A program made the position numbers and the translations under genes. This document shows positions 1 to 64,000 of a DNA stretch of 64,000 nucleotides, piece by piece (position 1 is the first letter of the stretch; the number at the start of each line of letters is the position of its first letter). The notes under the pieces are model-generated. The model had not been told where the DNA came from and did not search any database. It saw only the letters and a list, made by a program, of their open reading frames with translations. The DNA lies in the NCBI GenBank assembly GCA_030266015.1, contig JAJDHD010000005.1, positions 1 to 64,000 on the forward strand, given 5' to 3'. Source of the DNA: Christensenellaceae bacterium OttesenSCG-928-K19 (lineage in GTDB: Bacteria > Bacillota > Clostridia > Christensenellales > Christensenellaceae).

Positions 1-1
1 C

Positions 2-436
2 GCGCGGCAAACGGCGGAGCGGTTGATTGAGCAGGTGGGGCTGAGCGAGCATCTGTCAAAACGCCCGCACCAGCTTTCGGGTGGCCAGCAGCAACGGGTG
101 GCCATCGCGCGGACGCTGGCACTCAATCCGGATATTATTCTGCTGGATGAGCCGATGTCCGCGCTGGACGCGGAAACACGGCTGACGCTGCGGGATGAAA
201 TTAAGGAAATTCAGAAGCAGTTTTCCACAACAATCATTTATATCACACATGACCAGGAAGAGGCTTTTGCCATGTCTGACCGTATTATGGTAATGGACAA
301 AGGCAACATAGAGCAAATCGATACGCCTCGCAACCTGATTGATCATCCGGCAGGCGAATATATCAAACGGTTTGTGATTCATAACATACAACGAAAAATC
401 GATTCGTTGATCCCCTATATGGGAGAACGGTCATGA
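2..436 (+). CDS. ABC transporter ATP-binding protein, 3' part
   Basis: This is the C-terminal part of an importer ATPase whose 5' end lies before the window; the frame is open from base 2. Visible are the ABC signature [15 protein letters not shown], the Walker B box [10 protein letters not shown] and the H-loop ITHDQEEA, so the nucleotide-binding subunit looks intact in what remains. This set is typical of the PotA/FbpC/PhnT-like group that powers uptake of iron, polyamines, thiamine or phosphonates. The stop overlaps the ATG of the permease gene by 4 bases (ATGA), so the two are translationally coupled. The substrate cannot be read from this subunit. Confidence 0.93.
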
Positions 437-2022
437 AGGCAGTCAGTAAACGCATGGGCGCCGCACAGCTTTTGCTGCTGGCGTTTTTTGTGATTGCGGT
501 CATTCTGCCTGTCGCGCGTATGCTCGTCTATATGGTGGATACGGACGTTGCCAAGCTGTTGACCTCGGATAGCTTTACAAAAGCATTGCTGAACTCCCTT
601 GCCGTTTCTGCCACCACAACACTGATCGCTGTGCTGCTGGCATGGGGGCTTGCCTGGTGTGTGGTGCGCAGCAATATACGGTTTAAAGGACTTTTCGCAA
701 TATTGTTCATATTACCCATGCTCATTCCATCCATATCACATGGCATGGGGCTGGTCGTTTTATTTGGCGCGAATGGTGTTGTCACAAATTTATTGAGCCT
801 TTCCAGCAATATTTACGGATTTTGGGGTATTGTAATCGGTTCCTTGATGTATTCCTTCCCTGTTGCATACCTAATGATTTCCGAGGTGTTGAGGTTTGAA
901 GACAGCTCGCCATATGAGGCAGCGGTGGTTCTCGGCATTTCCAAGCCACGGCAGATCACAGCCATTGCCTTCCCGTATTTGCGCAAACCCTTGGTTGTAA
1001 CAGCATTTGCCGTTTTTACGCTGGTCATTACCGACTATGGCGTTCCGCTCATGGTGGGCGGCCAATATACCACACTGCCTGTTATGCTCTATCAGGACGT
1101 TATCGGGCTGCTGGATTTTGGCAAAGGCAGCGCAATCGGCATGGTGTTGCTCATTCCTGCGGTCATCTCATTTTTAATAGACCTGCTGAACAAGGACAAA
1201 GGAAACACAACTTATGTGACAAAGCCCTTCCGCATCGCCAAAAACACGCCGCGCGATGTATTTGCAACCATTGTTTGTTTTGCGGTTGGGTTGTTCGTAT
1301 TGCTTCCCATTGTAGCGTTTGCCATTTTGACCTTTGTAAAAAAATATCCCAGCGACATGTCGTTTACGTTGGATAACATTACCCGTACGTTCAATATGCA
1401 AGCGGGGACATACCTGGCAAATTCACTTTTGATTGCTGTGTGCGTTGCCGCCATAGGCGTGGTTGTTGCCATTGTAACAGCCTACCTGACGGCCCGCGTG
1501 CCCGGCAGGCTGCCAAAATCATTGCATCTTTTTTCCATTACATCGCTGGCCATCCCCGGTATTGTGCTTGGGTTGTCCTATGTCTTGTTTTTTAAAGGAT
1601 CGTTTATCTATGGCACGTTGGCAATTTTGATGCTGGTCAATATGGTACACTTTTTTGCCTCGCCCTACCTGATGATGTATAACGCGTTTTCCAAGATGAA
1701 TAAGAACCTGGAAGCAGTGGGCGCCACGCTGGGCGTAAGCAGGCTGCGTATCATATTGGATGTATTCCTGCCGCAAACAAAATCCACCATCGCGGAAATG
1801 TTTTCTTACTTTTTTGTCAATTCCATGATGACTATTTCTGCAGTATCATTTTTGGCGACAGTGTCCACACGCCCACTCTCGCTGATGATCACTACCTTTG
1901 AGGCACAAATGATGCTGGAGGGGGCAGCGTTTGTGTCCTTGCTTATTTTGGCGATTAACCTGCTCTTAAAGGGCGGTATTAACCTGTATAAAAGCCGTAT
2001 GCAAAAAAAGGAGGCCGCATGA
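433..2022 (+). CDS. ABC transporter permease, fused two-domain type
   Basis: A 529-residue inner-membrane permease made of two fused binding-protein-dependent transport domains. Each half carries its own EAA loop: EAAVVLGISKPRQ near residue 163 and EAVGATLGVSRLR near residue 430. A single-chain double permease is the layout of the FbpB/ThiP/PhnV group, which takes up ferric iron, thiamine or 2-aminoethylphosphonate. It sits between the ATPase and a cytidylyltransferase-like gene, overlapping both by 4 bases. That context favours an amino-alcohol or phosphonate substrate, but this is inference. The periplasmic binding protein is not in the window and may lie upstream. Confidence 0.92.
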   Translation: MKAVSKRMGAAQLLLLAFFVIAVILPVARMLVYMVDTDVAKLLTSDSFTKALLNSLAVSATTTLIAVLLAWGLAWCVVRSNIRFKGLFAILFILPMLIPSISHGMGLVVLFGANGVVTNLLSLSSNIYGFWGIVIGSLMYSFPVAYLMISEVLRFEDSSPYEAAVVLGISKPRQITAIAFPYLRKPLVVTAFAVFTLVITDYGVPLMVGGQYTTLPVMLYQDVIGLLDFGKGSAIGMVLLIPAVISFLIDLLNKDKGNTTYVTKPFRIAKNTPRDVFATIVCFAVGLFVLLPIVAFAILTFVKKYPSDMSFTLDNITRTFNMQAGTYLANSLLIAVCVAAIGVVVAIVTAYLTARVPGRLPKSLHLFSITSLAIPGIVLGLSYVLFFKGSFIYGTLAILMLVNMVHFFASPYLMMYNAFSKMNKNLEAVGATLGVSRLRIILDVFLPQTKSTIAEMFSYFFVNSMMTISAVSFLATVSTRPLSLMITTFEAQMMLEGAAFVSLLILAINLLLKGGINLYKSRMQKKEAA

Positions 2023-2912
2023 GCATTACCCGAAACCAATTTGACATTCTGACTGTGCTGGAAAAATCGCCGAAGCTGGCCACCCAGCGCGAGATTGCGC
2101 AGGAATCCAAGCGTTCGCTGGGCACTGTCAACAAAACCATGCAAGAGTTGATCCAGCTTGGCTATGTAAGCCAAGAACGCATTACTCCGGCGGGGCAAAA
2201 CGCCTTGGAGCCTTACCGCGTAAAGCGCGCGGTTTTTATCGCCGCAGGCTTTGGTACCCGTCTGGTGCCTATTACGCTCAACACACCCAAGCCCTTGGTG
2301 CGGGTAAACGGAACGCGCATTATTGATACGCTGCTGGACGCTGTAACGGCAGCAGAGATTGAAGAAATTTATATTGTGCGTGGCTATCTGGCCGAACAGT
2401 TTGACCAGCTTTTGTATAAATACCCCAACATCCGGTTTATCGAAAATCCGGCCTATAACGAAACCAACAATATATCCTCCGCTATGTGTGCGCGTTATCT
2501 TTTGAAAAACGCATATGTGCTGGAGGCTGACCTGCTGCTCTATAACCCCGCGCTCATCACCAAATACCAATACATTTCCAATTACCTTGGTGTGCCGGTA
2601 GACCGGACGGACGATTGGTGCTTTCATACAAATGGACGGCAAATCACCAAAATGACATTGGGCGGAACCGGTTGCCATCATATGTTTGGGATTTCTTATT
2701 GGACAGAAGACGCAGGGGCGCATATGGCGGAAGATGTAAAAAAAGTTTATGAGATGCCCGGGGGGAAAGAGCGCTTTTGGGATCAGGTCGCGTTGGAGTA
2801 TTGCCTGAAAAATTATAAGGTGGAAATACGCGAATGTTCCTTTGAAGACATTGTGGAAATTGACACATTCCGCGAGCTGAAGGCGCTGGATAAAACATAC
2901 GGGGATATTTGA
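2019..2912 (+). CDS. winged-helix / LicC-like nucleotidyltransferase fusion
   Basis: 297 residues. Residues 1-66 form a winged-helix DNA-binding domain (AQESKRSLGTVNKTMQEL is the recognition helix region, followed by a wing and LGYVSQERIT). From residue about 68 comes a sugar/choline-type nucleotidyltransferase with the nucleotide-binding motif AAGFGTRLVPITLNTPKPLV and a NNISSAM segment resembling LicC, the CTP:phosphocholine cytidylyltransferase. AEP cytidylyltransferases (PntC) belong to the same fold. The ATG overlaps the permease stop, with AAAGGAGG 6 bases upstream, so it is made together with the importer. The likely role is activating an imported or salvaged phospho-amine as a CDP/CMP derivative. 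The helix-turn-helix suggests self-regulation. The exact substrate is unknown. Confidence 0.8.
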   Translation: MSITRNQFDILTVLEKSPKLATQREIAQESKRSLGTVNKTMQELIQLGYVSQERITPAGQNALEPYRVKRAVFIAAGFGTRLVPITLNTPKPLVRVNGTRIIDTLLDAVTAAEIEEIYIVRGYLAEQFDQLLYKYPNIRFIENPAYNETNNISSAMCARYLLKNAYVLEADLLLYNPALITKYQYISNYLGVPVDRTDDWCFHTNGRQITKMTLGGTGCHHMFGISYWTEDAGAHMAEDVKKVYEMPGGKERFWDQVALEYCLKNYKVEIRECSFEDIVEIDTFRELKALDKTYGDI

Positions 2913-2971
2913 CCACCTAGTGCTATGCGTTTGCTCATAATACATTGTATAATATGCTATGTGCTGGATGA

Positions 2972-3000
2972 TTGACAAAAGAATTTGTTGTCGGTATAGT
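2972..3000 (+). promoter_or_regulatory. SigA-type promoter of the sulfatase-fold gene
   Basis: TTGACA at 2972-2977, a 17-base spacer and TATAGT at 2995-3000. It is placed about 55 bases before the coding start at 3057 and separates this gene from the ABC operon. Confidence 0.8.
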
Positions 3001-3056
3001 AGAAGTTGTGGTATTTTGGATGCCGCAATTTTTAATATTGGGTGTATGACTGGAAT

Positions 3057-4766
3057 ATGGAAAAATTGAAACGTTTTTTTACGGACGACCGTCCGCTTAA
3101 GACAAAGGTACTGATTGCGCTGGTCGCCAGCTTTGGCTGTTGCTTCACTTTTTTTATTTTTGGGCCGCTGGATCTGGCAATATACAACGACTCGCTTATC
3201 CCGTTTGACTTTGCAGACTACCTGCCCATTGCACTGGGTGTAGGCTTGTTGTTTATGGCAGTCCTGTTTGCGATTTTTATGTTTGTCAAAAACAGGGGGT
3301 TTGATATCCTCATATCTTTATTTGTCGGCATATTGATTGCCGGCTATGTGCAGGGTACCTTTTTAAACGGATACCTGGGGGAAATGACAGGAGACGCAGT
3401 AGACTGGGCGGCTCTACAGACGCAAACCATTGTAAACGCCTTGGTGTGGATTGGCCTGATTGCCATTCCATTTCTGGTACTCCGGTTTGCCAAGGCCGCC
3501 TGGAGCAAACTGGTGGTGCTGGTGCCTGTCGCGCTGGTTGCCATGCAGCTCGTCGGCCTGGTCTCAACCGTAACCGTTTCTGGTGTAATGGAGACACATA
3601 AGTTGCGGCAGGACGAACCTGCCCCCGGGTTTTTATCAACGCAGGGGCTGTTTGAGTTGTCCTCCGAAGACAATATTATTTTGTTGATCCTCGACCGGCT
3701 GGACGTCGATTATACACAAGAAATCCTTGCCGAAGACCCAGACTACTTTGCACCGCTGGATGGTTTCACTTATTATACCAATAATACTTCACTCTACAAT
3801 CAAACCTATCCTTCGGTGGCCTATATGCTGACCGGGGAAGAAACGGATATCCGCACTCCTAAAAAAGAGTATCTGACGCAGGCATGGGAAAACGCCACAT
3901 TCATACCCACACTGCAGCAAAACGGGTATGTCGCGCGGTTGTATTTTGACCATAGTTCTGTTTACACTGATATTGCACAACTGGAAGGAATTGCCGACAA
4001 TATTGCACCCGGGGAAAAGCAAATTCGCTTCCGTGCGGCCAATTCTGGTATGCTCAAGCTTTCCGCATACCGCTATGCACCATATTTGCTGAAGCCATAC
4101 TTCTGGAGCCCGGCCGACTTCAGCCCAACGGTAGGATATGTAAGCGACCAGGTTCCTTATGTCATCGACGATTATGGGTTTTCTCAGGCATTGCAAAATA
4201 GCGGCATCACATTACAGGACCGGGCAAATTGCCTGCAATACTATCATCTTTCGGGTGGGCACGGGCCGTTCACCATGGATGAAAATGGGCAACTTATAGA
4301 GGGCGCCAACTATATCTCACACATCAAGGGTTGTTATACCACTATATACGAATATATACGGCAAATGAAAGAACTTGGCATTTATGAGGATGCGACCATT
4401 ATCATCACCGGAGACCACGGTGCGTTACCAGACAACGCAGCCCCCAGCAGCGCCGTCTTGCCAGCACTTTTTGTAAAGCCTTCGGGCAGTTCCGGTACAC
4501 CGCTTGAGGTCAGCCATGACGCTGTGAGTGATTCCCAGCTACGCGCCTCCCTGTTGGCATATGCAGGCATCGATTCCTCCGCGGAAGGCGAGACCTATGA
4601 AGAAGCGATTGCAAACCACTCCAACGAGGTGCGTCATTACATTTACCTATATGACAACCTGGCCAGACGCTCCAATGTGTGCACATTCGATATTTTTGGC
4701 GATGCCAACGATTATGAGAACTGGAAGATAGCTGACCAATATGAAGTAGAAGCGCAACCCTGGTAA
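3057..4766 (+). CDS. membrane-anchored sulfatase/phosphotransferase-fold protein
   Basis: 569 residues. Roughly five hydrophobic segments fill the first 190 residues. An extracellular alkaline-phosphatase-superfamily (sulfatase, PF00884-like) domain follows, with LILDRLD at its start, a candidate nucleophile Thr in NTSLYNQTYPS and the metal-binding motif ITGDHG near the end. Enzymes of this build include lipoteichoic acid synthases and phosphoethanolamine or phosphoglycerol transferases acting on surface glycans or lipids. ATG 3057 is preferred over GTG 3042 because GGGTG lies about 12 bases before it, although the ribosome site is weak either way. It follows the cytidylyltransferase-like gene but has its own promoter. 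A role in decorating the envelope is inference. Confidence 0.78.
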   Translation: MEKLKRFFTDDRPLKTKVLIALVASFGCCFTFFIFGPLDLAIYNDSLIPFDFADYLPIALGVGLLFMAVLFAIFMFVKNRGFDILISLFVGILIAGYVQGTFLNGYLGEMTGDAVDWAALQTQTIVNALVWIGLIAIPFLVLRFAKAAWSKLVVLVPVALVAMQLVGLVSTVTVSGVMETHKLRQDEPAPGFLSTQGLFELSSEDNIILLILDRLDVDYTQEILAEDPDYFAPLDGFTYYTNNTSLYNQTYPSVAYMLTGEETDIRTPKKEYLTQAWENATFIPTLQQNGYVARLYFDHSSVYTDIAQLEGIADNIAPGEKQIRFRAANSGMLKLSAYRYAPYLLKPYFWSPADFSPTVGYVSDQVPYVIDDYGFSQALQNSGITLQDRANCLQYYHLSGGHGPFTMDENGQLIEGANYISHIKGCYTTIYEYIRQMKELGIYEDATIIITGDHGALPDNAAPSSAVLPALFVKPSGSSGTPLEVSHDAVSDSQLRASLLAYAGIDSSAEGETYEEAIANHSNEVRHYIYLYDNLARRSNVCTFDIFGDANDYENWKIADQYEVEAQPW

Positions 4767-4794
4767 CTGAATAAAGCCAAAAATTGATATGAGG

Positions 4795-4842
4795 CAGGCT
4801 GTTGGAACAATCCGCCCTGGAATTTCCAGTAGCCTGTTTTTT
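4795..4842 (+). terminator. intrinsic terminator after the sulfatase-fold gene
   Basis: CAGGCT at 4795-4800 pairs with AGCCTG at 4831-4836. An inner CTGG/CCAG hairpin lies in the loop and a run of T follows to 4842. Confidence 0.75.
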
Positions 4843-4933
4843 GTGTTTGAAAAAAATTTCGCTGAATTTTGGCATACTAATATTATGATACAACCGTTTT
4901 CCACCGCCATTTAGCTGCAATGGCCACTCCTGA

Positions 4934-4962
4934 TTTACATTCCGATAAAAAGGGAGTATACT
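4934..4962 (+). promoter_or_regulatory. promoter of the acyl-CoA synthetase gene
   Basis: TTTACA at 4934-4939, a 17-base spacer and TATACT at 4957-4962. The leader to the ATG at 4995 is about 26 bases and contains GGAGG. Confidence 0.72.
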
Positions 4963-4994
4963 CTGAAGTAACACTTTTTTGTGGAGGAAATACA

Positions 4995-6629
4995 ATGCCA
5001 ATCACAGAGAACCTGATTAAAAACGCACAAAACTATGCGCATGAAGTTGCACTTGTAGAGCTGAATCCGGAAATACAAGAGCGCCATGAACGCGCATGGA
5101 AGGAATATGAGCTGGTGGAGCCGGGTCATGCCAAGGGCTATCGGTTTGAGATCTCCTGGAAGGAATTCAACGAAAAAACCAATCGGTTTGCAAATTACCT
5201 GCTGAGGCAGGGGATCGGCAAGGGTAACAAGGTCGCCATATTGCTGATGAATTGCCTGGAGTGGCTGCCCATTTATTTTGGCATTTTAAAGACAGGTGCT
5301 GTTGTTGTGCCCCTCAATTTCCGCTATACAGCAGAAGAGATAAAATATTGCCTGGGACTTTCCGAGTCAGATATGCTGGTGTTTGGCCCGGAGTTTATTG
5401 ACCGTATTGAGGAGATTAAGGATGACATTCCCCAGGTAAGGGGGCTGATTTACGTAAACGATCAAAGCCCGGCGTTTGCCACGCGGTATGACGAGCTTGT
5501 GGCAGAAATGCCGGTGGATGAACCAAATATTCCTTTGACTGATAACGAGGATGCGGCTATTTATTTTTCATCCGGTACAACAGGCTTCCCCAAGGCGATT
5601 TTGCACACGCACAGGAGCCTTGTATCCGCCTGCGAAACAGAGCAAAACCACCATGGGCAAACGCATGAGGATGTGTTTTTGTGTATTCCGCCGCTATACC
5701 ACACGGGTGCAAAGATGCACTGGTTCGGCAGCTTCCTTACGGGGGGCAAGGGCGTGATACTGCGCGGCGTAAAGCCCCGCTGGATTCTTGATTCCGTAAG
5801 CAGGGAGAAAGCAACCATTGTGTGGCTGCTTGTGCCGTGGGCACAGGATATACTAGATGCGATAGACGACGGGCGCGTGTGCCTGGATGATTATGATCTT
5901 TCACAGTGGCGGTTGATGCACATTGGCGCACAACCCGTGCCGCCCAGCCTAATCCGCAGGTGGAAAAAGCATTTTCCAAACCATGCGTATGATACTAACT
6001 ACGGCCTTTCTGAGTCCATCGGCCCCGGTTGCGTGCACCTTGGCATGGAAAACATCCACAAGGTTGGCGCCATCGGCGTACCCGGCTATAACTGGGAGGC
6101 CAAAATTGTGGATGAACACGGCATAGAGGTGACGGACGGGGAAGTGGGCGAGCTGATTGTAAAAGGCCCCGGGCTGATGAAATGTTACTTTAACGACGAG
6201 GAGGCCACCGCCGCGTCCCTAAAGCACGGCTGGCTTTTTACCGGCGACATGGCAAAAAAAGATGAGGATGAGTTTATTCACCTCGTAGACCGCAAAAAAG
6301 ACGTGATTATCTGCGGTGGAGAAAACATCTATCCCGTACAGATAGAGGATTTTCTCCGTTCGCATGATGACGTGAAGGATGCGGCTGTCATCGGTATGCC
6401 CGACCACCGCCTGGGCGAGATTACTGCCGCTATCATAGAACTAAAACCGGGCAGCAGCTGCACGGAAGAGGATATGTCCTATTTTTGCAAGAGCCTGCCA
6501 CGCTACAAGCGTCCGCGACGCATCATTTTTGCGGAGGTGCCGCGCAACGCCACAGGCAAAATAGAAAAACCCAAGCTTAGGGAGACCTACTGCGGCGAAT
6601 CGCTTGTGGAAGCACAAACAAAAGCGTAA
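4995..6629 (+). CDS. AMP-forming acyl-CoA synthetase
   Basis: 544 residues of the ANL (acyl-CoA synthetase/luciferase) superfamily. It activates a carboxylic acid as the acyl-AMP and passes it to CoA. The P-loop-like motif SSGTTGFPKAILHTH lies near residue 190, the GLSES adenine-binding segment near 340, the hinge motif LFTGDMAKKDEDEF follows, and the catalytic lysine lies in NATGKIEKPKLRE near the end. The ATG at 4995 follows GGAGG by 7 bases, so a longer upstream reading is rejected. It is monocistronic with its own promoter. The natural acid is not recognisable; crotonobetaine, aromatic or medium-chain acids are all possible. It is not closely similar to the other three ligases in the window. 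Confidence 0.88.
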   Translation: MPITENLIKNAQNYAHEVALVELNPEIQERHERAWKEYELVEPGHAKGYRFEISWKEFNEKTNRFANYLLRQGIGKGNKVAILLMNCLEWLPIYFGILKTGAVVVPLNFRYTAEEIKYCLGLSESDMLVFGPEFIDRIEEIKDDIPQVRGLIYVNDQSPAFATRYDELVAEMPVDEPNIPLTDNEDAAIYFSSGTTGFPKAILHTHRSLVSACETEQNHHGQTHEDVFLCIPPLYHTGAKMHWFGSFLTGGKGVILRGVKPRWILDSVSREKATIVWLLVPWAQDILDAIDDGRVCLDDYDLSQWRLMHIGAQPVPPSLIRRWKKHFPNHAYDTNYGLSESIGPGCVHLGMENIHKVGAIGVPGYNWEAKIVDEHGIEVTDGEVGELIVKGPGLMKCYFNDEEATAASLKHGWLFTGDMAKKDEDEFIHLVDRKKDVIICGGENIYPVQIEDFLRSHDDVKDAAVIGMPDHRLGEITAAIIELKPGSSCTEEDMSYFCKSLPRYKRPRRIIFAEVPRNATGKIEKPKLRETYCGESLVEAQTKA

Positions 6630-6672
6630 GCTTTGATTTGGCGAACTTCATCCTGAAAGAAGGCTTTTCCTA

Positions 6673-7701
6673 ATGAAACGTTATCTTGTTGGGCTTTTGG
6701 CTTGCTTTGCCATTGCCGTTGCCGCATGGCTGCTGGGAAACCTGCTCCCCGTTGTGGGCGGGCCGGTATTCGCAATAGCAATCGGCATGGTGTTGGCAGT
6801 GCTTTTCAAAAAAAGGGACTATGCGCAGCCCGGTATTGATTTCACTTCAAAAAAAGTATTGCAATATGCCGTGATACTGCTGGGGTTTGGCCTAAACCTT
6901 TCTGTGATACTGGAAACAGGGGTTCGTTCGCTGCCCATCATCCTTACCACCATCGCCGTTGCCCTGTTTGTTGCATACATCCTGCACAAAGCATTGCGTA
7001 TTCCCGGGAAAATCTCCACGCTTGTGGGCGTGGGCTCTGCTATTTGCGGCGGTTCCGCTATTGCCGCCACCGCGCCTGTCATCGATGCCAACGATGAGGA
7101 GGTCGCCCAGTCCATCTCCGTCATTTTCTTTTTTAATGTACTCGCTGCCGTGCTGTTTCCCGCATTGGGTGGCTTGCTGGGGTTCGACACTGCTTCGGGG
7201 GAGGCCTTCGGCATCTTTGCCGGCACCGCCATCAACGATACTTCCTCTGTAACAGCCGCGGCCGCCACATGGGATTCCCTCTATCATTTAGGCTCGGCCA
7301 CACTCGACATGGCCGTCACCGTCAAGCTAACGCGTACGCTGGCCATCATTCCCATCACCTTATTCCTCGCGTTTTTTCGCACGCGCAAAGAAGCCAAAAC
7401 AGGCAAAGCGGGCAACAAAGTCCGGCTGGGCAAGATTTTTCCGTTTTTTATCCTTTGGTTTATCCTGGCGTCTGTCATCACAACCATTGCCACACACTTT
7501 GGCGTGCCTGCCGATTTTTTCCTGCCGTTCAAGGATCTCAGTAAATTCCTCATCATCATGGCCATGGCGGCCATTGGGTTGAATACAAACATCGTGAAAT
7601 TAATAAAAACAGGAGGGAAGCCCCTGCTCATGGGATTTTGCTGCTGGGTCAGCATCACTGCTGTCAGCTTGCTGGTGCAGCACTTTACGGGAATATGGTA
7701 G
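6673..7701 (+). CDS. YeiH/UPF0324 family membrane transporter
   Basis: 342 residues with about ten hydrophobic segments. It matches the UPF0324 family, often annotated as putative sulfate exporters, by the glycine-rich conserved block [19 protein letters not shown] near residue 117, the [11 protein letters not shown] block and the MAAIGLNTN segment near the C-terminus. Members are transporters of uncertain substrate; sulfate or sulfonate export is suggested in the literature but not settled. It lies 43 bases after the acyl-CoA synthetase on the same strand and may be co-transcribed. It faces tcdA tail to tail. Confidence 0.87.
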
Positions 7702-7719
7702 GCCGGCATCTTGCGGCTC

Positions 7720-8436
7720 TCACACAAGGCCACTAATGCCCTTTACAACCTCGCCCGCCATAACCAGCCCGGCAACAGACGGCACAAACGCCACGCTGCC
7801 CGGCGTACTTTTACGTAGGCTATCCGGATTTTCTGATGCTTGGGTATACGGCTTTAGCGGTTCCTCTGTGGAATAAACCACCTTCAGCGTGGTTATGCCA
7901 CGCTTTTTCAGCTCACGCCGCATTACCTTGGCAAGCGGGCACACCGATGTTTTATAAAGGTCGGCTACCTCAAACCTGGTGGGATCCAGCTTGTTGCCCG
8001 CGCCCATGGAGCTGATAATAGGAACACCCGCCGCGTGTGCCTGTTCAATCAGCGTCAGCTTGGACGAAACGGTGTCAATCGCGTCCAAAATATAAGAATA
8101 GCCGGACAAATCAAACTGCCCGGCGTTTTGTTCCGAATAAAAAACTGAATATGTTTTCACATTTGCCTGTGGGTTAATACTGTGGATGCGTTTTTTCATC
8201 ACGTCTGTTTTTTGTTTACCCACCGTTTTCTGTGTCGCGATAATCTGCCGGTTGATGTTGGTGACATCCACTGTGTCGCTGTCAAACAGCACAAAGCCAC
8301 CCACACCGCTCCGCGCAAGCGCTTCCGCCGCATACGACCCCACACCGCCTACGCCAAACACTGCCACCGTGGCGGCCTCCAGCTTTTGCATGGCTTCTTT
8401 GCCAAGAAGCATTTCTGTCCTCACAAACTCATCCAT
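7720..8436 (-). CDS. tcdA: tRNA threonylcarbamoyladenosine dehydratase TcdA
   Basis: 238 residues of the ThiF/MoeB/E1-like family. It has the Rossmann nucleotide motif FGVGGVGSYAAEAL at residues 26-39 and the adenylation signature NINRQI. TcdA uses ATP to cyclise t6A37 to ct6A in ANN-decoding tRNAs. In E. coli it works with a cysteine desulfurase system, and here the gene is the last of iscR-iscS-iscU-tcdA, 51 bases after iscU, which fits. No clear ribosome site precedes the ATG. ThiF or HesA-type adenylyltransferase is the alternative, but length and motifs match TcdA/YgdL best. Confidence 0.88.
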   Translation of the reverse strand: MDEFVRTEMLLGKEAMQKLEAATVAVFGVGGVGSYAAEALARSGVGGFVLFDSDTVDVTNINRQIIATQKTVGKQKTDVMKKRIHSINPQANVKTYSVFYSEQNAGQFDLSGYSYILDAIDTVSSKLTLIEQAHAAGVPIISSMGAGNKLDPTRFEVADLYKTSVCPLAKVMRRELKKRGITTLKVVYSTEEPLKPYTQASENPDSLRKSTPGSVAFVPSVAGLVMAGEVVKGISGLV

Positions 8437-8487
8437 ATTTAAAACAATAACCCGAAAGACCCAAAAATAACAAGTTTGACTACCAAA

Positions 8488-8931
8488 TCAATATTCTGTT
8501 TCTTCCTCTTCGTGCTCCCCAATATCTGTCTTGGGCTTCTCCAGCCCTTCAATTTTGATATTGTGCTTTTCCGCATAGTCCCACAGCGCAGCCTGTATGG
8601 CCTCCTCCGCCAACATGGAACAGTGAATCTTCTGAGCGGGCAGGCCGTCCAGCGCTTCCAGCACGGCGCGGTTTGTCACCTCCAGCGCCTGCTGCACCGT
8701 TTTGCCCTTTACAAGCTCTGTCGCCATGCTGCTCGTCGCCACGGCAGCGCCACACCCAAATGTCTTGAATTTCACATCGTTGATAATACCCGTTTTGTCG
8801 TCGATGTCAAGATAAATGCGCATAATGTCACCGCATTTGGCGTTGCCCACCGTGCCCACGCCGCTGGCATGTTCTATTTCCCCCACGTTGCGCGGGTTTT
8901 GAAAATGATCCATTACTTTTTCCGAATACAT
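8488..8931 (-). CDS. iscU: Fe-S cluster scaffold IscU/NifU-like
   Basis: 147 residues. The three cluster-ligand cysteines sit in their usual contexts: AKCGDIMRIYLD, KTFGCGAAVATSS and KIHCSMLAEEAI, with the aspartate of CGDIM also present. The protein assembles [2Fe-2S]/[4Fe-4S] clusters using sulfur from the cysteine desulfurase encoded 35 bases upstream. The Isc/Nif-type spacing, rather than the zinc-site insertion of SufU, places it with IscU/NifU N-terminal proteins. It is the third gene of the Isc operon. Confidence 0.95.
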   Translation of the reverse strand: MYSEKVMDHFQNPRNVGEIEHASGVGTVGNAKCGDIMRIYLDIDDKTGIINDVKFKTFGCGAAVATSSMATELVKGKTVQQALEVTNRAVLEALDGLPAQKIHCSMLAEEAIQAALWDYAEKHNIKIEGLEKPKTDIGEHEEEETEY

Positions 8932-8966
8932 TGTGTTTTTACTCCTTATTCCAACTCTTCTTTAAT

Positions 8967-10166
8967 TTATTTGTTCTTCTTCAAATAATCCTCATACAAC
9001 GGGGATAGGCCACGGATTCTTTTCACAATCTCCTTTAGGCAATCCACCGTATAATCGATCTCTTCTTTTGTATTGTACGCGCCTATCGTCATGCGCAACG
9101 AGCCGTTTGCCCTCTCGTGGGAAATCCCACATGCCAGCAGCACATGCGACGGATCCAGTGATTTTGTGGTGCACGCCGAGCCGCTGGACGCGCAAATGCC
9201 TTTGCTCATCAGGTCTAAAAGCAACGACTCGCTCTCCACAAAGCGCACGCTGAAGTTCGTGTTTCCGGGCAACCTGCTTTTTTGGCACCCGTTCAGCGAC
9301 ACCTCTTCTATTTCCGTTGTCACCCGCTTAATCAGGTGGTCGCGCAGCTCCATTTCTTCCTTCGCACGCTGCTCCATATTGGCAAGTGCAATCTCCACCG
9401 CCTTGCCAAACCCCACAATACCCGGCACATTTTCCGTGCCCGCACGCCGGCCGCGCTCTTGCGCCCCGCCATGAATAAACGATTTTGTCTTAATCCCCTT
9501 ACGGATATATAAAAATCCAATGCCCTTTGGGCCATACAGCTTGTGTGCACTGGCGCTCATCATGTCGATATTCATTTTGTCCACATCAATAGGCACCTGG
9601 CAATACGCCTGCACCGCGTCCGTATGGAACAATACGCCGTGCTCTTTGGCAATCGCGCCAATTTCCTTTACCGGCTGCAATGTGCCAATCTCGTTGTTGG
9701 CAAACATCACGGAAATAAGGATCGTATCCTCCCGGATCGCTTTTTCCAGCTCATCCAGCTTTATGATGCCGTCTTTGTCCACACCCACATAGGTCACTTC
9801 AAAGCCGCGCTTTTCAAGGTATTGGCAGGAGTGCAATACGGCATGGTGCTCCACCGCCGAGGTAATGATGTGTTTGCCTTTGTCCTGATATGCCTCTGCC
9901 GTGGCAATCAGCGCCCAGTTATCTGCCTCTGTGCCGCCCGCCGTAAAGTAAACATCATACTTCTCCGGGTCATCATATTTTTGGGCGCCAATGCTTTCCA
10001 CAATGATATCGCGCGCCTCTTTAATCGCTGCAGCACTCTTGTGCGCCAGCGTATAAAAGCTGGATGGGTTTCCATAATATTCCGAAAAATAAGGCGCCAT
10101 GGCCTCCGCCACTTCCGGCCTTGTTCGCGTTGTCGCCGCGTTATCCAAATAGATCAATTTATCCAT
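8967..10166 (-). CDS. iscS: cysteine desulfurase (IscS/NifS)
   Basis: 399 residues, a PLP enzyme that takes sulfur from cysteine for Fe-S clusters and thio-modification. Visible are the aspartate-aminotransferase-fold start YLDNAATTRTRPEV, the PLP lysine in SASAHKLYGPKGIGF, and the catalytic cysteine in CASSGSACTTKS. The ATG at 10166 is chosen because GAAAGGAAGG lies 7 bases upstream; it overlaps the end of iscR by 8 bases, so the genes are coupled. The Ser-Gly-Ser-Ala-Cys loop is of the group I (IscS/NifS) type. Confidence 0.96.
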   Translation of the reverse strand: MDKLIYLDNAATTRTRPEVAEAMAPYFSEYYGNPSSFYTLAHKSAAAIKEARDIIVESIGAQKYDDPEKYDVYFTAGGTEADNWALIATAEAYQDKGKHIITSAVEHHAVLHSCQYLEKRGFEVTYVGVDKDGIIKLDELEKAIREDTILISVMFANNEIGTLQPVKEIGAIAKEHGVLFHTDAVQAYCQVPIDVDKMNIDMMSASAHKLYGPKGIGFLYIRKGIKTKSFIHGGAQERGRRAGTENVPGIVGFGKAVEIALANMEQRAKEEMELRDHLIKRVTTEIEEVSLNGCQKSRLPGNTNFSVRFVESESLLLDLMSKGICASSGSACTTKSLDPSHVLLACGISHERANGSLRMTIGAYNTKEEIDYTVDCLKEIVKRIRGLSPLYEDYLKKNK

Positions 10167-10590
10167 GCTGCACCTTCCTTTCATGCATTCCTTCTTCTAT
10201 CAGTGATTGCAGGCTCATTTGGTCCACAATCATATTTACCCCATCATTGATACGTTTCCACAATGTTTTTGTCACGCACGAATCCGCATCCGTGCACGCG
10301 CCTTCTATACCCGGGCAATCCACCGGCTCTATGCTGCCCTCCAACGCGCGCAACACATCGCCCACCCAAATCTCGTCTGCGGGCTTTGCCAGCGTATATC
10401 CACCACGCGCGCCGCGTGTGCTCACCACAATCCCCGCTTTTTTCAGCTTGGCCATCAGCTGTTCCAAATACCCTTCGGAAATATCCTGCCGCTGCGCTAT
10501 GCTGTTAATAGAAACCGCTTCCTCACCGCTATTTACGGCAAGATCCACAAGCGCACGCAATCCATATTTCCCTTTCGTCGATAATTTCAT
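10159..10590 (-). CDS. iscR: Rrf2-family Fe-S sensor repressor IscR
   Basis: 143 residues. An N-terminal winged helix-turn-helix (KYGLRALVDLA to ARGGYTLAKP) is followed by three cysteines, C92, C99 and C105, spaced C-x6-C-x5-C. This is close to the cluster-binding trio of E. coli IscR (C-x5-C-x5-C). The protein is expected to bind a [2Fe-2S] cluster and adjust its own operon, iscR-iscS-iscU-tcdA. A 25-bp dyad overlapping its own promoter is a good candidate operator. CymR-type repressors lack these cysteines, so IscR is favoured. Confidence 0.92.
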   Translation of the reverse strand: MKLSTKGKYGLRALVDLAVNSGEEAVSINSIAQRQDISEGYLEQLMAKLKKAGIVVSTRGARGGYTLAKPADEIWVGDVLRALEGSIEPVDCPGIEGACTDADSCVTKTLWKRINDGVNMIVDQMSLQSLIEEGMHERKVQHG

Positions 10591-10645
10591 ATCTTCAACC
10601 TTCGCTTTTTATTACACATCATCCCGCTACAAAACACATTTGTTT

Positions 10646-10670
10646 ATATCCTAGCGTTTTACTATGATAT
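10646..10670. promoter_or_regulatory. candidate IscR operator (25-bp dyad)
   Basis: Two 9-base arms, ATATCCTAG and CTATGATAT (8 of 9 complementary), surround a 7-base centre. The dyad overlaps the -10 box of the iscR promoter and covers the predicted start site. The 25-bp length and the ATA...TAT ends match type 1 IscR sites of other bacteria, but the core differs. Confidence 0.55.
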
Positions 10671-10695
10671 TAATACACGCTTGCCATTCTGTCAA
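10667..10695 (-). promoter_or_regulatory. iscR operon promoter
   Basis: On the minus strand, TTGACA (10690-10695), a 17-base spacer and TAATAT (10667-10672). It drives iscR-iscS-iscU-tcdA. Confidence 0.75.
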
Positions 10696-10872
10696 ACAAA
10701 AAATTTTTAAATATTTCTGAACAAGGAAAGTATTCCGACAAAATGCGTTTTTTACATATGAATGTTTACTTGCACGCACCCCGCAGGAAATGATGTATGC
10801 GGCCATGTTTCTCCCCGCTTTAAATCCATTGCCCAAAGCCGCGCCGGCACCGGATGGCAGCCTTGTAGCGGC

Positions 10873-10901
10873 TTGCACGATATAGATGCCAATGATACAA
10901 T
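10873..10901 (+). promoter_or_regulatory. promoter of the zinc-ribbon membrane protein gene
   Basis: TTGCAC at 10873-10878, 17 bases, TACAAT at 10896-10901. The leader is about 20 bases and contains GGAGGTG. Confidence 0.65.
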
Positions 10902-10927
10902 ATATGAAAGAAGTTGGAGGTGTTTTC

Positions 10928-11563
10928 ATGAAAAAATGTATAAAATGTGAGCGCGCCATCAGCGACGACGCCAAATTCTGCACAAAATGCGGTACGCGCC
11001 AGCCAGCGGATACGCCCCACGTCTTTTGCTCACAATGCGGAAGAGAGCTGCCCTCGGACGCTATTTATTGTGCCTATTGCGCACAGCCGGTAAACCCAAA
11101 AAACACACCGCGCGCCACAGCTCCCATTGCTCCGGCACACAACGCTCCTGGTGTTGTGGTAACCATTTCAGAACGGGAAAAAATATCGGCAATATTTTGG
11201 GCTATTGTCGGTGTTTTGCAACTAATTTGCGGTTTTATCTGGATTCCGTTTGATATTAGCGGTTTGATTTTCCTGGGAATCGGCGCGCTAAACCTTTGGA
11301 GCGCTTATAATTCGTTCAAGTTTTCAAAGAGAATATTAGGGGAGCCTGTCGGCATCCTTTTACGATATGAAAAAATAGTGGCCTTTGTCATCACTCTTGT
11401 GTATAACCTCATCATCTTTATCATCGGCCTGGTGGAAATAAACGCTTTTGCCATAATCATAGGCTTGTTTGCGGTTGTCGTTTCCGCTCTCGATATCAGG
11501 CTGCGCAGCTTTGTATTGCAAAACCGGGAAGAACTGGCACAGCTGGAACTTCGGAATCAATAA
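10928..11563 (+). CDS. double zinc-ribbon membrane protein
   Basis: 211 residues. Two zinc ribbons lie in the first 55 residues (CIKCERAISDDAKFCTKCG, then CSQCGRELPSDAIYCAYC). A proline/alanine linker follows, then about four hydrophobic segments in two pairs from residue 85 onward. The ribbons should be cytoplasmic and the rest membrane-embedded. ATG 10928 is preferred over upstream starts because GGAGGTG ends 5 bases before it. Such zinc-ribbon membrane proteins are common in Clostridia and have no assigned role; nothing nearby suggests one. It has its own promoter. Confidence 0.8.
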   Translation: MKKCIKCERAISDDAKFCTKCGTRQPADTPHVFCSQCGRELPSDAIYCAYCAQPVNPKNTPRATAPIAPAHNAPGVVVTISEREKISAIFWAIVGVLQLICGFIWIPFDISGLIFLGIGALNLWSAYNSFKFSKRILGEPVGILLRYEKIVAFVITLVYNLIIFIIGLVEINAFAIIIGLFAVVVSALDIRLRSFVLQNREELAQLELRNQ

Positions 11564-11582
11564 TCCCCCCCGTCCCACAGCC

Positions 11583-11816
11583 CTATGCCTCGAATAAATC
11601 CTTTGCCGCGCCACAGCTTGGGCAGGTGAATTCCTCCGGCACATCCTGCCACTTTGTGCCTGGGGCAACGCCCACGGCAGGCGCGGATTCGTCCTGGTTT
11701 TTGTGCCAGCCGCAGCCTGTTTTCAGCATAGCATTATAGTTGGGCGCCATTCGCTTTTCCGGGACGCCCTTTTGTTCATCAAACATATAGCCGCAATTTA
11801 AACAAATATACTTCAT
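11583..11816 (-). CDS. rubredoxin-like protein with an insertion
   Basis: 77 residues. It opens with the rubredoxin knuckle YICLNCGYMFDEQKGVPE (C5, C8) and closes with the second half APGTKWQDVPEEFTCPSCG (C65, C68), so the four iron ligands are present. A normal rubredoxin is about 52 residues; here about 25 extra residues (roughly 21-46) lie between the halves and include another cysteine and a histidine (GCGWH, C35 and H38). It is presumably a small electron carrier or redox partner. The insert could bind a second metal or a partner. It converges with the zinc-ribbon gene, and no redox enzyme is adjacent. Confidence 0.82.
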   Translation of the reverse strand: MKYICLNCGYMFDEQKGVPEKRMAPNYNAMLKTGCGWHKNQDESAPAVGVAPGTKWQDVPEEFTCPSCGAAKDLFEA

Positions 11817-12026
11817 TGCTGCCTGCCTTATATCATTCTTTATTTATAAGCATAACATACCAAAACCGCGTCTTCTCCCAAGCTTCTTCATAAAGCCTTC
11901 CTTTTGCCGGAATTATCTTCGCAAGTTAAGCACAGTTTTGGGCAACATGGTATTTGCCACGCCACAGAAACAGCTCAGGCTGCTTCCATGGCCGGCAAAG
12001 CACACTCTTTTTTATTTGACTCCGCG

Positions 12027-12734
12027 CTACTGTGCAATTTCCAGCGCCAGCACCATCATATTGGTAAAGTCACGCTCGCATTCCTCTGGTGTAGAGAATT
12101 TGCCTACAAGTGGGCAATCGGACACAGTGGCAATACACAGCGCTTTCTTGCCAAAGCGCGCCGCGTTGGTGTACAACGCCGCGCTCTCCATCTCCACTGC
12201 CAGCACGCCCACCTTTTGCCAATCAGCAACACTCTGTGCGTCGTCATAAAAATAATCCGCGCAAAACAGGTTGCCCACTTTATAGGTTAAGTTCATCTTT
12301 TCCGCCTGCTCCACAGCCGCCTTCAAAAGACCAAAATCCGCGATGGGCGCAAACCGGCCCGGCAAACGGAACTGGTTGTCAAAATTGCTGGTGGTGCAAG
12401 ACGCCTGCCCAATAACAATATCTCGCACATCAAGATCCGGATGGATGCCACCCGCCGTACCCACGCGGATGATGCTCTCCACACCAAGGTATTCATACAG
12501 GTCGTGCGAATAAATGCCCATGGACGGGCAGCCCATGCCGCTTGCCGTCACCGTAAGGCGCTTGCCTTTATAAGTACCCGTATAAACAGGGATGCCGCGG
12601 ATGTTGCTTATTTGTTCAAAATTTTCCAAATACGTTTCCGCAATGAATTTTGCCCGCATCGGGTCACCGGGCATCAGCACCGTTTTTGCATATTGCTCGG
12701 GTTCTCCTGCGTAAAAAATGGAAGGTGTCGCCAT
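12027..12734 (-). CDS. deoD: purine nucleoside phosphorylase DeoD
   Basis: 235 residues, the normal size of the hexameric bacterial enzyme that cleaves purine (deoxy)nucleosides with phosphate. Visible are the phosphate-binding MPGDPMRAKFIAET near residue 21, SGMGCPSMGIYSHDL near residue 66, the VGTAGG block, and the catalytic VEMESAALY with the acid in ATVSDCPL. ATG 12734 (MATPSIFYAGEPE) is favoured over a longer start seven codons earlier because AGGCAGG precedes it and the N-terminus matches the family. It is a single gene, with no nucleoside transporter in the window. Confidence 0.94.
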   Translation of the reverse strand: MATPSIFYAGEPEQYAKTVLMPGDPMRAKFIAETYLENFEQISNIRGIPVYTGTYKGKRLTVTASGMGCPSMGIYSHDLYEYLGVESIIRVGTAGGIHPDLDVRDIVIGQASCTTSNFDNQFRLPGRFAPIADFGLLKAAVEQAEKMNLTYKVGNLFCADYFYDDAQSVADWQKVGVLAVEMESAALYTNAARFGKKALCIATVSDCPLVGKFSTPEECERDFTNMMVLALEIAQ

Positions 12735-13071
12735 AGAATTTTTCCTGCCTTTCAATTTTTCAAATATACATAGAATTATAGTATAAATTGGTAAAATCTA
12801 CAAACTTTTTTAGCCCGCGCCTCTTTAACTCCACATAGCGATTGTGAGGGCTATCTAGCTTATTGCCATACTCCGCGCAAAAACAGTTCTTTGCTTCCCA
12901 TACCCCTTTTCTGCCGCCTCCCAAAGCATAGCTGCCTGCCTGCCCCACCCCTGTATCAGTATAAAAACCCCCTGTGGCTTTATTCATAAATTATTAAGTG
13001 TTTACCACTGGTTTGTTACGGCATTTTCTGATAGAATAAATCATACTTTGGGATATCGGAGAGGCGCAGGC
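12735..13071. other. divergent intergenic region deoD / P-type ATPase
   Basis: 337 bases. It must contain the promoters of both flanking genes, but no clean -35/-10 pair stands out. A 75-codon minus-strand reading frame (12760-12987) has no ribosome site and no recognised motif and is not called. No RNA element is recognised. Confidence 0.5.
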
Positions 13072-15567
13072 ATGGAAGATGATCAAAAAACGCAGGTGGA
13101 ACGGTTTACCCCCGATAACGCGCAGGGTCTCTCAAGCGCGCAGGTAGAAGCGCGTGTTTCGCAAGGCCTCACCAATAAATACGACAATAACAAAACTAAA
13201 AGTTATCGGCAGATTTTTAAAGATAACCTACTCACTTTCTTTAATATTTTAAACGTTGCCTTAGCGATTTTTGTCATTACCTCCGGGTATTACAAAGACC
13301 TGGCGTTTTTGATTGTTATTGTGGCAAACACTGCCATCGGCATTATACAGGAGATTAACTCCAAGCGCACGTTGGACAAGCTCTCCCTTTTGGTCGCTTC
13401 CAAGGTGCCTGTTATCCGCGACGGTGTGGAAAGCGAAATTTTTGCAAACAATCTTGTGCTGGACGATGTGATGCGGCTGAAGACAGGTGACCAGCTTGCC
13501 GCGGACGGTATTTTAACAGAGGGCTATCTTGAGGTAAACGAATCGCTGCTTACAGGCGAGTCGGACACCGTAAAAAAGCACCCCGGTGATTTCCTGTATT
13601 CGGGAAGCTTTGTCATTTCTGGCAGTGCCTATGCACGTGTAGACCGCGTAGGTGAGGAAAGCTTTGCAAATAAGATTTCCACCAGCGCCAAAGCCGCAAA
13701 AAAACGCCCCTCCGAGCTGCGCACTGCCATCAACAAAATATTACGCATTGTCAGCATCATCGTCATTCCTGTGGGTGTGCTGACGTTTGTCCGCCAATAT
13801 TTGCTGGGCATGGAATACGCGCTGAATGTCTCCAAAACAACCGCTTCCATGATTGGCATGATCCCGGAGGGCCTATTCCTTATCACAAGCATCTCCCTTG
13901 CCACCAGCGCCGTCTACCTTGCGTATAAAAAGACATTGGTGCAAGACCTCTACAGCATAGAAACACTGGCCTATGTGGATGTGCTGTGCCTGGATAAAAC
14001 AGGTACCATCACCGAAGGCACAATGCAGGTAGAAGAAATCATCCCCGTGGATCCAGAGGTAAACGTCCTTTTGGCACTTTCCAACCTGTGTGGCGCGTCA
14101 AAGGATGAAAACGCTACCATCTCTGCCATACGGGAGTATGCAGGCAGCAAGCATGATTTTTCGCTGCTGAAGGAAATTCCCTTTTCTTCCGCCCGAAAAT
14201 ACAGCGGCGCAAGCTTTGAAAAAGAGGGAACCTACATCATTGGTGCAATTGAGTTTGTATTCGCGGGCAGGGAAGATGACTTCCCCGGCTTGCGCAAAAT
14301 AGCGGATTCTTATGCCGATCAGGGCAGCCGGGTGCTTGTGCTGGCGCACAGCCGGCAGACGCCACAAGAAATGGAAGTGCCGCCAGACGCGCGCCCGCTC
14401 TGCCTCATCCGCATTGCCGACCGCATCCGCGCAGAAGCACCGGGCACATTGGAATATTTCTACTCCCAAGACGTGGATATTAAGATCATCTCGGGGGACA
14501 ACCCCAAGACCGTCTCTTATGTAGCACAACGCGCGGGCGTTAAAAATGCTGATAACTACATCGACGCTTCCACGCTGGAAACAGACGAGCAAATCGCCAT
14601 GGCGGCTTTGCAATATAGTGTGTTTGGGCGTGTCACCCCCGACCAGAAGCAAAAGATGCTCGCCGCGTTGAAGCGGGCGGGACACACCACCGCCATGACC
14701 GGCGACGGCGTAAATGACGTGCTGGCGCTTAAGGAAGCGGATTGCAGCATTGCCATGGCGTCGGGCAGCAACGCGGCAAAGAATATATCCACCCTGGTCT
14801 TGCTGGATTCCAATTTCGCCAATATGCCCAGTGTTGTGTCGCAAGGGCGCAGGGTTATCAATAATATCCGCCGCGTAGCGACACTGTTTATCACAAAAAC
14901 GATTTACTCTGTATTACTTGCTCTTTTCTCGCTGTTTTTATTCTCCAGCGGATATCCGTTCTCCACTGTGCAGCTTACGCTCATCAGCTTTGTCACCATT
15001 GGATTTCCTGCGTTTTTCCTGGCACTGGAGCCAAATAACGCGCCGATCAAGGGCAGCTTTTTAGTAGACGTTTTTGCGCGGTCACTTCCGGGTGCGTTGT
15101 GCGTCATTGTCAGCATCCTGATTATCAACGCCATTTCTGCCTTTATCCCATACTCCATGCAGGAGATCTCCACCATGAGCATGATCCTTGCTGTGGCGGC
15201 AGGCATGGTGGTTGTCGCACGGGTTAGTATGCCCTTCACCCGTTTTAGAATCGGCATATTCGCCGCCTCCCTCGGGCTGTTTGTCGCGTGTATGGTGTGG
15301 CCGTGGGCGCGCAGCTTTTTCAATATCGCCATGCTGCAATGGCATCAATGGCTTGTTATCATTGCTATCATTTGTGTCATGCCGCTCATCATGCGGTTTG
15401 TCGCCCGTGCTTTTCAAACGCTCGCAGCAAAATACGAAAAGAAATACGGCAAAAAGCCGGAGCCGTTCAGCGGGGATTTTGTGCAGGGCGGTAAGGACTT
15501 TTTGCAGGACAAGCTGCAACAGGCGACAAAAAAACTTCCACATAAAGAAAAAGAAGATAAAAACTAA
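13072..15567 (+). CDS. cation-transporting P-type ATPase (CtpE/P2-like)
   Basis: 831 residues. In order: an N-terminal region, two membrane helices, the actuator motif LTGESDTVKKH near residue 166, a PEGL helix (GMIPEGLFLITSISLA) typical of calcium-type pumps, the phosphorylation site DKTGT with the aspartate at residue 308, the hinge MTGDGVNDVLALKEADCSIAM, six C-terminal helices and a lysine-rich tail. It uses ATP to move a cation across the membrane. PEGL without heavy-metal CPC motifs points to P2-type, calcium-like substrates; CtpE of mycobacteria has a similar build. Start 13072 follows GGAGAGG by 7 bases. Confidence 0.88.
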   Translation: MEDDQKTQVERFTPDNAQGLSSAQVEARVSQGLTNKYDNNKTKSYRQIFKDNLLTFFNILNVALAIFVITSGYYKDLAFLIVIVANTAIGIIQEINSKRTLDKLSLLVASKVPVIRDGVESEIFANNLVLDDVMRLKTGDQLAADGILTEGYLEVNESLLTGESDTVKKHPGDFLYSGSFVISGSAYARVDRVGEESFANKISTSAKAAKKRPSELRTAINKILRIVSIIVIPVGVLTFVRQYLLGMEYALNVSKTTASMIGMIPEGLFLITSISLATSAVYLAYKKTLVQDLYSIETLAYVDVLCLDKTGTITEGTMQVEEIIPVDPEVNVLLALSNLCGASKDENATISAIREYAGSKHDFSLLKEIPFSSARKYSGASFEKEGTYIIGAIEFVFAGREDDFPGLRKIADSYADQGSRVLVLAHSRQTPQEMEVPPDARPLCLIRIADRIRAEAPGTLEYFYSQDVDIKIISGDNPKTVSYVAQRAGVKNADNYIDASTLETDEQIAMAALQYSVFGRVTPDQKQKMLAALKRAGHTTAMTGDGVNDVLALKEADCSIAMASGSNAAKNISTLVLLDSNFANMPSVVSQGRRVINNIRRVATLFITKTIYSVLLALFSLFLFSSGYPFSTVQLTLISFVTIGFPAFFLALEPNNAPIKGSFLVDVFARSLPGALCVIVSILIINAISAFIPYSMQEISTMSMILAVAAGMVVVARVSMPFTRFRIGIFAASLGLFVACMVWPWARSFFNIAMLQWHQWLVIIAIICVMPLIMRFVARAFQTLAAKYEKKYGKKPEPFSGDFVQGGKDFLQDKLQQATKKLPHKEKEDKN

Positions 15568-15574
15568 CTCCCTC

Positions 15575-15602
15575 TTGTTTTTATGCAGGAATCGTGTATA
15601 AT
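15575..15602 (+). promoter_or_regulatory. argJ promoter
   Basis: TTGTTT at 15575-15580, a 16-base spacer and TATAAT at 15597-15602. AAAGGAGG follows before the ATG at 15628. Confidence 0.6.
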
Positions 15603-15627
15603 TATCCGTAAAAGGAGGTTTTTTTGT

Positions 15628-16848
15628 ATGAATATACAGGGCATCCCTGGCGGCGTGTGCGCAGCCAAAGGATTTAAGGCGGGCGGCATCCACAGCGGCA
15701 TCAAGCCGGGAAGTGAAAAGCCAGACCTTGCCATGATACTATGTGAAACGCAATGCAGTACGGCGGCAGTCTACACACAAAACAAAGTAAAGGGCGCGCC
15801 CATCCTGTTGACGCAACAAAATATACAGAACGGCTATGCGCGCGGCATTCTTGTGAACAGTGGCAACGCCAACACCTGCAATCCGGACGGCATGGAGATC
15901 GCCCAAAAATGCTGCAATCTCGCGGCACAGGCAACCGGACTTGACGCAGCCGATTTTATCATCGCTTCCACCGGTGTCATTGGTCAGGCGTTGCCTTTGG
16001 AACCCTTTGAAAGAGGAATCCCGCAGCTTACGAGCCAGCTCTCCGCAGAGGGCAGCGGCGCGGCAGCGCGGGCCATTATGACAACAGATACCGTACCAAA
16101 AGAATTTGCCGTGGAGTTTACCCTGTCCGGCAAGGCCTGCCGCTTGGGTGGCATTGGCAAGGGCAGCGGCATGATCAATCCCAATATGGCAACTATGCTG
16201 GTGTTTGTTACCACAGACGCTGCCATAGAGCCAGCCTTGCTGCAGCAAGCCTTATCCGAGGTGACAGCGGTAACCTTCAATCAGATTTGCATTGATGGAG
16301 ACACCTCCACAAATGATACGCTGGCGGTATTGGCAAGCGGCCTTGCGGGCAATCCTGTGATTACGGAAAGAAATGAAGATTACACCATGTTTTGTGCCGC
16401 GCTGCGGGATGTGTGCACCAAAATAAGCCGTGCGCTGGCGGCAGACGGCGAAGGCGCCACAAAGCTGCTGGAATGCGTGGTAAGCAATGCACGCACGGAA
16501 GAAACTGCGCTCGCCATTGCCAAAACAGTAATTGCCAGCGATTTATTCAAGGCCGCCATGTTTGGCGCGGATGCTAACTGGGGCCGCGTGCTTTGTGCCA
16601 TTGGATACACCCCCGGTGATTTTTCCGCCGATCATGTCTCTCTTTCTCTAAAAAGCAAGGCGGGGGAGGTGTTGGTGTGCAAAGAGTCTGCCTACCATCC
16701 TTACAGCGAGGAAGACGCATCCCGCGTCCTTGCGGAAAAGGAAATACAAGTGCTCATCGATATGCACGATGGCAGCAAGTCCGGCACCGCATGGGGCTGC
16801 GATTTGACATATGATTACGTGAAAATCAACGGGGATTACCGATCGTAA
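15628..16848 (+). CDS. argJ: glutamate N-acetyltransferase ArgJ
   Basis: 406 residues. ArgJ transfers the acetyl group of N-acetylornithine to glutamate in arginine synthesis; some forms also use acetyl-CoA. The self-cleavage site is visible as NPNMATMLVFVTTDA, with Thr189 as the new N-terminal nucleophile of the beta chain. The preceding KGSGMI and the C-terminal GDGEGATKLLE and TAWGCDLTYDYVKING blocks match the family. The ATG at 15628 follows an excellent AAAGGAGG. It stands alone: argC, argB, argD and argF are not in the window, which is unusual as argJ normally sits in an arg operon. Ornithine cycling with unlinked arg genes is the likely setting. Confidence 0.93.
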   Translation: MNIQGIPGGVCAAKGFKAGGIHSGIKPGSEKPDLAMILCETQCSTAAVYTQNKVKGAPILLTQQNIQNGYARGILVNSGNANTCNPDGMEIAQKCCNLAAQATGLDAADFIIASTGVIGQALPLEPFERGIPQLTSQLSAEGSGAAARAIMTTDTVPKEFAVEFTLSGKACRLGGIGKGSGMINPNMATMLVFVTTDAAIEPALLQQALSEVTAVTFNQICIDGDTSTNDTLAVLASGLAGNPVITERNEDYTMFCAALRDVCTKISRALAADGEGATKLLECVVSNARTEETALAIAKTVIASDLFKAAMFGADANWGRVLCAIGYTPGDFSADHVSLSLKSKAGEVLVCKESAYHPYSEEDASRVLAEKEIQVLIDMHDGSKSGTAWGCDLTYDYVKINGDYRS

Positions 16849-16920
16849 GGATTTCCGTAATTGCCACGGTTATCTAGTTTTTCAATATCACAAAACAGAA
16901 TCTATTTTGCGCAATACACA

Positions 16921-16951
16921 AAAAGCCCTCCTTTGAAAAAGAAGGGCTTTT
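16921..16951. terminator. bidirectional terminator argJ / Cys-rich gene
   Basis: A 14-base stem (AAAAGCCCTCCTTT with AAAGAAGGGCTTTT, one G-T pair) lies between two converging genes. The T-run is stronger on the minus strand. Confidence 0.75.
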
Positions 16952-16967
16952 GACGTTGGCGCTAGCT

Positions 16968-17510
16968 TTATTTGTGAAATATTGCTTTCTCGGGTGTAAT
17001 CCGCATCAGGCAGATCTCGTCCCCTGCTTTCACACTTTTCAAAAGCTCCACCTCTACCTCGCAGCCAAATACATCCTCAAACAACACCTTACTGTATCCT
17101 GTTGTACATTGGCACCATGCCATATTGTCCAGCTTTTCCACCTTTGCCAGCATGGGGCAGGGGCAAAAAGGAAATTGCAGGTATAGCTGCCCCTCCTCCG
17201 CAAACAGCCCTGCGGCCTTCGCCTCCTCGCAGTTTGCAAAGCTTTCCAAATCATCCGCCGCGCAAAACAACCGCTCCACCAGCTCCTTTTTTTCCTGCAT
17301 TCCATAGCCACACTGGCAACGCATTCGGATTTCCCTCACTTCTTTTTCGTTAAATTTTTCCTGCAACCGCCGCATGGAGCCGTTTACCCATTCCACGTCG
17401 CTTTCACCCTTTGCCCCGCCATATACAGCATAATTCGCCGTCTCTTCACCTCCGGCCGCCTTCACATTTTCATACAGCACCTGCTCTTGAATTTTTCTTA
17501 TATCAAACAT
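16968..17510 (-). CDS. cysteine-rich protein of unknown function
   Basis: 180 residues, not recognised with confidence. It has three C-x-C pairs: MRCQCGYGM, PFCPCPML and WCQCTTGY, plus further single cysteines. The C-terminal part (CTTGYSKVLFEDVFG followed by ELLKSVKAGDEICLMRI) resembles the end of V4R-like small-molecule sensor domains, which would fit binding a metal or tetrapyrrole-like ligand; this is inference. The second ATG is chosen as the start since GAGGT is better spaced from it. It is soluble, with no signal peptide, and is monocistronic, ending at a terminator. Confidence 0.68.
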   Translation of the reverse strand: MFDIRKIQEQVLYENVKAAGGEETANYAVYGGAKGESDVEWVNGSMRRLQEKFNEKEVREIRMRCQCGYGMQEKKELVERLFCAADDLESFANCEEAKAAGLFAEEGQLYLQFPFCPCPMLAKVEKLDNMAWCQCTTGYSKVLFEDVFGCEVEVELLKSVKAGDEICLMRITPEKAIFHK

Positions 17511-17546
17511 CATTTACCTCTTTTCTGTCGCCCATATCCGGGCATT

Positions 17547-17580
17547 AAAAAACCACGCAAAAATCCGGCTGCCTGCGTGG
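17547..17580 (-). terminator. terminator downstream of the DUF362 gene
   Basis: CCACGCA/TGCGTGG stem (17553-17580) with six T on the minus strand, about 180 bases after the DUF362 gene stop. Confidence 0.65.
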
Positions 17581-17757
17581 GTCTCTTCCGCTTTTCACCG
17601 TTTTTTGCTAACCAAAACAACACCATGCCTGCATGGGTTGCCCTTTTCTTTCAGTTTATCAGCGATAGATCGGATCAAGCATTGTGTCAATATTCCTTTC
17701 GATGAAACTATACTCACTATATCACCGGCAGCATTCACCGTCAAACACCGGCTGATA

Positions 17758-18849
17758 TTAGCCTCGCTTTCGCAAAAATTCCAGTATCTGACGCGCGGCA
17801 GGTGGGCACCCCCCTATATTTTGAGATAATCCAGCCGCGCATTTGCCTATGCCAATACCATTTTTTTGCACATCCCGATATCCCTGGCCAATGCAGATTT
17901 CCCCCTGTTTTAAGGCATGTAGCCCGCTCTCGTCCTCCAGCCGGGCAAGCGCATGGATCAGGTTTGCATAGCAGGCCGAGCACGCGTCCTTTTCTTCTAT
18001 ATATTTTGCAAGCTGCTGCACCTTGCGCGAAGAAGTTTTTTGAGCCTTTGTTGTGTCTTTTCTCAGTGTCATGACGGTTGCTTCCGGCAGGTTTGCGCTA
18101 CCCACGCCAAGCTCCTCCGCCAATTTGATATAACCGATTTCATACGGGTCATACCCCATTGCGTCGGCAATATACGCATCCACCAGCACAGGATCCCTCC
18201 CGCACAATACACGGTTCATGCGCACCGGATTGCCGCCTTCCTCAAAGTCAAGGTCCCCGCACAGGCTATCCACCAATATAAAATCTGTTTTGATTAGCGC
18301 ATTCAGGTGGGCAATGGGCTTGTGCAGCCCCAGCGTGTGAAAATGCCGTTTTTCCGCATCCGAAATACATCCCTTCAGGTTTTTGAGCGCACCCGTCACT
18401 TGTGTTTGGCAATGCCCTTTTAAAACCGGCAGGTTGATGAGAAAATCCACCGTCAGCGTTTTGTCACTCAGCTCCATGGAAATGCCGCCACTCTGCTTTG
18501 CCGTGAATGTGTCACCCTTGGTGTCAAACAGCGGCACGCCGTATTTTTGGGACAGCGCCTCATAGCCGCACGCCTTAAAAGCGCGGCGCGTGCTGTCGCC
18601 AATCCACGAGCCTTCAAGTATCAGCAGGTTTTTGTGTCCGTTTTCCTGCAAATATTCTATCAAGGCGGCCACAATCTCCGGCGAGGTTGTGGCACCCTCC
18701 TGACACGGGCGCGCCACCACAAGATTGGGCTTCATGCCAATGAGCGCGCCGGGCTGTATACCCTCCGCAAGCCGCGCTTTCTCCAGCAGCTCCTTTACCA
18801 TAGGCTTCACATCTTCGCCATAGGTCACCAGTAATTCCTCTTTGCGCAT
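17758..18849 (-). CDS. DUF362 domain protein
   Basis: 363 residues of the DUF362 family. The typical start is LLEKARLAEGIQPGALIGMKPNLV, followed by ILEGSWIGDSTRRAFKACGYEAL and NLPVLKGHCQTQVTGALKNLKG. The family is common in anaerobes and often carries ferredoxin-like cysteines. Here there is only CSACYANLIHA (C-x2-C) near residue 282 and a few late cysteines (ICIGQGYRD, GKCAAG, GGCPP), so a full 4Fe-4S pair is not evident. No biochemical role is established. It is followed by its own terminator and is divergent from the DUF116 gene, another poorly known anaerobe protein. Confidence 0.82.
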   Translation of the reverse strand: MRKEELLVTYGEDVKPMVKELLEKARLAEGIQPGALIGMKPNLVVARPCQEGATTSPEIVAALIEYLQENGHKNLLILEGSWIGDSTRRAFKACGYEALSQKYGVPLFDTKGDTFTAKQSGGISMELSDKTLTVDFLINLPVLKGHCQTQVTGALKNLKGCISDAEKRHFHTLGLHKPIAHLNALIKTDFILVDSLCGDLDFEEGGNPVRMNRVLCGRDPVLVDAYIADAMGYDPYEIGYIKLAEELGVGSANLPEATVMTLRKDTTKAQKTSSRKVQQLAKYIEEKDACSACYANLIHALARLEDESGLHALKQGEICIGQGYRDVQKNGIGIGKCAAGLSQNIGGCPPAARQILEFLRKRG

Positions 18850-18891
18850 CTGTCCCCTCCTGCTTTTTGATGGTATCCCGTACTGTTTTTA

Positions 18892-18900
18892 TGTTATACT
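18892..18900 (+). promoter_or_regulatory. extended -10 promoter of the DUF116 gene
   Basis: TGTTATACT (TG-T-TATACT) ends only 8 bases before the ATG at 18909 and no ribosome site lies between them. The transcript may begin at or next to the start codon. Confidence 0.5.
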
Positions 18901-18908
18901 ATTCCTTG

Positions 18909-19682
18909 ATGGAAAACAATAAGCAATCAAAACACAGGCCGTCTGTGTTTATCATTCTTGTAGCGATATGCGTGGCAGGTATTGGCGCGCTGGTGGGTGG
19001 CGTGCTGTATATGCTGCTGAATGTAGAAAATGACGCGTTCCGCTGGGTGCTTGTGGCGTTGTGCCTGCTGGCGGTGCTTGTCGTTGTTTTGTTTTTGCTG
19101 GGCATTTTTACCATGGTTTTTTCCGCAAGGTCAAAAAAACCACTGGGCAAGGCTGGCCGGTTTTTTATGCGGCGTGTTTTTGCATTATACCCTGCCGCAA
19201 TCGGACTGGGGCGTGTGTTTGGCATTTCCAAAAGCGATGTACAGGAATCGTATGTGAACATGAACAACCGGCTGGTGCGCTCCTGCAGGCTGGCATTGCA
19301 GGGAACCGAAATTGCCGTGCTTGCGCCACACTGCCTGCAAAAAAACACTTGCAACCTGCGCGTAACACAGGATGTGGCAAACTGCCAGGAATGCGGCAAA
19401 TGTGATATCGCGGCATTGAAGCAGCTTTGCGGGCGGCTGGGCGTGCACCTTGTGGTGGTGACGGGCGGCACGCTGGCAAGAAACCATGTGAAGGCTGTGC
19501 GCCCAAAGGCCATTGTTGCCGTGGCGTGCGAGCGCGACCTTTCCTCTGGCATTATGGACGTATTCCCCATTCCCAGCCTGGGGGTGAAGAACAAGCGCCC
19601 GGAAGGCCCGTGCGTGAACACACGGGTGGATGTGGATAATGTGGAGGAAGCCATTCGCTTTTTCCTGAAGGATCAACCGTAA
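18909..19682 (+). CDS. DUF116 family membrane protein
   Basis: 257 residues. Two hydrophobic segments lie at about residues 13-37 and 45-70. A cytoplasmic DUF116 domain follows, with the cysteine block CLQKNTCNLRVTQDV, NCQECGKCDIAALKQL and VACERDLSSGI, enough cysteines to bind a cluster or metal. DUF116 proteins are found in anaerobes and methanogens, sometimes beside formyltransferase or B12-related genes; their role is unknown. ATG 18909 is used because the protein there begins just before the first helix, but no ribosome site is visible and a start at 18891 is possible. The next gene follows after 39 bases. Confidence 0.82.
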   Translation: MENNKQSKHRPSVFIILVAICVAGIGALVGGVLYMLLNVENDAFRWVLVALCLLAVLVVVLFLLGIFTMVFSARSKKPLGKAGRFFMRRVFALYPAAIGLGRVFGISKSDVQESYVNMNNRLVRSCRLALQGTEIAVLAPHCLQKNTCNLRVTQDVANCQECGKCDIAALKQLCGRLGVHLVVVTGGTLARNHVKAVRPKAIVAVACERDLSSGIMDVFPIPSLGVKNKRPEGPCVNTRVDVDNVEEAIRFFLKDQP

Positions 19683-19721
19683 TATGGTATACTGTCAATA
19701 GAAACCAAAAGGGGATGAAGT

Positions 19722-20474
19722 ATGGACAATGATAAACGGATCGCCGTGCTGATAGACGCGGACAATGTTTCCGGCAAATATATCCAGCCAATCTTGAACG
19801 AGGTGTCGAACTATGGCACGCCTACATACAAACGCATCTATGGAGACTGGACAAAACCGCAACTTGCATCGTGGAAAAAGAACCTGCTTAATTATTCCAT
19901 CACACCCATCCAGCAATACAGCTACACCGTAGGCAAAAACTCCACGGACGCGGCGCTTATTATTGACGCGATGGATATCCTTTATTCCGGCAATGTGGAC
20001 GGGTTTTGCATTGTGTCCTCGGACAGTGACTTTACCCGGCTTGCCTCCCGCCTCCGGGAAGCGGGCATGTATGTGATTGGCATGGGCGAGCAAAAAACGC
20101 CTGCCCCCTTTCGTGTGGCTGTGGAAAAATTCATTTACCTGGAGGTGCTTACCTCCGGCGAAGATGAAAAAGAAAGCGGCGACACCGAAGCGGAAAAGAC
20201 GGACTCAAAAAGCAAATCCAAATCAAATGTGATGAGCACGCGCAGGCTGGTGAACGTGCTTAAAGCCATTATAAGCGAGCTTTCGGACGACGAGGGCTGG
20301 GCACACCTGAGCGCAGTGGGCAATGTGCTAAACCGTCGCCACCCGGATTTTGATACACGTAACTATGGCTATGCCAAAATGTCTACTTTGATGAAATCAT
20401 TAAAGCAATTCGAGGTACAGTCACGCAATACAGGGGATTCGCACCAAACTCCGGTTTATGTGAGGGTGAAGTGA
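19722..20474 (+). CDS. NYN (PIN-like) nuclease with LOTUS domain
   Basis: 250 residues. Residues 1-145 form a NYN/DUF88 (LabA-like) PIN-fold domain, with the acidic residues expected of a metal-dependent RNase in VLIDADNVSGKY, STDAALIIDAMD and VSSDSDFTRLASR. A charged linker rich in Ser, Lys and Glu (about 146-175) leads to an OST-HTH/LOTUS domain (LVNVLKAIISELSDDEGWAHLS through NYGYAKMSTLMKSL). In other organisms LOTUS domains bind RNA, notably G-rich or structured RNA, so an RNA-processing or decay enzyme is likely. The ATG follows AAGGGGATGAAG. The gene ends at an intrinsic terminator. Confidence 0.88.
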   Translation: MDNDKRIAVLIDADNVSGKYIQPILNEVSNYGTPTYKRIYGDWTKPQLASWKKNLLNYSITPIQQYSYTVGKNSTDAALIIDAMDILYSGNVDGFCIVSSDSDFTRLASRLREAGMYVIGMGEQKTPAPFRVAVEKFIYLEVLTSGEDEKESGDTEAEKTDSKSKSKSNVMSTRRLVNVLKAIISELSDDEGWAHLSAVGNVLNRRHPDFDTRNYGYAKMSTLMKSLKQFEVQSRNTGDSHQTPVYVRVK

Positions 20475-20502
20475 GAAAACTCAATTTTATGTAGATCTAT
20501 TG

Positions 20503-20531
20503 AAGAATCCATCGTTTTATGGGTTCTTTTT
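20503..20531 (+). terminator. terminator of the NYN gene
   Basis: AAGAATCCAT pairs with ATGGGTTCTT (one G-T pair) around CGTTTT, followed by TTTTT. It overlaps the last codon of the convergent amidase gene. Confidence 0.7.
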
Positions 20532-21582
20532 ATTTGCTTTCAAAATACCGTACAATGCCATTGCACAATCCACGCGCACATTTATTTTGGTATTCGTCGG
20601 AAACCAGCAGCTCATCCTCTGTGGGATTGGACATATGCCCCATTTCGATGTTACACACGGGCACTGTGCTCCAGTTAAAACCTGTTTGGTCGCTACGCTT
20701 GCTAACGCCCATATTGTTTGCACCCGTCGCATCGATAAACGCCGCGAGAATATATTCCGCTGCTTCCAGGCTTTGCGCCTGTATTCCTTCTGTATAGCCA
20801 CCAGAGGGCACAAGGATGAACGCGCCTTTATCCGACGAATTATCACTTCCGTTGCAATGCAGCCGCAAGACAAGGTCTGTGCCTGCTTCATTCATCATAA
20901 GCGCCCGCTCGCTGTTGGAAATATCAACATCCGCTGTTTCCCGCATCATCAGCACCGTTGCCCCCTGCTCTTCCAGTAAATCACGCAGCTTCAACCCCAC
21001 TTGAAGATTAACCACATGCTCGTCCACACGCGAGGATACACCTGCTGTGCCGGATGTTACCCTTGCCTTTGTTTCACCCGAACCGGGAGCGGTCGGCTCC
21101 TGGCTGGAACTTCCTTTGCCCTGGTGGCCTGGGTCTAGGCCGATCAATATGCCCGCAAGCGGCGCCACGCATTCTTTTGCATCTCCTGAATACAAAAGCT
21201 CGCGCGTGGCATCACCGGCAATACCATCCGCATCAAGGCCGTTTTGCCGCTGGAACAGCCGCACCGCTGTTTGGGTAGCGGGGCCATAATACTCCGTCGT
21301 CTCTTCTATTTTCAGGTATCCAAGTTCTTTTAGCCTGCTTTGCAGCTCTTTTACAGCCTCGTGAGTCACGCCGGTTTTCAGGTCCGGCGTAGGTGTTGGC
21401 GTAGGGGACGGGGTGGGTGTTGGGGTAGCGGTCGGCGTAGGTGTTGGCGTGGGTGCAGGAGTAAGCTCAGGCGTCACGGTTTGCTCTGCCATCTGCTCTT
21501 GCGGCTCATTTTGCGTACAGGAAACAAGCAACATCAACGCTGCCATACATAATAAAACAATCAGGAATAATTTTTGTTTCAT
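20530..21582 (-). CDS. lipoprotein N-acetylmuramoyl-L-alanine amidase
   Basis: 350 residues. A lipoprotein signal (LMLLVSC, lipid-attached Cys22) is followed by a 33-residue Thr-Pro repeat linker (about residues 36-68), a peptidoglycan-binding domain (KELQSRLKELGYLKI, FQRQNGLDADGIAG), then an Amidase_3 zinc domain (GLDPGHQG, VDEHVVNLQVGLKL, LRLHCNGS, NIEMGHMSN with the catalytic Glu). It cleaves the lactyl bond of peptidoglycan at the outer face of the membrane. ATG 21582 lies one base after the parB stop, so it is the last gene of the parA-parB transcript. That links a wall hydrolase to the chromosome segregation operon. Confidence 0.9.
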   Translation of the reverse strand: MKQKLFLIVLLCMAALMLLVSCTQNEPQEQMAEQTVTPELTPAPTPTPTPTATPTPTPSPTPTPTPDLKTGVTHEAVKELQSRLKELGYLKIEETTEYYGPATQTAVRLFQRQNGLDADGIAGDATRELLYSGDAKECVAPLAGILIGLDPGHQGKGSSSQEPTAPGSGETKARVTSGTAGVSSRVDEHVVNLQVGLKLRDLLEEQGATVLMMRETADVDISNSERALMMNEAGTDLVLRLHCNGSDNSSDKGAFILVPSGGYTEGIQAQSLEAAEYILAAFIDATGANNMGVSKRSDQTGFNWSTVPVCNIEMGHMSNPTEDELLVSDEYQNKCARGLCNGIVRYFESK

Positions 21583-21583
21583 A

Positions 21584-22432
21584 TCAGTTCCGGTTTTTGA
21601 GGAAATCAAACAACCCTTCCAGTTGCTCTTTGTTGTAATAATCAATAGAAATGTGGCCGCGATCCATGCTACCGTGAATTTTCACCTTTGTTTCCAGCGC
21701 TTCGGAAAGCTGGCTTTGCGCGTCCTTAATCTCCACAGGCACATTTTTCTTTTCTTTTGCTTTCTTCGCCTTTGGCGCCAGCATATCTTTCACCATCTGC
21801 TCGGCCTGCCGCACAGAAAGCTCCCGCTGGCATACAAGTGCCGCCGCGCCTTCTATTTTGCCATTATTTTCCAAAGGCAACAGGCAGCGTGCGTGCCCTG
21901 CAGAAAGCCTGCCCTCGCGCACCATGTCCTTCACGCTATCCGGCAATCCCTGCAAACGCATCAAGTTTGCAATTGCGCTGCGCGATTTGCCCACGCGTTT
22001 TGCCACTTCCTCCTGTTTTAGGCCATAGTCATCCACAAGCTGCTGCAACGCGGCCGCCTGCTCCATAGGGTTCAGGTCTTCGCGCTGTATGTTCTCTATC
22101 AGTGACAGCTCCAATATTTCCTGATCGGAGTAATCCTTTACCAGCACGGGAATCTGTTTCAACCCGGCAATTTTTGCCGCGCGAAAACGGCGTTCTCCCG
22201 CAACAATGGTATATCTTCCGTCTTTTTCGTATACAATAACCGGCTGCATGATACCATGCACAGCAATAGACTGCGCCAGCTCGTTCAGCTTTTCTTCATC
22301 AAACTTTTTGCGCGGCTGGCCCTGGTTATTATCCAGAAGAAGAATATCTATTTCCGTTACGTTGTCTTTTTGCGCGGCTGAGGTTTGTTCCTTCATCAGC
22401 GCGTCCAGCCCTTTGCCAAGTCCTCTTTTCAT
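21584..22432 (-). CDS. parB: chromosome partitioning protein ParB (Spo0J)
   Basis: 282 residues. The CTP-binding/ParB-N region contains GERRFRAAKIAGL near residue 77 and ENIQREDLNPMEQA near residue 113. The helix-turn-helix (LKQEEVAKRVGKSRSAIANLMRL) reads parS, and a C-terminal dimerisation part follows a lysine-rich linker (AKKAKEKKNVP). ParB slides out from parS as a CTP-dependent clamp and loads SMC. Two perfect parS sites lie 1.6 kb upstream. Its ATG overlaps the parA stop by one base (TAATG). Confidence 0.96.
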   Translation of the reverse strand: MKRGLGKGLDALMKEQTSAAQKDNVTEIDILLLDNNQGQPRKKFDEEKLNELAQSIAVHGIMQPVIVYEKDGRYTIVAGERRFRAAKIAGLKQIPVLVKDYSDQEILELSLIENIQREDLNPMEQAAALQQLVDDYGLKQEEVAKRVGKSRSAIANLMRLQGLPDSVKDMVREGRLSAGHARCLLPLENNGKIEGAAALVCQRELSVRQAEQMVKDMLAPKAKKAKEKKNVPVEIKDAQSQLSEALETKVKIHGSMDRGHISIDYYNKEQLEGLFDFLKNRN

Positions 22433-23202
22433 TATTTCAATCCTTCATTCCTCAAAAATTCATCCGCCAGTTGCAGATATGCCTCTGTGCCAAGGCAACG
22501 CTCGTCATACAAAAGTACAGGCAGGCCATAGCTTGGCGCTTCGCCAAGGCGCACATTACGCGGGATCACCGTTTGGTATACCTTGCTTTTAAAGAATTTA
22601 CGTACCTCTTCCACCACTTGCAGCGATAGATTTGTGCGCCCGTCAAACATCGTCATAACAACGCCTTCCACCTCAAGGCCGGGATTCAGGCTTTGACGCA
22701 CCAGCCGCACCGTATTCATTAGCTGGGACAATCCCTCAAGCGCATAATATTCGCACTGGATAGGCACAAGTATACGGTCTGCCGCGCACAGTGCATTGAG
22801 CGTTATCAACCCAAGCGAGGGCGGGCAATCCATGAAAATGTAATCGTATAGCCCCACAACATCCGCTATAGCGCGTTTTAGCATTGTTTCGCGCGCCATC
22901 ATGGGCACCAGCTCCACCTCTGCGCCCACAAGGTCAATGTTTGCCGGCATCAGATCCAGCATTTTCATCATAGTGGGGCGGATTGCCTCCACCGCAGACG
23001 CCTGCCCCACCAGCACATCATAGGATGATTTTGATAATATGGCACGGTCTACCCCAAGGCCGCTTGTGGAATTGCCCTGCGGGTCAATGTCGATTAAAAG
23101 CACACGCTTGCCCATGCTGGCTACACACGCGCTTAAATTGATGGCTGTTGTGGTTTTGCCCACGCCGCCTTTTTGGTTTGCAATCGCTATTACTTTTCCC
23201 AA
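22432..23202 (-). CDS. parA: chromosome partitioning ATPase ParA (Soj)
   Basis: 256 residues. It has the deviant Walker A motif NQKGGVGKTTTAINL at the N-terminus, the Walker A' region VLLIDIDPQGNST, and the Walker B-like YIFMDCPPSLG. It dimerises on ATP, binds DNA and is turned over by ParB; in Bacillus it also regulates DnaA. The start is TTG at 23202, with GGAGGAG 8 bases upstream and the family-typical sequence beginning right after it. It has its own promoter in the gap after rsmG. Confidence 0.96.
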   Translation of the reverse strand: MGKVIAIANQKGGVGKTTTAINLSACVASMGKRVLLIDIDPQGNSTSGLGVDRAILSKSSYDVLVGQASAVEAIRPTMMKMLDLMPANIDLVGAEVELVPMMARETMLKRAIADVVGLYDYIFMDCPPSLGLITLNALCAADRILVPIQCEYYALEGLSQLMNTVRLVRQSLNPGLEVEGVVMTMFDGRTNLSLQVVEEVRKFFKSKVYQTVIPRNVRLGEAPSYGLPVLLYDERCLGTEAYLQLADEFLRNEGLK

Positions 23203-23318
23203 TTCGTTCTCCTCCGGCAGGACATGTAAACGCTTTTGTTTCGCGTTATGCTGCGTAAAAAACGGCCCCTGCCTTTTGGCCGGATGCCGATGACGCCTGC
23301 CGCCTTTGTCTGTTATCC

Positions 23319-23347
23319 ATTATACTGAACCCGTCTGTAAATTACAA
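23319..23347 (-). promoter_or_regulatory. parA-parB-amidase promoter
   Basis: On the minus strand TTGTAA (23342-23347), a 17-base spacer and TATAAT (23319-23324). The -35 box overlaps the rsmG stop codon. Confidence 0.68.
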
Positions 23348-24043
23348 TGGCGATTTTTTGATTTGGCCATAATTACGCGGATATTTTTGTGGTGTTTTTT
23401 CTGTTTTTCGAAACACCAATACGGTACGGTCATAACCCTCCATCGGTGTTTTGACGCGGGTTTCCAGCTTAGTGCTCAATTGATTCATGGCATTTTTTGC
23501 ACTTTCCAGTTCTTCTTTATAATTTGATTTGTATGCCAAAAAAAGACCGCCCGGCCTGACAAGCGGAACGCACAGCTCCAGCAGGGCCGGCAATGCCGTA
23601 ACAGCACGCGACACGCAAACGTCAAACCACTCACGGCCTTCTGTCTTTGCGTAGTCTTCCGCGCGCTTATTTATGGTTTCTACTGTTATTCCAATTTCTG
23701 CCGCTGCTTTTTTGATGAAGTTACATTTCTTTTGTGAACCGTCCAACGCAAAGGGCCGAATATCTGTCCGCATAATTGCAAGCGGCACAATGGGAAAGCC
23801 GCCGCCGCTACCGATATCTAAAACACACGCCTCTTGCGGGATTTCTGTGTACGCATAGGCACTGTCAAAAAAATGCAGCAAGGCAGCTTCCTTTGGCTGG
23901 GTAATTGCGGTGATATTAAACTCCTTGTTTGCGGCAATCATCAAGTTATAGTATGACGTCATCTTTTCTGCCTGATCTTGGGAAAGCAGCACTTCCCCGC
24001 CCGCAAAGCTTTCTTTTAGATAATCGATAAATGTATTTGTCAT
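23342..24043 (-). CDS. rsmG: 16S rRNA (guanine-527-N7) methyltransferase RsmG
   Basis: 233 residues. The AdoMet-binding motif VLDIGSGGGFPIVPLAI lies near residue 75, and the downstream motifs RAEDYAKTEGREWFDVCVSRA and LLELCVPLVRPGGLFLAYKS match RsmG/GidB. It methylates G527 of 16S rRNA. The gene is in its usual place between mnmG and parA. A parS site occupies the bases 10 to 25 upstream of its ATG, and no strong ribosome site is seen. Confidence 0.95.
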   Translation of the reverse strand: MTNTFIDYLKESFAGGEVLLSQDQAEKMTSYYNLMIAANKEFNITAITQPKEAALLHFFDSAYAYTEIPQEACVLDIGSGGGFPIVPLAIMRTDIRPFALDGSQKKCNFIKKAAAEIGITVETINKRAEDYAKTEGREWFDVCVSRAVTALPALLELCVPLVRPGGLFLAYKSNYKEELESAKNAMNQLSTKLETRVKTPMEGYDRTVLVFRKTEKTPQKYPRNYGQIKKSPL

Positions 24044-24052
24044 CTTTTTGAA

Positions 24053-24068
24053 TGTTTCACGTGAAACA
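24053..24068. promoter_or_regulatory. parS site 1
   Basis: TGTTTCACGTGAAACA, a perfect 16-bp palindrome and the consensus ParB-binding site, just upstream of rsmG. Confidence 0.95.
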
Positions 24069-24244
24069 TTATTTTCTCCCGAGCCTTTTTACTTCTACTT
24101 AGTTCATTCGCGATTCAAAATTCTCAAGCAGGTTTTTCACAAACAGCCGAAGCTTTTATCGCACAACCAATTCTCACGAAGGGTGGCTTGCTCCTCAAGC
24201 CCGCGCCTAAACTTTACTCTTGCGCAAGCAAGTGTTCTCACCTC

Positions 24245-26125
24245 TTATGTTTCACGTGAAACATTCGGCTGCACAGAAGCAAGATGCACCAGCAAAACAG
24301 ATATATCTGCCGGTGAAACACCCGAAATCCGCGAAGCCTGCCCCACATTTTCTGGCCGGATTTCCGTCAACTTGGCACGCGCCTCCAGCCTCAAGCCACT
24401 TATATGGGCATAGTTTATTTCTTTTGGTATTTTCTTTTTTTCTAAACTTGCAGCAACGTCTACCTGTGCCTGTTGTTTTTTGATGTATCCGGCATACTTT
24501 ATGTTTGTTTCAATTTGCGCGCGCACGTCATCGGGCAGTGCTTTAAGATTTTTGTCAACCTCTTTCAGATCGTCATAATAAAATTCTCGTTTTAACAGCT
24601 CTGCCAGCCTCATGCCTTTGTGTGGCGGTTTTCTGTCATGCGTTTGATATAAAACATCCACAGCATCCGCTTGCAGGGATGTTGTTTGCAAATATTCCGT
24701 TTGGGATTGAATCATCTCCATCTTACGCATAAAGTGGCTATAGCGGGCATCATTTACCAGCCCTATATCCCTGCCTATTTGCGTCAGCCTTGCATCCGCA
24801 TTGTCCTGCCGCAAAAGCAAACGGTATTCAGCGCGAGATGTCATCATGCGATACGGTTCGTTTGTTCCCTTTGTCACCAAGTCGTCAATCAAAACACCTG
24901 CGTATGCCTGGTCGCGCCCAAGCACAATGGGCGACTCTCCATCGATCAGCCTGCATGCGTTGACTCCAGCAATCAGCCCCTGCGCCGCCGCCTCCTCATA
25001 TCCAGAGGTACCGTTAATCTGCCCTGCCATAAAAAGTCCGGGTACATCCTTTGCCTGCAGCGAAGGAAAAATGCGCGTTGGGTCTATGCAGTCATATTCG
25101 ATCGCATAAGCAGGACGGACAAAGTGCACATTTTCCATACCCGCAACTGTCCTGTATAATGCGATTTGCACCTCAAGCGGCAGGCTGGAGCTCATGCCTT
25201 GCACATAAATCTCGTTTGTGTCCGCACCCTCCGGTTCCAAAAACATCTGGTGGCGCTCTTTGTCTGGAAATTTAACCACCTTGTCTTCTATCGAAGGGCA
25301 ATAGCGCGGCCCTATCCCTTCTATCTTCCCGCTGTACAGTGGGCTTCTGTGTAGGTTTTCCCGTATCACTTCATGCGTTTTTTCGCAAGTATATGTAAGG
25401 TAACAGGGATGCCTGCGCACCTCCACATCCTCTGTCATAAAAGAAAATGGCGTTATTTTTTCATCTCCAAATTGGGGCTCTGTTTTTGAAAAATCGATGC
25501 TGCGCGCATCCACCCGTGCGGGCGTGCCTGTTTTAAACCGACGCAGTTCATAACCAAGGGACATTAGGCTCTTACTAAGCTCCGTAGCGGGAAAAAGGCC
25601 ACTCGGCCCAGATTCCTTTTCATAATCTCCAATGATAATCTTTCCCTTTAAATAAACGCCTGTACACAAGATCACCGTCGAAGCACTATAAGTTACACCC
25701 ATTACAGTAGTAACACCCGTCACCCTAGAATCACTTGTCGTGATTTCGCTTACCTCATCCTGTGCCAAAACAAGGTTTTCTGTGTTTTCCAACACATTTT
25801 TCATATAAGCCTGATATTTCTTTTTGTCTGCCTGTGCCCGTAGCGAATGCACTGCTGGTCCCTTTTTAGTATTCAGCATCTTACTTTGTAAATATGTCGC
25901 GTCTGCGGCAAATGCCATTTGCCCACCCAGCGCATCAATCTCCCGCACAATATGACCCTTTGCCGTACCGCCGATTGCGGGATTGCACGCCATAAGCGCA
26001 ATGCTATCCATGCTGATTGTCAAAAGCAACGTTTTCTTTTTCAGGCGTGCACAAGCAAGGGCTGCCTCCACTCCGGCATGACCCGCGCCTACAATAATTA
26101 CATCAAACGCTCCGCCAAAATACAT
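24245..26125 (-). CDS. mnmG: tRNA uridine-34 carboxymethylaminomethyl enzyme MnmG
   Basis: 626 residues. It has the FAD-binding dinucleotide motif DVIIVGAGHAGVEAALA at the start, NPAIGGTAKGHIVREIDALGG, the GLFMAGQINGTSGYEEAAAQG block and the helical C-terminal domain. With MnmE it makes the cmnm5 modification of wobble uridine. ATG 26125 is chosen because GGGAAA is well spaced from it; an ATG six bases earlier overlaps the mnmE stop (ATGA). The last codons (NVSRET, stop) are themselves a parS site. Confidence 0.96.
   Translation of the reverse strand: MYFGGAFDVIIVGAGHAGVEAALACARLKKKTLLLTISMDSIALMACNPAIGGTAKGHIVREIDALGGQMAFAADATYLQSKMLNTKKGPAVHSLRAQADKKKYQAYMKNVLENTENLVLAQDEVSEITTSDSRVTGVTTVMGVTYSASTVILCTGVYLKGKIIIGDYEKESGPSGLFPATELSKSLMSLGYELRRFKTGTPARVDARSIDFSKTEPQFGDEKITPFSFMTEDVEVRRHPCYLTYTCEKTHEVIRENLHRSPLYSGKIEGIGPRYCPSIEDKVVKFPDKERHQMFLEPEGADTNEIYVQGMSSSLPLEVQIALYRTVAGMENVHFVRPAYAIEYDCIDPTRIFPSLQAKDVPGLFMAGQINGTSGYEEAAAQGLIAGVNACRLIDGESPIVLGRDQAYAGVLIDDLVTKGTNEPYRMMTSRAEYRLLLRQDNADARLTQIGRDIGLVNDARYSHFMRKMEMIQSQTEYLQTTSLQADAVDVLYQTHDRKPPHKGMRLAELLKREFYYDDLKEVDKNLKALPDDVRAQIETNIKYAGYIKKQQAQVDVAASLEKKKIPKEINYAHISGLRLEARAKLTEIRPENVGQASRISGVSPADISVLLVHLASVQPNVSRET
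24248..24263. promoter_or_regulatory. parS site 2
   Basis: A second perfect TGTTTCACGTGAAACA, 195 bp from the first. It lies inside the coding sequence, forming the last codons of mnmG. Confidence 0.95.
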
Positions 26126-26127
26126 AC

Positions 26128-27492
26128 TCATTTTCCCAAACAAAACTTTTCGAAGATCCTGTCAATAATTTCTTCGCCCACTGTCTTCCCGGTGATTTCC
26201 CCCAAGGCTTGCCATGCTCCGTTCAAATCTATCGTCACGCAATCCATATCCATTCCATTATTCAATGCATCAATCGCATCGGAAATTTGCCCCGCAGCAT
26301 TTCGCACTACCTCGCGATGCCGTGCATTTGTTATTACAAGTCCCTGCTCTATATCGCTGCCAATATTTGCCCGTTCATATAATTTCTCCTTCAGCAACGC
26401 AAGACCCTCGCCCGTCTTTGCCGATACAGAAATGCAATTTTTGACCCCAAACACATCAAAAACCTGCTTTTCTGAGAGGCTCTGAGATAAATCTAATTTG
26501 TTCAGAACGACCAGAACATCGTCTTCGGGTTTTTTGATTTGTCTGAACACAAATTCATCTTCGAGTGAACTTTTCGCTGTCGAATCAAGAACGAAAACAA
26601 CGCATTTTCCATCATTTATCGCTTTTTTGCTGCGTTCTACGCCTTCGCTTTCGATTAAATCGTCTGTTTTTCGTATTCCAGCCGTATCGATCAAGTTAAA
26701 TCGAATTCCTTTGTGCAAGTAAGAATGTTCGATCGTGTCCCTCGTTGTGCCCGGCACATCGGTTACAATTGCCCTGTCCACTCCGGTGAGTGCATTCAGC
26801 AGGGAAGACTTTCCAACATTTGGTTTTCCCGCAATCGTCACATCTAGGCCGTCCTTGATCAGCTTGCCTTTTATGTACGAGGCCTCTATTTCCTCTAACG
26901 TATTTTTTAACACCATCAAATCGGGCAAAACATTTTTTACAACAACAGGTTCAATATCCTCTTCGGGATATTCCACCGCGGCCTCCACCTGTGCCAATAA
27001 ATCCGTCAGCTTATCCTGACAGCGATATGCCTCCCGTTTTAGCTCGCCTTCCATCTGCCGCAAAGATTCCTTTGCGCTCTGCTCACTGGAGGCAGAAATG
27101 AAATCACCCACGGCTTCCGCCTGGCTTAAATCCATCTTACCATTTAAAAAAGCGCGCCGGGTAAACTCGCCCGGCTGCGCCACGCGCGCGCCATTATCCA
27201 ATACCGCGTCTAGCACACAGGACACGCCAACCTGCCCACCATGGCAATGCAGCTCCAACACATCTTCCCCTGTGTAAGAATGTGGCGCCTTAAACAAAAC
27301 CGCATAGCACTGATCCAAAAGGGACGTACCCATTTTAACATCTCCAAAAACCATACGCGCGTGCTCCAGTTTTTGCGATTTGGAAAAAAGCCGCCCAGCA
27401 ATAGCTTCCGCACCCGGCCCGCTTATCCGTATGATTGCAACCCCGCCATCTCCCGGCGGCGTCGCGATTGCCGCAATTGTTTCCCCGTTCAT
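26128..27492 (-). CDS. mnmE: tRNA modification GTPase MnmE
   Basis: 454 residues. An N-terminal tetrahydrofolate-binding domain (IAAIATPPGDGGVAIIRISG), a helical domain, an inserted G domain near residue 220 with GKPNVGKSSLLNAL, DVPGTTRDT, DTAGIR and NKLD motifs, and the C-terminal CLGK signature whose cysteine is conserved. It works with MnmG. A hairpin terminator lies just upstream, between jag and mnmE, so part of its expression may be uncoupled from the yidC-jag transcript. Confidence 0.96.
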   Translation of the reverse strand: MNGETIAAIATPPGDGGVAIIRISGPGAEAIAGRLFSKSQKLEHARMVFGDVKMGTSLLDQCYAVLFKAPHSYTGEDVLELHCHGGQVGVSCVLDAVLDNGARVAQPGEFTRRAFLNGKMDLSQAEAVGDFISASSEQSAKESLRQMEGELKREAYRCQDKLTDLLAQVEAAVEYPEEDIEPVVVKNVLPDLMVLKNTLEEIEASYIKGKLIKDGLDVTIAGKPNVGKSSLLNALTGVDRAIVTDVPGTTRDTIEHSYLHKGIRFNLIDTAGIRKTDDLIESEGVERSKKAINDGKCVVFVLDSTAKSSLEDEFVFRQIKKPEDDVLVVLNKLDLSQSLSEKQVFDVFGVKNCISVSAKTGEGLALLKEKLYERANIGSDIEQGLVITNARHREVVRNAAGQISDAIDALNNGMDMDCVTIDLNGAWQALGEITGKTVGEEIIDRIFEKFCLGK

Positions 27493-27502
27493 TTTATCCC
27501 GT

Positions 27503-27530
27503 AAAAAGAGGGCTTATTTGCTAAGCCCCC
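27503..27530 (-). terminator. terminator between jag and mnmE
   Basis: GGGCTTA (27510-27516) and TAAGCCC (27522-27528) form the stem with a 5-base loop. The T-run is on the minus strand at 27503-27507. Confidence 0.7.
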
Positions 27531-27547
27531 TTGTCCTTCCTGTTACC

Positions 27548-28393
27548 TTACTCAGCATCGTCCGCTGCCCTGTTGTTCCTCTTTTTGCGTATTACCACAT
27601 GCCTATACGGCTCTTCGCCTTCCGAATAGGTCTCTACACGCGGGTTTGACTGCAATGTAGCGTGTAGTATGCGCCTTTCATATGGATTCATCGGCTCCAG
27701 CGACACAGGCTTTCCGTATTTTGTCACGTTATTTGCCAGCCGCTTTGCCAGTTTTTCCAGCGTTACCTCGCGTTTGTTGCGGTAATTTTCAGCATCCAGC
27801 ATCACCTTGCGGTAGCCTTCCTTGCCCCGGTTTATTACAAGACCGGTCAAATATTGCAATGCATCCAGCGTATCCCCACGCCGCCCAATGAGCACAGCGG
27901 TGTCTTTGCCTTCAATTACAATCTTTACCTTGTCGTCCTCATTTGCTGTCGTTACACTGTTTGCGTCTATGCCCATCTTTTGAAACAGCTCATTCAAAAA
28001 CAACTCGGCATCACTCTCGCCGACTGATACAGCCTTTTCCACAGGCTCGCTCCGTACAAATTCATGATCTCGGTGATCCCGGTCACGGTCACGCCGTGCA
28101 CCACCGTTTTTATTGCCGCGCCTGCGGTTATCTCTATCCCTGTCTCTCTCCCGGCTGCCCCCGCGCTCCCTTTGCTCAGCCTCTGCCTGGGCAACTGCCG
28201 CCGCTTCTGCTTTTATGCTTTCCTCATCTTTTTTTGTAAGACGCACCGACGCGTTTTTCCCTATCCCAAAAAGGCCCTTGCTTCCCTCATGCAAAATCTC
28301 AATATGCACTTCGTCTATGCCAAGACCCATTTCATTCAATCCGTTAAATATAGCTTCATCAACTGTCTTGCCTTTTGCTTCAATACTTTCCAC
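27548..28393 (-). CDS. jag: SpoIIIJ-associated RNA-binding protein Jag (KhpB)
   Basis: 281 residues. A Jag-N domain (residues 1-50, MESIEAKGKTVDEAIFNGL and KGLFGIGKNASVRL) is followed by a highly charged Arg-Asp-rich linker (about 72-110, with repeats such as RERDRDRD). Then come a KH domain (VIEGKDTAVLIGRRGDTLDAL) and an R3H domain (LEPMNPYERRILHATLQ). KhpB binds RNA with KhpA and influences cell division and envelope genes. The start is GTG at 28393 after GGAGGAGG. The long basic-acidic linker is unusual in length and composition and is probably disordered. Confidence 0.94.
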   Translation of the reverse strand: MESIEAKGKTVDEAIFNGLNEMGLGIDEVHIEILHEGSKGLFGIGKNASVRLTKKDEESIKAEAAAVAQAEAEQRERGGSRERDRDRDNRRRGNKNGGARRDRDRDHRDHEFVRSEPVEKAVSVGESDAELFLNELFQKMGIDANSVTTANEDDKVKIVIEGKDTAVLIGRRGDTLDALQYLTGLVINRGKEGYRKVMLDAENYRNKREVTLEKLAKRLANNVTKYGKPVSLEPMNPYERRILHATLQSNPRVETYSEGEEPYRHVVIRKKRNNRAADDAE

Positions 28394-28444
28394 GTTAAAA
28401 ACCTCCTCCGGGCATTAAGCAACACCCTGCGGGATTGCCGCGAT

Positions 28445-29446
28445 TTATGAAATAATGATTTCTTTTTCTTTCTTTCGTTTTTCGTCTTGTTTTTTCCGCA
28501 CCAGGTCAACCACCCTGCCCTGCAGGAACGCATACAGGCTGGACACAAACCAATAAAGCGCAAACGCCGCGTTTGACTGGATACAAATATAAATGGAGAA
28601 TATAGGCATGACCCACATCATCACTTTTTGCGAACATCCCTGTGCCTGCTGCTGCTCGGCAGACTGATCGTCCGCAGTGACTGGCATCATGGGGTTTCCC
28701 CCCATCGCGTTGGCTGATTGTGGCGAGAACTTTTGCTGCAGGAACAACGCCGCGCCAGATAACGCCGGTAGGATATACCACCCGTTATTAACCCCTTCCA
28801 CGCCGTTTGCAACTATGATGCCGGATGTAAGGGAACTATAGGCCTCGGCCCCCACCGTTACCACATTATCCGCATAGATTAATATGCCCTGCGACTTCAT
28901 CATCATCAGCGCCTGTGCGGAAATATTGGAAGAATATTGCTGCACAAACGATAGGAAATTTGCCGCGTCTGGAAAGATTGGCGCATGCCCAGCATCTGGT
29001 TGCCAGAAGTTATTGATCCATGCAAAAGAGGGGAGCGCCACCGTATCCGCGCCATACTCGGCCGCATCCAGCAATACACCCACAGTTTGCTCTGCCGCAA
29101 GCAGGCGCATTGCACCGAAAAACGCAAAAAGGATGGGAAGCTGAATGATCATGGGAATACAACCTGCCATGGGACGCACGCCACGTTTTCTATAAAGCTC
29201 TTGCTGCTTACGCTGCAACTGCTGCGGATTGTTTGCATATCTTTTTTTCAGCGAATTAATTTCTGGCCCCAGCTCGCTCATCCTTCGCTGGTTGTTCTTT
29301 TGCCGAAGATCAAGCGGCAAAAGCGCAAGGCGAATTAATATGGTGAGTACGATAATGGCGACCGGGTAGCTGGAAAAAAGAAACTCCAGCCCTTTTAAAC
29401 ACCAATAAAAAAAATCTGCAATAAAGTTATTGTATAAAAACTCCAA
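28445..29446 (-). CDS. yidC: membrane protein insertase YidC (OxaA/SpoIIIJ)
   Basis: 333 residues. The conserved core is present: PVAIIVLTILIRLALLPLDL with the key arginine in the groove, the coiled cytoplasmic hairpin RKQQELYRKRGVRPMAGC, and the late helices ending at WVSSLYAFLQG... and a basic tail (RKKQDEKRKKEKE). It has a Gram-positive single-domain layout but an enlarged extracellular segment between the second and third helices. It inserts membrane proteins alone or with SecYEG. The start is TTG at 29446 with GGAGG 8 bases before it. No lipoprotein cysteine is seen. Confidence 0.94.
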   Translation of the reverse strand: MEFLYNNFIADFFYWCLKGLEFLFSSYPVAIIVLTILIRLALLPLDLRQKNNQRRMSELGPEINSLKKRYANNPQQLQRKQQELYRKRGVRPMAGCIPMIIQLPILFAFFGAMRLLAAEQTVGVLLDAAEYGADTVALPSFAWINNFWQPDAGHAPIFPDAANFLSFVQQYSSNISAQALMMMKSQGILIYADNVVTVGAEAYSSLTSGIIVANGVEGVNNGWYILPALSGAALFLQQKFSPQSANAMGGNPMMPVTADDQSAEQQQAQGCSQKVMMWVMPIFSIYICIQSNAAFALYWFVSSLYAFLQGRVVDLVRKKQDEKRKKEKEIIIS

Positions 29447-29488
29447 ACGTTATATCCTCCGAAATCCGGCTACAGCGGTGCCGCGCAC

Positions 29489-29698
29489 TTACGGAACGGG
29501 ATCATAGCCCCCCGGGAAAAACGGGTTGCACCGAAGCACCCTTTTTAGCGCCATAAAACCGCCCTTTAACACACCATACTTTGTCACCGCCTGCTTGGCA
29601 TATGCCGAACAGGTTGGCGTATATCTGCAACAAGGCCGAAAATAGGGAGAAATTGCTTTTTGGTAAAAATTGATTATTGCAAGCGCAACGGTTTTCAA
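29489..29698 (-). CDS. yidD: membrane protein insertion efficiency factor YidD
   Basis: 69 residues. The family signature is complete: FYQKAISPYFRPCCRYTPTC, SAYAKQAVTKYG, then RVLRCNPFFPGGYDPVP. It assists YidC-dependent insertion at the inner membrane face. The TTG start overlaps the rnpA stop (TTGA), so translation is coupled to rnpA. Confidence 0.95.
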   Translation of the reverse strand: MKTVALAIINFYQKAISPYFRPCCRYTPTCSAYAKQAVTKYGVLKGGFMALKRVLRCNPFFPGGYDPVP

Positions 29699-30036
29699 TT
29701 CAAAACACCCGCTTTTTTCAGCGCACGCTCCATTGTTTTCAAAAGCGCCGCATACTCTGCGTCTGCAGCGCCCACGCGTGCCACAAAGACAATACTATAA
29801 TTCCCCGCGATTCCAGGTAGAAATGCCCGAAATGCTTCCTTCAACCTTCTTCTGACTTTGTTTCTTTTTACGCTGTTCCCCACTTTTTTGCTAACCGAAA
29901 ACCCGGCGCGAGCGCCGCCATAACGGCTTTTTGCAAAAATAAAAGTAAAATACTTTGTGTGAACAGCCTTTCCGCGCCTGTACACAAAGCTGAATTCCCT
30001 GTTTTTTTTCAGGGTTTCCAGCTTTACCGCGCCCAA
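29695..30036 (-). CDS. rnpA: ribonuclease P protein component
   Basis: 113 residues. It carries the RNase P protein motif FSVSKKVGNSVKRNKVRRRLKEAF and the N-terminal LETLKKNREFSFVYRRGK. It binds the catalytic RNA (not in the window) for tRNA 5' maturation. The start is set at TTG 30036: GGGGAG lies 7 bases upstream and the length then matches the family. No ATG gives a sensible N-terminus, and longer readings would run into rpmH. It is 16 bases after the rpmH stop. Confidence 0.93.
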   Translation of the reverse strand: MGAVKLETLKKNREFSFVYRRGKAVHTKYFTFIFAKSRYGGARAGFSVSKKVGNSVKRNKVRRRLKEAFRAFLPGIAGNYSIVFVARVGAADAEYAALLKTMERALKKAGVLN

Positions 30037-30052
30037 AAAACGACTCCCCGGC

Positions 30053-30187
30053 CTATGCCGAAATCCGTTTTCTGCCCTTTGCACGCCTGCGGCGAAGCAC
30101 ATTCCTGCCCGCTTTTGTGCTCATTCTCTTCATAAAACCGTGTGTACGGTTTCTAACCCGCTTTTTGGGTTGATACGTCATTTTCAT
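30053..30187 (-). CDS. rpmH: 50S ribosomal protein L34
   Basis: 44 residues: [20 protein letters not shown], continuing with the usual [18 protein letters not shown] and ending RKRISA. This is the canonical small L34 protein, very rich in Arg and Lys. GGAGG lies 12 bases before the first ATG. A second ATG two codons later is possible. It is the first gene of the rpmH-rnpA-yidD-yidC-jag unit. Confidence 0.97.
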
Positions 30188-30237
30188 AACCAGTTCATTC
30201 CTCCGTTCAACATAATAACGATAAAAACACGTCTATC

Positions 30238-30266
30238 ATTATATATTTTTCCATGTCCAGTGTCAA
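30238..30266 (-). promoter_or_regulatory. rpmH operon promoter, perfect consensus
   Basis: On the minus strand TTGACA (30261-30266), exactly 17 bases, then TATAAT (30238-30243). The leader to the rpmH ATG is about 44 bases. A perfect consensus fits the high demand for a ribosomal protein. Confidence 0.92.
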
Positions 30267-30297
30267 CAAAAGTTTCGCCTGCTTTGCATCTTTCCGG

Positions 30298-31437
30298 CTA
30301 TTCTTGCCCACCTTGTGGATCATTCCCTTTTTGAGTATCGGTCGGTTGGTCGCCCTGCTGCTGGTTTTGGGGTTGCGCTCCATATTGTTGCGGACTATTG
30401 TTATATTGCTGTGGGTTTTGCCCTCCTAATGGAGCCTGTTGTCCATTCTGCTGCTGCGGAACACCATATTGCGGGGGCTGGCCATGCGGCGGGTTTTGCT
30501 GCTGTGGTTGCCCATATTGCGGCGGTTGCTGTGCGTATGTATTCTGATTGTAATAGTTTTGGGGAGGATAAGCCGGCCCAAAATCTTGCGGGGTTACCGC
30601 GCCGCGGCGCAACGCATCATCTTTTATTTCCACATAAAGGCCCGCCATTGTAGTTGAAATATACGGCCCAAGGAAAAGTGCAAGGTATGCATACATCACA
30701 ATTATACCAACAAAGCTCATCACTTGCCCTAGAATAAATTCGCTTCCAGCATATCCGGCATAAGAATACACATTTGAAAACAAATTGAACTGAACCGTTG
30801 AATACCCCATCACCATGTTCGGGATATTAAATGCAACTATGATAGCAACCGCAATCGCAGCCCAGCCAATAAAAGAGAGTCCTGCCACAAACACTTTGCC
30901 CTTATTGCCATGCATCATACGCTTAGAAAGGTCTAACGCCCTTGTGGCAGGTACATCTGGGCAATCCGCCAAAATATATAATGTACAAAAATAAGAGAAT
31001 GATTTTATAATCAGGGGAATTAGTAGCGCATAAGAACAAATAATCGCCACTGCTCCCGCCATATAAACGCCACTGCCCAGCCATGCATTTATGCTGACTA
31101 TAGCAGCAATTACAGCAAACGGTATGATAAAAATCAAAGCCCAGAGAAACAGCCACAGGCTCATCCACAAAGTACCCCCCAATACGCGCCCATAGCGGTT
31201 AAAGGGCCAGAACACCATAGAGAGCGTTGCCTGTTGCCCACGATAACGGTTTACAAAATAACCGTTGTTGCCCACCGTGATAATTGTAATAATGAAAAGA
31301 GCGATAAACGCCCCCGCAATGGGAACATTCGCCAAAAGCCCTATCAATAGTACCAGTATATACACGCCAATCGTCGGCCAATAATTTTGCTTCACATTCT
31401 GCCATGCCTGCCGCTTTATTTCCACCCTGCTTTTCAT
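30298..31437 (-). CDS. DUF975 membrane protein with glutamine-rich tail
   Basis: 379 residues. Residues 1-280 carry about six hydrophobic segments and the DUF975 features: an N-terminal RVEIKRQAWQNVKQNYW, a cytoplasmic loop with ALDLSKRMMHGNKGKVF, and LSFIGW. Residues about 289-379 form a low-complexity tail rich in Gln, Pro, Asn, Tyr and Gly (short units such as QPPQYGQPQQQ), which should be disordered in the cytoplasm. The family role is unknown; Gram-positive members are numerous. The gene lies between rpmH and the origin, where dnaA and rpmH are usually direct neighbours. Confidence 0.83.
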   Translation of the reverse strand: MKSRVEIKRQAWQNVKQNYWPTIGVYILVLLIGLLANVPIAGAFIALFIITIITVGNNGYFVNRYRGQQATLSMVFWPFNRYGRVLGGTLWMSLWLFLWALIFIIPFAVIAAIVSINAWLGSGVYMAGAVAIICSYALLIPLIIKSFSYFCTLYILADCPDVPATRALDLSKRMMHGNKGKVFVAGLSFIGWAAIAVAIIVAFNIPNMVMGYSTVQFNLFSNVYSYAGYAGSEFILGQVMSFVGIIVMYAYLALFLGPYISTTMAGLYVEIKDDALRRGAVTPQDFGPAYPPQNYYNQNTYAQQPPQYGQPQQQNPPHGQPPQYGVPQQQNGQQAPLGGQNPQQYNNSPQQYGAQPQNQQQGDQPTDTQKGNDPQGGQE

Positions 31438-31909
31438 ATCCGTTCCTCCCGGTTTTTATACAACGCCATTGCTTTTCATCATACTTTAATTTGCCTTTCT
31501 TTTCAACTCAAGTATTCTTTAATATACATATCAATGGCCTCTTCTCAATTTATAAATATCTAAAAAATCAAACTGCGTTCAAACGACTTATCCACATACC
31601 ATTGCAAAGCTGTGCAGTAAAAAATATTGGGAAGGATGAAGATTCCTATTGCCCCAAAACAGTTGTTTGTGTTATGATAGCAGTACGCGAAACCCGCTAT
31701 TTCATGCGGTTTTTGAAGGGTTATGTGGATAACTTTGTGGATAATATTATTGTATTTTTAATAATCCGCCTATAACGGGGCGCTGGTAATGTGTACCAGG
31801 TTATCCACATGGATGTGTACAACTAGTATAGCTTTTACACATATACTATATACAGAAAAACAACCGGATCAATTTTTTAAATTATTACCGGACAAGAGGT
31901 ATTTATTCT
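31438..31909. other. origin region upstream of dnaA (oriC)
   Basis: 472 bases without a gene. Four exact DnaA boxes (TTATCCACA): 31588-31596 (+), 31724-31732 (-), 31736-31744 (-) and 31801-31809 (+); a near match TTTTACACA is at 31833-31841. The two minus-strand boxes start 12 bases apart and border the AT-rich stretch 31741-31772. This is the incC-like half of a bipartite origin and also holds the dnaA promoter. Confidence 0.88.
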
Positions 31910-33304
31910 ATGAGCGCTTTTACTATTTTGTGGGAAAAATCTTTGAATTACCTGGAAGAAGATCTTTCCCTTACCCAGTTTGTCTGGGTAAAAGACTTAA
32001 AGCCCGCCTATGCGGAAGAGGATGTCTATTATTTTGAAGTTCCCAGCCCCATGCATAAAAATATCATAACAGAAAAATATCTTGATAAAATAACACAAAC
32101 CATAAGGTCTTCCTATGAAGAACTCTATGGTACGGAAAATGACAGTTTTGAGCTTGCTTTTGTTACACCCCAGGAATTGCACGAGCTGCACCATATGGAC
32201 GAAGAAACCTTAACCATACCGGACACTGCACCCGCCCGGTCTAACCTAAACCCAAACCATACATTTGATACCTTTGTGGTAGGTGAGTCTAATAAATTTG
32301 CAAACGCGGCGGCACATGCGGTAGCCGCATCACCCGGGCAAGCATATAACCCACTGTTCCTCTATGGCGGTGTTGGCCTTGGCAAAACCCATCTTATGCA
32401 GGCCATCGGCAACCGCATATTACAGGATAATCCTTCCAGTAATATTGTTTATGTTACAAGCGAAACCTTTACAAACGAGCTGATTGACATGATACAGCGC
32501 ACCAATAATAACGCAAACATAGACATGCGCGAGCAATTTCGTAACAAATACCGCAAAGTTGATGTGCTGATGATTGACGATATTCAGTTTATCGCGGGAA
32601 AAACCTCTTCCCAAGAAGAATTTTTCCACACATTCAACGCGCTGCACGAAATTAATAAACAGATTATTATTACCTCTGACCGACCGCCGGCAGAAATTGA
32701 AAAGCTGGAGGAACGGATGCGTTCCCGCTTTGAATGGGGATTAATTGCTGATATTAAAACACCGGATTATGAAACACGCGTGGCTATATTAAGGAAAAAA
32801 GCACAGGTGATGCGGCAAAAGGATATGCTTCCAATAAAAGATGAAGTTTTCCATTATATAGCAGAGCAAAAAAACACTAACATCCGTACTTTAGAAGGCG
32901 CATTGCAACGTGTTATGATGTATGCAGAGCTGCACAAAGACCCCTCCCTGCCACTTGAAATTGATTTAAAGATGGCAATTGATGCGTTGGATGGATATTT
33001 TCCCCCGCCTCATAAAAAAATTAATCCAAAGCTTGTAGCGGATGCCGTTTGCAGTTATTATGGTATTACGGAAGAAGATATCCGCGGGCAAAAGAAAAAC
33101 CGGGATATTGCCCTGCCAAGGCAAATTGCTATGTATATCCTGCGGGATGTTACAGATATTTCTTATGCAAAGATTGCAGAATTTTTTGGTAAAAAGGACC
33201 ATACAACCATTATGCACGCGGAGAAAAAAATAAAAGGGGATATAAAGAAGGATCCCTCAATGAAAAAAGAGGTTGAGGATATTATTGCGAAAATAAAAGG
33301 ATAA
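31910..33304 (+). CDS. dnaA: replication initiator DnaA
   Basis: 464 residues. Domain I is at residues 1-85 and a short linker follows. The AAA+ domain begins at FDTFVVGESNKFA, with Walker A GGVGLGKTHL near residue 152 and Walker B VLMIDDIQFI. Domain IV has the DnaA-box-binding signature DHTTIMHAEKKI. It opens the origin in its ATP form. ATG 31910 follows AAGAGGT. Exact or near DnaA boxes lie on both sides of the gene, so autoregulation is expected. Confidence 0.98.
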   Translation: MSAFTILWEKSLNYLEEDLSLTQFVWVKDLKPAYAEEDVYYFEVPSPMHKNIITEKYLDKITQTIRSSYEELYGTENDSFELAFVTPQELHELHHMDEETLTIPDTAPARSNLNPNHTFDTFVVGESNKFANAAAHAVAASPGQAYNPLFLYGGVGLGKTHLMQAIGNRILQDNPSSNIVYVTSETFTNELIDMIQRTNNNANIDMREQFRNKYRKVDVLMIDDIQFIAGKTSSQEEFFHTFNALHEINKQIIITSDRPPAEIEKLEERMRSRFEWGLIADIKTPDYETRVAILRKKAQVMRQKDMLPIKDEVFHYIAEQKNTNIRTLEGALQRVMMYAELHKDPSLPLEIDLKMAIDALDGYFPPPHKKINPKLVADAVCSYYGITEEDIRGQKKNRDIALPRQIAMYILRDVTDISYAKIAEFFGKKDHTTIMHAEKKIKGDIKKDPSMKKEVEDIIAKIKG

Positions 33305-33538
33305 CCTGTGTATAACATAAGAATAACTTTTTTCATCAAAAAGGTATATATTATTTCTATACACAGGGTATAAAAAAATTATCCCTCAAAAAATGTCCTT
33401 TTATACAAAAGTTATACTAAAAGATGGGAGCCAGAAAATCCCTATATCAAGCATTAAAATAAAGTTATACACAACATTCGCATAGCCTATTATTACGACG
33501 AATGCTCAATATAAGATAGATAATTGGAGGAGTAAAAC
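33305..33538. other. dnaA-dnaN intergenic region, second half of oriC
   Basis: 234 AT-rich bases. Exact boxes of the TTATACACA type: 33307-33315 (-) and 33465-33473 (+). One-mismatch boxes are at 33357-33365 and 33401-33409. As in Bacillus, where the unwinding element lies between dnaA and dnaN, the stretch 33316-33360 is a good candidate for DNA opening. Confidence 0.78.
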
Positions 33539-34633
33539 ATGCAATTCACATGTGCAAAGTCAGATTTAATCCAAGCGGTAGGTATAGTCGCAAGGGCTGC
33601 TTCTAAAATGCAGAAAACCATACTGGAATGTATTTTGTTTACCTGTACAAAAGATACTGTTATGCTGAAGGCGACAGATATAGCAATATCCATAAAAACG
33701 GAAATGAGTGCCCAGGTTGGGGAAGAAGGACAGGCGGCCATTCCATCCAAGGTGTTACACGAAATGATAAGCCGCTTTCCAGAGAGCGACGTGACATTTG
33801 AAAGTGTGGGCGATAATACAGTTGAGATTAGCTGTATGAACACAAAAGTGAATTTGCAGCAAATGAATCCGGATGAGTTTCCGGCATTTCCAGAGATTGA
33901 CCAGCAAATGCAAATTAAAATACAGCAGAATACCCTGCGCAGCATGATAAACCAGACGATTTTTGCGGTGGCTGTGCTGGAGGAAAAACCCATTCTTACG
34001 GGATTACTGTTTGATATAGAAAAAGATAGACTTACTGTGGTTGCGCTTGATGGATACCGTATGGCAGTGCGTAAAGAAACCGTGATATCAGATATAACCC
34101 AATCCTGCGTTATTCCTTCGCGTACAATGAGGGAGGTATCCCGGATTATAGAGGATACAGAAGAAAACATTAAGTTTTCTGTAAGTGGTAATATGGCACT
34201 TTTTGAAGCAAACAATACACAGATATATACACGGCTTTTGGAAGGTGAATTTGTGAATTATAAAAATTTGCTACCAAAGGAATGCGCCACAAACCTGCGT
34301 GTGGAAACAGATATGCTGAAGGAAGGTATTGAGAGGGCCTCTATCCTTGCGCGGGAAACAAACAATGTAATTAAATTTATTGTGGAAGAAAAAACACTTG
34401 AGGTTACCTCTAATTCCGAAATGGGTAAAATGGATGAAAAAATACCCGTGATTACTGAGGGCAACAATTTAAAGATTGCGTTTAATGCGAAATATGTGCT
34501 GGATGTATTAAAAGCAGTGGAAGAAACAGAAGTGGATATGCGCTTTAATACAGCGGTGAGCCCGTGTGTAGTGCGTAACGAAGGATCGGATAAATTTGAA
34601 TATCTTATTTTGCCTGTGCAAATGAGAGAATAA
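33539..34633 (+). CDS. dnaN: DNA polymerase III beta subunit (sliding clamp)
   Basis: 364 residues, the three-fold repeated clamp: residues about 1-118, 128-243 and 246-364. The middle domain begins at IQQNTLRSMINQTIFAV with KPILTGLLFDIEKDRLTVVALDGYRMAVRK, and the C-terminus YLILPVQMRE is the family end (usually YL.MPMR). It is the ring that tethers the replicase. ATG 33539 follows TTGGAGGAG. Confidence 0.98.
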   Translation: MQFTCAKSDLIQAVGIVARAASKMQKTILECILFTCTKDTVMLKATDIAISIKTEMSAQVGEEGQAAIPSKVLHEMISRFPESDVTFESVGDNTVEISCMNTKVNLQQMNPDEFPAFPEIDQQMQIKIQQNTLRSMINQTIFAVAVLEEKPILTGLLFDIEKDRLTVVALDGYRMAVRKETVISDITQSCVIPSRTMREVSRIIEDTEENIKFSVSGNMALFEANNTQIYTRLLEGEFVNYKNLLPKECATNLRVETDMLKEGIERASILARETNNVIKFIVEEKTLEVTSNSEMGKMDEKIPVITEGNNLKIAFNAKYVLDVLKAVEETEVDMRFNTAVSPCVVRNEGSDKFEYLILPVQMRE

Positions 34634-34661
34634 AGCCAGGAGAATGTCAAAGAGAAAGTAT

Positions 34662-34716
34662 AAGCGGGTTTTTGTGTTTTCCGTATAAAGGGAAGCCGCC
34701 AAAGGCCCGCTTTTAT
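34662..34716 (+). terminator. hairpin with T-run between dnaN and recF
   Basis: AAGCGGG (34662-34668) and CCCGCTT (34706-34712) close a 37-base loop containing a weak TTTTCC/GGAA inner pair; TTTT follows. It may be a terminator or attenuator uncoupling recF from dnaN. Confidence 0.5.
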
Positions 34717-34788
34717 GTTACAATAAAACTAGTAGTTGAGTGAAAAAATAAAGATAATAAGCTTTATTTATGGATTTTTGGAGAGAAT

Positions 34789-35877
34789 ATGCACATAACA
34801 AAGCTAAAATTGATCCGCTTTCGCAATTATGACACGCTGGATTTGGAAGGCTTTTTGCCTGGGTTGCAAATGGTAATTGGAAAAAATGCGCAGGGTAAAA
34901 CAAATTTGCTGGAGGCAATCCATATTTGTGCGAATGGCAAGTCCTTTCGTGTGCGCAGCGACAGTAAAACAATACAGGAAGGCAGCGATAAAGCATATAT
35001 CTTTGTGGAATATGAAAAGAATGGAAGAAAAAACCATGTAGAGGTACTGATTGGTAGGGACAGGCGCAAAAGCTTTAAGCGAAACGGCATTCCAGTGCAA
35101 TCTATGAAAGAAATGCTGGGGCATTTGCTGGTGGTTGTATTCTCGCCGGAGGATATAAAAACAGCAAAGGAATCTCCCTCACTCAGAAGGGCATTTGTGG
35201 ATGGCGAGATATCCAAAATTCGTCCCTCTTATGTGGATGCTTTGAAAAAATATGCTTCTATTATTGCACAAAAAAGTGCGGCAATAAGAAAAAGTAAAGG
35301 GAAAGACGTATCTGATATTTTGCGCGCGTACAATGAACAGCTTGAAGAATATATCCGTATTATATTGAAAAATAGAAGGGTATATATGCAAAAGCTGAAT
35401 GAATATGTGGATAAAACACATAAAATAATTTCTGGCGGTAAGGAAAAAATAGAGATTTTTTATAAAAACACCATAAAAGAAGAGAATATTTCAGAACAAC
35501 TGGATGCATTGATTCCTCGTGAAATAGAGGAGTTTGGCTGCTTTGCCGGACCGCACAGGGACGATCTGGAGTTTAAGCTGAATGGCAGGGATGTAAAGGA
35601 ATATGCATCCCAGGGGCAACTTCGAACAATGATGCTTTCTGTAAAAATAGCCTGCTTGAGAATATTAGAAGACAGTGCTGGGCATACACCGGTTTTGTTG
35701 TTGGATGACGTTTTTTCGGAATTGGATGAGGAGCGTAAAAAGAACCTGTTAAAGAGCATACAGGACATACAGACATTTATTACAACGGCGGAAAGGCAAG
35801 AAACAAGTGGTGCTATGGTAATAGAAGTTGTTGCCGGCAGTGCAAAAGTGAAAAAAACTGAACGTGGGCAGGGATAA
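34789..35877 (+). CDS. recF: DNA repair ATPase RecF
   Basis: 362 residues of the SMC-like RecF family. It has Walker A GKNAQGKTNLLEAI near residue 30, the signature-like ASQGQLRTMMLSVKIA near residue 275, and Walker B PVLLLDDVFSELDEERK. It helps load RecA at gaps and restarts forks. The small S4-domain gene (yaaA/rlbA) that often separates dnaN and recF is absent. The usual next genes, remB-gyrB-gyrA, are present but inverted. Confidence 0.96.
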   Translation: MHITKLKLIRFRNYDTLDLEGFLPGLQMVIGKNAQGKTNLLEAIHICANGKSFRVRSDSKTIQEGSDKAYIFVEYEKNGRKNHVEVLIGRDRRKSFKRNGIPVQSMKEMLGHLLVVVFSPEDIKTAKESPSLRRAFVDGEISKIRPSYVDALKKYASIIAQKSAAIRKSKGKDVSDILRAYNEQLEEYIRIILKNRRVYMQKLNEYVDKTHKIISGGKEKIEIFYKNTIKEENISEQLDALIPREIEEFGCFAGPHRDDLEFKLNGRDVKEYASQGQLRTMMLSVKIACLRILEDSAGHTPVLLLDDVFSELDEERKKNLLKSIQDIQTFITTAERQETSGAMVIEVVAGSAKVKKTERGQG

Positions 35878-35959
35878 TAATCTGGCTAGAGAGCGAAAAA
35901 CAGGTACCATATCTTTAATTTATTAGGAAAAAGGATGCGCATTTTTTTACTGTGCAGTG

Positions 35960-36489
35960 TCATTTTGAGCTATATTCCCTGCGGCGGATAGAAAAGCATA
36001 AGTTGTCCATAACGTCGCCGGTATAGAGTCTTTCTGCTGTTCGCAGCACGCCTTCATAGAAGAACCTGTTTTTTTCCAGCACGCGGCGCGATGCTGTGTT
36101 AAATGGATAGCAATAGGCGGAAATAAGCATTAGCTGTAGAGTATCAAATCCATGCTTCAATACAGCCTGTACGGCCTCTGTCATAATACCCCTGCCCCAA
36201 TAATGCTTACCTATGGCATAGCCGAGCATCCTGCATTCATCATATTCGCGCTTGGGATCCTTGATTAGCCCAATGCTGCCTATAACCTTACTGGTTTCTT
36301 TTAAAACAATGACAAATACATCTGGCTTATCTAAAATATATCGCGCATTATGGCAATGGTTTCTTCTTTATTTTCATGCGGTTTCCAGCCGGCGTTTGAC
36401 CCCACATCCGGATGCTTGGAATATTCATAGATATCGCGGTAATCCTCTAACTCTGCAGGACGCAGCAACAGACGTTCAGTTTCAAGCAT
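35960..36489 (-). pseudogene. GNAT acetyltransferase, frameshifted
   Basis: A RimJ/RimL-type N-acetyltransferase broken into two frames. The N-terminal part starts at ATG 36489 (MLETERLLLRPAELEDYRDI) and stops after IAIMRDIF. The rest resumes in another frame with ILDKPDVFVIVLKE and continues through the acetyl-CoA loop GYAIGKHYWGRGIMTEAVQA to the end at 35960. An extra TA in the run GATATATTTTAG near 36,340 explains the shift: removing two bases gives a continuous MRDILDKPDVF. It is either a recent mutation or a sequencing error. It lies at the edge of the inverted gyrase block. Confidence 0.82.
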
Positions 36490-36582
36490 AAAAAGTTCCC
36501 CCAGAATATTTTTTTCTACTCCATTGATAGGATAACTAGCTTGTATCTAACTATTTATATGCATTTGCAATCACATGCTGTT

Positions 36583-36621
36583 TTAAAAATAGAGAAAGGC
36601 GCCAGGAAACCTGACGCCTTT
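36583..36621 (-). terminator. gyrA terminator
   Basis: AAAGGCG (36595-36601) and CGCCTTT (36615-36621), with inner CAGG/CCTG. A T-rich stretch follows on the minus strand. Confidence 0.72.
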
Positions 36622-36627
36622 ACTGTT

Positions 36628-39147
36628 TTATTCTGTTGTTTCCGTTTCTTCAGGTGGCTGGCTGCTTTCCTGCTCCTCAGCGCCATCCCCTGCTTCCTCG
36701 TCCATTTCGTCCTCGGTGTCTTCAATCATGGCAACGCACACCACGCTGGTGTCTTCGTCCACGCGCATCAGCCGCACGCCTTGGGTGGTTCGCCCTATGA
36801 CGGAGATTTCATCCACGCGCATACGGATGATAACGCCAGCGTTGTTGATCAGCATGATTTCTTCACTTCCATCCACGATCATGATGCCGCACATCTGGCC
36901 TGTTTTTGCGGTTACATTCATGGACTTGATACCAAAGCCGCCACGTCCCTGCATACGGTATTCGCCAATATCTGTGCGCTTGCCGTAGCCATTTTCTGTG
37001 ATAACCAAAAGCTGCTTGCCTTCTTCGGCAATACCCGCGCCCACCACAATGTCTCCTGTGCGCAGCTTGATTCCGCGCACGCCTGTGGCGGTACGCCCCA
37101 TCTGGCGAACATCCTTTTCATTAAACATAATGGCCATACCTTGCTTTGTGCCAATGATAATATTCTGGTCGCCCATTGTTTCCAGCACGGCAATAAGCTC
37201 GTCGTCTTCCCTGAGGTTAACTGCCCGCAGGCCGTTTTGCCGTATATTCTGGTATTCTGTCGCCGGCGTTTTCTTTATTACGCCATTTTTGGTGATAGTT
37301 ACAAGATTTTTGCTTTCATCAATACCGGTTGCGGGGAATACGGCAGAAATTTTCTCATCCGGGTCAAGGTTGAGTAAATTAACGATGGCCGTACCCTTGG
37401 CTGTGCGCCCGGCCTCGGGAATCTGGTAGCACTTTTTCGTGTAAACCTTACCCTGGTTTGTAAAAAACAGCAGGTGGGTGTGCGTGGAGGTGACAAACAC
37501 CTGCTCGGCAAAGTCCTCCTCGCGCGTAGACATGGCAGTGACGCCTCGTCCGCCGCGTTTTTGTGCACGGTAGGTCTCCAGGCTGATGCGCTTGATGTAG
37601 CCAAAATGCGTCAGCGTAACAACCATATCCTCGCGTGCTATCAGCTCGTCGATATCAATATCATCTTCATCAAACGTGATTTCCGTGCGGCGTCCATCCG
37701 CGTATTTACCCTTGATTTCAATGAGGTCTTCTTTTATGATATCCAGCACCATCTGTGGTGTGGAAAGGATGGCCTTGAAGTTTTCAATCTTTGCCATCAC
37801 TTCATCAAACTCCGCTTGCAGCTTGTCGCGTTCCAAGCCTGTCAATCGGGCAAGACGCATATCCAATATGGCCTGTGCCTGTATCTCTGTAAAGTCAAAG
37901 CGCTCCATCAATCCTGCACGCGCAATCTGTGAATCCTTGGAGGAGCGAATGAGGTTGACAATTTCATCAATGTTGTCCAGCGCTTTTAACAGGCCTTCCA
38001 ATATATGCGCACGCTTTTGCGCTTTTTCCAGCTCAAACCGGGTACGGCGCACAATCACGTCCTTTTGGTGGTCAATATAATACTCCAGCACCTGCTTTAA
38101 ATTGAGCACGCGCGGCTCGTCGTCCACCAACGCCAGCATGATGACTCCAAATGTGTCCTGCATTTGTGTGTGCTTGTATAGCTGGTTCAAAATCACATTG
38201 GCGTTTGCGCCGCGTTTCAACTCAATCACGATGCGCATACCGGATTTATCCGATTCGTCCCGCAGGTCAGAAATACCTTCTATACGTTTTTCGTGCACAA
38301 GGTCAGCAATTTTTTCAATCAGGTTGGCCTTGTTCACCTGGTAAGGAATTTCGGTTACAATAATCTGGTCACGTTCGTTTGTGAGCGGTTCTATCACGGC
38401 CTTTGCACGCACCCGAATGCGCCCACGCCCTGTTTTATACGCGGAATGAATGCCCGAGATACCCGTGATGATGCCGCCCGTGGGGAAATCCGGCCCGGGC
38501 AGGATTTCAATCAGCTCTTCAATAGAAAGCTCTGGATTATCTATGAGTGCGACGGTAGCGTCGATCGTTTCCGCAAGGTTGTGCGGCGGAATGTTTGTCG
38601 CCATACCAACGGCGATGCCGCCTGTGCCGTTTACCAAAAGGTTGGGGAAACGGGACGGCATTACGGTGGGTTGCTCCAACGATTCGTCAAAGTTGGGATA
38701 AAAATCCACAGTATCCTTTTCGATGTCGCGCAGCATTTCCATGGTAATCTTTGCCATGCGCGCTTCGGTGTAACGCATGGCAGCCGCGCCGTCACCATCC
38801 ACAGAGCCGAAGTTGCCGTGTCCGTCTACCATCATGTGTCGCACGGAAAAATTTTGCGCCATCCTAACCATACTGTCATAGATGGCAGTGTCGCCGTGCG
38901 GATGATATTTACCAAGCACGTCACCCACAATACGCGCGCTTTTCCTGTACGGCTTGTCTGGGGTCAGGTTCAGCTCGCTCATGGAGTATAGAATGCGCCT
39001 GTGCACGGGCTTCAGGCCGTCGCGTACATCGGGCAGCGCGCGGTTGATGATAACCGCCATTGCATAAGAAATAAAGGATTTCTGCATCTCATAGTTGATG
39101 TCTATGGGAATAATATGCTTATCAATATTTGTATTTGTCTCGTCCAA
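36628..39147 (-). CDS. gyrA: DNA gyrase subunit A
   Basis: 839 residues. The breakage-reunion domain has the catalytic tyrosine in [11 protein letters not shown] (Tyr126), and the quinolone region reads [17 protein letters not shown]. Thr87 is at the place of E. coli Ser83 and Asp91 at Asp87, a wild-type state common in Clostridia. The GyrA box QKRGGRGV lies near residue 530, followed by beta-pinwheel repeats and an acidic tail of Glu and Asp. It is transcribed toward the origin, opposite to dnaA-dnaN-recF, which is unusual for this gene. Confidence 0.98.
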
Positions 39148-39275
39148 GGTTATTCTCGTCTCCTTCTAAGCCTTTTTCTATTCATTCAACCCGGATTTTG
39201 CCAGGTCAGCTTTGTTTCTCTAACGGGTGCAAACCCGTGAATGGTTCTACTGTTGCAATCATTCGGGCAAAACGT

Positions 39276-39851
39276 TTACGCCCGACTGGAACCAGAATCC
39301 TGCTCTATTAAAATTTGGTGCAGGTGATCCAGCAAAAACCGTTGGGCGGCAGGGCTATATAAAAGGTGGATATAATGCCCATACTGGCCTTCCCGTTCTT
39401 CCTCCAAAATACCAAGCGCGGTTCCTTTTTCGGTCGCCCGCTTTTTGCGCTTGCCGCCGGAGACGATCTCTACCAAATAGCCTCGGTCTACCAGCCAGCT
39501 AGTGAGTTTGGCATAGCCCAGCTTTTTCATGCCTTCCCCGCAAACGGCGGTGCTGACAAGCTCGCAAAAGTGGCTGATGGGAAGAGGCGTTTCTGCCTCG
39601 GCAATGCCGCTTGCCTGTTCCTGCGTTATGGAAAACGGTTTTAACGTTTGCTTTTTCCGGGGCGCGGCCACCTCGCCACCATTCTCGATGACACGGCGCA
39701 GCACGTCCGAAACATAGAAAAAACAACGCGCCAGCCGTACTTGATTCAATGTGGTGTCCTCTGGCAGGTCTTGGCCGGAAATAGGGTCAATCCCGTTTGC
39801 AAGTGCGTCCATATATTGCTTTGCCCGGTTCAGTTTCTCCAGTTCGCTCAT
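39276..39851 (-). CDS. uncharacterised protein between gyrB and gyrA
   Basis: 191 residues, family not recognised by name. The N-terminal half (MSELEKLNRAKQYMDALANG, then LNQVRLARCFFYVSDVLRRV) looks helical. The middle part (PRKKQTLKPFSITQEQASGI) is basic. The C-terminal half (GMKKLGYAKLTSWLVDRGYL, then GKRKKRATEKGTALGILEEE) reads like a winged helix ending in LYSPAAQRFLLDHLHQ, so nucleic-acid binding is plausible. It lies 91 bases after gyrB and 128 before gyrA on the same strand, so it is likely transcribed with gyrase. A link to topoisomerase control is only inference. Confidence 0.72.
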   Translation of the reverse strand: MSELEKLNRAKQYMDALANGIDPISGQDLPEDTTLNQVRLARCFFYVSDVLRRVIENGGEVAAPRKKQTLKPFSITQEQASGIAEAETPLPISHFCELVSTAVCGEGMKKLGYAKLTSWLVDRGYLVEIVSGGKRKKRATEKGTALGILEEEREGQYGHYIHLLYSPAAQRFLLDHLHQILIEQDSGSSRA

Positions 39852-39942
39852 TTTTCCCCAATATATATTCTATCGCAGCAGTATGCGGTAGTTGCCTGGT
39901 TCCCGTGCTCAAGCCGCATGGGTTCTTGCTGGTGCTTCCCCG

Positions 39943-41868
<1,926 letters not shown>

Positions 41869-41888
41869 TTATCTCCAAACTAGAATAC

Positions 41889-42170
41889 TTAGTTAGCCCT
41901 ATATTGGCAGGCAGCATCTTTTAAAATACCGCGTTTGCTCAGGGTGCGCTTTGAGATAGGGGAAATATAAGCTGTTTTATCCCCGCCCCCAATGGTAATC
42001 ACGACTGACTTTGGCTTGTTTTCCACTTTTCCGGGTAAGAAAATATGTTTGACAAGAAAGCTCTTTAAAAAGAGGCTCGTGTCTTTGTTACGCGTAGCCT
42101 CTTTATAATCCAGAATCATCAGTACGTGCCCTGTTTCGACGTAACAATCCCCGCCTAAATGCATTATCAT
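41889..42170 (-). CDS. remB: RemB-like DUF370 regulator
   Basis: 93 residues, a RemA/RemB family protein (DUF370). It has the typical MIMHLGGDCYVETGHVLMIL start and the SVVITIGGGDKTAYISPISKRTL centre. In Bacillus the paralog RemA binds DNA as a ring to activate matrix genes. RemB encoded beside recF and gyrB is its usual place in Firmicutes. The ATG follows GAGGTG by 6 bases. A strong hairpin lies 18 bases upstream of the ATG in the leader. Confidence 0.9.
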   Translation of the reverse strand: MIMHLGGDCYVETGHVLMILDYKEATRNKDTSLFLKSFLVKHIFLPGKVENKPKSVVITIGGGDKTAYISPISKRTLSKRGILKDAACQYRAN

Positions 42171-42600
42171 GGCAACACCTCATAAACGGCGGTATCATGC
42201 GGTTTTTGCATGTTACCGCTTTCGCTATATATAATATGTAATTATTATACTACATTTCACCCCGAAATGGAAGGGTTTTGCTATAAAAAATGCGCTATTG
42301 CAGCCCTTGGAAAGGGGTGTGGAAACAAAAGCAAAGAGAGTGTTTTTCAGATATAAAAATGAGTGGTTGTGTGCGTTGTGTTTGTAGCATACCGGGGAGG
42401 TTGCGACGGCCGGTGAAGGTGTGTTTATATATAGTGGAGTGTAGCAAATTTAAGGATGTGGGAATTCGGTACGTTTAAGGAAATAAACCTAAAAACGAAC
42501 CCCTTGTATTGTTGTGCGTTCCGGTTGTCCGCATATTTTGTTGAAATCAGCATATAAAGCAACAGCTTTTCAAAGCGGAAACCCACTCTTATCCGCTTAT
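42171..42600. other. intergenic region upstream of remB
   Basis: 430 bases. It contains the remB leader hairpin (42189-42219) and a possible minus-strand -10 box TATAAT near 42,250. The rest up to the end of the polyphosphate enzyme gene shows no gene, repeat or recognised RNA. It is one edge of the inverted gyrase block. Confidence 0.6.
42189..42219 (-). promoter_or_regulatory. remB leader stem-loop
   Basis: GCGGTA-T-CATGC pairs with GCATG-T-TACCGC around a 7-base loop, giving 11 pairs and one T-T mismatch. It lies between the presumed promoter and the ribosome site of remB. Confidence 0.55.
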
Positions 42601-44070
42601 CTAAAAGCAAACCCTCTCCAGTGCCCGCGCCACAGTGTCCAGCACTTTAATGCGCGCGTGCAGCTTGCAGTTGGCTTCCACCACGGTCCATGGTGCAAAT
42701 TCGGAGTCAGTGTATTCCAGCATGGTATCCACGGCTGCCGCGTACGCGTCCCACTTTTCGCGGTTGCGCCAGTCCTCGTCTGTAATCTTCCATTGTTTCT
42801 CCGGGATGTTTTGGCGCTCCTCAAAGCGCAATAATTGCTCGTCCTTGTCAATTGCCAGCCAAAACTTGAGTACAAGCGCGCCCCATTCGTGCAACATATA
42901 TTCAAATTCATTGATTTCATTATATGCCTGCAATATACGGTCCTTTGGCGTGAGGCTCTCCACATGCTCCACAAGCACCCTGCCATACCATGTGCGGTCA
43001 AAGATAGTGATATGGCCGGATTTTGGGATTTTATTCCAGAATCGCCACAAAAACTGATGGCTGCGTTCTTCCGGTGTGGGTGCGCCCGTGGGGCAGACCG
43101 TATATCCGCGCGGATCCAGTGCGCGCGCCAAGCGTTTGATTGCGCCGCCCTTGCCCGCCGCGTCGTTTCCTTCAAAGCAGAGGATCACGGGGATGTTCTT
43201 GCGGTAAATACTATTATGCAATCCACTGAGCTTACGTTGCAGGATGCGAAGCTGTTGATCGTATTGCTCGCGCTCCATGTGCAGGGTGAGGTCGGCATCT
43301 TTGATTTTTTGCGTGGGGTTCATGCGGTAGCGGATATTGATATATGGTTTTTGTGGCACAAAGCTTTCGGAAGAACTCTTTTTTACCTCGCGTTCTTTTA
43401 ATGCTTGTTCCAATGCATAAACGACAGTATTATACACACAATATCGCACATTCTTGCGGCTTTTTGCGTCAATCTCATGCCATTTCGCGTATGGCCGGTC
43501 TGTAACGGCGAGCATCTCACGGTAAAACATATCGATTTCTTTGAAATGCTTCAGGTTTTTAAGGTCGTTTTGACTCACGCGCCAGGCGGTGTTTTTGTTA
43601 GAAAGCAGCTTTTTAATGCGTTTTTCCTGCTCTTTTTTGGAAATACGCAAAAAGAATTTTAGGATAAGGTATCCGTCGTCATGTAATTGCCGCTCAAAGG
43701 TATTGATGTCCTCCAAATAGGATTGCCAGCGTCCCGGCTTTTTAATATTGTGTTGGATTTGTGTCATGCCGGAGTACCACGCGCGGTCAAATATGGCAAA
43801 GCGGCCATAGGCTGGCATATTTTGCGCGAAGCGTGCCAGCCAGGGCTTGCGTTTTTCGTGTTTTTCCGGAACGCGGGTGGTGTACACGTCAAAACCGCGT
43901 GGATCAAAATTGAGTATGAGCGAAGAGATGGCCGCTCCCTTGCCCGCTGTGCTGAAGCCTTCAAACAAAACGATTACGGGCAGCTTTGCCGCAATGGCTT
44001 TTTGCTGCAGCAGGGTGAGTGTGGCAGCCATTTCCTTCCGGCTTATTTTGGTGCAATCCTGTTTTTTCAT
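42601..44070 (-). CDS. pap: polyphosphate:AMP phosphotransferase (double PPK2)
   Basis: 489 residues with two tandem PPK2 domains. Domain 1 has Walker A VLFEGFSTAGKGAAI near residue 38 and IFDRAWYSGM. Domain 2 has LCFEGNDAAGKGGAI near residue 297 and IFDRTWYGRVLVEHVE with the lid lysines nearby. Two-domain PPK2 proteins of this length are class II enzymes that phosphorylate AMP to ADP with polyphosphate. The ATG follows GGGAGGGG. It is alone: no ppk1 or ppx nearby. Confidence 0.9.
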   Translation of the reverse strand: MKKQDCTKISRKEMAATLTLLQQKAIAAKLPVIVLFEGFSTAGKGAAISSLILNFDPRGFDVYTTRVPEKHEKRKPWLARFAQNMPAYGRFAIFDRAWYSGMTQIQHNIKKPGRWQSYLEDINTFERQLHDDGYLILKFFLRISKKEQEKRIKKLLSNKNTAWRVSQNDLKNLKHFKEIDMFYREMLAVTDRPYAKWHEIDAKSRKNVRYCVYNTVVYALEQALKEREVKKSSSESFVPQKPYINIRYRMNPTQKIKDADLTLHMEREQYDQQLRILQRKLSGLHNSIYRKNIPVILCFEGNDAAGKGGAIKRLARALDPRGYTVCPTGAPTPEERSHQFLWRFWNKIPKSGHITIFDRTWYGRVLVEHVESLTPKDRILQAYNEINEFEYMLHEWGALVLKFWLAIDKDEQLLRFEERQNIPEKQWKITDEDWRNREKWDAYAAAVDTMLEYTDSEFAPWTVVEANCKLHARIKVLDTVARALERVCF

Positions 44071-44097
44071 GGTAAACCCCTCCCAGAACTAACTTAA

Positions 44098-44123
44098 ACA
44101 AAAAAACACCCGGGCAAACCGGG
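44098..44123 (-). terminator. terminator after the B12-activation protein gene
   Basis: CCCGG (44109-44113) and CCGGG (44119-44123) with a 5-base loop; a run of T follows on the minus strand. Confidence 0.7.
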
Positions 44124-44129
44124 CGCGTA

Positions 44130-44798
44130 TTACACGATATGAGGGTTATAAGGCGCGCGGCGGCCGGGGCAATCGGCCCGTGTGCACAACGCGCAGTTTA
44201 CATAGTCCTTGTCCGACGGAAACAATATGCCGGAAACGGACTTGGTGGGGAGCATCAGGAAGCTTTCCTTCAGTGTGACGCCGACATCCTGCTCCACGCC
44301 GTCAATCAGATCGAACAACTGCCGTTGTTGTGCAATGGGCCACACATCCGCATTGCCCGAGCCGGGATTCATGGCGGCGGTTTTTTTAACATGGTATTGG
44401 CTCTGGATACGCTCCACAAATTGCTTTTGTGTGTCATGCAGGATTAGCTCTTTTATCATGTCCAGCCACAGGCCTATAAAATAATCCTGCTCCCGGTGCG
44501 ACCAATCGTCCACCTCTGTGCCGCAGGTGGTGACGTATGCGAACACGCGGTGGATGCCCTCCAGGTTTTTGGCAAGCGCGGCGCTTTCAAATTCTGCACC
44601 GCCAATGCGCACGCGGCTGCCGCTGATTTCCTCCACAGAACAAACCTTATAGACCGCCTTGGGCTTGGCAATGGCAAGCGCCTCCTCATACAGGCTGCGC
44701 ACAATGCGAAGATCCTCTTCCTCTGTAACAAGCAGCTTCTTTACCACGCTGTCAAAGTTCAGGTTTGTGGAAAAGTCGTCCAGCACAAAACGTTCCAT
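44130..44798 (-). CDS. B12-dependent methionine synthase activation-domain protein
   Basis: 222 residues. A free-standing version of the AdoMet-binding activation domain of MetH. The motif AMNPGSGNADVWPIAQQRQL is followed by LFDLIDGVEQDVGVTLKESF and MLPTKSVSGILFPSD. The C-terminus adds a cysteine cluster, CALCTRADCPGRRAPY (C-x2-C-x4-C), which could hold an Fe-S cluster or metal. Stand-alone forms occur in anaerobes near corrinoid methyltransferases and probably help to bring inactive cob(II) back to work. The corrinoid protein at 62.3 kb could be such a partner. AGGAGC precedes the ATG. Confidence 0.87.
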   Translation of the reverse strand: MERFVLDDFSTNLNFDSVVKKLLVTEEEDLRIVRSLYEEALAIAKPKAVYKVCSVEEISGSRVRIGGAEFESAALAKNLEGIHRVFAYVTTCGTEVDDWSHREQDYFIGLWLDMIKELILHDTQKQFVERIQSQYHVKKTAAMNPGSGNADVWPIAQQRQLFDLIDGVEQDVGVTLKESFLMLPTKSVSGILFPSDKDYVNCALCTRADCPGRRAPYNPHIV

Positions 44799-44810
44799 GG
44801 CGTATGCTCC

Positions 44811-45461
44811 TTATTTCTCGAGTAGGGCAGTCAGTTCTTCCGGCATATGGATGATCACATCCGCCCCTTCCTCTTGGAGCAAAGCCTCGTCCCGCAGTCC
44901 CCAGCTTACGCCTATTGTGGTAAGCCCGGCGTTTTTCCCCGTCTGTATATCCACATCCGAATCGCCTACGAAATAGGATTGTGCCGCATCCGCCTGCAGC
45001 TTTTCCAGCAGCAGGTAAACGCCGTCCGGCGCGGGCTTTCTTTTGATATCCGGGCGGTCGCCCAGTGGGATGTCAATTAGCCCCTCAAACATGGTATCGC
45101 ACAAAATTTTTGTGGCGTAATCCGGCTTGTTGGAGAGCACACCGGTTTTATAGCCAAGATCGCGCACGGCCTGTATCATCTCCGGGATGCCGTTATATGG
45201 CGCGGTGTGGTTGTGCATGTTTCTTTTGTAAATCTCTTTATAGTCCAATATGGCCCGGTCTACATATGCGTCCGTCATACCGGCGGGCAGGGTGGTCGCA
45301 ATCAGGTGCCGTACCCCGTGTCCGGTGGCAAGGCGCACCTCGTCCTTTGTGCGGGCGGGGTGCCCCAGTTTGCGGAGCAGTTCGTTTACGCTTTCAAAAA
45401 GATCCTCCAGCGTATCCAGTATGGTGCCGTCCATATCAAACAAAATCGCTTTGTTTTTCAT
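44811..45461 (-). CDS. HAD phosphatase, phosphoglycolate phosphatase-like
   Basis: 216 residues of the haloacid dehalogenase family with an alpha cap. Motif I is LFDMDGTILDTLED with the nucleophile Asp, motif II VLSNKPDYA, motif III KRKPAPDG, motif IV YFVGDSDVDIQTGKNAG. Gph and PpaX type enzymes act on phosphoglycolate, pyrophosphate or sugar phosphates. The gene lies 4 bases after the acyl carrier protein gene and 12 before the B12-activation gene in an apparent operon. That order does not reveal the substrate. Confidence 0.88.
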   Translation of the reverse strand: MKNKAILFDMDGTILDTLEDLFESVNELLRKLGHPARTKDEVRLATGHGVRHLIATTLPAGMTDAYVDRAILDYKEIYKRNMHNHTAPYNGIPEMIQAVRDLGYKTGVLSNKPDYATKILCDTMFEGLIDIPLGDRPDIKRKPAPDGVYLLLEKLQADAAQSYFVGDSDVDIQTGKNAGLTTIGVSWGLRDEALLQEEGADVIIHMPEELTALLEK

Positions 45462-45465
45462 ATGC

Positions 45466-45714
45466 TTACACAGTGCAGGCGCTGGGGCTCTTTGTTTTTG
45501 CCTGGATATAATTCACCACATCCGAAACCGTGGCAAACGAATGGATGTCGGCCTCGTCCACCTCTATGCCGAATTCTTCCTCAAATTCCACAATGACGTT
45601 GACAACGTCCAGTGAATTCAAAAACAGGTCGTTTTGAAGGTGTGATTCCGGGCGGATCAGCCCCTCCTCCACGCACGCATATTCCTGCAATATTTTTTTC
45701 ACTTGTTCAAACAT
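45466..45714 (-). CDS. acyl carrier protein, ligase-linked
   Basis: 82 residues with the four-helix ACP pattern. The phosphopantetheine serine is Ser34 in NDLFLNSLDVVNVIVEFEEE, where housekeeping ACPs have DSL; here it is NSL. It is encoded 2 bases after the AMP-forming ligase gene, so the ligase probably loads an acyl group on this carrier. Low similarity to a normal AcpP and the operon setting mark it as a dedicated carrier. It has a cysteine-containing end (SACTV). Confidence 0.86.
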   Translation of the reverse strand: MFEQVKKILQEYACVEEGLIRPESHLQNDLFLNSLDVVNVIVEFEEEFGIEVDEADIHSFATVSDVVNYIQAKTKSPSACTV

Positions 45715-45716
45715 AT

Positions 45717-47369
45717 TCAGTCGCCTCCGTTGAGTTTATAACGAATAATTTTTTTGGATGTATTCTTTTCAAATTCAGTGTCGCGCAGGCGCACAGAGAG
45801 TATGTGCTTGTAGCGCGGCAAGCCGCGGTTGATATCCGTAATTTGCTCCTTTAGCGCAGCTTCGATATCGGCAATGTCATTCTCGCTGGCATAATCCGTG
45901 TTTGGGTATACCTCCGCTGTGATCTGGTTGCCGCTCTGGAACACGGCGACCTCGCTAACAAGCGGCAGGTTAACAAGATATCCTTCCAGCTCTTCCGGGC
46001 TGACGTTTTCGCCGCTGTCCAAAATAATCAGGTTTTTCTTGCGCCCTGTGATATACAAAAAGCCGTCCATGTCAAGGTAGCCAAGATCGCCTGTCATATA
46101 CCAGCCATCCGCGAAAGTATCCTTTGTGGCCTGCTCGTCCTTGTAATACCCCATCATTACGTTGTCGCCCTTCACCAGTACCTCGCCGTCTGTTATCTTG
46201 ACGCGGCAGGTGGGCAGCACCGGCCCCACGGAATCGTCTTTATAGAAGTTTTCGCGGTTAACCGCCACCAGCGGGGAGCATTCTGTAATGCCATAGCCTT
46301 GCAGCATGGTGATTCCCAGCTGGCGGAAGGCCCGGGTAACAATGGGGTTCATGGGCGCGCCGCCCACAAAGCATTTTTTAAGCCGTCCTCCCAGCGCAGT
46401 GTGTACCTCGCCAAACAGTTTTTCTGTAAGGTCAATGTTTAGCTTCAACAAAAAGTCGCTGATCTTCATGCCTGTTTGCAGCTTTTTAATTTTGCCGCTT
46501 TTACGCGCGCTGTCCATTATCTGCCGGAAAAGCGTATCCGCTATAAGGGGCACAAGCGCCATTGCTGTGGGTTTGAACAGTTGCATGTTGGCAAGGAACA
46601 GCTTCAGGTTTTCGTTAAAGCAGATGGTGGAGCCATGGTGTAATATGGCAAGTATGCCGCAGTTGCTCTCATAGGCATGGTGCATGGGCAGCACAGAGAG
46701 GAATATGTCGTCCTCTGTAAAAAGGATGTGCTGTGTCGCGCCGTCAAAGCTGGCAATCATATTTTTCTGCGACAGCATAACGCCCTTGGAAAGGCCACTG
46801 GTGCCGGACGTGAAATAAATGGCGGATAACGCCTCTGGATCGGGCTGCACATCCGCAAAAGTAGTATTGCCGCCGCTCACTATTTTTTTTCCATCCGCAA
46901 GGATGGTAGAAAGCGGTGTATACTTTGTGTCATCCGACATGCAGATGAATTCCTTCACGCCCTGCAAATCGTCTTTTATGGCGTCAATATTTTTTTCCTG
47001 CGATTTTGCGAACACCAGCACCTGCACATCCGCAAACTCCACCAGCTCCTTCATGCGCTCGGGGCCAAGCTCACGATCGAGCGGCACAATAACGCCCGCA
47101 CCGCAAAGAGCAGTGAAGAATGTGAGAATCCATTCATAGGAATTCTCGCCCACCACGCCAATATGCGCACCTTGCAGACCTTTTTCCGTAAGGGCAGAGC
47201 CAAAGCTGTCGATGTCGTTTTTAAACTGCTCCCAGGAAATACCCTGGTAGTTCTCGGCGTCTAAGCGCACGCGAAAAGCATCCTTGTGCGGTGTATTAGC
47301 TATGCGGTACGTCACAATGTCCTTGATCCGCTTTACATCTCGGGTTTGATTGTAGGGATAGGGTTTCAC
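45717..47369 (-). CDS. AMP-forming acyl ligase (acyl-ACP synthetase-like)
   Basis: 550 residues of the ANL superfamily. P-loop-like motif IYFTSGTSGLSKGVMLSQ, the GYGITECSPLVAVN block, the hinge YMTGDLGYLDMDGFLYITGRKK, and the C-terminal lysine region LRDTEFEKNTSKKIIRYKL. The start is GTG at 47369: GGAGGAG sits 5 bases before it. The gene directly precedes an ACP gene and has a paralog with its own ACP at 52.4-54.1 kb. The likely reaction is loading a fatty or other acyl group on the carrier. Confidence 0.87.
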   Translation of the reverse strand: MKPYPYNQTRDVKRIKDIVTYRIANTPHKDAFRVRLDAENYQGISWEQFKNDIDSFGSALTEKGLQGAHIGVVGENSYEWILTFFTALCGAGVIVPLDRELGPERMKELVEFADVQVLVFAKSQEKNIDAIKDDLQGVKEFICMSDDTKYTPLSTILADGKKIVSGGNTTFADVQPDPEALSAIYFTSGTSGLSKGVMLSQKNMIASFDGATQHILFTEDDIFLSVLPMHHAYESNCGILAILHHGSTICFNENLKLFLANMQLFKPTAMALVPLIADTLFRQIMDSARKSGKIKKLQTGMKISDFLLKLNIDLTEKLFGEVHTALGGRLKKCFVGGAPMNPIVTRAFRQLGITMLQGYGITECSPLVAVNRENFYKDDSVGPVLPTCRVKITDGEVLVKGDNVMMGYYKDEQATKDTFADGWYMTGDLGYLDMDGFLYITGRKKNLIILDSGENVSPEELEGYLVNLPLVSEVAVFQSGNQITAEVYPNTDYASENDIADIEAALKEQITDINRGLPRYKHILSVRLRDTEFEKNTSKKIIRYKLNGGD

Positions 47370-47445
47370 GTTTTCTCCTCCGTTAAATAAAAAAGATAAT
47401 TGCGTTTTTGCCTTTGTTACAGACAAAAAGGATAAACGAAAAATG

Positions 47446-48240
47446 TTAAGCTTCTTCGCCGGCCTCCTCTTCCGGCGCTACATAATCGATTGCGCCCTCA
47501 TAGCCCTTTCGCAGGGCTGTTTTGAGCGTTTCGTTCTTGGGGTAATCAGTTGTAACGACACATTCCGTGCCGGGTGCGCAGTTTTCATAGATCCACCGGG
47601 CGTCCGGCACAAACAAGCGAATACAGCCGTGTGAGCCGGGCTTGCCAAGGTTGTTGTAAGAGCTCATGGTATAGGAATCCCCGCTGCGCGAGGTGTACAG
47701 CAGCGAATGAAAATAAAAGCTGCCATGCATTTGGCTCCAATATTGCGCATAGCAGTTAAAATTAACAAAAAAACCAAAGCGGTGGTATGTCTCGCCCATG
47801 TTGTAGGTACCCTCGGGCGTCCAGTTGCCATTGCCGCCCGTGGTGCAAATCATCACGCGCTCCAAGTTAATAAAGTTACCTTTTTCATCCTTGGAAAAAG
47901 CATAGATACATTGATTATGGTAATCGACCACCAGCTTATAGGTATCCGGGTCGGGCCGGTCTGTTACTTCCTCATAGTCGCCGTTGTCTCCCACCTGCTC
48001 CTCAAACGGGGCGACAGAAGCGGGGGCATATCGATCCAGCCAGGCCATGGTATATGGCACAAGGCGTTCCCCGGTTTCCTCCTCGCCCGGCTCCGGCACA
48101 GTCTCTTCTGACGGGTTGTCCTGCTCTTCGGCGGCAGGCTGCGCGGTGGCGGCAGAGTCTTCCTGCATGGGCGCAATGGTAAAGCTGCACAAAAGCAGTG
48201 CGCACAAAGCAAGTGTGGCTAAAGAGGTTAATTTAAACAT
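47446..48240 (-). CDS. secreted L,D-transpeptidase (YkuD)
   Basis: 264 residues. A signal peptide (residues 1-25, TSLATLALCALLLCSFTIAP) leads to an acidic, Pro-Glu-rich linker, then a YkuD domain. The domain has HSLLYTSRSGDSYTMSSYNN and the catalytic motif GSHGCIRLFVPDARW with the nucleophile cysteine at about residue 206. Such enzymes make 3-3 crosslinks or attach proteins to peptidoglycan outside the membrane. ATG 48240 follows GGGGGTG by 6 bases; a TTG five codons before is less likely. Confidence 0.9.
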   Translation of the reverse strand: MFKLTSLATLALCALLLCSFTIAPMQEDSAATAQPAAEEQDNPSEETVPEPGEEETGERLVPYTMAWLDRYAPASVAPFEEQVGDNGDYEEVTDRPDPDTYKLVVDYHNQCIYAFSKDEKGNFINLERVMICTTGGNGNWTPEGTYNMGETYHRFGFFVNFNCYAQYWSQMHGSFYFHSLLYTSRSGDSYTMSSYNNLGKPGSHGCIRLFVPDARWIYENCAPGTECVVTTDYPKNETLKTALRKGYEGAIDYVAPEEEAGEEA

Positions 48241-48323
48241 TCGCGGCACCCCCAAATCAATAAAATCACATAGATAAGAATATTGTATACCAAATGTGAA
48301 AAATAAGCAATCTGAGGAAGATG

Positions 48324-49223
48324 TCAGATGTCTATTGTCTTTTTTGCGTGGGGGCGGAGGTTTAGCACAAAAAGTGCGGAAATTACGGCAATAACACCAA
48401 GTACGCCTGCGGGGGTAAGGCTTTCGTGGAAAAACAGCACACCGATGATTGTGGCTACGACAGGCTCTACAGACGCAATGATAGAGGCTTGGCCGGACTC
48501 CACGCGGGACAGCCCGGCGGTATAAAGCAGATAAGGCAAAATGCCGGATACAGCAGCAAAAAGAAGGATAAACAGAAGAAGAGAGGGATTGTCACCCAAA
48601 ATGGCGGGAATGCTGCCAAGGTCTGCCATGGGGGTTACACCGATGGAAGCAAAAACAAAGGTATATGCCGTTACGGTAAAGGTATGATAACGGTTCAGCG
48701 CATACCTGCCAAAAATACTGTATAGGGCATACAGGAAACCGGACAGAAGACCCGCTATAATGCCTGTTTTTGTAACAAAAAGGTTTTGCCCAAAAATACC
48801 CGTCACCAGCACGCAGCCAAAGAATGCCAGAATCAGCGCGATTAGCTTGCGCTTTGTCATTTTTTCCTTAAAGAAGAGAAGAGAAAGAAGCATGACAAAG
48901 ACGGGTGCCGTGTAAAGCAGTACGGCTGCGACGGAAAGGGAGGTTTCGCCCATGGCGATAAAATAGCAATAATTAAACAGCACAAAGCTGGCAATGCCCG
49001 TGCCTGCAAAGCACCAAATGTCCCGCAGGCGGATTTTAAGCATCCCGGGATTTTTGATGGCAAGGAACACAACCAAGACGGCGGCGGAGATATATGCCCG
49101 GAATGCGATAAGCTGCATGGGCGAAAATCCCGCCGCGGTGAGCGTGCGTACAAATATGCCGATTGTGCCCCATAGGGCGCCCGCCGCGATAATGGCGAGG
49201 TAAGCGGTTTTTCTGGTGGGCAT
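48324..49223 (-). CDS. EamA-family (DMT) transporter
   Basis: 299 residues with ten hydrophobic segments arranged as two EamA repeats. The first begins AIIAAGALWGTIGIFVRTL and the second near residue 155 with GIIAGLLSGFLYALYSIFGR. The late SIEPVVATIIGVLFFHESLTP-like block (ASVEPVVATIIGVLF, then GVLGVIAVISA) is typical. Drug/metabolite transporters export amino acids, nucleosides or other metabolites; the substrate is not predictable. Its ATG is preceded by AAGGAGC. It is probably the first gene of the leftward unit leading to the transpeptidase. Confidence 0.9.
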   Translation of the reverse strand: MPTRKTAYLAIIAAGALWGTIGIFVRTLTAAGFSPMQLIAFRAYISAAVLVVFLAIKNPGMLKIRLRDIWCFAGTGIASFVLFNYCYFIAMGETSLSVAAVLLYTAPVFVMLLSLLFFKEKMTKRKLIALILAFFGCVLVTGIFGQNLFVTKTGIIAGLLSGFLYALYSIFGRYALNRYHTFTVTAYTFVFASIGVTPMADLGSIPAILGDNPSLLLFILLFAAVSGILPYLLYTAGLSRVESGQASIIASVEPVVATIIGVLFFHESLTPAGVLGVIAVISALFVLNLRPHAKKTIDI

Positions 49224-49308
49224 GGTTGCTCCTTACATTACACAAAAGATTCAAAGAACATTATGCACAAACAGGAAAAACAAGTCAACTGATGCGGCGG
49301 AAAGGTTT

Positions 49309-49337
49309 TTGACATCATAAGAAAAACTCACTATAAT
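49309..49337 (+). promoter_or_regulatory. DUF1538-PII operon promoter, perfect consensus
   Basis: TTGACA (49309-49314), 17 bases, TATAAT (49332-49337). A leader of about 34 bases carries AGGAGG before the TTG start. Confidence 0.9.
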
Positions 49338-49377
49338 AAATAGGAATAAATGAACAAAGCATAGGAGGCGCCTTTTT

Positions 49378-50955
49378 TTGGAGAAAGCAAAAGTACAACA
49401 GAAGATAAAAGAAGGCCGCCACCGCATGAATAAAAACCTGAAGGCCAAAATCAAGGAATCGCTGACCTCGGTTTTGCCTATCACTATTATTGTCCTTGTG
49501 CTACATTTTACGATTACACCGCTCTCGGGCGGTACGCTTGCGTTGTTTTTGGTGGGCGCATTTTTCCTGATTGTGGGCATGGGGCTTTTTACATTGGGTG
49601 CGGATCTTTCTATGATGCCCATGGGTGAAACGATCGGGTCTGAGCTGACAAAATCGCGTAAGCTGTTATTGCTGATTGTTGTGGCGTTTGTGATGGGCAT
49701 GTTCATCACCATTGCCGAGCCAGATTTGCAGGTGCTTGCAGAGCAGGTGTCCTCTATCCCAAACATGACGCTGATTTTGACTGTGGCAGTGGGAGTTGGT
49801 CTTTTCCTTGTGCTGGCATTGTTGCGTATTGTGTTTCAAAAGAGCCTGCGTGTATTGCTGATTATTTGTTATGCCGCAATTTTTATCATCGCAGCCTTTG
49901 CTTCCGACAGCTTTCTTGCTGTGGCGTTTGATTCGGGCGGCGTGACCACCGGCCCCATCACGGTGCCGTTTATATTGGCGCTGGGCATTGGTGTGGCGGC
50001 AGTACGCGGCGGCAAAAGCTCGCAGGACGACAGCTTTGGGCTGGTGGCAATCTGTTCGATAGGGCCCATCCTTGCGGTGCTGCTTTTGGACATGTTTTTC
50101 CGGAATTCCGGCGCGACGTATGCGGAGGTAGCCCCAACGGAGATCAACAGCGTTGTTGAGCTTTTTGAGGCGTTTGGGCATGGGTTCCCAGAGTATTTTA
50201 AGGAAGTTGGCATTGCGCTTTCTCCCATCATCATATTCTTTGCCATTTTCCAGATATTTGTGTTGAAGCTGCCCAAAACGCAGATCATTAAAATGATCGT
50301 GGGTATTGGGTATACTTATATTGGGCTTGTGTTGTTCCTCACAGGTGTGAATGTGGGCTTTTTGCCAATCGGCAACTACATTGGTGCACAGATTGGCTCA
50401 CTGGATTACAATTGGATATTGATACCGCTTGGCGCGGTGATGGGGTTCTTTGTGGTTATGGCAGAGCCGGCGGTGCACGTGCTCAACAAGCAGGTGGAGG
50501 AAATCACCGTAGGCGCCATCACAAAAAGATCCATGCTCATGTCGCTTTCCATTGGCGTGGCAATCTCCATTGGGCTTTCCATGATCCGCGTGGTTACCGG
50601 GCTTTCCATCTGGTGGTTTATACTGCCGGGGTATGGCATTGCGCTTGCGCTCACGTTTTTTGTACCCAGGGTGTTTACCGCTATTGCCTTTGACTCAGGT
50701 GGCGTGGCCTCTGGCCCCATGACGGCAACGTTCCTTTTGCCTTTTGCCATGGGTGCGTGTGCTTCTGTGGGTGGAAATATTATGACAGACGCGTTTGGTC
50801 TTGTGGCAATGGTTGCCATGACGCCGCTCATCACCATACAGGGCTTGGGGCTTGTGTACAAGATTAAGCTGAAGAGGGAAGAAGGGCTGGAAAAACCCGA
50901 AGGCGGACTTGTCCCTGTTTTGGATGAAGAGGATGAAGAAATTATCGATCTTTAA
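49378..50955 (+). CDS. DUF1538 membrane transporter, two-repeat fusion
   Basis: 525 residues with two DUF1538 repeats in one chain, each with about six hydrophobic segments. Mirrored motifs show the duplication: FIAEPD-like TIAEPDLQVLAEQV and AEPAVHVLNKQVEEI; VAFDSGGVTTGPITVPFILALG and IAFDSGGVASGPMTATFLLPF; DDSFGLVAICSIGPI and TDAFGLVAMVAMTPL. In other bacteria DUF1538 pairs (UmpA/UmpB) have been described as two-component Na+/H+ antiporters; whether this one moves cations is inference. The TTG start at 49378 is chosen for AGGAGG 9 bases before it. It is followed by two PII-like genes. Confidence 0.85.
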   Translation: MEKAKVQQKIKEGRHRMNKNLKAKIKESLTSVLPITIIVLVLHFTITPLSGGTLALFLVGAFFLIVGMGLFTLGADLSMMPMGETIGSELTKSRKLLLLIVVAFVMGMFITIAEPDLQVLAEQVSSIPNMTLILTVAVGVGLFLVLALLRIVFQKSLRVLLIICYAAIFIIAAFASDSFLAVAFDSGGVTTGPITVPFILALGIGVAAVRGGKSSQDDSFGLVAICSIGPILAVLLLDMFFRNSGATYAEVAPTEINSVVELFEAFGHGFPEYFKEVGIALSPIIIFFAIFQIFVLKLPKTQIIKMIVGIGYTYIGLVLFLTGVNVGFLPIGNYIGAQIGSLDYNWILIPLGAVMGFFVVMAEPAVHVLNKQVEEITVGAITKRSMLMSLSIGVAISIGLSMIRVVTGLSIWWFILPGYGIALALTFFVPRVFTAIAFDSGGVASGPMTATFLLPFAMGACASVGGNIMTDAFGLVAMVAMTPLITIQGLGLVYKIKLKREEGLEKPEGGLVPVLDEEDEEIIDL

Positions 50956-50985
50956 TATATAGACGGAAGTATATGAGGTATCGTT

Positions 50986-51381
50986 ATGGATGGGCAACAA
51001 AAAGGTGCGCCTAAGCGCATAAAGCTTTTGGTCACCATTGTGGACAGGGGCAAAGGGAAAGAAGTGCGAGAGGTCGTGAACAAAGCGTGCAGGGCGTTTC
51101 ATCTTTCCTTTATGGGACGTGGTACGGCCGCGTCAGAAATACTCGATTACCTTGGCCTTGGGGAAACGGAAAAGGACATAGTGATGTCTGTTGTGCGGGA
51201 AGAATGCCTGGATGAAGTGATGTTGGCGCTGCAAAAGAACCTGCGGCTGGATATCCCCGGCAACGGCATTGCGTTCACCATCCGTATTACCAGTGTGGGC
51301 GGGCCGGTTACGCTGAATGTTATCTCTGGTACACCGGAAACGTTGGAGGAATATGCAAGGAAGAGGAGAGAAGGCAAATGA
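50986..51381 (+). CDS. PII-like signalling protein 1
   Basis: 131 residues with a ferredoxin-like PII fold. The start RIKLLVTIVDRGKGKEV is followed by the T-loop region HLSFMGRGTAASEILDYLGLGETEKD and a nucleotide-site end IPGNGIAFTIRI. It lacks the uridylylation YRGxEY loop of GlnB, so it is not a nitrogen regulator of that kind. It probably senses nucleotides and gates the DUF1538 transporter. It overlaps the second PII gene by 4 bases. Confidence 0.85.
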   Translation: MDGQQKGAPKRIKLLVTIVDRGKGKEVREVVNKACRAFHLSFMGRGTAASEILDYLGLGETEKDIVMSVVREECLDEVMLALQKNLRLDIPGNGIAFTIRITSVGGPVTLNVISGTPETLEEYARKRREGK

Positions 51382-51752
51382 CGGGAAATAGAATAAGGAC
51401 AAACCCTGATGAAAGCCAGTACCGGCTGATATTGACCATTGTAAACCGCGGGTTTGCGGACGAGGTGATGGACGCAGCACGTGATGCGGGTGCGCATGGT
51501 GGCACGGTGCTCTATGCGCGGGGGTCGGGCGTGCACGAGATGCAGAAGTTTTTTGGCATCACCATAGAGCCGGAAAAAGAAGTGGTGCTGATCCTTGTGG
51601 ATGTGGAATCGCGCGACCAGATCATGAAGGCGATTTGCAAGGGTGCCGGGCTTAACACCGAGGGCCGCGGTATGTCATTTACCCTACCGGTGGATGATGT
51701 GATGGGGATTGTGCATCTGATGAAAGGCGCAGACGCTACAGAACCGCCGTGA
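51378..51752 (+). CDS. PII-like signalling protein 2
   Basis: 124 residues, paralog of the preceding protein. LILTIVNRGFADEVMDAARDA is followed by GAHGGTVLYARGSGVHEMQK and FFGITIEPEKEVVLILV, then EGRGMSFTLPVDDVMGI. The GGTVLYARG T-loop differs from the first one, so the two may respond to different ligands or form mixed trimers. The ATGA overlap shows coupled translation. It is the last gene of the operon. Confidence 0.85.
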   Translation: MTGNRIRTNPDESQYRLILTIVNRGFADEVMDAARDAGAHGGTVLYARGSGVHEMQKFFGITIEPEKEVVLILVDVESRDQIMKAICKGAGLNTEGRGMSFTLPVDDVMGIVHLMKGADATEPP

Positions 51753-51784
51753 TAAGGAATCAATATAAACAAAAGTTTTTTATG

Positions 51785-51830
51785 CAGCCATCTGTTTTCG
51801 CGGCCAGCGGGGGGCAGTGTGGCTGTTTTT
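51785..51830 (+). terminator. terminator of the DUF1538-PII operon
   Basis: CAGCCA (51785-51790) pairs with TGGCTG (51820-51825), extended by CTG/CAG; TTTTT follows. Confidence 0.7.
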
Positions 51831-51897
51831 GCTTAAAAAAAGCATAAGTGCATGGCAACGGTTACACTTCACACAAGCCAGCTTGCTGGATAAAAGA

Positions 51898-51923
51898 AAA
51901 GGCCCGCTATAATGCGGACCTTT
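51898..51923. terminator. terminator of the second ACP gene
   Basis: AAAGGCCCGC (51898-51907) and GCGGACCTTT (51914-51923) with one mismatch. TCTTTT follows on the minus strand. Confidence 0.7.
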
Positions 51924-51958
51924 GGGATAAAAATAATAAATATGATTTCAGTTGTTTA

Positions 51959-52213
51959 TTATGCCTGTACAAGCGAGATTTTCATTTGCTTTTCTTCAAT
52001 ATACCGGACAACGTCTTCCACTGTGTTAAACAAGCGCAGGTCGCGGTCGGGAATCTCTATTTTAAATTCCTTCTCAAACGCAATTACCATCTCCATCAAT
52101 CCAAACGAATCGATATCGAGGTCGCTCACCAAGTGCTTGTCCAGCGTGATTTCCTCCGGGTCGTGCGGGCAAGTCGTTGCCAGCAGCTGTTGTACTATGG
52201 AAAAATCAACCAT
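51959..52213 (-). CDS. second acyl carrier protein, ligase-linked
   Basis: 84 residues with an ACP fold. The attachment serine is Ser36 in SDLDIDSFGLMEMVIAFEKE, followed by FKIEIPDRDLRLFNTVEDV. DSFGL replaces the DSL of AcpP. The ATG at 52213 is preferred over an earlier start because GGTGGTGAG precedes it. It lies 182 bases after the second ACP-linked ligase and likely receives the acyl group made by it. Confidence 0.85.
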   Translation of the reverse strand: MVDFSIVQQLLATTCPHDPEEITLDKHLVSDLDIDSFGLMEMVIAFEKEFKIEIPDRDLRLFNTVEDVVRYIEEKQMKISLVQA

Positions 52214-52395
52214 TGTTCTCACCACCTTTCCATCGGGCTGTTTGCATAAAGCTGTTTAGCCCTGTTTATAGCCGATTTTTCGAACTTTGCCGTTATTATC
52301 TTATCAATACCTAGCGTTTGCTAAAAGCTTGTTTTTTGCTCAAACTCCATCAAACCCCGGTTAAAGCATAGCGTACTCTACTTTATTGATATCCA

Positions 52396-54066
52396 TCAAT
52401 GCTTGATCACAAACCGTTTAATGGACTTTTTGGTTGTTTTCTCAAATTCAGTATCCCGCAGTTTGAATTCGTGCACCTGTTTGTACCCGGGCAAGCTTTT
52501 GTTTACTTCCGCAATATCATTTTCCAGTTGCTTTTGAAGCTCTTCTGCCGTATATTGCGCTGCGTGGGTTTCCTCCGGGTAGATCTCTGCTACAAGGCCT
52601 GTCTCAGAAAGCCCGTCTGCAAGCGGGGCATATACCACCACTTCTTTGATATACGGAATGCGCATCAGGTAGCCTTCAATCTCTTCCGGATACACATTCT
52701 TGCCGTTAGAGAGCACAATCAGGTTCTTTTTGCGCCCGGTGATAAACAGGTAGCCATCTTCATCCAGATGCCCAATATCCCCGGTGTTAAACCAGCCATC
52801 CTGCAAAACCTCGGCTGTGGCTTGTGGGTTTTTGTAATACCCCAGCATAACGTTATCGCCTTTAACCCAAATCTCGCCGCTGCCGTCCTCAGCCTCTTCC
52901 CTGATTGTAACACGGCAGCAGGAAATTGGCAAACCGATGGAGCCGTCTTTGTTTTCCCAGTCGGGATTAACAGACACAAGCGGTGAACACTCCGTGATGC
53001 CGTAGCCCTGCAAGAGCAATATGCCAAAGTCGCGGAATGCCTTGGAATAAAACGCCGCCAGCGGTGCGCCGCCGCATATGATCAGCTTCAGGTTGCCGCC
53101 AAGCGCGTCTATGATATCTTTAAAAAGCTCCCGGCGCTTGTCCACGCCCTGCGCCATCAGCTCTTCGCTCTTTTGCAGCGCCTGCTTCAGTTGCTCCTCG
53201 CCGCCGTTTGCTTTGGCGTTCGCCCATATTTTGCGGTACATCATTTCCACATAAAGCGGCACAAGGGTGAGCATATCTGGTTTGAAGAGCTGCAGGTTTT
53301 GCAAAAAATACCGTGGGCTGTCGTTAATGCAAATGGTTACGCCGCCCATAATTTCCATCATAATGCCATGCGCAAATTCGTAGGAATGGTGAATGGGCAA
53401 TACCGACATGCATACCTTGCCCGGCCTCATATGTCTTAATTCGCCCGCTGCCGCACTCAATATATTCTTTTGCGTCAGCATCACGCCTTTGCTTTTTCCT
53501 GTTGTGCCAGAGGTATATAGCAACGATGATAACTGTCCTTCGTTTGCCGCGCTATTCTTATACGCTGTTTGATCCAGTGTTTTGCCATGCTCTACCAGCC
53601 TGTCAAAGCTCAGGAATGCGCTGGCGTCGTCCCGCTCCGCCATGCCAATGAAGCACTCTACATTAGGCAGGCTGCCCTTGATAGACTCCATCACCTCTTT
53701 AAACGTGGCCGAATAGACCACCGCCGCCGCGCCGCTATCGTTCAAAACATTGGCAATTTCATCCTCCGGCAGCTCTTTGTCCACTGGCACAATTACACCG
53801 CCGCCGCAAACCGCTGCAAAATACGTCGCGATCCACTTTACGCTTGTTTCGCCAATCACGGCAATTTTGCCATCTGCGAGGCCTTTTTCCAGCAGTGCCG
53901 CGCCCAGGCTGTTTACAATATCCGCAAATTCCTCGCAGCTTGTGTTTTTTATGCCCTCGCCATCCTTCTCGCGGAACATGTCGCGTCCCTGGTATACGGC
54001 GGGGCATGTTTCCATCAGCTCTCGAAAGGAGCCGTAATTTCTTATTTCATATAATTCGTGCGTCAT
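52396..54066 (-). CDS. second AMP-forming acyl ligase (acyl-ACP synthetase-like)
   Basis: 556 residues, clearly paralogous to the ligase at 45.7-47.4 kb. LLYTSGTTGKSKGVMLTQ is the P-loop-like motif, GYGITECSPLVSVNPD the next block, NTGDIGHLDEDGYLFITGRKK the hinge, and LRDTEFEKTTKKSIKRFVI the lysine region. Both share the LRDTEFEK tail and a neighbouring ACP gene. It is a cytosolic enzyme that activates a fatty or related acid. ATG 54066 follows AGGAGG. A promoter is seen at 54100-54128. Confidence 0.88.
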   Translation of the reverse strand: MTHELYEIRNYGSFRELMETCPAVYQGRDMFREKDGEGIKNTSCEEFADIVNSLGAALLEKGLADGKIAVIGETSVKWIATYFAAVCGGGVIVPVDKELPEDEIANVLNDSGAAAVVYSATFKEVMESIKGSLPNVECFIGMAERDDASAFLSFDRLVEHGKTLDQTAYKNSAANEGQLSSLLYTSGTTGKSKGVMLTQKNILSAAAGELRHMRPGKVCMSVLPIHHSYEFAHGIMMEIMGGVTICINDSPRYFLQNLQLFKPDMLTLVPLYVEMMYRKIWANAKANGGEEQLKQALQKSEELMAQGVDKRRELFKDIIDALGGNLKLIICGGAPLAAFYSKAFRDFGILLLQGYGITECSPLVSVNPDWENKDGSIGLPISCCRVTIREEAEDGSGEIWVKGDNVMLGYYKNPQATAEVLQDGWFNTGDIGHLDEDGYLFITGRKKNLIVLSNGKNVYPEEIEGYLMRIPYIKEVVVYAPLADGLSETGLVAEIYPEETHAAQYTAEELQKQLENDIAEVNKSLPGYKQVHEFKLRDTEFEKTTKKSIKRFVIKH

Positions 54067-54099
54067 TTTGCCTCCTGTTCACTTGCCTTTTCAGCACAC

Positions 54100-54128
54100 A
54101 TTATACAGATTTGACTGGAAAATAGCAA
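54100..54128 (-). promoter_or_regulatory. promoter of the second ACP-linked ligase
   Basis: On the minus strand TTGCTA (54123-54128), 17 bases, TATAAT (54100-54105). A perfect dyad (54129-54145) abuts the -35 box. Confidence 0.7.
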
Positions 54129-54242
54129 GCTGGCGAAACGCCAGCCGCAGGTATAATCCTGTTGTATGCCGGGAAGCTCCGGCATACTTACAGAAATGCT
54201 AGGTGCCGGGCAACCCTTACCCTCAACGGGTTGAAAGAGCAC
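54129..54242. other. cluster of four stem-loops in an intergenic region
   Basis: Four inverted repeats in 114 bases: GCTGGCG/CGCCAGC (54129-54145), CAGG/CCTG (54148-54161), GTATGCCGG/CCGGCATAC (54164-54187), and CAACCC/GGGTTG closed by GTGC/GCAC (54203-54242). They may form a structured RNA on the plus strand ending at the hairpin near 54,277, or be DNA sites. No known riboswitch class is recognised. Confidence 0.45.
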
Positions 54243-54252
54243 ATGATATAAA

Positions 54253-54282
54253 AAAGAGACTGATCTACAGCCTCTTTATTTT
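54253..54282. terminator. terminator of the FliD-like gene, possibly bidirectional
   Basis: AAAGAG-A-CTG pairs with CAG-C-CTCTTT. T-rich runs follow on both strands. Confidence 0.65.
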
Positions 54283-54302
54283 TGTTCATCTGTTATTTTT
54301 AC

Positions 54303-55613
54303 TTAAAGCGCGATATCAAACAGGAATCCGGTGCTTGGCATTAGTGCGTCCAGCAAGCTGCTTTGCACCTGCATGTTGCTGAAGTTTGTATAGGTTGCCG
54401 CCGGAATTCGCATCGCCTGGTCCGCATTGTTTGCCGCTGTACTGGCCACGCCGCCATAGCCCGCAAGCGCCTCCCGCACAGAGGCGGGGCTTTCCTGTAC
54501 GGCTGCTGTCAGCTTTTTCGAGTCCACCTGCATCATGCCTTCATCATCGATACTGATGCCCATGGAGGAAAGGCGCGACGCCGCGTGCCCGCCATAACTT
54601 GCGATTGACATGGCTGTCATGCCATTATTGGCAACAAGGCCAAGTGCCCTTGTAACCCCAGCGCCATCCGCGCTGCCGGACATCAGGTGAGATACCGCCT
54701 GGTTATAGGCCGAGGCAAAAGTTTTTGCCGCGTCCACAACAGCCGAAGCATCTGTCGCCTTTGTCAGCGAGGCGCTGCCCTCGCCGGTCAGTGTCATTTT
54801 GGCGCCCCTGCCATCTGGGATAGAGACTGTATTTGTGGCAGAAGAAAAGCTCTGCCCGTTTATTGTATAGTTTGCGTCCTTTGCTTCCTGTGTTGTCTGT
54901 AAATCCAGCGTTTGCGCGGCGTTATTTCCACCCGGCGTGCCGGAAACCTGAAAATAAGCTAGGTCGCCCGTTTCCTTTGACGTCAGTTTGAGGGAGCTTT
55001 TGCCATCCTCACTCACAACCTCTGCGGAAACTCCTGCTTTAGATTCGTTGATTTTCCCAGCAATCGCTTTTAACGTGTCTTCGTTTGTGTCGCCCGCATC
55101 CACAGTAAAGTCAATGGTGTGGCTTCCGTTTTCTGTTTCCAGCACAAAGCTGTTTTGCCCCACGCCAAAGGAAGAATTCTCTGATGAGCTGAGCTGTGCG
55201 GAAGAGGACTGCTGGCTTGTCGCCAGGTTGCTTACGCCAATGTTCAAGGACATGCTGCTTTTGCTGTAAAGAGATGCCTTTGCCGTTACCACGCTGCTGT
55301 CCGAGCTTACCAATGTGGAAGCACCCATGGATTTTGCCGCGCTGGAAAGTGAAGACGCAGACGTTTTTAAAAGGCTGAGATTGGAGGTGTTCTCCCGCGC
55401 AAAGGACATTGTTTTAAAAAGTGTGTTGTTTGTGGTGCCTTGCGCCGTGCCTAAAAGTCCACTCCAAAAACCGGACGAAGAAGTCGAATCCGTTTTTAGC
55501 GAGCCGTCTTTAGTCAGGCTGTTTTTAACCGCATTGGAAGCGTATTTCCCCACGTTTCCAATTTTATAAAGGTTAAGCATACTTTGGTTACTTAAGCTGA
55601 TTGTATTTGCCAT
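54303..55613 (-). CDS. FliD-like hook-associated protein, isolated
   Basis: 436 residues, Ser/Thr/Ala-rich, no cysteine, no signal peptide. The C-terminal half resembles FliD_C: AAKTFASAYNQAVSHLMSG, RLSSMGISIDDEGMMQVDSK, then LTAAVQESPASVREALAGYG. The middle has a flagellin-hook-IN-like stretch (TLKAIAGKINESKAGVSAEV). FliD caps the flagellar filament, but no flagellar gene is near. It could be an unlinked flagellar protein, an adhesin-like relative or a remnant. ATG 55613 is chosen because an upstream ATG touches its ribosome site. It ends at a terminator. Confidence 0.72.
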   Translation of the reverse strand: MANTISLSNQSMLNLYKIGNVGKYASNAVKNSLTKDGSLKTDSTSSSGFWSGLLGTAQGTTNNTLFKTMSFARENTSNLSLLKTSASSLSSAAKSMGASTLVSSDSSVVTAKASLYSKSSMSLNIGVSNLATSQQSSSAQLSSSENSSFGVGQNSFVLETENGSHTIDFTVDAGDTNEDTLKAIAGKINESKAGVSAEVVSEDGKSSLKLTSKETGDLAYFQVSGTPGGNNAAQTLDLQTTQEAKDANYTINGQSFSSATNTVSIPDGRGAKMTLTGEGSASLTKATDASAVVDAAKTFASAYNQAVSHLMSGSADGAGVTRALGLVANNGMTAMSIASYGGHAASRLSSMGISIDDEGMMQVDSKKLTAAVQESPASVREALAGYGGVASTAANNADQAMRIPAATYTNFSNMQVQSSLLDALMPSTGFLFDIAL

Positions 55614-55795
55614 GCCGATCATCCTTCCATGAAAAACCGGTCGTCAAAAACCAGGAGGTATATCCCTCCGCCTATATGATATACCCAAAACGTCTGTATT
55701 GCAAGCTTTTTCCTTCATTTTACATATGTTTTTCACGATATAATATGCTGTTATTTACTCTCCTGTGGTATGATGAAGGCAGGAAAGGGGATGCT

Positions 55796-56137
55796 ATGCT
55801 GGAGAAAGAAGATATTATCGCCTATTCGCTGGGGCTTCCCGGCGTTTATGAAGACCATCCGTTTGGGGGAAGCATTGTAGCGCTGCGGCACAAGGCAAAC
55901 AAAAAAAGCTTTGTGTTCTTAATTTATGCGCATGGCAGGCTGCACGTGAACCTAAAATGCGAGCCGCTTCGCGCAGAACTGCTGCGGCAGACCTATGCGG
56001 GCGTTATTCCGGGTTATCATATGAATAAGGCGCACTGGAACAGCGTTTTCCTGGATGAAGACATTCCGGACAGCGAGATTTTTGGCATGATTAAGATCAG
56101 CTATGAGTTGACAAAACCAAAACGGAAAGCAAAATGA
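55796..56137 (+). CDS. MmcQ/YjbR family protein
   Basis: 113 residues, the usual size. The YjbR fold is visible as IIAYSLGLPGVYEDHPFGG, VFLIYAHGRLHVNLKCEPLRAELL and GYHMNKAHWNSVFLDEDIPD. The family has a CyaY-like DNA-binding fold and no settled role. The ATG at 55796 follows AGGAAAGGGG. It is followed by thpR with a 4-base overlap. Confidence 0.88.
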   Translation: MLEKEDIIAYSLGLPGVYEDHPFGGSIVALRHKANKKSFVFLIYAHGRLHVNLKCEPLRAELLRQTYAGVIPGYHMNKAHWNSVFLDEDIPDSEIFGMIKISYELTKPKRKAK

Positions 56138-56679
56138 GAAAAGAAACCCTCCGTATGTTTATTGCCGCGCAGCTACAGCCCGCTGCGCTCCGGGAGCTGG
56201 CTGCTTTTTCCGCTCGGATGAAGAGGGAGTTTCCCGGTAATTACTCGCGCGTGGAAAATTTTCATATCACGTTGGCTTTTTTAGGTGATACACTCGTTTC
56301 TTCTGTGCCAACGCTGGAGGCAATTATCTCTGGCTGCTGTAAAAACACTCCGCCCGTAACGCTTACGCTATCCGGCGCGGGATTTTTCGGCAACCCCGTA
56401 AACGCCATTTTGTGGTGTGGCATGGACGGCGCCGCACCACTTGTGGATTTGAGCAACCGCTTGCGGGAGGGGCTGTCCGCCCAGGGGGTTCGTTATGATC
56501 CAAAGCCTATGAATCCGCATATCACGCTGGCGCGCAAGGTGGATATGAACAAAGCAGACATTGAAAAGTATCGTCCGGCTGCCCTACAAAGCAAAGCAGA
56601 CCGCATTTCACTTTATAGCAGCCAAAGGATAAATGGTGTTTTGACCTACACACCACTTACCACAACGGTATTGAAATAG
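56134..56679 (+). CDS. thpR: RNA 2',3'-cyclic phosphodiesterase ThpR
   Basis: 181 residues with the two catalytic H-x-T-x motifs of the 2H phosphoesterase family: NFHITLAFLGD near residue 45 and NPHITLARKV near residue 130. The enzyme opens 2',3'-cyclic phosphates on RNA and was first known as 2'-5' RNA ligase. The ATG overlaps the yjbR stop, so both are one operon. It ends head-on against the Sir2 gene with a gap of 2 bases. Confidence 0.92.
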   Translation: MRKETLRMFIAAQLQPAALRELAAFSARMKREFPGNYSRVENFHITLAFLGDTLVSSVPTLEAIISGCCKNTPPVTLTLSGAGFFGNPVNAILWCGMDGAAPLVDLSNRLREGLSAQGVRYDPKPMNPHITLARKVDMNKADIEKYRPAALQSKADRISLYSSQRINGVLTYTPLTTTVLK

Positions 56680-56681
56680 CT

Positions 56682-57428
56682 TTATTGGTTAAGGGAATCC
56701 ACCGCTTGTTTTAAAACCTTGCCTACGGAATCGTTGATGACAAGAGTTGCCTTGCTGTCGAAGGGCGTGCGGCTTTTGTTGATGAGCACAAGGGCACTTC
56801 CGTTAAAATACTCCAGCAGTCCTGCCGCGGGATAGACCACCAGCGACGTGCCGCCTACAATAAGCACATCGGCCTGTGAAATTGCCAAGATGGCCGATTG
56901 CAAAACACCATCGTCCAGTTGTTCTTCATATAGCACAACATCTGGGCGCACCATACCGCCGCATTCTGTGCAAAGCGGCACGCCCTCCCGTTCCTTTTGC
57001 GGATGCAGCACATAATCTAGCGTATAGTCTATATTGCAGGCCGCGCAAAAATTGCGGTATACCGATCCGTGTAGCTCATAGACTGTTTTGCTGCCTGCCT
57101 GCTGGTGCAGCCCGTCTATGTTTTGAGTAACCACCGCTTTCAGCCGGCCCTGCTGTTCCAGCCGGGCGAGCGCAAAATGCGCATCATTCGGCTTTGCCTG
57201 CGTATTGATGAGGTTGCTTTTGTAATACTCAAAAAAAGTCTGCGGATGAGCGGCAAAAAAGCTGTGGCTCAAAAGTTGCTCGGGCGAACGGTCAAATTCC
57301 TTCATCGCCTGGTACAGGCCGTCCTCTGAACGGAAATCCTTTAGCCCGCTTTCCGTGGAAACACCCGCGCCGCCAAAAAACACGGCATTTTTGCAATCTT
57401 GAAGGAGTACTGCCAGTTTTTCCACCAT
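56682..57428 (-). CDS. cobB: Sir2-type NAD-dependent protein deacylase (CobB-like)
   Basis: 248 residues. NAD-binding GAGVSTESGLKDFRS near residue 21, QNIDGLHQQAG with the catalytic His in ELHGS, and a zinc ribbon CAACNIDY...CTECGG. It removes acyl groups from lysines using NAD. ATG 57428 is chosen since AGGAGG lies 9 bases upstream, inside the longer reading. It lies beside an acyl-CoA synthetase, whose type is commonly controlled by lysine acetylation, so regulation of that enzyme is a plausible but unproven link. Confidence 0.92.
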   Translation of the reverse strand: MVEKLAVLLQDCKNAVFFGGAGVSTESGLKDFRSEDGLYQAMKEFDRSPEQLLSHSFFAAHPQTFFEYYKSNLINTQAKPNDAHFALARLEQQGRLKAVVTQNIDGLHQQAGSKTVYELHGSVYRNFCAACNIDYTLDYVLHPQKEREGVPLCTECGGMVRPDVVLYEEQLDDGVLQSAILAISQADVLIVGGTSLVVYPAAGLLEYFNGSALVLINKSRTPFDSKATLVINDSVGKVLKQAVDSLNQ

Positions 57429-57458
57429 AAAGCAAAGCCTCCTTTTGGCAATCATTTA

Positions 57459-59114
57459 CTATTCGGCATCCTGCTGCCTTATTTCCATTCTTTTGATCTT
57501 GCCGCTTGTTGTCTTGGGCAGCTCTGTCACAAACTCGACAACGCGCGGGTATTTATATGGCGCGGTCACATTTTTTACATGATCCTGCAATTCTTTTTTT
57601 AGTTCGTCCGAGGGACTGTATCCCTTGGTGAGCACCACAGTGGCCTTTACCACCTGCCCACGCACCGCGTCTGGCACGGCGGTAATGGCGCATTCCAGCA
57701 CCGCGTCGTGTGTCAGCAGCGCACTCTCCACCTCAAACGGCCCAATGCGGTATCCCGAGCATTTGATTACGTCGTCGTTCCTGCCCACAAACCAGTAATA
57801 ACCGTCTGCGTCTCGCCATGCGGTGTCCCCTGTGGAATAGGTACCCGCAGGCCAACTTTTTGCCATGGCATCCGGGTCGCGGTAATACTCGCGGAACAGC
57901 CCGGTGGGGTGCTGCTTGTCTGTGTTCTTTACTACAATTGTGCCCACAACGCCATCCTCACACGAGTTACCTTCTTCGTCCACAATATCGAGGTCATACA
58001 GCGGGGAGGGCTTGCCTGTGGAGCCGGGCTTTACGGGGAACCATTCAAAGTTTGCGATAAACACGCTGGACTCCGATTGCCCAAACCCTTCGCAGATAGG
58101 CACGCCGGTAAGCTCCATAAAACGGTTATACACCTCTGGATTCAGAGGTTCACCAGCCGTGCCCGCGTGCTGTAATGTAGAGAAATCATATTTGGAGAAA
58201 TCCTCCTGGATTAAAAAGCGGTACACAGTGGGCGGTGCGCAAAATGTCGTCAAACGCAGGCGCGCCATGGTCTCCAGCATTTTTACCGGGTCAAATTTCT
58301 CCTGGTCATAGGCCACGATGACCGCCCCGCAAATCCATTGTCCATAGATCTTGCCCCAACCGAACTTTGCCCAGCCGGAATCTGCCGCAACAAGGTGCAG
58401 GCCGCCTTCCTCCACGCGCTGCCAATACTTTGCCGTCACAATGTGTCCCAGCGGGTAGGTGAAGTCGTGTAATATCATCTTGGGCATTCCCGTGGTGCCG
58501 GATGAAAAATAAATCAGCATGGGGTCTGTCGCTTTATTTGCTTCACTGCCCGTGGGCCGTTGCCAGTCCGGGGCGGTGTCCAGGTCTGTTCGCAGCGAGC
58601 ACCACCCATCCGGCGCTTCGCCGAGTATGCTGGTATACTTCAATGTTTTGCACTCCGGACGTGCCGCGTCCACATGCTTTACAACCTCCGGGTCGTCTGC
58701 CGCACAGATCATTTTGACGCTGGCGGCATTGCAACGATACACAATGTCCTTGGGTGTGAGCTGGTAGGTTGCGGGAATGACCACGCCTCCCATTTTGTGC
58801 AGCCCCACCATGAGAAACCATACCTCTGGGCGTTGCTTTAGCATCAGCATTACAGCGTCGCCTTTTTGAATGCCTTTGGCGCGAAGCATACTGGCTGCCT
58901 TGTCGCTCCAATATTTCACCTCGCCAAAGGTAAAGCGCTTCTCCTGTCCTTCGTCGTTGCACCATACAAGCGCGGGCTTGTCCGCGTCCTGCTTTGCCCA
59001 TTCGTCTATCACGTCGTAGCCAAAATTAAATCCTTCTGGGATATTTAGCTTATAGTTCTGTTTAAAATCCTCATAGCTTTCAAACTCTGTCCTGTCTAAA
59101 AATCTTTCTACCAT
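57459..59114 (-). CDS. AMP-forming acyl-CoA synthetase (ACS/MACS-like)
   Basis: 551 residues of the acetyl/medium-chain acyl-CoA synthetase group. Motifs: IYFSSGTTGMPKMILHDFTY, CEGFGQSESSVFIANFEW, YSTGDTAWRDADGYYWFVGR and NDDVIKCSGYRIGPFEVE, with the catalytic lysine in LPKTTSGKIKRMEIR. ATG 59114 follows AGAGGG by 5 bases. It is flanked by a Sir2 deacylase and an XRE-cupin regulator, both on the same strand. The set suggests control both by transcription and by acetylation of the C-terminal lysine. The acid substrate (acetate, propionate or medium chain) is open. Confidence 0.89.
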   Translation of the reverse strand: MVERFLDRTEFESYEDFKQNYKLNIPEGFNFGYDVIDEWAKQDADKPALVWCNDEGQEKRFTFGEVKYWSDKAASMLRAKGIQKGDAVMLMLKQRPEVWFLMVGLHKMGGVVIPATYQLTPKDIVYRCNAASVKMICAADDPEVVKHVDAARPECKTLKYTSILGEAPDGWCSLRTDLDTAPDWQRPTGSEANKATDPMLIYFSSGTTGMPKMILHDFTYPLGHIVTAKYWQRVEEGGLHLVAADSGWAKFGWGKIYGQWICGAVIVAYDQEKFDPVKMLETMARLRLTTFCAPPTVYRFLIQEDFSKYDFSTLQHAGTAGEPLNPEVYNRFMELTGVPICEGFGQSESSVFIANFEWFPVKPGSTGKPSPLYDLDIVDEEGNSCEDGVVGTIVVKNTDKQHPTGLFREYYRDPDAMAKSWPAGTYSTGDTAWRDADGYYWFVGRNDDVIKCSGYRIGPFEVESALLTHDAVLECAITAVPDAVRGQVVKATVVLTKGYSPSDELKKELQDHVKNVTAPYKYPRVVEFVTELPKTTSGKIKRMEIRQQDAE

Positions 59115-59217
59115 AATTCCCTCTGCCAATCCTTTTGTTTTCCCTTATTAAGCCAGCCGCAAAACTCGTCGACAGCAAGCAGTGCACTGCCATCGTCTTT
59201 TTCATGCGCCTATCCTG

Positions 59218-59784
59218 CTATCGTTTACCCGCACAAGCATTTTCATTAATAACGGTTAAGAATTTTGCCTTATTCGTCACTGCGCGCTGCCCGTGTGGCA
59301 CAGCAGGGTTAAAGTAAATGCTGTCGCCTGTCTCCAGCGTAAATTCCCGCTTGCCAATGGCAATGGTAATGGTGCCTTCCAGCACATAATTGAACTCTTG
59401 CCCGGCGTGTGACACAAGCTCGGCTTGCTCTGCTTTTGTGAGCGTAACGATCATGGGGTCCATGTCCCTGTTTTTATAGTTTGCCGCAAGCGCGGAAAAA
59501 GAATAGCCCGCGTATCGGTCTACCTTAACGCCATTGCCCCCGCGCACAATCGTGTATTCGTCCATACGTGGCCCTTCGCCCGTCATCAACACTGTGGTGT
59601 CCACGCCAAACTCGCCAGCGACAGCATACAGCACGCCAATCGGGATATCGTCCGTCGCGTTCTCATAGCTTTGGTATTCGGCAAGCGGTATGCCGACCTT
59701 GTCCGCAACCTCCTGCTGCGAGATCTCCAAAATTTCCCTTAACTCGCGTATACGCGCGGCAATTTGCTCAATCTGCTCGTTCAT
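59218..59784 (-). CDS. XRE-family regulator with cupin domain
   Basis: 188 residues. Residues 1-65 form an XRE helix-turn-helix (RELREILEISQQEVADKVGIPLAEYQ). A linker follows, then a cupin at about 110-180 with HAGQEFNYVLEGTITIAIGK and LETGDSIYFNPAVPHGQRA. The cupin probably binds a small effector. It lies just upstream of the acyl-CoA synthetase on the same strand and is likely its local regulator. The ATG follows AGGAAAGG. Confidence 0.9.
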   Translation of the reverse strand: MNEQIEQIAARIRELREILEISQQEVADKVGIPLAEYQSYENATDDIPIGVLYAVAGEFGVDTTVLMTGEGPRMDEYTIVRGGNGVKVDRYAGYSFSALAANYKNRDMDPMIVTLTKAEQAELVSHAGQEFNYVLEGTITIAIGKREFTLETGDSIYFNPAVPHGQRAVTNKAKFLTVINENACAGKR

Positions 59785-60013
59785 TCTTTTTTCCTTTCCT
59801 GCTAAGTGGTGCTCTGATATGTATTTTTTTATTTTACCATATTATTTTTTGTTTGGCACCATAAACCCTCATTTCTTTTAACAGAAAACCGTGCTTTTTG
59901 CCAATTTTTTTGGAGATTGCCCTGCTTGCGCTTGTAAATTTGAGTTGTTTGTGGGAAAATCTAAGAAAGAATTTTTTGCTTTTGTACTTGAAAGAATCAG
60001 GGAGGTGACCTCC

Positions 60014-60814
60014 ATGCCTTTGCAAGCCGCATTTGCGCTTCCACACCCGCCCATCATCCTGCCCGAGGTTGGCAGGGGGGAGGAGAAGGCCATCCACAAA
60101 ACAACAGATGGATTCCGTGCGGCGTCCCGCATGATTGCGAACCTGCAACCGGAAACAATTGTCATTTGTTCCCCGCATTCTGTTTTATACGCCGATTATT
60201 TCCATATTTCGGAGGGCAAAAAATACAGGGACAGTATGCGCCGCTTTGGCGTGCCCGGGCTAACGCTGGAGGCGGAGTATGACGAAGAGTTTGTGGGTGC
60301 GTTGTGTGGCATCGCGGCAAAAGAGGTTTTCCCGGCGGGGACGCTGGGCACAAAGGAAGACGTGCCCGACCATGCCACATTCATCCCGCTTTATTTTTTA
60401 AACCAACAATATACAAACTATAAATTGGTGCGGGTGGGACTTTCCGGCCTTTCGCTACACGATCATTTTCGTTTTGGAAAAATGATTGCACAAGCGGCAG
60501 CCGACCTTGACCGAAAAACAGTGCTGGTTGCAAGCGGCGACCTGAGCCATAAGCTGAAGGAGGACGGGCCATATGGTTATGACCCCATGGGGCCGGTGTT
60601 CGACGGGGAGATTGCGGATATTTTCTCCTCCGGCAGGCTGGAGGAGCTGGAGAAAATGGATCCTTCCGTATATGAGCCTGCCGCCGAATGCGGGCTGCGG
60701 TCGTTTGTGATCATGGCAGGCGCGCTTTACGGCACCCGCATAAAGCCCGAGATGTTTTCGTGCGAGGGTCCGTTTGGCGTTGGATATGCCACTGCCGCGT
60801 TTTTAACAGAATAA
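60014..60814 (+). CDS. amrB: AmmeMemoRadiSam system LigB/Memo-like protein
   Basis: 266 residues of the class III extradiol dioxygenase (LigB)/MEMO1 family. Histidines placed for metal binding are in FALPHPPIILPEV, VICSPHSVLYADYF, VPDHATFIPLYFL and VASGDLSHKLKEDGPYG. Human MEMO1 binds iron or copper, and catalytic dioxygenase activity has not been shown for this group. ATG 60014 follows GGGAGGTGA by 6 bases. It is 23 bases before the AMMECR1 gene. In many Firmicutes these two domains are fused; here they are separate genes. Confidence 0.86.
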   Translation: MPLQAAFALPHPPIILPEVGRGEEKAIHKTTDGFRAASRMIANLQPETIVICSPHSVLYADYFHISEGKKYRDSMRRFGVPGLTLEAEYDEEFVGALCGIAAKEVFPAGTLGTKEDVPDHATFIPLYFLNQQYTNYKLVRVGLSGLSLHDHFRFGKMIAQAAADLDRKTVLVASGDLSHKLKEDGPYGYDPMGPVFDGEIADIFSSGRLEELEKMDPSVYEPAAECGLRSFVIMAGALYGTRIKPEMFSCEGPFGVGYATAAFLTE

Positions 60815-60837
60815 AATAATACAGAAGGAGCAGTATC

Positions 60838-61350
60838 ATGGATGTGTATGTCGAATTGGCAAAAAACTCTCTGGAAGAGTTTATAAAACATGGGAAGAGA
60901 TATGAACCGCCCTATGACCCGCCCCTGCCGGGCGAGCTGACCTCGCAGCGGGCGGCTGTTTTTGTGTCGTTGAAAAAAGACGGCGCGTTGCGGGGATGCA
61001 TTGGCTCCTTGCAACCGACAATGGAAAATATTGTGCAGGAAATTGTGGAATATGCCATACTGGCAGGGTCAAAAGACCCGCGCTTCCCCCCTGTTGATGT
61101 GGCTGAGCTTGATAGCATTGAGTATAGTGTGGATGTATTAAGCACGCCCGAGCCCACTACGTTTGACGAGCTGGACGCAAAGGAATACGGCGTCATTGTG
61201 ACAAACGGCTGGCGGCGCGGTGTGCTGCTGCCCAACCTGGAGGATGTGGACACGCCCGAAGAGCAGATTAGTATTGCTATGCAAAAAGCGCATATCCGCG
61301 CGGACGAGCCTTATGAACTGGAGCGTTTTCGCGTGGTTCGCCACAAATGA
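60838..61350 (+). CDS. amrA: AmmeMemoRadiSam system AMMECR1 protein
   Basis: 170 residues, a single AMMECR1 domain. The conserved glycine block LRGCIGSLQPT is near residue 55, with AVFVSLKKDG before it and LPNLEDVDTPEEQISIAMQKAHI at the end. The function is unknown; the human homolog is linked to a developmental disorder. AGAAGGAG precedes the ATG. Its stop overlaps the start of the radical SAM gene by 4 bases. Confidence 0.92.
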   Translation: MDVYVELAKNSLEEFIKHGKRYEPPYDPPLPGELTSQRAAVFVSLKKDGALRGCIGSLQPTMENIVQEIVEYAILAGSKDPRFPPVDVAELDSIEYSVDVLSTPEPTTFDELDAKEYGVIVTNGWRRGVLLPNLEDVDTPEEQISIAMQKAHIRADEPYELERFRVVRHK

Positions 61351-62171
61351 AAACGGTTTGCGCTATCTGCCTGCACACCTGCGCGCTATCTCCCGGGCAA
61401 GCCGGCCTGTGCGGTGCGCGGGTTAACGAGAACGGGAAGATCGTTGCGCAAAACTATGGTATGCTTACCGCGCTGGTGTTAGACCCCATCGAAAAAAAGC
61501 CGCTCGCCCGCTTTCATCCGGGCAGCTATATCTTGTCGGCAGGCAGCTATGGCTGCAACCTCAAATGCCCCTTTTGCCAAAACAGCGACATCTCCATGCC
61601 CGAGGGTGCAATCCCCGCCACCTATACGCCGCCCGAAGCGCTGGTGGAAAAAGCGCTTTCCCTACAAAGTAACGGAAATATTGGTATTGCCTACACCTAT
61701 AACGAGCCGCTGGTCGGCTATGAATACGTGCTGGATTGTGCTACGCTGGCGCACAAAAACGGCCTTTTCAATGTCGCCGTTACCAACGGCATGGTGTGCC
61801 CTGCTCCGCTGGAAGCCCTGCTGCCTCACCTGGATGCAATGAATATTGATTTAAAAGCATTTACGCAAGCTTTTTATGACAAAGTCGGCGGGGATCTTGA
61901 TGCGGTCAAAAACAGCATAGCGCTTGCGGCAAAGCATTGCCATGTGGAGGTGACGACGCTTATTATCCCGGGCGAAAACGATTCGCAACAGGAAATTGAA
62001 GCGCTTGCGGCATGGCTGGCCTCCGTCAACCCAAAAATCCCATTGCATGTCAGCCGTTTTTTTCCGCGGTTCCACATGACGGAAAAACCGCCTACGCCCG
62101 TGCAAACAATTTACGCGCTGGCAAGCACGGCGCGCAAGCATTTAAAATATGTATATGAGGGAAATTGTTAA
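61347..62171 (+). CDS. amrS: AmmeMemoRadiSam system radical SAM enzyme
   Basis: 274 residues. The radical SAM cluster motif is CNLKCPFC (C70, C74, C77; C-x3-C-x2-C) in GSYGCNLKCPFCQNSDISM. Before it an N-terminal cysteine group (CAICLHTCALSPGQAGLCGAR) may bind a second metal or zinc. It resembles pyruvate-formate-lyase-activating-enzyme-like AmrS proteins. The substrate is unknown, but strict linkage to AMMECR1 and Memo proteins suggests they act in one reaction. A terminator follows. Confidence 0.93.
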   Translation: MKTVCAICLHTCALSPGQAGLCGARVNENGKIVAQNYGMLTALVLDPIEKKPLARFHPGSYILSAGSYGCNLKCPFCQNSDISMPEGAIPATYTPPEALVEKALSLQSNGNIGIAYTYNEPLVGYEYVLDCATLAHKNGLFNVAVTNGMVCPAPLEALLPHLDAMNIDLKAFTQAFYDKVGGDLDAVKNSIALAAKHCHVEVTTLIIPGENDSQQEIEALAAWLASVNPKIPLHVSRFFPRFHMTEKPPTPVQTIYALASTARKHLKYVYEGNC

Positions 62172-62188
62172 TCCATAGGTCTAAAAAA

Positions 62189-62228
62189 AGCCCTGCCGTT
62201 TTAAAAAAGGCAAGGCTCTTTTCTTTTT
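62189..62228 (+). terminator. terminator of the AmmeMemoRadiSam operon
   Basis: AGCC-C-TGCC (62189-62197) pairs with GGCA-A-GGCT (62209-62217); a T-rich run follows. Confidence 0.68.
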
Positions 62229-62249
62229 TCGTTTGTTTTATAGGGCTTT

Positions 62250-62885
62250 TTATGCTTTCAGGATAGAAAGTGCCACATCGCTGGCAGAAGCAGCATCAGA
62301 AGCATAATAGTCAGCACCGATTGTCTCGCAGAAGTTCTGCGTAACAGGCGCGCCGCCCACCATCACTTTGATCTTGCCTTTCATGCCTTTTGCGTCCACA
62401 GCGTCCACAACGTCCTTCATCACGCTCATGGTTGTTGTGAGCAGTGCCGAGCAAGCGATTACTTTTGCGTCATGCTCAATTGCTGCATCCACAAATTTCT
62501 CCGGCGGAACGTCTACGCCAAGGTCAATAACCTCAATGCCTTTGCCTTCCAGCATGATTTTAACAAGGTTTTTGCCGATGTCATGCAGGTCGCCCTTTAC
62601 CGTTCCCAAAATTACTTTGCCCACGTTGTCCGCGTCGCCTTCTTCCATGGCCGGCTTCAACACTTCAATACCCGCGTTCATTGCACGCGCAGCAATCAGC
62701 ACTTCCGGTACATACACTTCATTGTTCTTGAATTTTTCGCCAATGATGGACATTCCCGCCAAAAGACCGTCGCTCAGGATCTCTTTAGCCGGCTTGCCTT
62801 CTTCCAGGGCGGTAGCCACCAGTTCTTTTACATTCTTCGCTCTTCCCTGTTGCACAAAGGTACTTAGTTCGTCATACACGCTCAT
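62250..62885 (-). CDS. corrinoid (B12-binding) methyltransferase protein
   Basis: 211 residues, a cognate corrinoid protein of the MtaC/MtbC/MtmC type. An N-terminal helical cap (residues 1-85) is followed by a B12 domain with KGDLHDIGKNLV, where His101 is the lower cobalt ligand, then GVDVPPEKF and VMVGGAPVTQNF. It carries a methyl group between a substrate methyltransferase and a second acceptor. The ATG 62885 follows GGAGGG. No methyltransferase is in the window; it may lie beyond the right edge. A PocR-AraC regulator is directly upstream. Confidence 0.93.
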   Translation of the reverse strand: MSVYDELSTFVQQGRAKNVKELVATALEEGKPAKEILSDGLLAGMSIIGEKFKNNEVYVPEVLIAARAMNAGIEVLKPAMEEGDADNVGKVILGTVKGDLHDIGKNLVKIMLEGKGIEVIDLGVDVPPEKFVDAAIEHDAKVIACSALLTTTMSVMKDVVDAVDAKGMKGKIKVMVGGAPVTQNFCETIGADYYASDAASASDVALSILKA

Positions 62886-62945
62886 TTGTTTACCCTCCAT
62901 AATAGCGCTATTTTTCATTCGGCTTTCACCAAAACTGTCTTACGG

Positions 62946-64000
62946 TTATATGTTGCCGCGCTTATCGCGGTATTTGCCGGGCGAGGTGCCCGTCTGTTTT
63001 TTAAATACTTTGTTGAAATACGTTTGATCCTCGAACCCGCACAGGTAGGCGACCTCTACAAGCGGGATATCCTTGTCCAAAAGCAGCATTTTTGCGTTGT
63101 CCACCCGCACTTTGTTGATAAACCCTGTGATAGAGATTCCCATTTCGTCCTTGAATACCCTGCTGATATACGACACCGAAAAATTGACATTGGACGAAAT
63201 ATCATTCAGCGTAATCTTCTGCATATAGTTCTGCCGGATATAGGTGATAATATCCAGTATAATGTCCGAATGTTTCACAGCGCCAAGGTCAAACACGCTG
63301 TTGGTAAAACGGATGAGCACATTTGCCAGCCAGGTGTTGAGCTCGTCCAGCGTTTTAAAGCTGTCGATATCCCGCAGGTAATCATAGTTGAGGCCAAATA
63401 CCTGCACCACATCCGCGCCACCTTCAATCGCCGCCCGGGAGAGAAGCACGATAAGCTCGGTTGTTCGCGCTTTGATGACATTGAAGTCGCCCCCGGAGCA
63501 GAAAAACACGTTGCCCAGTATTTCATTCAATACCTTTTGGGCGGCGGGTCTGTTGCCCTGCGCAATATAGTTCTGGAGTGACTTTTCTGCTTCTATGGGA
63601 TACCTGTAGCTGTTCGATGCCTCGTTCTTCATGTCGGTGATGTAGGTAAACTGCTCGCTATCGCTCGTTGCAAGCTGCTCCATAATACGAAGCTCTATGC
63701 TGTCCCGCTCCATTGCGTAGGAGGTAAGCATATATAACACATCCGCAAAAGAGGATACCCTGCCGCATTCCACATACGGTATGGTATCGGCCAGCTTTTT
63801 TAGCCCGGCCACCGCTTTCCCGTCAAAAAAACCGGGTAGCTCCTCCGACAAAAATTCCTCACGGTCGGTCATCAAAAACGGGCCAACTACGATGCCCATC
63901 TTTTCACGGCCTTTTGATAACATTGTATTGATAAACGTCAGCCCCAGCGGACAAAGCCATTCATACTTGCCGCCCCAGCGCTCAGACTGGTAGCACGCAT
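62946..64000 (-). CDS. PocR-domain AraC-family regulator, 5' end outside the window
   Basis: At least 351 residues; the frame stays open to the window end. The upstream part CYQSERWGGKYEWLCPLGLT followed by IVVGPFLM is a PocR sensory domain. The C-terminal part is an AraC DNA-binding domain: DIISYIRQNYMQKITLND-like ITLNDISSNVNFSVSYISRVFK and VAYLCGFEDQTYFNKVFKK. PocR domains are thought to sense hydrocarbon-type compounds such as propanediol, and such regulators often sit by corrinoid methyltransferase genes. It lies 60 bases upstream of the corrinoid protein gene, which it probably controls. Confidence 0.9.
   Translation of the reverse strand, partial: ACYQSERWGGKYEWLCPLGLTFINTMLSKGREKMGIVVGPFLMTDREEFLSEELPGFFDGKAVAGLKKLADTIPYVECGRVSSFADVLYMLTSYAMERDSIELRIMEQLATSDSEQFTYITDMKNEASNSYRYPIEAEKSLQNYIAQGNRPAAQKVLNEILGNVFFCSGGDFNVIKARTTELIVLLSRAAIEGGADVVQVFGLNYDYLRDIDSFKTLDELNTWLANVLIRFTNSVFDLGAVKHSDIILDIITYIRQNYMQKITLNDISSNVNFSVSYISRVFKDEMGISITGFINKVRVDNAKMLLLDKDIPLVEVAYLCGFEDQTYFNKVFKKQTGTSPGKYRDKRGNI

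Follow-up and report, generated by a model that had tools for sequence, protein, structure and literature searches.

Does the cluster of three genes at positions 60014-62171 constitute a complete AmmeMemoRadiSam operon, and is the separation of its parts a native design? The window (the whole stretch of 64,000 nucleotides that was analysed) encodes here a LigB-type protein, an AMMECR1 protein and a radical SAM (rSAM) protein, which an earlier note, made from the letters of the DNA, had taken for such an operon with split domains. Judged by curated profiles and gene adjacency, the trio is the AmmeMemoRadiSam set already described, in the form found in Bacillota. Its main unusual point, as read from the genes, is that LigB and AMMECR1, normally fused, are encoded separately in this genus. 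The finding is real, and adds an ordinary and useful member to a system that is already known and widespread and whose function is unsolved. Our literature search returned no paper giving a function for the bacterial AmmeMemoRadiSam system, in agreement with the earlier remark that its reaction is unknown. A 2019 paper by Burroughs and colleagues (J Biol Chem), mentioned in PMC7159879, reportedly dealt with the dioxygenase-Memo superfamily and with its links to AMMECR1 and rSAM; for the contexts in which Memo occurs it is said to have suggested modification of nucleotide bases or of isoprenoids. Diseases have been linked to the human homologues MEMO1 and AMMECR1; we know of no agreed biochemical function for either, and bacteria that carry the system are an obvious place to seek one.

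The three genes and their families

The locus is laid out as follows, in window coordinates.

59785-60013, no strand assigned: intergenic region 5' of the trio, between a divergent XRE-cupin regulator gene (minus strand) and the LigB gene
60014-60814, plus strand: LigB-type gene, 266 aa, ATG after GGGAGGTGA
60815-60837, plus strand: LigB/AMMECR1 junction of 23 bases, including its own ribosome-binding site; in fused homologues a linker of about 29 residues, mostly helical, occupies this place
60838-61350, plus strand: AMMECR1 gene, 170 aa, ATG after AGAAGGAG
61347-62171, plus strand: rSAM gene, 274 aa
62185-62235, no strand assigned: hairpin AGCCCTGCC..GGCAAGGCT and then a T-rich stretch, found by eye between the convergent rSAM and corrinoid-protein genes

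The ORF positions reproduce the three sets of coordinates, the 23-base gap and the ATGA overlap of AMMECR1 and rSAM (61347-61350) reported in the earlier note, and they place the LigB, AMMECR1 and rSAM parts in three separate genes; the LigB and AMMECR1 genes have a separate ribosome-binding site each. Upstream, the minus-strand XRE-cupin regulator gene begins at 59784 and diverges from the trio, an arrangement also present in a second genome of the genus. Downstream, the corrinoid-protein gene converges with the rSAM gene and ends at 62250; the hairpin between them is probably the operon terminator, and it is absent from the list produced by the terminator scan. An Rfam search of the 64-kb window gave zero matches.

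Several flanking genes were recorded in passing. An acyl-CoA synthetase (MbcS-like) gene and the XRE-cupin regulator gene (57459-59784) adjoin the trio in the second genome of the genus too. On the other side, 62250-63923 holds genes for a methyltransferase-type corrinoid protein (MtgC/MtbC-like) and an AraC-type regulator, with no methyltransferase among the annotated ORFs near the corrinoid-protein gene. Just past the window (L031:283-1089, contig about 64283-65089) lies a distant relative of lincosamide nucleotidyltransferases, whose protein falls far below every curated cut-off (211 bits versus 525).

The AMMECR1 protein matches PF01871 (146.7 bits) and TIGR04335 (120.6 bits, cut-off 99), and the rSAM protein matches TIGR04337 (258.4 bits, cut-off 220) over profile positions 12-285 of 349. 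With both proteins above their curated cut-offs and the components encoded together in adjacent genes, the earlier identification of the trio as an AmmeMemoRadiSam set stands. The first protein matches PF02900 (LigB) at 150.9 bits over residues 6-259 (gathering score 26.3) and has zero matches to PF01875 (Memo; gathering score 27 bits) at E 0.001, so that of its former label, 'LigB/Memo-like', the LigB half is kept and the Memo half is dropped. Against TIGR04336 ('protein B') it scores 24.1 bits, slightly below the 26-bit cut-off that seven of eight sibling LigB proteins from other operons pass weakly (28-46 bits). NCBI naming would consequently make several of the siblings 'protein B', and the third slot is assigned to the window protein by gene position and by its siblings. 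Compared by hhalign with PF01875 Memo proteins from the phylum, the LigB protein aligned only in part (97% probability). On the profile scores we call the locus the LigB form of the AmmeMemoRadiSam system and not the canonical Memo form. It resembles the system defined by TIGR04335, TIGR04336 and TIGR04337 in having AMMECR1 and rSAM proteins over the cut-offs and a third part from the LigB/Memo superfamily, but differs in that this part is a PF02900 protein under the protein B cut-off and that its rSAM protein is without the C-terminal two-CxxC domain.

Separation of LigB and AMMECR1

Of the 91 rSAM loci compared, 80 come from named genomes and 10 from relatives, and one is the window's; LigB and AMMECR1 form a single ORF in 80 of the 91 and are unfused in 7, including the window and a locus cut by a contig end (L093). 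AMMECR1 is near rSAM in 87 of the 91 and distant in 4; all four of those genomes carry AMMECR1 elsewhere (in three of them in frames of 465-468 aa), which indicates that the pairing is not chance. The linker of the fused proteins has a median length of 29 residues (mostly 27-31); a helix is predicted at 274-291, residues G267, R272 and F274 are fairly conserved, and the whole linker is missing at the window's junction. G001, the one same-genus genome sampled, is also split, at a junction that differs from that of the window.

In a 68-row tree of the three proteins the window and G001 cluster (SH-aLRT 93) beside three fused sequences of the same family, and the split label needs 5 changes, at least 4 of them forced by starred branches; the tree is unrooted and comes from a quick search, and we infer the direction of change. 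Because the window and G001 are nested among fused sequences, derived fission is the simplest reading, and the split in this genus looks like such an event. Splitting is uncommon but recurrent as far as the sampled sequences reveal, and standalone short AMMECR1 frames number 7 of about 158 among the phylum matches listed (hand count). A special native design does not fit these comparisons, in which the two domains of relatives usually form one chain and the split appears to be derived and recurs elsewhere. Nor does the split make each part newly testable, as had been proposed: the PDB has contained AMMECR1 structures since 2005 (1VAJ, 1ZQ7, 1WSC).

Set against the operons of Bacillota that combine a LigB-AMMECR1 fusion with rSAM (L034, L036), the window has the same domains, order and invariant residues, with 61% identity to L034 across the three aligned proteins, but uses two genes for LigB and AMMECR1 and is without the linker of about 29 residues. 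An AlphaFold2 (AF2) model of the natural fusion L034 (461 residues) has a pLDDT of 94.7 and a pTM of 0.86, which suggests that the fusion has a defined domain arrangement; on assembly of the separate proteins this pTM bears indirectly. The operon described here offers a naturally split version together with a compact 274-residue rSAM protein, and may be handier than fused or long forms; it is a reasonable but not unique start for biochemistry, the same system being present in many cultured Bacillota.

At two other loci, L087 (6531-7982) and L107 (554-2077), LigB and AMMECR1 share a reading frame with one in-frame stop between them, a state that is possibly a fission intermediate or a sequencing error. 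Two genomes, L120 (6985-7890) and L076 (9331-10299), have an additional LigB-type gene that stands alone close to the gene for the LigB-AMMECR1 fusion; the L076 copy is apparently broken by a stop.

Predicted iron site and the radical SAM protein

The residues on which the following comparisons turn are these.

LigB protein, by alignment: predicted iron ligands H11, H55 and E225; active-site H120 and H179; invariant C226, which adjoins E225
AMMECR1 protein: invariant LRGCIG (51-56), E68, D80, R82-F83, E90, D99, Q143, K150 and R168
rSAM protein, 274-aa short form, by sequence: cluster motif C70-x3-C74-x2-C77

Residues H11, H55, H179 and C226 are invariant in the aligned homologous LigB domains (107/107), and H120 and E225 are each kept in 105 of the 107. 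A HMMER alignment equates E225 and H179 with E251 and H195 of aminophenol 1,6-dioxygenase, the iron ligands of which are H13, H62 and E251; those of MEMO1 are H49, H81 and C244 (PMC11081632). C226 pairs with D222 of TK2203 in the alignment and falls near the position of MEMO1 C244, and either E225 or C226 is a candidate for the residue that faces the metal. By alignment the LigB protein retains the full 2-His-1-Glu residue set of a type II extradiol iron site (H11, H55 and E225) as well as the catalytic His (H179), the metal itself being predicted.

Among fold matches of the LigB protein, TK2203 (TMt 0.85) comes ahead of dihydroxyphenylacetate and aminophenol dioxygenases (0.70-0.80) and these ahead of MEMO1 (0.54-0.57). 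With LigB (1BOU), aminophenol 1,6-dioxygenase (3VSH), DHPAO (8IQ8) and TK2203 (5HEE) the window protein shares the fold and H11/H55/E225/H179, while it differs from type II extradiol dioxygenases and TK2203 by C226, by its AMMECR1 and rSAM partners and by a host lineage without terminal oxidases. With human MEMO1 (3BCZ, 7KQ8, 7L5C) it has in common the superfamily fold, two metal-binding His and a Cys that occupies or adjoins the position of the third ligand, whereas the H49, H81 and C244 ligand set and the low TMt of that match separate the two. Neither heme-copper oxidase nor cytochrome bd was found in the window genome (72% complete) or in 20 relatives, and given this absence an O2-dependent role for the LigB-AMMECR1 unit in the host is judged unlikely; some O2 use would be compatible with the missing terminal oxidases. 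The puzzle is that a lineage showing no sign of respiring oxygen has a full residue set for a dioxygenase iron site.

The AMMECR1 protein combines its PF01871 match with the LRGCIG motif, which is invariant in 87/87 AMMECR1 sequences, is identical in the three rSAM-less genomes read (L161, L168, L169) and occurs in archaeal AMMECR1 homologues of solved structure. In the rSAM protein an N-terminal C5-x2-C8-x3-C12-x9-C22 site is invariant in 74/74 aligned rows, long and short. Long relatives extend into a domain with two CxxC knuckles (NTYCPxCG … GKCxxCG), and the window protein terminates at YVYEGNC. In the window's order the 11 matches over the cut-off, one of them the window's, all end at TIGR04337 position 282-296 of 349, while the majority in the wider phylum extend to about position 330, which argues for the short form as a trait of the clade and against a local truncation. 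The AF2 model of the window rSAM protein (pLDDT 97.2) is closest in fold to pyruvate formate-lyase (PFL) activating enzyme (3C8F; TMq 0.72, TMt 0.80). The two are alike in the rSAM core fold and the Cx3Cx2C cluster, but differ in sequence (16% identity), in the extra invariant four-Cys N-terminal site and in an operon without a glycyl radical enzyme; the cognate enzyme by which an activase would be recognized is missing among the annotated flanking ORFs.

Co-occurrence, gene order and competing readings

Among 249 genomes sampled from the phylum, AMMECR1 and rSAM are both present in 186, AMMECR1 only in 4, a weaker rSAM only in 4 and neither in 55. The two thus occur jointly in 186 of the 194 genomes with either (Fisher p 2e-45, with genomes counted regardless of relatedness), and by these counts of sequence matches their co-occurrence is near-obligate. 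The four sampled genomes with AMMECR1 but no rSAM indicate that rSAM is not strictly required, and the control Haloferax likewise has AMMECR1 and no rSAM match. In three AMMECR1-only genomes that were read, the LigB-AMMECR1 fusion keeps its PHPP, ECG and LRGCIG motifs, which implies that the LigB-AMMECR1 unit can persist alone. In humans, Memo and AMMECR1 are conserved and no rSAM counterpart is known. The earlier description of the trio as conserved from bacteria to humans therefore applies to Memo and AMMECR1 but does not extend to rSAM, given the four genomes and Haloferax.

Neighbours were surveyed at 74 phylum loci with a usable anchor. An Amidase_3 protein, which we take to be CwlD, recurs at 42 loci; the other recurrent neighbours are ribosomal proteins S9 and L13, a protein taken as TruA, ArgC-ArgJ-ArgB, CdaA-CdaR-GlmM and arginase. 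In many genomes of the wider phylum the trio lies between truA-rplM-rpsI-cwlD and either cdaA-cdaR-glmM or argC-argJ-argB (for example L143, L144, L156, L227, L228 and L229). The two-sided pattern points to an ancestral chromosomal order, which we take to reflect ancient vertical descent rather than a pathway, and the AmmeMemoRadiSam set in this phylum looks ancient and vertically inherited. The window copy and those of close relatives no longer lie in the truA…cdaA/arg interval, and no consistent neighbour that might serve as a pathway clue was found among these relatives. We also considered the adjacency of cdaA as such a clue, since in at least 14 genomes (0.15 expected) this gene is found downstream, on the same strand and no more than 2.5 kb away; ancestral gene order explains the adjacency better, as truA-rplM-rpsI-cwlD flank the opposite side.

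The reading that we favour, with confidence a little better than even, is a Bacillota-form system in which a LigB-clade protein fills the Memo slot, LigB and AMMECR1 make up a metalloenzyme, rSAM is auxiliary and O2 does not cleave a ring. The separate LigB and AMMECR1 proteins would assemble like the fused domains of the L034 model into one metalloenzyme with iron held in LigB, and the RGCIG/D-x-RF surface of AMMECR1 may shape or close the active site. The rSAM protein would be an anaerobic auxiliary partner whose SAM cleavage feeds or matures the LigB-AMMECR1 unit, through a maturase-like step or an earlier radical step on the same substrate, and in this host the unit would not act as an O2-using ring-cleavage enzyme. 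It is unlikely, though conceivable, that the extradiol-type iron site and the invariant Cys work without O2, with rSAM giving an oxidising or radical step and LigB-AMMECR1 completing the reaction; if true, the system would be an anaerobic form of a reaction that eukaryotic Memo and AMMECR1 run without rSAM.

Several other explanations compete with the Bacillota-form metalloenzyme. A canonical three-gene operon with a true Memo protein and natively separate parts would agree with the AMMECR1 and rSAM scores and with the siblings weakly over TIGR04336, but we regard it as quite unlikely in view of the unmatched PF01875, the sub-threshold TIGR04336 score, a fold closer to type II dioxygenases than to MEMO1 and the mostly fused relatives. 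The rSAM protein might instead be a glycyl-radical-type activase that modifies AMMECR1 or gives it a radical, perhaps on the LRGCIG glycines, and PFL-type activating enzymes are indeed its nearest families and fold, the motif is invariant and the co-occurrence is near one-to-one; a glycyl radical on LRGCIG is nevertheless downgraded because the motif is unaltered in the three rSAM-less genomes read and in the archaeal homologues, and this explanation is very unlikely. A shade less credible again is the idea of three independent housekeeping genes held together solely by ancestral gene order: the conserved phylum interval is what it predicts, but presence or absence of AMMECR1 and rSAM agrees in 241 of 249 genomes, unlinked cases included, and LigB is usually fused to AMMECR1.

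For an ordinary O2-dependent extradiol dioxygenase that serves aromatic breakdown beside unrelated neighbours speak the PF02900 score and the complete 2-His-1-Glu residues of the first ORF; with dioxygenase equivalogs far under cut-off (HpaD 47 versus 316), LigB fused to AMMECR1 in most relatives, no terminal oxidases in 20 relatives and no aromatic-degradation genes among the recurrent neighbours, it is highly improbable. Hardest of all to credit is an assembly or frameshift artefact as the source of the split: the genome is incomplete (127 contigs, 72% complete), but a stop, a good ribosome-binding site and a start all stand at the junction, where the linker is absent and not frame-shifted, and G001, from the same genus, is split at a different junction.

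No PF01875 Memo protein was found in the window's genome, where at 127 contigs and 72% completeness absence is not proof. In three genomes compared by hand (G176, G241, G261) the Memo genes lie away from the trio. Many PF01875 Memo proteins of the phylum sample (L122-L136) have signal-peptide or lipobox-like N-termini (for example L130 and L133) and carry LDSP at the position of the ECG motif. By their N-termini these proteins look exported, and they may represent an extracytoplasmic Memo branch.
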